Assembly: GCA_030834835.1 (NCBI GenBank)
Contig: JAUQXD010000221.1
Span: 1-14,955, forward strand
DNA length: 14,955 bases
From: Thermoflexales bacterium
GTDB lineage: Bacteria; Chloroflexota; Anaerolineae; Fen-1058
Direction: 5' to 3'
The notes beneath the pieces were generated by a model. The model saw only the letters and a program-made list of their open reading frames with translations. It was not told where the DNA came from and did no database searches. Shown piece after piece: positions 1 to 14,955 of the stretch. Position 1 is the first letter of the stretch. Every line of letters begins with the position of its first letter. The position numbers and the translations under genes were made by a program.

Positions 1-2
1 TC

Positions 3-926
3 GAGGTTACCACCGGACGCCTGGGCGCGCGGCACTGGCTCTATCGCCGCCGGATTCTGCTGACGGTCGTGCTGGAGATGCCGCTGGCGGTGTTCATCTG
101 CGGCCCGTTTGCATATGTGGTCGTCGAGACGCGGCCCGATCATCACCCGGTCTGTTGCGAGACGCCGCTGGATTACGGGGCGGCCACGTATGAAACCGTC
201 TCGATCCACGCTCCGGATAACATCACGCTGGCGGGCTGGTATGTGCCGCCGCCGACTGCGCCCGGCCCAGTGATCGTGCTGTTGCACGGCGGGCGTGGCG
301 ATCGACGCGGTACGGCCTGGTACGCTCGCGAGTTGATCGCCGCTGGCTATGGCGTGCTGATGTACGATCAGCGCGCACAGGGCGAATCGACGGGCGACCT
401 GAGCACGCTGGGCTGGCAGGACGGTGACGATCTGCTAGCCGTGATCGCGCATCTGGAAGCGCGCGCGGAGGTCGATGCAAAACGGATCGGAGTGGTGGGT
501 TTGTCACGGGGCGGGCACATCGCGCTGAATGCGGCCCATCTGGCCCCCGATCGCATCGCGGCGATCTGGGCGGACGGCGTGCAGGCTCAACGGCTGGATG
601 ATTTTCCACCGGCCGAGAGTGCAGGCGAAGGCTTTGCGACGTTCATCAATGGGCTGATCTTGAATATGACCGAACTGCGATTAGGCCGTGCTGCGCCGCC
701 CGCCTATTCGCAGATTCTGGCGGAACTCGATCGGCCAATCGTGCTGGTCGCTGGCGGCCTGGATGATTTCGAGCGACGGGCCAATCAACGCTATGCGCAA
801 CTCGGCAATCCAAACGTGCAGGTCTGGCTGATCGATCAGGCGCCTCACGTGGGCGGGGCGTTCGTGATTCCCGGTGAATACCGCCGGCGCATGCTGGCCT
901 TTTTTCAGGTAACGTTGAAGGATTGA
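3..926 (+). CDS. Membrane-anchored alpha/beta hydrolase (5' partial)
   Basis: An alpha/beta-hydrolase-fold enzyme, probably a serine esterase or peptidase of the dienelactone hydrolase/BAAT-like type. Substrate unknown. The frame is open from base 3 with no stop, so the true start is probably upstream; a GTG at 69 is the first in-window candidate. Numbering from that GTG, the nucleophile elbow is GLSRGG with Ser146, the acid is Asp232 or Asp233 in GGLDD, and the base is His260 in APHVGG. The oxyanion segment is LLHGG (71-75). Upstream of the hydrolase fold, Arg-Arg-Arg followed by a run of hydrophobic residues (codons about 54-126) looks like a single N-terminal membrane anchor, placing the catalytic domain outside the cytoplasm (inferred). 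It ends 31 bases before the preferred fabF start (958), so the two are probably co-transcribed. Family is secure; function is open. Confidence 0.88.
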   Translation, partial: EVTTGRLGARHWLYRRRILLTVVLEMPLAVFICGPFAYVVVETRPDHHPVCCETPLDYGAATYETVSIHAPDNITLAGWYVPPPTAPGPVIVLLHGGRGDRRGTAWYARELIAAGYGVLMYDQRAQGESTGDLSTLGWQDGDDLLAVIAHLEARAEVDAKRIGVVGLSRGGHIALNAAHLAPDRIAAIWADGVQAQRLDDFPPAESAGEGFATFINGLILNMTELRLGRAAPPAYSQILAELDRPIVLVAGGLDDFERRANQRYAQLGNPNVQVWLIDQAPHVGGAFVIPGEYRRRMLAFFQVTLKD

Positions 927-957
927 TTCAACCCACATCATTGAGATGAGGCACAGC

Positions 958-2256
958 ATGGATGCTGCTCGAACTCGTGTGGTGATTACCGGCCTCGGCG
1001 CGATCTCGCCGCTGGCGTTGAATGTGCCCGACCTGTGGGCGCGATTGGTGGCGGGCCAATCGGGCGTAGCGCGCATCACGCAATTTGATGCCAGCCATAT
1101 GCCGTGCCAGATCGCGGGCGAGGTGAAAGACTTTGATCCGAAGGATTATATGGACGCCCGTGAGGCCCGTCGCATGTCACGCGCCTCGCAGTTTGCGCTG
1201 GCCGCGACGCGCGAGGCGCTATCGGACGCCGGTCTGATCGGCGGACTGAGTGGCGGCTTTAGTGATCCTGAACGCGTCGGTGTCGTATTGGGCAACGGCA
1301 TCGGCGGCATCGAGAAGATCGCGGAAGCGGTAGAGGTACAACGGCAGCGCGGCTACGATAAACTCAATCCATTTTTGCTGCCGGCCATGTTGAGCAATTT
1401 GCCGGGCCATCACATCAGCAAGGCTCATCGCGCGTTGGGGCCGCTGAATACGGTGGTCACGGCCTGCGCAGCAGGTACGCAAGCCGTGGGCGAGGGCGCG
1501 GAGTTGATTAGGCGCGGCGCGGCCGATGTCGTGATCGCGGGCGGGGTGGAAGCGGCGATTCAAGATTTCCTCATCGGCTGTTTCTGCTCGATGCGCGCCT
1601 TGCCGACTTCGTACAACGATCAACCTGAACGCGCCTCGCGCCCCTTCGATAAAAATCGCGAAGGCTTCATCTTCTCGGAGGGCTGCGGCATTTTGATTTT
1701 GGAGCGGCTGGAGAACGCGCTCGATCGGGGCGCGCCCATCTACGCGGAAGTGCTGGGGCACGCTGCGTCGTCCGATGCGTATGATGTCGCCAAACCCGAT
1801 CCCGAAGGCGCGGGAGCGGTGCGTGTGATGCGCTGGGCGCTGCGCGACGCGGGTCTGACACCCGATCGGATCGACTACATCAACGCGCATGGCACGTCGA
1901 CGGCGGCCAATGATGCGGGCGAGACGCGGGCCATCAAGCAAGTGTTTGGCGAACGCGCCTACTCCACCCCGATCAGTTCCACCAAATCGATGATCGGTCA
2001 TACGCTGGGCGCGGCGGGCGCGCTGGAAGCGATCGTATGCGTGCAGACCTTGCGTCATGATCTCATCCATCCCACGATCAACTACGAAACGCCCGATCCG
2101 GATTGCGATCTGGATTACGTGCCCAACACCGCTCGATCAACTCCAGTGCGTGCAACGCTCTCCAACTCGTTTGGCCTGGGCGGGCAAAACGCGAGTCTGG
2201 TGCTGGGCAAACTCGCGGATGGTAATCACGAGGGCCTTCCCCGCCTGGGGGCGTGA
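958..2256 (+). CDS. fabF: Beta-ketoacyl-ACP synthase II (KAS II)
   Basis: Condensing enzyme of type II fatty acid synthesis. It elongates acyl-ACP with malonyl-ACP in the cytosol. The protein opens with the family-typical VVITGLGAISPL. Numbered from the Met at 958, the Cys-His-His set is complete: Cys170 in TACAAGTQA, His311 in NAHGTST and His348 in MIGHTLGAAGA, with the structural Lys343 in SSTKS. The Gly-rich gatekeeper loop NSFGLGGQN is near the C-terminus. At 432 residues it is slightly longer than typical FabF (about 410-415) because of a short polar tail. An in-frame ATG at 946 exists, but GATGAGG at 945-951 lies 6 bases upstream of 958 and acts as a Shine-Dalgarno only for the second ATG, so 958 is preferred. 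It follows the hydrolase at operon-like spacing. A dedicated polyketide or secondary-lipid KAS is possible, since no other fab genes are visible. Confidence 0.93.
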   Translation: MDAARTRVVITGLGAISPLALNVPDLWARLVAGQSGVARITQFDASHMPCQIAGEVKDFDPKDYMDAREARRMSRASQFALAATREALSDAGLIGGLSGGFSDPERVGVVLGNGIGGIEKIAEAVEVQRQRGYDKLNPFLLPAMLSNLPGHHISKAHRALGPLNTVVTACAAGTQAVGEGAELIRRGAADVVIAGGVEAAIQDFLIGCFCSMRALPTSYNDQPERASRPFDKNREGFIFSEGCGILILERLENALDRGAPIYAEVLGHAASSDAYDVAKPDPEGAGAVRVMRWALRDAGLTPDRIDYINAHGTSTAANDAGETRAIKQVFGERAYSTPISSTKSMIGHTLGAAGALEAIVCVQTLRHDLIHPTINYETPDPDCDLDYVPNTARSTPVRATLSNSFGLGGQNASLVLGKLADGNHEGLPRLGA

Positions 2257-2262
2257 TGCCTT

Positions 2263-2291
2263 TTGACTCGTGTTCCAAATCGGTCTATACT
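2263..2291 (+). promoter_or_regulatory. Sigma70-type promoter for the sensor-kinase operon
   Basis: TTGACT at 2263-2268 and TATACT at 2286-2291 are separated by exactly 17 bases, and each matches the consensus hexamer at 5 of 6 positions. The expected start point is about 2298, only a few bases before AGGAGG (2301-2306), the ribosome site of the kinase at 2315. The 5' leader would therefore be very short. The promoter makes the kinase/regulator pair independent of the fabF operon. Confidence 0.72.
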
Positions 2292-2314
2292 GAATCTATC
2301 AGGAGGCCGAGAGT

Positions 2315-4513
2315 ATGTCGCTCCGTGTCAAATCACTACTGGTCGTTGTACTGACGACGGCGATCTTGCTGGTAACCTCACTGGTCCTCACCCGCCTCAT
2401 CCTGACCGATAGTTTTACCCGCCTGGAACAAACCGATACGACCGCGCATGTCGAACGCGCCATAAACGCGCTGACCGACGATCTGGCTGCGCTCGCCAGG
2501 ACCGCCAATGACTATGCCGCCTGGGATGACACCTATAACTTCATGGCGAGTCGCGATACGGCTTATCTGGACGCGAACTACCCTGACGCCACTTTCACCA
2601 ACAGCCGGCTCAACCTGGTGACGCTGGTCGATACAATGGGACAGGTTGTTTTCGCCAAAGCAGTCGATTTCGATCAGGCGCAGGAGATTCCGGTCTCGCC
2701 AGAGATGTTGGACGTTGTTGTCCGCCATCCGGCTTTACTGCGGCCGGCGCAATCGCTGAGTTCAACTGTCGGCGTGCTGATGCTGTCCACCGGCCCGCTG
2801 CTGGTTGCGGTCCAGCCCATTCTTCCCGGCGATGAAGCCGGCCCCACGCGCGGAGCACTGCTGATGGGCCGCGCACTCACGACGGACGAGATCAACCGGC
2901 TGGGCGAAGTGACCCGGCTGACGCTGGCCGTCCATTTACCGGGCGATGTTCTGCCGCCGGAAGCACAGGCCGCTGCGGCGGCCCTGTCGGCGCAACAGCC
3001 GATTGTGGTGCGTCCGGTCAGTGAACAACTCGTGCAAGGCTATACCTGGCTGAACGACATCACCGATCAGCCCGCGCTGCTCTTGCGTGTTGATCGCGTT
3101 CGCGAGATTTATCAGCAGGGTCAGTTGACGCTGTCGCTCCTGGCGCTGGTGCTGGTGCCCGGTGGCTTGCTCATCGGCGGGGTGCTGGCCTGGGCGTTGC
3201 AGCTCATGGTGGTCTCACGTCTGGGGCGGCTCAGCCGCGAGGTGCAGGCCATCGGCGTGAGTGGCGATCTGGACCGGCGCGTCTCACCGCAGGGTACTGA
3301 CGAGTTGGGCAGCCTGGCCGCCGAGATGAATCGCATGCTTACATCGTTGGACGACACACAGCGTCAGTTGCGCCAGCGTGAGCGCGAAGCCATCACGTTG
3401 CTGGACAGTATCCCCGCTTTCGCTTTCTTCAAAGATGCGGCCGGGCATTACGTTGTCGCCAACCAGAAATTCTGCGAGGCGCTGCATCACACGCGCGCTG
3501 AAGTCGCCGGCAAAACCGATTATGACTTCTATCCCCCGGACCGCGCCGAGCGCTATCGCGCCGACGATGTATACGTCATGGAACACGGCGAAACGCGCGA
3601 GGTCAGCGAAGAAACCATCGGGCAGGGGCCAAACGCCATCGTGCTGGCTACCAAGAAAGTGCCGCTCAAGGATGAGCACGGCCAGGTGATCGGGCTAATC
3701 GGTCTGGCGTTTGATATTACGGAGCGCAAACGCACAGCGCAAGAACTGGCCGTCGCGCGCGATCAGGCGTTGGCTGCGCTGCGTTTCAAATCGCAGCTGC
3801 TGGCAAACGTCAGCCATGATCTACGTACCCCCATCAGCGCCATCCTGGGCTATGCCGAGATGCTGCAGGCCGGAATCTACGGCTCGCTGCCGGAACAACA
3901 ACTTGAACCGTTGGCGCGCATCATCACGAACAGCCATCAACTGGGGCGGCTTGTCTCCGATCTGCTCGATCAGTCCCGGCTGGATGCGGGCAAACTGGAA
4001 CTGCGCTTCGGTCCTTTTGCGCCGATTGATCTGGTTGAATCGATCAAGGCAACCGCCAGCCTCGGCGCTCGCGAGAAGCATCTCGAACTGATCGGCGAGG
4101 TAGCCGCTGACGTTCCACTGGAAATTATCGGCGATTACGAACGGGTTCATCAGATCGTGCTAAACCTGGTGGATAATGCCATTCGTTTTACGGATGACGG
4201 CTCGGTTACGATTCGCATCAGCCGTCCCAATGCGGCGCAGTCTGCGGCGCAACATGCGGTGTCCTACGCCATTGAGGTCATCGATACCGGCTGCGGTATT
4301 GCGCCGGACGAACAGGCGAGAGTCTTTGAGGTGTTTCAGCAGGGCAGCGTGCAGGCGTCAGGGCGCTATAAGGGCCTTGGCTTGGGCTTATCGATTGTCA
4401 AACAACTGGTGGCCCGCATGGGCGGACAGATTAACTTAGTCAGCCAGGTTGGTCAGGGCACCACTTTTACTGTCGTTTTGCCGCTCTCACCTGAAGCAAA
4501 GGAGCCAGCATGA
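2315..4513 (+). CDS. CHASE4-HAMP-PAS sensor histidine kinase
   Basis: Membrane-bound sensor kinase of a two-component system. Layout (732 aa): TM1 at about 7-30; an extracellular sensory region 31-268 whose beginning (DYAAWDDTYNFM, 67-78) matches the CHASE4 pattern; TM2 at about 270-300; HAMP about 298-350; PAS about 360-470, ending in the usual DITERK; HisKA with phospho-acceptor His501 in NVSHDLRTP; then the HATPase domain. Its N box is LNLVDNAIRF (Asn617, Asn621), its G1 box is DTGCGI (657-662), its F-like box is VFEVF and its G2 box is GLGLGLS (687-693). All catalytic boxes are intact. The start is fixed by AGGAGG at 2301-2306, 8 bases upstream. Its stop overlaps the next gene's ATG by four bases, indicating translational coupling to the response regulator. 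The ligand cannot be read from sequence. Confidence 0.95.
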   Translation: MSLRVKSLLVVVLTTAILLVTSLVLTRLILTDSFTRLEQTDTTAHVERAINALTDDLAALARTANDYAAWDDTYNFMASRDTAYLDANYPDATFTNSRLNLVTLVDTMGQVVFAKAVDFDQAQEIPVSPEMLDVVVRHPALLRPAQSLSSTVGVLMLSTGPLLVAVQPILPGDEAGPTRGALLMGRALTTDEINRLGEVTRLTLAVHLPGDVLPPEAQAAAAALSAQQPIVVRPVSEQLVQGYTWLNDITDQPALLLRVDRVREIYQQGQLTLSLLALVLVPGGLLIGGVLAWALQLMVVSRLGRLSREVQAIGVSGDLDRRVSPQGTDELGSLAAEMNRMLTSLDDTQRQLRQREREAITLLDSIPAFAFFKDAAGHYVVANQKFCEALHHTRAEVAGKTDYDFYPPDRAERYRADDVYVMEHGETREVSEETIGQGPNAIVLATKKVPLKDEHGQVIGLIGLAFDITERKRTAQELAVARDQALAALRFKSQLLANVSHDLRTPISAILGYAEMLQAGIYGSLPEQQLEPLARIITNSHQLGRLVSDLLDQSRLDAGKLELRFGPFAPIDLVESIKATASLGAREKHLELIGEVAADVPLEIIGDYERVHQIVLNLVDNAIRFTDDGSVTIRISRPNAAQSAAQHAVSYAIEVIDTGCGIAPDEQARVFEVFQQGSVQASGRYKGLGLGLSIVKQLVARMGGQINLVSQVGQGTTFTVVLPLSPEAKEPA

Positions 4514-4875
4514 GTATCTCCCGGGCATTGGTGATCGAAGACGATCGCGATTTGTCGTTGATCTTCGCTCAGGCTTTGCGCACGGCCGGCTTTGAAGTCG
4601 AAACGGTGAACACGGCCGCTGACGCCTTCAAGTGGTTGGCGAACACCGATCCGCAGGTCGTCACACTGGATTTGCACTTACAACAGACGAAGGGCGATGA
4701 GATTTTGCGATACATCCGCGCTGAGCCGCGCCTGGCGCAGACTAATATCATCGTCACTACGGCCGATTCGGCGATGGCCGACGCACTGCACGATGAGGCC
4801 GATTACGTCCTCATTAAGCCGATTAGCTTTACACAGCTGCGCGATCTAACGATGCGACTCAAGAGTCTGTTCTAG
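4510..4875 (+). CDS. Single-domain response regulator (receiver only)
   Basis: A 121-residue CheY-like receiver with no output domain. It presumably accepts phosphate from the kinase immediately upstream. The acidic pocket is Asp11-Asp12 (VIEDD), the phospho-acceptor is Asp54 in VTLDLHL, the conserved hydroxyl residue is Thr84 in VTTAD, and Lys103-Pro104 sits in LIKPIS. The start overlaps the kinase stop (ATGA), and AAAGGAG at 4498-4504 is well spaced. With no DNA-binding or enzymatic domain, it must act through protein-protein contact, or pass phosphate on through a relay encoded elsewhere. Which of these applies cannot be decided here. Confidence 0.93.
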   Translation: MSISRALVIEDDRDLSLIFAQALRTAGFEVETVNTAADAFKWLANTDPQVVTLDLHLQQTKGDEILRYIRAEPRLAQTNIIVTTADSAMADALHDEADYVLIKPISFTQLRDLTMRLKSLF

Positions 4876-4896
4876 TCGGACCCCGTGTAACTCATC

Positions 4897-4940
4897 AACT
4901 GGTGAACCGGTAACCGGTCAACTGATTACCGATTACTGAT
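4897..4940. repeat. Degenerate heptanucleotide tandem repeat
   Basis: Six consecutive units of 7 or 8 bases with approximate consensus (C/G)AAC(C/T)G(G/A)T: AACTGGT, GAACCGGT, AACCGGT, CAACTGAT, TACCGAT, TACTGAT. The array fills the gap between the response regulator and the convergent DUF6544-like gene, and its last units run into that gene's final codons (stop at 4926-4928). It includes a 5-bp hairpin (ACCGG-taa-CCGGT) but no T-tract, so it is not a clear terminator. It resembles the short tandem heptamers known from cyanobacterial genomes; a family relation is not claimed. Confidence 0.5.
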
Positions 4941-5654
4941 CTCCACCGGCTCGTTGTAAACAACCTCGGTTATCTTGATGTCGACATACGGCAGATCGCC
5001 ACCGGGCAACTTCCACACGGCTTGACCGCGAGTGGGTAGATTCAAGCCGCCCAGTTGGCCCCATTCCGTCATCGGCGTGTCCCAACGATCGAAAGTGTAC
5101 GTGCCTTTATTTTCCCGATAACGCATGGCGCTGAAATTGATCAGGCGGCCGTCGGGCGCGATGAAGAAGCGGGCGGTCACGCTCTGACCGTGATCGGTAT
5201 ACGTGACATCAAACGATTGATCGTCCACCGCTTGCCACGTGATGTAGTCGTTCAGCAATGCGATCGGGAACCATGTCGTTTCATTGAGATAGCGCATCAT
5301 CGTGCCCTGATCGATCTCCGGGCCGCGCGCGTCGAAGAGGGTGAACAGCCCGGCAATTTTGCCGAACATATGGCCGTGGCCGTTTTGATAGATGTCGTCG
5401 CCGGTGACGATCCATAGGCCGACCATTTTGAAGCGCGCTTGCCAGCGAAAGGCAGGTGGATTCGTGGTATACACCTGATCGGCTTTGATGGGCATCCACG
5501 GTCTGTCGGCGCCCAGACGGAAAATCCCGGTGTACTGGATGCGTACCGTATCGATCCACGGCTTCCCAATGACGCCCGTGTAATTCATGTAGCGCTGTGC
5601 GGCTTCTGGCAGATGCTTCAGCATATCGGCGGTGACGAGTCGTTGATTGTTCAT
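4926..5654 (-). CDS. DUF6544 (DUF6920-like) family protein
   Basis: A 242-residue protein of a conserved but uncharacterised family. The N-terminal segment LPEAAQRYMNYTGVIGKP (15-32), the WMP motif at 53-55, the VY after it and the RYLNETTWFPIALL stretch (121-134) fit the DUF6544/DUF6920 pattern as I remember it; this is recognition by eye, not a search. No signal peptide or membrane helix is present, so it is probably cytosolic. The sequence predicts mostly beta strand with many Trp/Tyr/Phe, suggesting a lipid- or ligand-binding barrel (inference only). GGAG at 5665-5668, 10 bases from the ATG, supports the start. It is monocistronic, convergent with the kinase operon, and the only coding feature on the minus strand. 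No promoter could be assigned with confidence upstream. Confidence 0.8.
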   Translation of the reverse strand: MNNQRLVTADMLKHLPEAAQRYMNYTGVIGKPWIDTVRIQYTGIFRLGADRPWMPIKADQVYTTNPPAFRWQARFKMVGLWIVTGDDIYQNGHGHMFGKIAGLFTLFDARGPEIDQGTMMRYLNETTWFPIALLNDYITWQAVDDQSFDVTYTDHGQSVTARFFIAPDGRLINFSAMRYRENKGTYTFDRWDTPMTEWGQLGGLNLPTRGQAVWKLPGGDLPYVDIKITEVVYNEPVEISNR

Positions 5655-5837
5655 GATGTTTTGACTCCAATGGTTTTGCTTTGAGCGAGAGTATGGTGAT
5701 TGGGTAACGGCTCACCCGGTTATGCTCACAGCGCCGTCCCCGGCGCGCTTCTTTGGTTGCCTGGTGGGTTGCAGTCTGATGGTGAGGGGTGTAAACACAG
5801 CCATCCCGATAGGCAGATGCGCCAATTATACCGGAGA

Positions 5838-5866
5838 TTGACGCCGGTCAGGGCGCGTGATACAAT
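5838..5866 (+). promoter_or_regulatory. Sigma70-type promoter of tRNA-Arg
   Basis: TTGACG at 5838-5843 and TACAAT at 5861-5866 are spaced by 17 bases; each is 5 of 6 to consensus. The start point would be near 5873. The short tRNA leader then carries a hairpin (CAAGG 5876-5880 with CCTTG 5887-5891) immediately before the tRNA 5' end, which may guide RNase P processing. Confidence 0.72.
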
Positions 5867-5892
5867 CTCGCGCGACAAGGTTTTAGCCTTGC

Positions 5893-5965
5893 GCCCTCTT
5901 AGCTCAATGGATAGAGCGCCTGACTTCGGATCAGACGGTTGTGGGTTCGACTCCCGCAGAGGGCA
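5893..5965 (+). tRNA. tRNA-Arg (anticodon TCG)
   Basis: A complete 73-base cloverleaf. The acceptor arm GCCCTCT (5893-5899) pairs with AGAGGGC (5958-5964), and the discriminator A is at 5965. The D arm is GCTC/GAGC. The anticodon loop CTTCGGA (5924-5930) has TCG at 5926-5928, reading CGA and possibly other CGN codons. The T arm GTGGG/CCCGC carries loop TTCGACT. The 27-43 pair (C5919/A5935) is a mismatch; all other stem pairs form, with one G-U in the T arm. The 3' CCA is not encoded and must be added by nucleotidyltransferase. Confidence 0.97.
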
Positions 5966-5972
5966 CCTGCAA

Positions 5973-6018
5973 AGACACGGAAGCACTCCCATCCATCTGT
6001 GGAGCGTCTTCCGTGTTT
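5973..6018 (+). terminator. Hairpin downstream of tRNA-Arg, likely terminator
   Basis: ACACGGAAG (5975-5983) pairs perfectly with CTTCCGTGT (6008-6016), and the inner CTCC (5986-5989) pairs with GGAG (6001-6004). The 3' side ends in only three T residues, so as an intrinsic terminator it is imperfect; it may instead serve as a 3' processing/stability hairpin. It separates the tRNA from the peptide cluster that follows. Confidence 0.5.
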
Positions 6019-6048
6019 GCGCTTCCGGTGCTGAACGAAGAGGAAGAT

Positions 6049-6084
6049 ATGAAACGCTGTAGTAAGTGCGGGCCACATGACTGA
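6049..6084 (+). CDS. Possible 11-codon leader ORF overlapping the protease start
   Basis: ATG at 6049 has an excellent purine-rich ribosome site (GAAGAGGAAG just upstream) and encodes MKRCSKCGPHD, stopping at 6082-6084. The protease ATG at 6077 lies inside its last codons in a different frame. The protease itself has no good Shine-Dalgarno, so translation could be coupled through this mini-ORF. The CSKCG string also looks like the beginning of a zinc-ribbon protein, so it may be a remnant of a truncated gene. Both readings are inference; a chance ORF is equally possible. Confidence 0.3.
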   Translation: MKRCSKCGPHD

Positions 6085-6553
6085 TTCAGCTGCAATCCAC
6101 GCCGACACATGGCTGCCCCTGCTGAAGGAAGCGCTGGCGAAAGAAGGCCGCTTTCGCTGGCCGCTGCGCGGCACCAGTATGCTGCCCACCCTGCCGGCTG
6201 AATGCGAGATCGAACTGGTGCCGTTGTTGCCGCCGGTGCGCCTGGGCGAGTTGATCGTGTTTGTCGTGGACGATACGTTGATCGCGCATCGCCTGGTGCG
6301 TCGAACCGGGAAGCACTGGATCGCGCAGGGCGATCACCGGCTTGCGCCCGATCGACCCGTGCTGCCCGATCAGGTATTGGGCCGCGTGCTGGCGGCCTAT
6401 CAGGATAATCGCCGCTGCTGGCCAGGTCGCCGGGCGGCTGTTTCGCGCCTCGTGTGGCTGGCGCGTTATCACGTGCTGCGAGTGGTGCGGGCGGCGTGGC
6501 GCGTGATGCGGCGCATGGTGCGGCGCGCGCGCCGGGTCGTGTTGCATGGCTGA
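6077..6553 (+). CDS. S24/S26-family signal-peptidase-like protease, RiPP-associated
   Basis: A 158-residue serine protease of the S24/S26 clan. RGTSMLPTL (31-39) is the signal-peptidase box, with nucleophile Ser34. The second block LIAHRLV (68-74) supplies a His (His71) where bacterial signal peptidase I has a catalytic Lys, and WIAQGDH (81-87) supplies Asp86. This is the Ser/His/Asp arrangement of the SipW/SEC11 (S26B) branch. Unlike true signal peptidases it lacks an N-terminal membrane helix. Instead it ends in a strongly basic amphipathic stretch (112-157, many Arg and Trp) that could bind membrane or peptide. It overlaps the HprK-like gene by 8 bases, so they are co-translated. In the context of a PqqD, a radical SAM enzyme and a candidate precursor, it is the most plausible leader protease (inference). 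The start has no clear ribosome site; see the mini-ORF at 6049. Confidence 0.85.
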   Translation: MTDSAAIHADTWLPLLKEALAKEGRFRWPLRGTSMLPTLPAECEIELVPLLPPVRLGELIVFVVDDTLIAHRLVRRTGKHWIAQGDHRLAPDRPVLPDQVLGRVLAAYQDNRRCWPGRRAAVSRLVWLARYHVLRVVRAAWRVMRRMVRRARRVVLHG

Positions 6554-7367
6554 TCGATTGGTGCTGGACATCGGCGGCGTGGTCTGCGAGGTGAATCTGC
6601 CGCAATCAACGTGGTACGCGCCGTTGGCCGCGCGTTATGCCCCGTTCCTCAGTTCGACTGACCCCGACTGGCACGTTGACCTGCAGCTTGATCCAGGACC
6701 AATCAAGGGTGGCAACTCCTCGATTGAGCATACCGAGGCTGTTACTCGGTTTCAGGTTGCACCCTATGCCGGAATGATCGATCTCGACACCCGACAGGCC
6801 CTTGTCACCACACCGGACGAATTTAGCGCCGACGAGATAATCGAGCGGGTATTGGCCTACATTTGTATGCAGATTTTACCACGCCAGCATCAAGCATTGT
6901 GGCTGCATGCTGCGGGCCTCGTATTCAATGGTCTGGGCTATGTATTCTTCGGGCCGTCTATGGCCGGCAAAACGACGCTCGCAAAACTGGCGCGCGATCG
7001 GGCGGAGATATTGTCGGATGAGAACGTCATCGTCCGTTACGGTGCAAATGGACCGCAGTTGATCAGCACGCCCTTTTGGGGACATCGTACCCCGCTGGAG
7101 GTGATCCAGCGCGTCCGCCGCAGCGTCCCACTGCGGGCCTTATTCGCTTTGCGGCATACCACCGACTTTCAGCTGCGCCCCTTGAGCGCCACCGAAGCCG
7201 TCCTGGCACTGCTCGCGACCTGGATAGTGCCTACCGAACGCGCGGACAGCGCGGCCGCCTGGCTGGGTACCGCCGGGCATTTGGTGCAACAGGCACCCGT
7301 TTATGAGTTGAGCTTTGCGCCCACACCTCAGGTCTGGTCGTTCCTGGAACAGCAAGGATTGCTATAG
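6546..7367 (+). CDS. HprK-like (HPr kinase-related) P-loop kinase, RiPP-associated
   Basis: A 273-residue cytosolic protein whose C-terminal two thirds match the HPr(Ser) kinase fold. It has His121 in LHAAGLVFNG, a Walker A loop GPSMAGKTT (136-144) and an acidic pair Asp158-Glu159 in LSDEN, aligning with the HprK pattern H-G...GxxGxGKS...ADD. Residues 1-110 form a variable N-terminal domain as in the HprK-related proteins of peptide clusters. Genuine HprK works on HPr, but no phosphotransferase genes are seen here. Related kinases in lasso-peptide clusters phosphorylate a Ser of the precursor, so phosphorylation of a Ser/Thr in the 9310-9504 peptide is the natural hypothesis. It overlaps the upstream protease by 8 bases. 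The SynChlorMet and HPr-rel-A cassettes (TIGRFAM-style names, from memory) contain comparable proteins. Confidence 0.83.
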   Translation: MADRLVLDIGGVVCEVNLPQSTWYAPLAARYAPFLSSTDPDWHVDLQLDPGPIKGGNSSIEHTEAVTRFQVAPYAGMIDLDTRQALVTTPDEFSADEIIERVLAYICMQILPRQHQALWLHAAGLVFNGLGYVFFGPSMAGKTTLAKLARDRAEILSDENVIVRYGANGPQLISTPFWGHRTPLEVIQRVRRSVPLRALFALRHTTDFQLRPLSATEAVLALLATWIVPTERADSAAAWLGTAGHLVQQAPVYELSFAPTPQVWSFLEQQGLL

Positions 7368-7399
7368 ACTGTCGCTTCACGAGCGGCCGGCGGCGTAGC

Positions 7400-7440
7400 G
7401 CCCATTTGCTTCCAGCCGCGGCGACGCGCAAAGGGGCAAT
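7400..7440 (+). terminator. Weak terminator-like hairpin after the HprK-like gene
   Basis: GCCCATTTGC (7400-7409) pairs with GCAAAGGGGC (7428-7437) with one A/G mismatch. The loop is 18 bases, followed by AATTTC. It lies between the kinase stop and the internal promoter at 7487, which fits the end of a first transcription unit. The T-run is short, so efficiency is doubtful. Confidence 0.33.
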
Positions 7441-7486
7441 TTCGTATCCAATTCGCTCTGCATTGAATTGAAGTTGATTTTGATCG

Positions 7487-7514
7487 TTGACACACGGGCA
7501 AAGCATGCTATCAT
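7487..7514 (+). promoter_or_regulatory. Internal sigma70-type promoter for pqqD-rSAM-precursor
   Basis: A perfect TTGACA at 7487-7492 is followed after 16 bases by TATCAT at 7509-7514. Transcription would start near 7521, giving a leader of about 33 bases to the ATG at 7554. This would let the recognition protein, maturase and precursor be expressed separately from the protease and kinase. Confidence 0.68.
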
Positions 7515-7553
7515 GTCGCCGGAATAAGTTTGACCGCTGCGGATAAAAACAGG

Positions 7554-7862
7554 ATGCCCGATTTTATCACTGACCCAGCATCTACTGCTGATAACATTGC
7601 TCGCCCGCTGGCACGCCACCCACGCACGGCGTCCCGTGTGTTTAGCGGCGAGGCTGTGATCATCAGCCCGGCCGAGAATGTCGTGCGCATGCTGAACCCG
7701 GTCGGCTCGCGTATCTGGGAATTGTGCGATGGCAGTCACACGCTCGATCAAATTGCAGCGGCGCTGACCGAAGAATTCGAAGTGGACCCGGCGCACGCCC
7801 GGGAGAGTGTGGCAACCTTTGTGGCCGATCTGTTGGATAAAGAATTATTGACCTGGAGCTAG
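7554..7862 (+). CDS. PqqD-family peptide chaperone (RiPP recognition element)
   Basis: A 102-residue stand-alone PqqD-like winged-helix protein. The core NVVRMLNPVGSRIWELCDGS (42-61), followed by the TLDQIAAALTEEFEVDPAHA helix-turn segment and ending DLLDKELL, is the standard PqqD layout. Such proteins bind the leader of a precursor peptide and present it to a radical SAM enzyme. The ATG at 7554 is preferred over an in-frame TTG at 7530 because the predicted transcript starts near 7521, leaving TTG almost leaderless; the ribosome site for either is weak. The N-terminal 25 residues are polar and probably disordered. The radical SAM gene follows after 76 bases, forming the expected partner pair. 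Confidence 0.88.
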   Translation: MPDFITDPASTADNIARPLARHPRTASRVFSGEAVIISPAENVVRMLNPVGSRIWELCDGSHTLDQIAAALTEEFEVDPAHARESVATFVADLLDKELLTWS

Positions 7863-7938
7863 CAACGGCGGCTTGAGCGATCATTGAAAGATTATTGATG
7901 CCAGACCTTACCCGTCAGCGGGGGCGCGGGGCAGGGCG

Positions 7939-9129
7939 ATGGTTGAATTATGGGCTGATCGCGACTGGCGCGTGATCGGCAATTGTCCCCTGATGACGAC
8001 GTTACCGCTGTATCTTCAACCGATACCGGACGCGCTGGAACGCGGGTTTGAAGCTTGCGATCAGGCGCCACCAACCGATCCCTATACCGCACTGTTGCAG
8101 CGCCTGCGCGTTGAACACGTGCCCTTTACCGTCCTGTGGGAAATGACGCACCGCTGTAACTTGCAGTGCGTCATGTGTTATAACGTCCCCCGCCCGCAGC
8201 CGGAACTCTCCACGACCGAAGGCCTCAATCTACTTGGACAGTTGGCGGCCGCCGGAACGCTGCGCCTGATGTTGACAGGCGGCGAGATTTTGACGCGGCC
8301 CGATTTCTTTACCCTTGCCGAGCGGGCGCGCGCGCTGGGTTTCGCCCTCGATCTCAAAACTAATGGCACACTCCTGACGCCCGCACTGGCCGATCAGGTG
8401 GCCACCCTCACGCCGGTGCGAGTCGATATCAGCCTGCTGGGCGCGACGGCGGCTACGTTCGATGCGGTGGCGGGCAGCCACGATACGTTGCGGCGCGTCC
8501 TGCGCGGCGTGCGATTGCTGCAAGAGCGCGGCGTGCACGTGAAGTTGAATACGCTGTTGCTGAATTTGAATGTGGCCGAGCAGCAGCAGATGTTCGCTCT
8601 TGCCGCGGAACTGGGCGTCACTTACGAACAGACGATTAAGATTTCGGCCGATGACGACGGGCAACCCCGCGCTGCCAATCACCAGTTGACGCGGGCGCAG
8701 ATAACGGCCGCGCTGCGCGCCGCTGAATTCTCGTTCATGCCAAAGGCCCGCACGGCCGACAGCCGCACATGCAGCGTGGGCCAGTCGAGTTGTCTGATCA
8801 GCCCCTACGGCGTGGTCTATCCATGCATCGAATTGCGCCTGCCAGCCGGCGATCTGCGCCGCCAGTCGTTTGCCGACATCTGGTCAAATTCGCCGCTGCT
8901 CAACAGCCTGCGCGACCGTCATACCTGGGCCAATTTGCCGGAGTGCCAGGTGTGTCGCATTCAGGCGTATTGCGAGGGGCGCTGCGCAGGCCTGGCGTGG
9001 AAGGAGCACGGCGATCTGTACGGCGGCCATTCGCTGGCCTGTCAACAGGCGCAGGCCCGCTTCGCGCAGCTGCATCCCGACGAGCCGATCCCGGAGACGC
9101 CGCTGCAAGTGATGATCAATGTTCAATGA
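7939..9129 (+). CDS. Radical SAM/SPASM peptide maturase
   Basis: A 396-residue radical SAM enzyme of the peptide-modifying SPASM class. The catalytic [4Fe-4S] motif is CNLQCVMC, with Cys73, Cys77 and Cys80, followed by the SAM-contacting MLTGGE (111-116). The C-terminal SPASM region has Cys278, Cys285, Cys296, Cys336, Cys339, Cys345, Cys349 and Cys368, in the usual spacing (ECQVCR then YCEGRC), enough to ligate two auxiliary clusters. Function by family: carbon-centred radical chemistry on a peptide core, such as thioether, C-C or epimer formation; the exact product cannot be read. The start at 7939 is the first in-frame ATG after a stop at 7885, with GCAGGG just ahead. A later Met (7993) is possible. 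It sits between the PqqD protein and the candidate precursor. Confidence 0.92.
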   Translation: MVELWADRDWRVIGNCPLMTTLPLYLQPIPDALERGFEACDQAPPTDPYTALLQRLRVEHVPFTVLWEMTHRCNLQCVMCYNVPRPQPELSTTEGLNLLGQLAAAGTLRLMLTGGEILTRPDFFTLAERARALGFALDLKTNGTLLTPALADQVATLTPVRVDISLLGATAATFDAVAGSHDTLRRVLRGVRLLQERGVHVKLNTLLLNLNVAEQQQMFALAAELGVTYEQTIKISADDDGQPRAANHQLTRAQITAALRAAEFSFMPKARTADSRTCSVGQSSCLISPYGVVYPCIELRLPAGDLRRQSFADIWSNSPLLNSLRDRHTWANLPECQVCRIQAYCEGRCAGLAWKEHGDLYGGHSLACQQAQARFAQLHPDEPIPETPLQVMINVQ

Positions 9130-9144
9130 TCAATCTACAGTGGT

Positions 9145-9252
9145 TTCCAGGTTAGTCTACGGTATTGGAATCGAGGCTTCAGCCGGATCCGCCGCATACC
9201 AGCCAACCGGCTAAAGCCTCGACTCCAAACGAGACCGTAAATCAAACTGGAA
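9145..9252. repeat. Large imperfect palindrome (REP-like) between maturase and precursor
   Basis: The core stem pairs 9165-9186 with 9207-9228: TTGGA/TCCAA, CGAGGCT/AGCCTCG and AGCCGG/CCGGCT. The blocks are separated by two symmetric 2x2 mismatches (18 of 22 pairs), and the loop is 20 bases. Outer matches (TACGGT/ACCGTA, TTCCAG/CTGGAA) extend the symmetry to about 108 bases. The GGCTTTAGCCGG-like arm has the look of a dispersed REP palindrome; other copies are not in this window. Position suggests mRNA processing or attenuation between the enzyme and peptide genes. Confidence 0.7.
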
Positions 9253-9309
9253 TCTGCTCTAAGCGCGATAATTTGAAACTCATCATGCTTGTTAAGGAGA
9301 CCGTATAAC

Positions 9310-9504
9310 ATGAACACGAATCCCGAACTTATCGATCAAGCCGATCAACCCGTGCGCCCTGCGAAGAAAGCGTGGGTTGAGCCGGCGATACTGGTGGAGC
9401 GTCCGCTGGAAGCGCGGGCCGATGACTTACCGCGCATGTTTCCCACGCCGACCGGGCGTATGGGGCCGCTGGGAACAGCAAGCGGTAGCGGCCAGTGCGG
9501 ATAA
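9310..9504 (+). CDS. Candidate RiPP precursor peptide
   Basis: A 64-residue peptide with a textbook precursor shape. AAGGAG at 9294-9299 is 10 bases upstream of the ATG; a TTG at 9289 in frame is not needed. Residues 1-37 form a charged leader containing KKAWVEPAIL (19-28), a Trp-x-x-Pro motif like the Tyr-x-x-Pro motif that PqqD-type domains bind in lasso and related leaders. The leader ends LEARA (33-37); Ala35-Arg36-Ala37 is an A-x-A site as cut by signal peptidases, matching the S26-like protease upstream. Cleavage there would free residues 38-64, a Gly/Pro/Thr/Ser-rich core with a single Cys63 in the C-terminal SGSGQCG. It is directly downstream of the radical SAM gene. No family name is recognised; modification and cut site are inferences. 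Confidence 0.75.
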   Translation: MNTNPELIDQADQPVRPAKKAWVEPAILVERPLEARADDLPRMFPTPTGRMGPLGTASGSGQCG

Positions 9505-9704
9505 TCAGTAGAACCGCCAGGGCGCGATAGCATTGAGGCCCGGATTCCGCTGGCACGCGCAAAACGCTAGGAGGCCAGTGAAGATTGGCCGGGAATGCTT
9601 TGCGGCGCACGAGTTGCCCAGTTTTCATCTGTCAATACGCTTTATCTTCGCTAGTTTGTCCGACGAAACATCTGGCCGCTTTCTTCATGAAAGGAGAATC
9701 CACG

Positions 9705-12674
9705 ATGAAGCACAAATTCATTTCGATGGTGATTATTGCGGTGTTGGCGGTAAGTGTGTGGGGGGCGATGCCGGTGAAGGCTGCGCCGACGGCGACGACG
9801 TATTACTCGCAAGGTAGCTTGCCGCCTGACTCAACTTCTAGTTGGAACACGGGAAGGAATGCCGGTGGCTCATCTCCAGCTGATTTCGCAAGTGGGGATG
9901 TATTCGTCATTCAGAACGGTCACAACATGACCACAAGCGCTGCCTGGAATATCTCTGGAACTGGCTCGAAATTGTGGATTGAAAACGGCGGTACGCTGAC
10001 TGCTGACTTCGCCGTAACTCTCGCAACAGGCACTAACTTTCAGATTGACGCAGGCGGCACGTATGTTCACAATAATACTACTGCATTTGGGTCTTCGATC
10101 TTCCGGGGCACTGAGTCTTTCGATGCGGCCAGTACGGTAATCCTCAGCAACTCGAACACCACGGGACCCTCCAGCGTGGCGTTTGGGAATCTAACCATTA
10201 ACTTCACCTCAGATCCGGGTGGTGCTGTCCACTGTGATGGCGGGTTGACCACAATCAACGGAAACCTCACGCTTATTGGCACGAGCACTCGCGAGTTTCA
10301 TTTAGTGGCGAATACCCCCAGTGGTTCCACTTATGCTGTCGGCAAGGATCTGATCATTCAGGGTGGAACGTTCAATGTAAGCAGTGGCACAGCGACGGCC
10401 ACACTCAATATTGGCGGCAACTTTAATCAGACAGGTGGAACATTCACGTCCGCCGGTGTGACCACAGTTGTCTTCACTGGCGGCTCCTCGTCTGTCACCT
10501 TTTCTACATCCGGCGGCACTTTCACAAATACCAACCTGAACTGGCAAATTGCAGCAGGCAAGACGGTTGCGCTGAACACCAACTTTGGCGCGGGCAGTTG
10601 GGTGGCCAGCGGTCGAACAATGACAGTGAATGGGGCATTTCAGATTAATGATGGCACATGGCCCGGCAGTGCCGGCACATGGACTTATGGCGCAGCGGGT
10701 ACCTTGATTTTTAACAACACCAGTGGGTCATACGGCTTACCCGGTAGTATAGATGCCACGCATGTTTATTGGCCTGGTAGCAGCGGCCCGTTTAATGTCA
10801 ATGTATTAGGCGCGGGCGGCATTACCCTGGGTGTTGCGCGCACAGTTGGCGGCACTTTCCAGACTGCGGCGACTGTCACTAATGGCGGAAACTTGACGCT
10901 CAACGGCATCGTGCAGATTAATTCAGGCGGCTGGTTCGCAAGCGCTCCGGTCTATGGCCCGGGTTCGACCTTAGTCTACAATTCTGGCTCATACGGTATC
11001 TCCAACGAATGGCCGGGCAGCAACGGGCCGCACAATGTCACCATTCAAAACAACACCGCAGTGACGTGGGCCAGCGGCTCACGCAGCGTGCCGGGCGATT
11101 TCACGCTCAGCAGCGGTTCGCTGACATTGGGCGGCACAATTGGCGATGATTTGTATGTGGGTGGCAATTGGATCAACGACGGCGCGTTCAACGCCAATAA
11201 TCGCACTGTCACCTTTAGCGGCGGATCGCACAGCATTGATGGCACCGCACAAACCACCTTCGCTTACTTGACTGTGGCTGCCAATTACGCCGTAAGCGCA
11301 TACACCGACTTCACAGTTGACTATACTCTCACACTCGATTCCGGTGCATATCTTTACGACTTTGATCACGTGATTACCGTGAAAGGTAACGTCGCCAACT
11401 CCGGTGTACATACCAGCGCGACGGGCAAAATTCTGCTCACTGGCGGGACAGCGCCGCATCAACTATCTGGCGGCGGGACCTATGGGAATCTGGAACTGGA
11501 CGATACGACTGGAGCAGTTCTGTCAGGCGCCGATACAATAATTGCTGGCGATCTGGTAATCACTCAGGGTCCGCTGGAAGCCAGCGCAGGCGCGCTGACC
11601 GTTGCTGGCAACTGGGTCAACAATGGCACTTTCGTGCATAACAGTGGCACTGTTACCTTCAACGGCGTCAGTGACCAGACCATCAGTGGTTCGTCAAGGA
11701 CCGACTTCAACGTTCTTACCATCAACAGCGGCGCGGTAGTAGTTGTTCCGGCTGGCCTCACGCAGCCCCACGCCAACACGGCGAACAACAACGGCACCTT
11801 GCGGCAAGCCATGACCGTCAATAGTGGCACTGGCCAATTCCTGCGCATCAAGAACGTGGCCGGCAGCGCCGATACGTACTTCGGTGTGGATATCGCTACT
11901 GCCAACACGGTCAGCATTACTGTTTCCGTCAGCGGCAATCAACCGTCGTGTCCTAATGCCCTGGGCTTCCCGGTAAAGCGCTGCTTTGAGATCACCCCGG
12001 AAAATCAGGTCAGCGCCGATGTTAAGTTCTACTACACGCCGGGCGAGATGCAATTGGGTCAGACCTTCGATAATCTCAGAGTCTGGCACTATAACAATGC
12101 TACGCACGATTGGGATGGCCCGTTTGCTACTGCCAATGGCGGTGGTTGCACCGGTGTAAGGATCGATTGCTATGTGCAGGCCGATGGCATTAACAGTTAC
12201 AGTCCCTTCGTGCTTAAGGTAAGCGCGCCCACCGCCGTCAACCTCGCCTCCTTCACCGCCACACCTTCCGCCGATCACAACCTCATCGCCTGGGAGACGG
12301 CCAGTGAGCTGCACAACCTGGGCTTCAACCTGTGGCGCGGCATCTCGGCCAGTGCACCGGACGTGAAGCTGAATGAATACGTAATTCCATCGCAAGCACC
12401 TGGCGGCACGGAAGGCTTCGCCTACAGCTACGACGACTTCGACATCACGAGCAGCGTCACGTACTATTACTGGCTGGAAGATGTCGATCTGAACGGCACG
12501 ATCACGCGGCATGGCCCGGTATCGACATCCGGTGACACTCCGACCGCGATCATGGTCAAGGACTTCGCGGCTTCGCCGATGACGACATCGCCTGTGGCGA
12601 CATCGCCGCTGCTTGCCTTCGGGGTTATAAGTGCGATCGGGTTGGCGGGGTTGCGGCTACGACGTCGCAAGTAA
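9705..12674 (+). CDS. Secreted repeat protein with Fn3-like domain and C-terminal anchor
   Basis: A 989-residue exported protein of unknown function. Signal peptide: MKHK, a hydrophobic core, then cleavage near VKAA (24-27). Residues 28 to about 690 are Gly/Ser/Thr/Asn-rich beta repeats suggesting a right-handed beta-helix. One module type occurs twice, at about 305-385 and 396-475 (QIN, then YG, then GS-Y and WPGS-GP). Another carries TVTF-G followed by TI-G (about 500-690). A Cys-containing domain follows (to about 838), then an Fn3-like domain (about 840-945, beginning VNLASFTATPS). The C-terminus is a hydrophobic helix ending RLRRRK, resembling CTERM-type sorting tails without a PEP or LPXTG motif. 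AAAGGAG at 9690-9696 fixes the ATG at 9705; earlier in-frame starts would bury the signal peptide. The gene looks less GC-rich than its neighbours by eye. Probably a surface or matrix protein. Confidence 0.85.
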   Translation: MKHKFISMVIIAVLAVSVWGAMPVKAAPTATTYYSQGSLPPDSTSSWNTGRNAGGSSPADFASGDVFVIQNGHNMTTSAAWNISGTGSKLWIENGGTLTADFAVTLATGTNFQIDAGGTYVHNNTTAFGSSIFRGTESFDAASTVILSNSNTTGPSSVAFGNLTINFTSDPGGAVHCDGGLTTINGNLTLIGTSTREFHLVANTPSGSTYAVGKDLIIQGGTFNVSSGTATATLNIGGNFNQTGGTFTSAGVTTVVFTGGSSSVTFSTSGGTFTNTNLNWQIAAGKTVALNTNFGAGSWVASGRTMTVNGAFQINDGTWPGSAGTWTYGAAGTLIFNNTSGSYGLPGSIDATHVYWPGSSGPFNVNVLGAGGITLGVARTVGGTFQTAATVTNGGNLTLNGIVQINSGGWFASAPVYGPGSTLVYNSGSYGISNEWPGSNGPHNVTIQNNTAVTWASGSRSVPGDFTLSSGSLTLGGTIGDDLYVGGNWINDGAFNANNRTVTFSGGSHSIDGTAQTTFAYLTVAANYAVSAYTDFTVDYTLTLDSGAYLYDFDHVITVKGNVANSGVHTSATGKILLTGGTAPHQLSGGGTYGNLELDDTTGAVLSGADTIIAGDLVITQGPLEASAGALTVAGNWVNNGTFVHNSGTVTFNGVSDQTISGSSRTDFNVLTINSGAVVVVPAGLTQPHANTANNNGTLRQAMTVNSGTGQFLRIKNVAGSADTYFGVDIATANTVSITVSVSGNQPSCPNALGFPVKRCFEITPENQVSADVKFYYTPGEMQLGQTFDNLRVWHYNNATHDWDGPFATANGGGCTGVRIDCYVQADGINSYSPFVLKVSAPTAVNLASFTATPSADHNLIAWETASELHNLGFNLWRGISASAPDVKLNEYVIPSQAPGGTEGFAYSYDDFDITSSVTYYYWLEDVDLNGTITRHGPVSTSGDTPTAIMVKDFAASPMTTSPVATSPLLAFGVISAIGLAGLRLRRRK

Positions 12675-12708
12675 GATCACGCTGCGTTTCGACAAACTGA
12701 ATACGACG

Positions 12709-12757
12709 AACAACTCGCCAGGCCCGCATCACCATGGGCTGGCGAGTTGTTTATTTT
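12709..12757 (+). terminator. Strong intrinsic terminator
   Basis: AACAACTCGCCA-G-GCCC (12709-12725) pairs with GGGCTGGCGAGTTGTT (12736-12751), 16 base pairs with one bulged G and a 10-base loop, followed by TATTTT. It lies 34 bases after the stop of the large secreted protein and ends its transcript. Confidence 0.9.
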
Positions 12758-12875
12758 GGCGACAATTTCTACACGGTAATGTACGGAATGATAACGGGCT
12801 GCATCATTTGCAGTTTGCGCCTGGTTGGATTGCAAGCCCGAAATGCATTCGCAATGCAACTGGAATGTGCTGCCT

Positions 12876-12904
12876 GTTAAAGTTTGAATTTCGTGTGCTA
12901 AGAT
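12876..12904 (+). promoter_or_regulatory. Possible extended -10 promoter
   Basis: TGC-TAAGAT (12896-12904) is a good extended -10 element; the -35 (GTTAAA at 12876-12881, spacer 17) matches only half of consensus. It is the best candidate in the 198 bases between the terminator and the next gene. That gap otherwise shows only a small GCATT-cgc-AATGC hairpin (12845-12857). Confidence 0.42.
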
Positions 12905-12955
12905 GCATGAAGCTCTAACCTTATGATTTCAGATCATCAGTTTTTGGAGACAGCC

Positions 12956-14955
12956 ATGAATCCATCAAGCCCGGCACATCATTTTTTCCGCAGAATTTTA
13001 TCCATCATCGCCTTGTCGGCGATCGTCGGCGGCGCGTTGGGTCTACCTCAATCGGCGCAAGCCTCGCTGGTCTACGTACTCGACAGTTTTACGACGGCGG
13101 ACTATGCCAATCAGGATGGCCCGGCCAGCTGGACCACCGACTGGATCGAGACGAATGATGACGGTAACGCCACCGCGGGCGATGTACTCATCACGGGCGG
13201 TGAGCTGCGCTTGAACAATAGCGTGGCGACGGGCGTCTACGAGGCCATCGAGCGCGAGGTGAACATGCCCGTCAACGCCACGGCGACGCTGACTTATAAT
13301 CACCGTGATGCGAATCTGGAGGCCGGTGATACGCTGATCCTGGAAATCTTTGACGGCGACGCGGTACCGGCTCCCACCTGGACAGCGCTCGCCACGTTTA
13401 ACGGCAATATCACCGACGGCCCCCGCACCTATGACATCAGCAACTATCGATCGGCCAACACGCGCATCCGCTTCAGAATTTCGGCCGGGTTCACTGTCGC
13501 CGATGAATTCTTTTATGCCGACAACGTCCGTATCGACTACTGGTCGGCCAACACGCACGGCTCGACCAGTGTCTTCCCGACCGTGCAGACCTATTACATT
13601 CCAGTGCCCGAAGATCAAGGCCTGTTGATGCTGGAGTCGGTCAATGCGGCGGCGCTTGACCCGATGATTCTGTATGCGTCCATCACGGTGAATTCGAATG
13701 GGACGTTGATTTACTACGATCACTGGGAGGACGATTTCGAAACAGAGATTGCCAACCCGCAGCAAAACACCAGCGAGGTCTGGGGTGACAACAATCCGGC
13801 CAATGGCATGCCGCCTGGCTACACCACCGATGTGCTCAATGCCGGCAATGTCATCATCCTAAACAACGAGGTTGCGACGACGGCGCTTGACCTGATCGAC
13901 TTCGACGGCGGCGACAAGATCGCTTCAACCGATGCCATCGCGGTGACGCGCACCTCGTGGGCGAGCGGCTCCGGGACGCTGCACGGCGGCTCGGTCGAGA
14001 TGCTGGATACGTCCGTGTGGGGCACGCGCTTTGACGTGCCGGCCGACGCCGGGGATCAGGCCAGCGATTTCGATTATGCCGGTCTGGCGGTGATGGCCCG
14101 TCAGGACATTACTCGGATTTATCGCAATGGAACCTTCGTCGCGACGATCGACGAAGGCCAGAGCTATCTATTCAATGACAACGTCAATGGCGGCGACAAG
14201 ATCACGGCCTCGGCGCCGGTGCAGGCCAACTTCCTGACCGGCAATATCGGCAGCAACTACGCGTCATCCTGGTATACCCTGTATCCCTTCGATCTGTTGA
14301 GCAGCAGTTATTATGCGCCGGTGGACAGCACCGGCGCGGTCAACACGGCGGTCTTCATTCAAAACCCCAATGCTGCGTCGATCACGGTGCACTGGACAAC
14401 CACCGCCGGGGGGCGGACTGACATCGGACCGATCGCGGCCGGGGCAACGGCGCGCGTGATCATGCCCAACACCGGCACCGGCGCGCGTTTTTATACCGGC
14501 ACCGGCCTCGATACCGACCCGCATTTTCAGGCGATTGCCGCGATCAACTCGGGCGGGCAGGACAATGACTGGGGCTATACCTTAATCCCGGCCAATCAAC
14601 TGACTCAGCAGGCGATGGTCGGCTGGGGCGTGGGGCGTGATCCGACCAGCGGAACCCTGCCGAATGAAAACGGCAGCCCGGTCTGGGTGGTGGCGGTGGG
14701 TTCAGGCACGATGAGTATCTGCGCCGATTACGACGGCGACCGGGCCGGCGCGCTGGTCGATGCCAATGGCAGTCACTATGACCAGTTAATCAGTCTGACC
14801 CATCTGGCGCGAGCCAAAGTTTATGATACCGATGGCGACCAGACGGGCATGTTACTGTATCTGTGTCATGGCAGCGAAACCGGCAATCTCAATAAGATCG
14901 CCGTGGCCTGGGGTCAGGACCCGGCGACGGCCTCGGCCGGCGCGCCTGGCCTGGA
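12956..14955 (+). CDS. Large secreted surface/adhesin-like protein (3' partial)
   Basis: An open frame with no stop to the window edge, 666 codons visible. GGAGA at 12946-12950 precedes the ATG. Signal peptide: N-terminal Arg12-Arg13, hydrophobic core, cleavage after AQA (34-36). Residues about 37-200 form a beta-sandwich-like module (DSFTTADYANQDG ... YADNVRIDYWS). From about 210 the sequence carries repeated units in which a GGDKI string occurs twice (318-322, 412-416), each followed by a strand with an A-V or PVQANF segment. This is reminiscent of IgGFc-binding/adhesin repeats, a weak visual likeness. Further Asp/Gly-rich stretches (YDTDGDQTG) may bind calcium. The end and any anchor lie outside. 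Function unknown; probably a cell-surface or matrix protein. Base use is uniformly GC-rich and unlike the preceding secreted gene, so the two were probably not produced by a simple duplication. Confidence 0.88.
   Translation, partial: MNPSSPAHHFFRRILSIIALSAIVGGALGLPQSAQASLVYVLDSFTTADYANQDGPASWTTDWIETNDDGNATAGDVLITGGELRLNNSVATGVYEAIEREVNMPVNATATLTYNHRDANLEAGDTLILEIFDGDAVPAPTWTALATFNGNITDGPRTYDISNYRSANTRIRFRISAGFTVADEFFYADNVRIDYWSANTHGSTSVFPTVQTYYIPVPEDQGLLMLESVNAAALDPMILYASITVNSNGTLIYYDHWEDDFETEIANPQQNTSEVWGDNNPANGMPPGYTTDVLNAGNVIILNNEVATTALDLIDFDGGDKIASTDAIAVTRTSWASGSGTLHGGSVEMLDTSVWGTRFDVPADAGDQASDFDYAGLAVMARQDITRIYRNGTFVATIDEGQSYLFNDNVNGGDKITASAPVQANFLTGNIGSNYASSWYTLYPFDLLSSSYYAPVDSTGAVNTAVFIQNPNAASITVHWTTTAGGRTDIGPIAAGATARVIMPNTGTGARFYTGTGLDTDPHFQAIAAINSGGQDNDWGYTLIPANQLTQQAMVGWGVGRDPTSGTLPNENGSPVWVVAVGSGTMSICADYDGDRAGALVDANGSHYDQLISLTHLARAKVYDTDGDQTGMLLYLCHGSETGNLNKIAVAWGQDPATASAGAPGL

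Follow-up and report, generated by a model that had tools for sequence, protein, structure and literature searches.

Do the five adjacent genes on this Chloroflexota contig form a RiPP pathway, and what kind of product would it make? An earlier note read them as a RiPP cassette that supplies a substrate together with the means to recognise it, modify it by radical SAM chemistry, possibly phosphorylate it and remove its leader, and that reading is now supported both by conservation and by a match to the linear polyphosphorylated peptides (LPPs), whose pathway, in the accessible part of Popov et al. 2026 (PMC13381572), comprises a SipW-like leader peptidase, a discrete RRE and an HprK kinase. 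Bacteria of the Anaerolineae type share a conserved set of genes whose product, judged from sequence, appears to be a short peptide. We believe, with a probability of about 0.5, that the cassette is an LPP-like RiPP pathway of Anaerolineae to which a radical SAM branch has been added, and in which a thioether at Cys63 is the most likely modification. The window, by which we mean the whole 14,955-nt stretch that was analysed, is an entire contig (C1175) of a metagenome-assembled genome (90.7% complete, 7% contaminated, 1452 contigs), and it ends 5.4 kb downstream of the cassette.

Five genes and their predicted products

ORF calling on the window placed all five cassette genes on the + strand between 6077 and 9504 (Table 1), so they are adjacent and on the same strand as first described. 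The end of the cassette had been placed correctly, but its start had been put at 6049, 28 bases ahead of the first gene. The S26 and kinase ORFs share 8 bases, and the start codon of the PqqD gene is TTG, with an ATG also present at 7554.

Table 1. Features of the cassette and its downstream neighbour in the window.
Feature	Position	Strand	Basis
S26 peptidase, soluble His-type (SipW/SEC11-like), predicted leader peptidase	6077..6553	+	invariant S34/H71/D92, AlphaFold model
HprK/PEPCK-fold kinase	6546..7367	+	predicted fold
PqqD-type discrete RRE	7530..7862	+	Pfam
Radical SAM/SPASM maturase	7939..9129	+	Pfam
AAGGAG, likely precursor ribosome-binding site	9294..9299	+	read by eye
Precursor peptide, 64 aa	9310..9504	+	ORF and profile A1
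Predicted leader M1-A37 with W22xxP25xI27	9310..9420	+	cleavage predicted: A-x-A motif, spacing as in LppA
Predicted core D38-G64, 27 aa, single Cys63 (codon 9496)	9421..9501	+	predicted
Large secreted repeat protein	9705..12674	+	C-terminal domain recurs near cassette relatives; putative link to pathway

The S26 protein and the kinase reached no Pfam cut-off, and sequence scans of the PDB gave no meaningful match for either. Their AlphaFold models have mean pLDDT values of 89 and 92, respectively. The top match of the S26 model was the catalytic subunit of human signal peptidase (SEC11C; 4e-4, with a modest TM-score of 0.48), with LexA C-domains matching on a par. S34 (codon 6176), H71 (6287) and D92 (6350), whose catalytic roles, including the choice of Asp92, we presume from the SEC11/SipW family, are invariant (7/7), and the protease had been correctly called His-type. 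The kinase model matched PEPCK (6e-10, TM 0.52) and HPr kinase (5e-5, TM 0.31), both with modest TM-scores, and its Walker A region starts at G136 (codon 6951).

The other two enzymes exceed their Pfam cut-offs, PqqD at 2.5e-20 and the maturase at 6e-19 for Radical_SAM and 5e-11 for SPASM. In the maturase, C73xxxC77xxC80 and eight more cysteines (278-368) are invariant in 10/10 aligned radical SAM enzymes. The best solved RRE matches of PqqD are PbaB1 (9x90), TbiB1 and LppB, with LppB scoring under PbaB1.

Conservation of the precursor and its leader

Close homologues of the radical SAM enzyme are present in 16/396 class genomes, and the precursor is the next gene in 15 of the 16 loci, the 16th ending at a contig edge. 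The 64-aa ORF is conserved beside the maturase in 15/15 loci having downstream DNA, and the order PqqD-radical SAM-precursor is constant wherever sequence exists. Neither finding that the earlier note had named as counting against it, a lack of synteny in related genomes or of conservation of the ORF, was therefore obtained. The compact five-gene cassette proposed at the outset holds for these three genes but not as a fixed block, since HprK is found at 10/16 loci and S26 at 6/16. Among the six loci missing HprK, one (L039) is truncated, another (L136) extends 0.76 kb upstream, and in G053 a copy lies on another contig. S26 is encoded somewhere as a single copy in 14/16 cassette genomes (it was not found in G018 and G033), and it occurs in 18/24 precursor genomes versus 6/372 other genomes.

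Precursor profile A1, with a seed of 11 sequences from 10 genomes, matches in 24/396 class genomes, 14 of them outside the seed; A1 and a second profile, A2, recover their own seed sequences by construction. In five of the 14 non-seed genomes (G081, G109, G146, G188 and G198) the A1 match lies directly after a close radical SAM homologue, which rules out a chance ORF as the explanation for the 64-aa frame. There were 37 precursor matches in all, with flanks taken for all but G093:C153, G130:C217 and G326. Five relatives' precursors gave no match in an NCBIfam scan, and the precursor profile gave none in the PDB. Some genomes hold several precursors, core length is variable, and one copy, at G192:C165, retains the leader and terminates ahead of any Cys.

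The spacing from leader motif to cleavage site equals that of LppA, and it is this spacing that leads to the predicted cut at A37|D38 and the 27-aa core. Of 43 rows, 39 fit the leader pattern, and 37 of these have Ala at residue -1. An A-x-A before the cleavage site is the signal-peptidase rule; the site in the window was recognised ahead of any comparison with LPPs. The predicted core starts with DDLPR, has no Ser in positions 1-5, and carries a single Cys, as already reported. The otherwise conserved PLxxS serine is replaced by Ala57, which Ser58 adjoins.

PqqD residues N56 and S93 occupy the positions of N33 and D70 in LppB, and a contact between LppB and LppA at this leader/D70 pair has been published (PMC13381572). 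An acidic residue is found at the D70 position with 11/11 Tyr(-16) leaders and with 3/22 Trp(-16) leaders, a pairing that amounts to two independent contrasts (on average 0.9 in the expected direction and 1.1 with no difference). PqqD and leader residues appear to pair as they do in LppB-LppA.

The radical SAM enzyme and the core cysteine

Gene content, the conserved leader, the pairing of RRE and leader, the association of radical SAM with Cys, the co-occurrence of S26 and the C25 neighbourhood are seen in the sequences; what each enzyme does and when, where the leader is cut, which residues are crosslinked or phosphorylated, and how the product is exported and used are inferred. PqqD would bind the leader at W22xxP25xI27 and present the precursor to the other enzymes. 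The radical SAM/SPASM enzyme would modify the core, requiring the C-terminal Cys63, most likely by forming a thioether from it to a residue further upstream in the core. A core Ser/Thr would be phosphorylated by the HprK-like kinase, and the S26 peptidase would cleave after A37 to release a 27-residue product.

A core Cys is present in 24/24 precursors beside a radical SAM gene versus 0/10 PqqD-linked precursors without one, and it follows the enzyme across two radical SAM groups. The association reflects two well-supported independent changes, or four if the best tree is taken, a number too small to reach significance. Five genomes, among them the one to which the window belongs, carry cassettes both with and without the enzyme (the other four are G109, G128, G146 and G192), and such within-genome pairs can serve to test what it does. 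At L125 and L127, with only ~0.5 kb of downstream sequence, a radical SAM gene past the precursor is possible. For the clade-2 loci, flanks came from 13/19 genomes and the Armatimonadota record L046; the profile found a precursor in nine loci (L046, at only E 0.35, was kept outside the counts) and none at 4/14, namely L050, L141, L149 and L148, the last cut 90 bases after the radical SAM gene. Duplicate loci L034 (=L151), L036 (=L122) and L038 (=L150) were excluded from the counts. Five more distant radical SAM loci (L053-L055, L152, L153) are in no count; they have motif-based precursor candidates.

Since cassettes with HprK, PqqD and a precursor exist that lack the radical SAM gene, the chassis stands without it. 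They would also suit a reading as LPP proper, a pathway to phosphopeptides whose radical SAM enzyme works on another substrate; we think this unlikely, given that the gene immediately precedes the precursor in every locus with downstream DNA and that a core Cys goes with it.

As to the chemistry, the best solved-structure match of the enzyme is the sactisynthase SkfB (E 7.5e-20), yet at 74.5 bits versus 72.9 for PqqE it is nearly tied, so the match hardly favours a thioether. The best NCBIfam scores came from heme, NirJ and mycofactocin models, every one under its cut-off, and GeoRSP membership is excluded by the cut-offs as well. SPASM enzymes catalyse many reactions. This versatility, the near-equal SkfB and PqqE scores and the lack of any equivalog reaching its cut-off would allow an LPP-like pathway in which the enzyme makes a C-C or C-O link, epimerises a residue or converts the C-terminal Cys, with Cys63 needed in some other way; we regard this as possible, although the Cys follows the enzyme in two radical SAM groups. 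The near-equal PqqE match and the PqqD plus SPASM layout also recall biosynthesis of a small redox cofactor, PQQ- or mycofactocin-like. We find that very improbable: the PqqE and mycofactocin models do score 103 and 129 bits, but their equivalog cut-offs are 381 and 265, the cores vary in length, some genomes have several precursors, and the kinase and S26 peptidase suit the LPP-like pathway that we prefer.

Neighbouring genes and known systems

With orphan precursors left aside, 21 loci have 5 kb or more of downstream sequence, and in 19 of them, across three cassette types, a peptidase C25 gene follows within 7 kb and on the cassette's strand. Each of 16 genomes has 1-9 C25 matches, and 14 control genomes have none. 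Together with the polysaccharide genes near relatives' cassettes, this could mean that the peptide acts mainly together with the C25 peptidase and the cell surface, as a tag, regulator or substrate, and less as a natural product that diffuses away. We hold this idea, which is compatible with an LPP-like pathway, only tentatively, since C25 is absent from the window (5.4 kb downstream) and L121 and occurs at only 3/9 orphan precursors (3 of 6 with at least 5 kb) and 4/13 loci with less than 5 kb downstream. We found no literature linking C25 with RiPPs, and this frequent neighbour is a first handle on the role of the peptide group. An NTP transferase, not seen in the window, is present in several relatives' loci and in 16/16 genomes (on another contig in the window's), as well as in 2/14 control genomes. 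One ABC motif pattern, applied to frames of at least 150 aa, found no exporter in the window up to the contig end 5.4 kb downstream, in agreement with the transporter-free reading given before; over 55 loci it matched 1/1424 frames, ~9 kb from its cassette.

A broader proposal, which we offer as speculative, is a modular Chloroflexota RiPP class in which a chassis of RRE, HprK and S26 is combined with interchangeable tailoring enzymes, each suited to its core. The pairings would be radical SAM with Cys cores, glycosyl- and sulfotransferases with Ser/Thr-tailed Cys-free cores, and no tailoring enzyme with GSPLG cores; one radical SAM enzyme would act in trans on several scattered precursors, and the phosphorylated, radical-crosslinked products would work at the cell surface together with a dedicated secreted C25.

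SynChlorMet/HPr-rel-A cassettes, named earlier as comparable, bring together an HprK-related protein, PqqD and a SPASM radical SAM enzyme, and this is what they have in common with the window. Membership is unsupported, with scores far under the NCBIfam equivalog cut-offs (ScmC 20/125, HprK_rel_A 19/200, ScmD 47/100, ScmE 98/400 bits), and we found no literature on SynChlorMet. Sactipeptides (SkfB/SKF) likewise pair a SPASM enzyme with a Cys-bearing core, but the cassette has a single C-terminal Cys, a discrete RRE, a kinase and an S26 protease, and its thioether is a prediction. Paeninodin-like lasso peptides are alike in their Trp leader, discrete RRE, HprK kinase and, in relatives, NTP transferase. 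They differ in that their RREs have Gly where PqqD has Asn56, and in that no window frame of at least 150 aa has the Asn-synthase motif SGGxDS, which excludes a lasso peptide and agrees with the earlier finding of no lasso C protein; no Asn-synthase-like cyclase or B2 peptidase was found among seven window proteins scanned with Pfam. Nor do the cassettes without radical SAM at L124-L126 look like lasso clusters: the seven neighbours scanned there comprise glycosyltransferases, one sulfotransferase and one SIS-domain protein, with no Asn synthase among them. Our searches found no literature joining radical SAM, lasso peptides and HprK.

The closest known system is the LPP pathway, as far as the accessible part of its description goes (PMC13381572). 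The earlier note could match the combination to no characterised product, but LPPs are a characterised relative of its S26, RRE and HprK part, and SpI/S26-type leader peptidases are there described as a new addition to RiPP biosynthesis in 2026. Shared with LPPs are a cluster-encoded S26 leader peptidase of the archaeal, Ser/His/Asp type, a discrete RRE (PqqD by Pfam in the window), a kinase that is HprK-like by its predicted fold, a [Y/W]xxP leader with equal spacing to the cleavage site and, in relatives' loci, polysaccharide genes and an NTP transferase, with lasso-like clusters near two loci. The window differs from the LPP leader consensus YxxPxVLxHQxIxFETxxS in having Trp for Tyr, E-R for H-Q and A-x-A for F-E-T, and along with its Trp leader the cassette has Ser at the D70 position. 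The phosphorylated Ser at core position 3 (LppA S3) is absent from the window core, an MsbA-like exporter was not found by motif scan, and C25 lies downstream in most cassette relatives with enough sequence. LPPs are described as confined to Bacillota, whereas the host here is a Chloroflexota bacterium, which would place an LPP-like chassis in a second phylum; unlike LPPs, the cassette has a radical SAM/SPASM enzyme and, in the precursor core, a matching C-terminal Cys.

The cassette and its conservation

The genome holding the window (contig C1175) is metagenome-assembled and spans 6.48 Mb. Within the cassette, PqqD and the radical SAM/SPASM enzyme (rSAM) are unambiguous in Pfam, and S26 and the kinase score under its cut-offs. 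AlphaFold models of S26 and the kinase (alignments A3 and A4) have mean pLDDT of 89 and 92. At modest TM-scores, the best solved match for S26 is the human signal peptidase catalytic subunit (E 4e-4), with LexA C-domains level with it and SipA slightly behind, and that for the kinase is PEPCK (6e-10), with HPr kinase lower (5e-5). S26 residues S34, H71 and D92 are unchanged in 7/7 sequences, and C73xxxC77xxC80 plus eight more Cys (278-368) of the rSAM are invariant in the 10/10 aligned.

Features in the window and in related loci
Feature	Position	Strand	Remarks
Cassette	window 6077-9504	+	five genes: S26, HprK-like kinase, PqqD, rSAM, precursor
tRNA-Arg(tcg)	window 5893-5967		immediately 5' of the cassette; possible integration site
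Inverted repeat	window 9150-9250		hairpin-like, spotted by eye; separates rSAM from precursor
Long ORF	window 12923-14955		continues past the contig end; no Pfam match; resembles the ORF after the C25 gene in locus L037
Second precursor copy	L036:10626-10793		intact leader; stops at FLGPLKLS before Cys; upstream of a C25 gene
Second cassette of the window's genome	L155:1-7841		G000, contig C108
Asn-synthase genes	L139:337-5741		with PqqD, HprK and NTP transferase, flanking cassette
Asn-synthase genes	L146:1-3489		with PqqD and HprK, flanking cassette

The hairpin is probably a dispersed repeat, since two more partial copies (77-78% identity) lie elsewhere in the genome.

An rSAM profile built from 10 seeds (A2) and run on 396 genomes of the class matched 50 at E 1e-45 or better, with a tight group of 16 genomes at 3e-133 or better and the next match at 8e-97. 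Across a phylum sample of 400 genomes, E 1e-100 was reached only by the window's own genome and G018, both in the class. Six peptide patterns searched on GTDB representative contigs gave 13 loci, the seven closest all Chloroflexota, and in named records the nearest rSAMs come from MAGs labeled Chloroflexi, Anaerolineae or Caldilineales. The precursor profile (A1) is present in 24/396 genomes, 14 of them outside its 10 seed genomes.

The earlier note had proposed the 64-aa ORF as the substrate of the neighboring maturase, and this ORF is indeed kept there: a precursor lies 66-345 bases past the matched rSAM stretch at 15/16 tight-group loci, 5 of the 15 being genomes outside the A1 seed, and at the 16th (L049 in G024) the contig end cuts the locus. 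Across these loci the five genes stay together only in part. PqqD is 5' everywhere except at L039, where the contig begins inside the rSAM; HprK is in place at only 10/16 loci and S26 at only 6/16. One copy of S26 is found in 14/16 tight-group genomes; in G053 it is with HprK on a separate contig (L156) carrying NTP_transf_5 and Wzz genes, and in G109, G128 and G146 it adjoins a C25 gene. Across the class sample, searched with the window's S26 so that remote versions escape, S26 occurs in 18/24 precursor genomes vs 6/372 others. The parts are known singly, and the cassette is real and conserved. Among the papers listed by literature searches of a library with few subscription journals, judged on titles and abstract openings, none was found to report this gene combination; only PMC13381572, on linear polyphosphorylated peptides (LPPs), appeared close.

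A C25 peptidase gene recurs downstream. Counting the same strand up to 7 kb downstream at loci with at least 5 kb of downstream sequence, we found it at 10/11 tight-group, 4/5 rSAM-less and 5/5 loci of a more distant rSAM group (clade 2), the window and L121 being those without it; loci of these types with shorter downstream sequence have it in 4/13 cases. Because there are only 1-9 C25 matches (some fragments) per 3-7 Mb genome in 16/16 cassette genomes, and none in 14 controls, chance proximity would be rare. An Armatimonadota locus (L046) also has C25. Other genes repeatedly found around cassettes are those for Wzz-type proteins, sugar transferases and NTP_transf_5, the last in 16/16 cassette genomes vs 2/14 controls. 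Some secreted proteins and C25 peptidases (L117, L118, L119, L129, L134, L155, L157) carry short C-terminal tails like WLPLLAR or YLPLVRR, a possible sorting signal.

Precursor types and the core cysteine

The A1 leader consensus is WxEPAIVLERxLExRA and the core runs G-F-L-G-P-L-x-x-S, then usually G-G-x-C toward the end. P25, I27, E30 and L33 are invariant, and W22, R31, A37, P53 and L54 almost so; at the conserved core Ser column the window has Ala57, with Ser58 adjoining. Residues -3 and -1 ahead of Q/D fit A-x-A, the signal-peptidase rule, a match noted independently of the LPP literature. The leader spacing pattern matched 39/43 precursor rows (L052, L140 and L143 fail merely over one demanded residue, and L120 is without the leader start), with Ala at -1 in 37/39 and one Gly and one Ile as exceptions.

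Precursors of the tight group have one Cys within the last 35 residues (15/15), and those of clade 2, whose rSAMs share 37-38% identity with the window enzyme where measured, have two (9/9 counted; no precursor was found at four further loci). Precursors lying right after PqqD with no intervening rSAM have Cys in 0/10. A1 was built on Cys-bearing precursors and may miss Cys-free ones beside rSAMs; this bias does not favor the Cys-free precursors found without rSAM. A PqqD+HprK tree requires rSAM presence to change four times (well-supported branches force two of these), and the two usable contrasts both track Cys, too few for significance. Fisher values ignore relatedness and are not readable as probabilities.

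Both precursor types coexist in G109, G128, G146, G192 and the window's own genome, whose second cassette has a Tyr-leader precursor ending GSPLGGGNLIDPLGIDPANPQ, without Cys, followed by a C25 peptidase, a secreted protein and a further PqqD; no rSAM was found on that contig by profile. Six orphan precursor copies in G192 and G093 lie away from PqqD/rSAM. Five (L117, L118, L119, L120, L123) keep Cys, L120 with a stop within the leader frame, and the G192:C165 copy at 7772 terminates ahead of any Cys. L117-L120 adjoin a secreted-protein family also found downstream in the window, and C25 occurs at 3/9 orphan precursors. Given these copies, maturation in trans is a guess.

Two glycosyltransferases separate kinase from PqqD at L125 and L126, and a sulfotransferase does so at L124, where a glycosyltransferase is just 5' of the kinase; L130 appears similar by gene layout. 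The cores at all four have Ser/Thr-rich tails, e.g. GPFSTTTS. Where the remaining rSAM-less loci have both genes (L121, L127, L128, L133, L134), PqqD lies no more than about 150 bases behind the kinase. As polysaccharide genes are common nearby, the link between transferases and core tails is suggestive only.

Leader recognition and a proposed scheme

As PMC13381572 describes, two residues of the RRE protein LppB hold the leader, Asp70 at its Tyr and Asn33 at its Pro kink. We aligned 33 PqqD sequences with LppB, PbaB1 and TbiB1, control columns G42/Q79/F83 being correct. Position 70 is acidic in 11/11 Tyr-leader PqqDs (D 10, E 1); in Trp-leader PqqDs it is S, A or T in 19/22 and D or E in 3/22 (L127, L145, L151). 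Asn33 is retained in 30/33. The window PqqD has Asn56 and Ser93 at LppB positions 33 and 70, and the second cassette of its genome pairs a Tyr leader with Asp. This pairing supports the 64-aa ORF as the predicted PqqD ligand. Since the leader residue switches just twice on the tree, with two contrasts averaging 0.9 paired change and 1.1 no difference, the pairing is consistency and not independent proof.

In the best-supported scheme, modeled on LPP, PqqD would bind the precursor, the rSAM would modify the core using Cys63, the kinase would act on core Ser/Thr, and S26 would release D38-G64; gene content and the RRE-leader pairing are its observed portion. A thioether at Cys63 would draw its support from the Cys association; SkfB as top solved rSAM match adds only weakly to this, because PqqE scores nearly equal. 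One motif pattern found no ABC exporter near any cassette.

Comparison with LPPs

LPP genes in Bacillota, as reported by Popov et al. 2026 (PMC13381572), encode a SipW-like peptidase (LppS), an RRE protein (LppB), a kinase acting on core Ser3 (LppK), an NTP transferase (LppN) and an exporter. The same source terms LPPs and paeninodins restricted to Bacillota and its peptidase network 'predominantly' Bacillota; a text search of its main text returned neither 'radical SAM' nor 'Chloroflex'. A third precursor type (L131-L134) combines a Tyr leader with a LEVRA|GSPLG core whose predicted position 2 is Ser, and is perhaps nearest to LPP proper. LPP genes commonly sit within capsule loci and have lasso clusters as neighbors (PMC13381572); the Asn-synthase neighborhoods flanking the L139 and L146 cassettes look like lasso clusters and resemble these lasso neighbors reported in Bacilli. 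The LppA leader, as given there, has Tyr at -16 and Pro at -13 and is cut after -1, and Trp22, Pro25 and Ala37 of the window precursor share this spacing, with Trp where LppA has Tyr.
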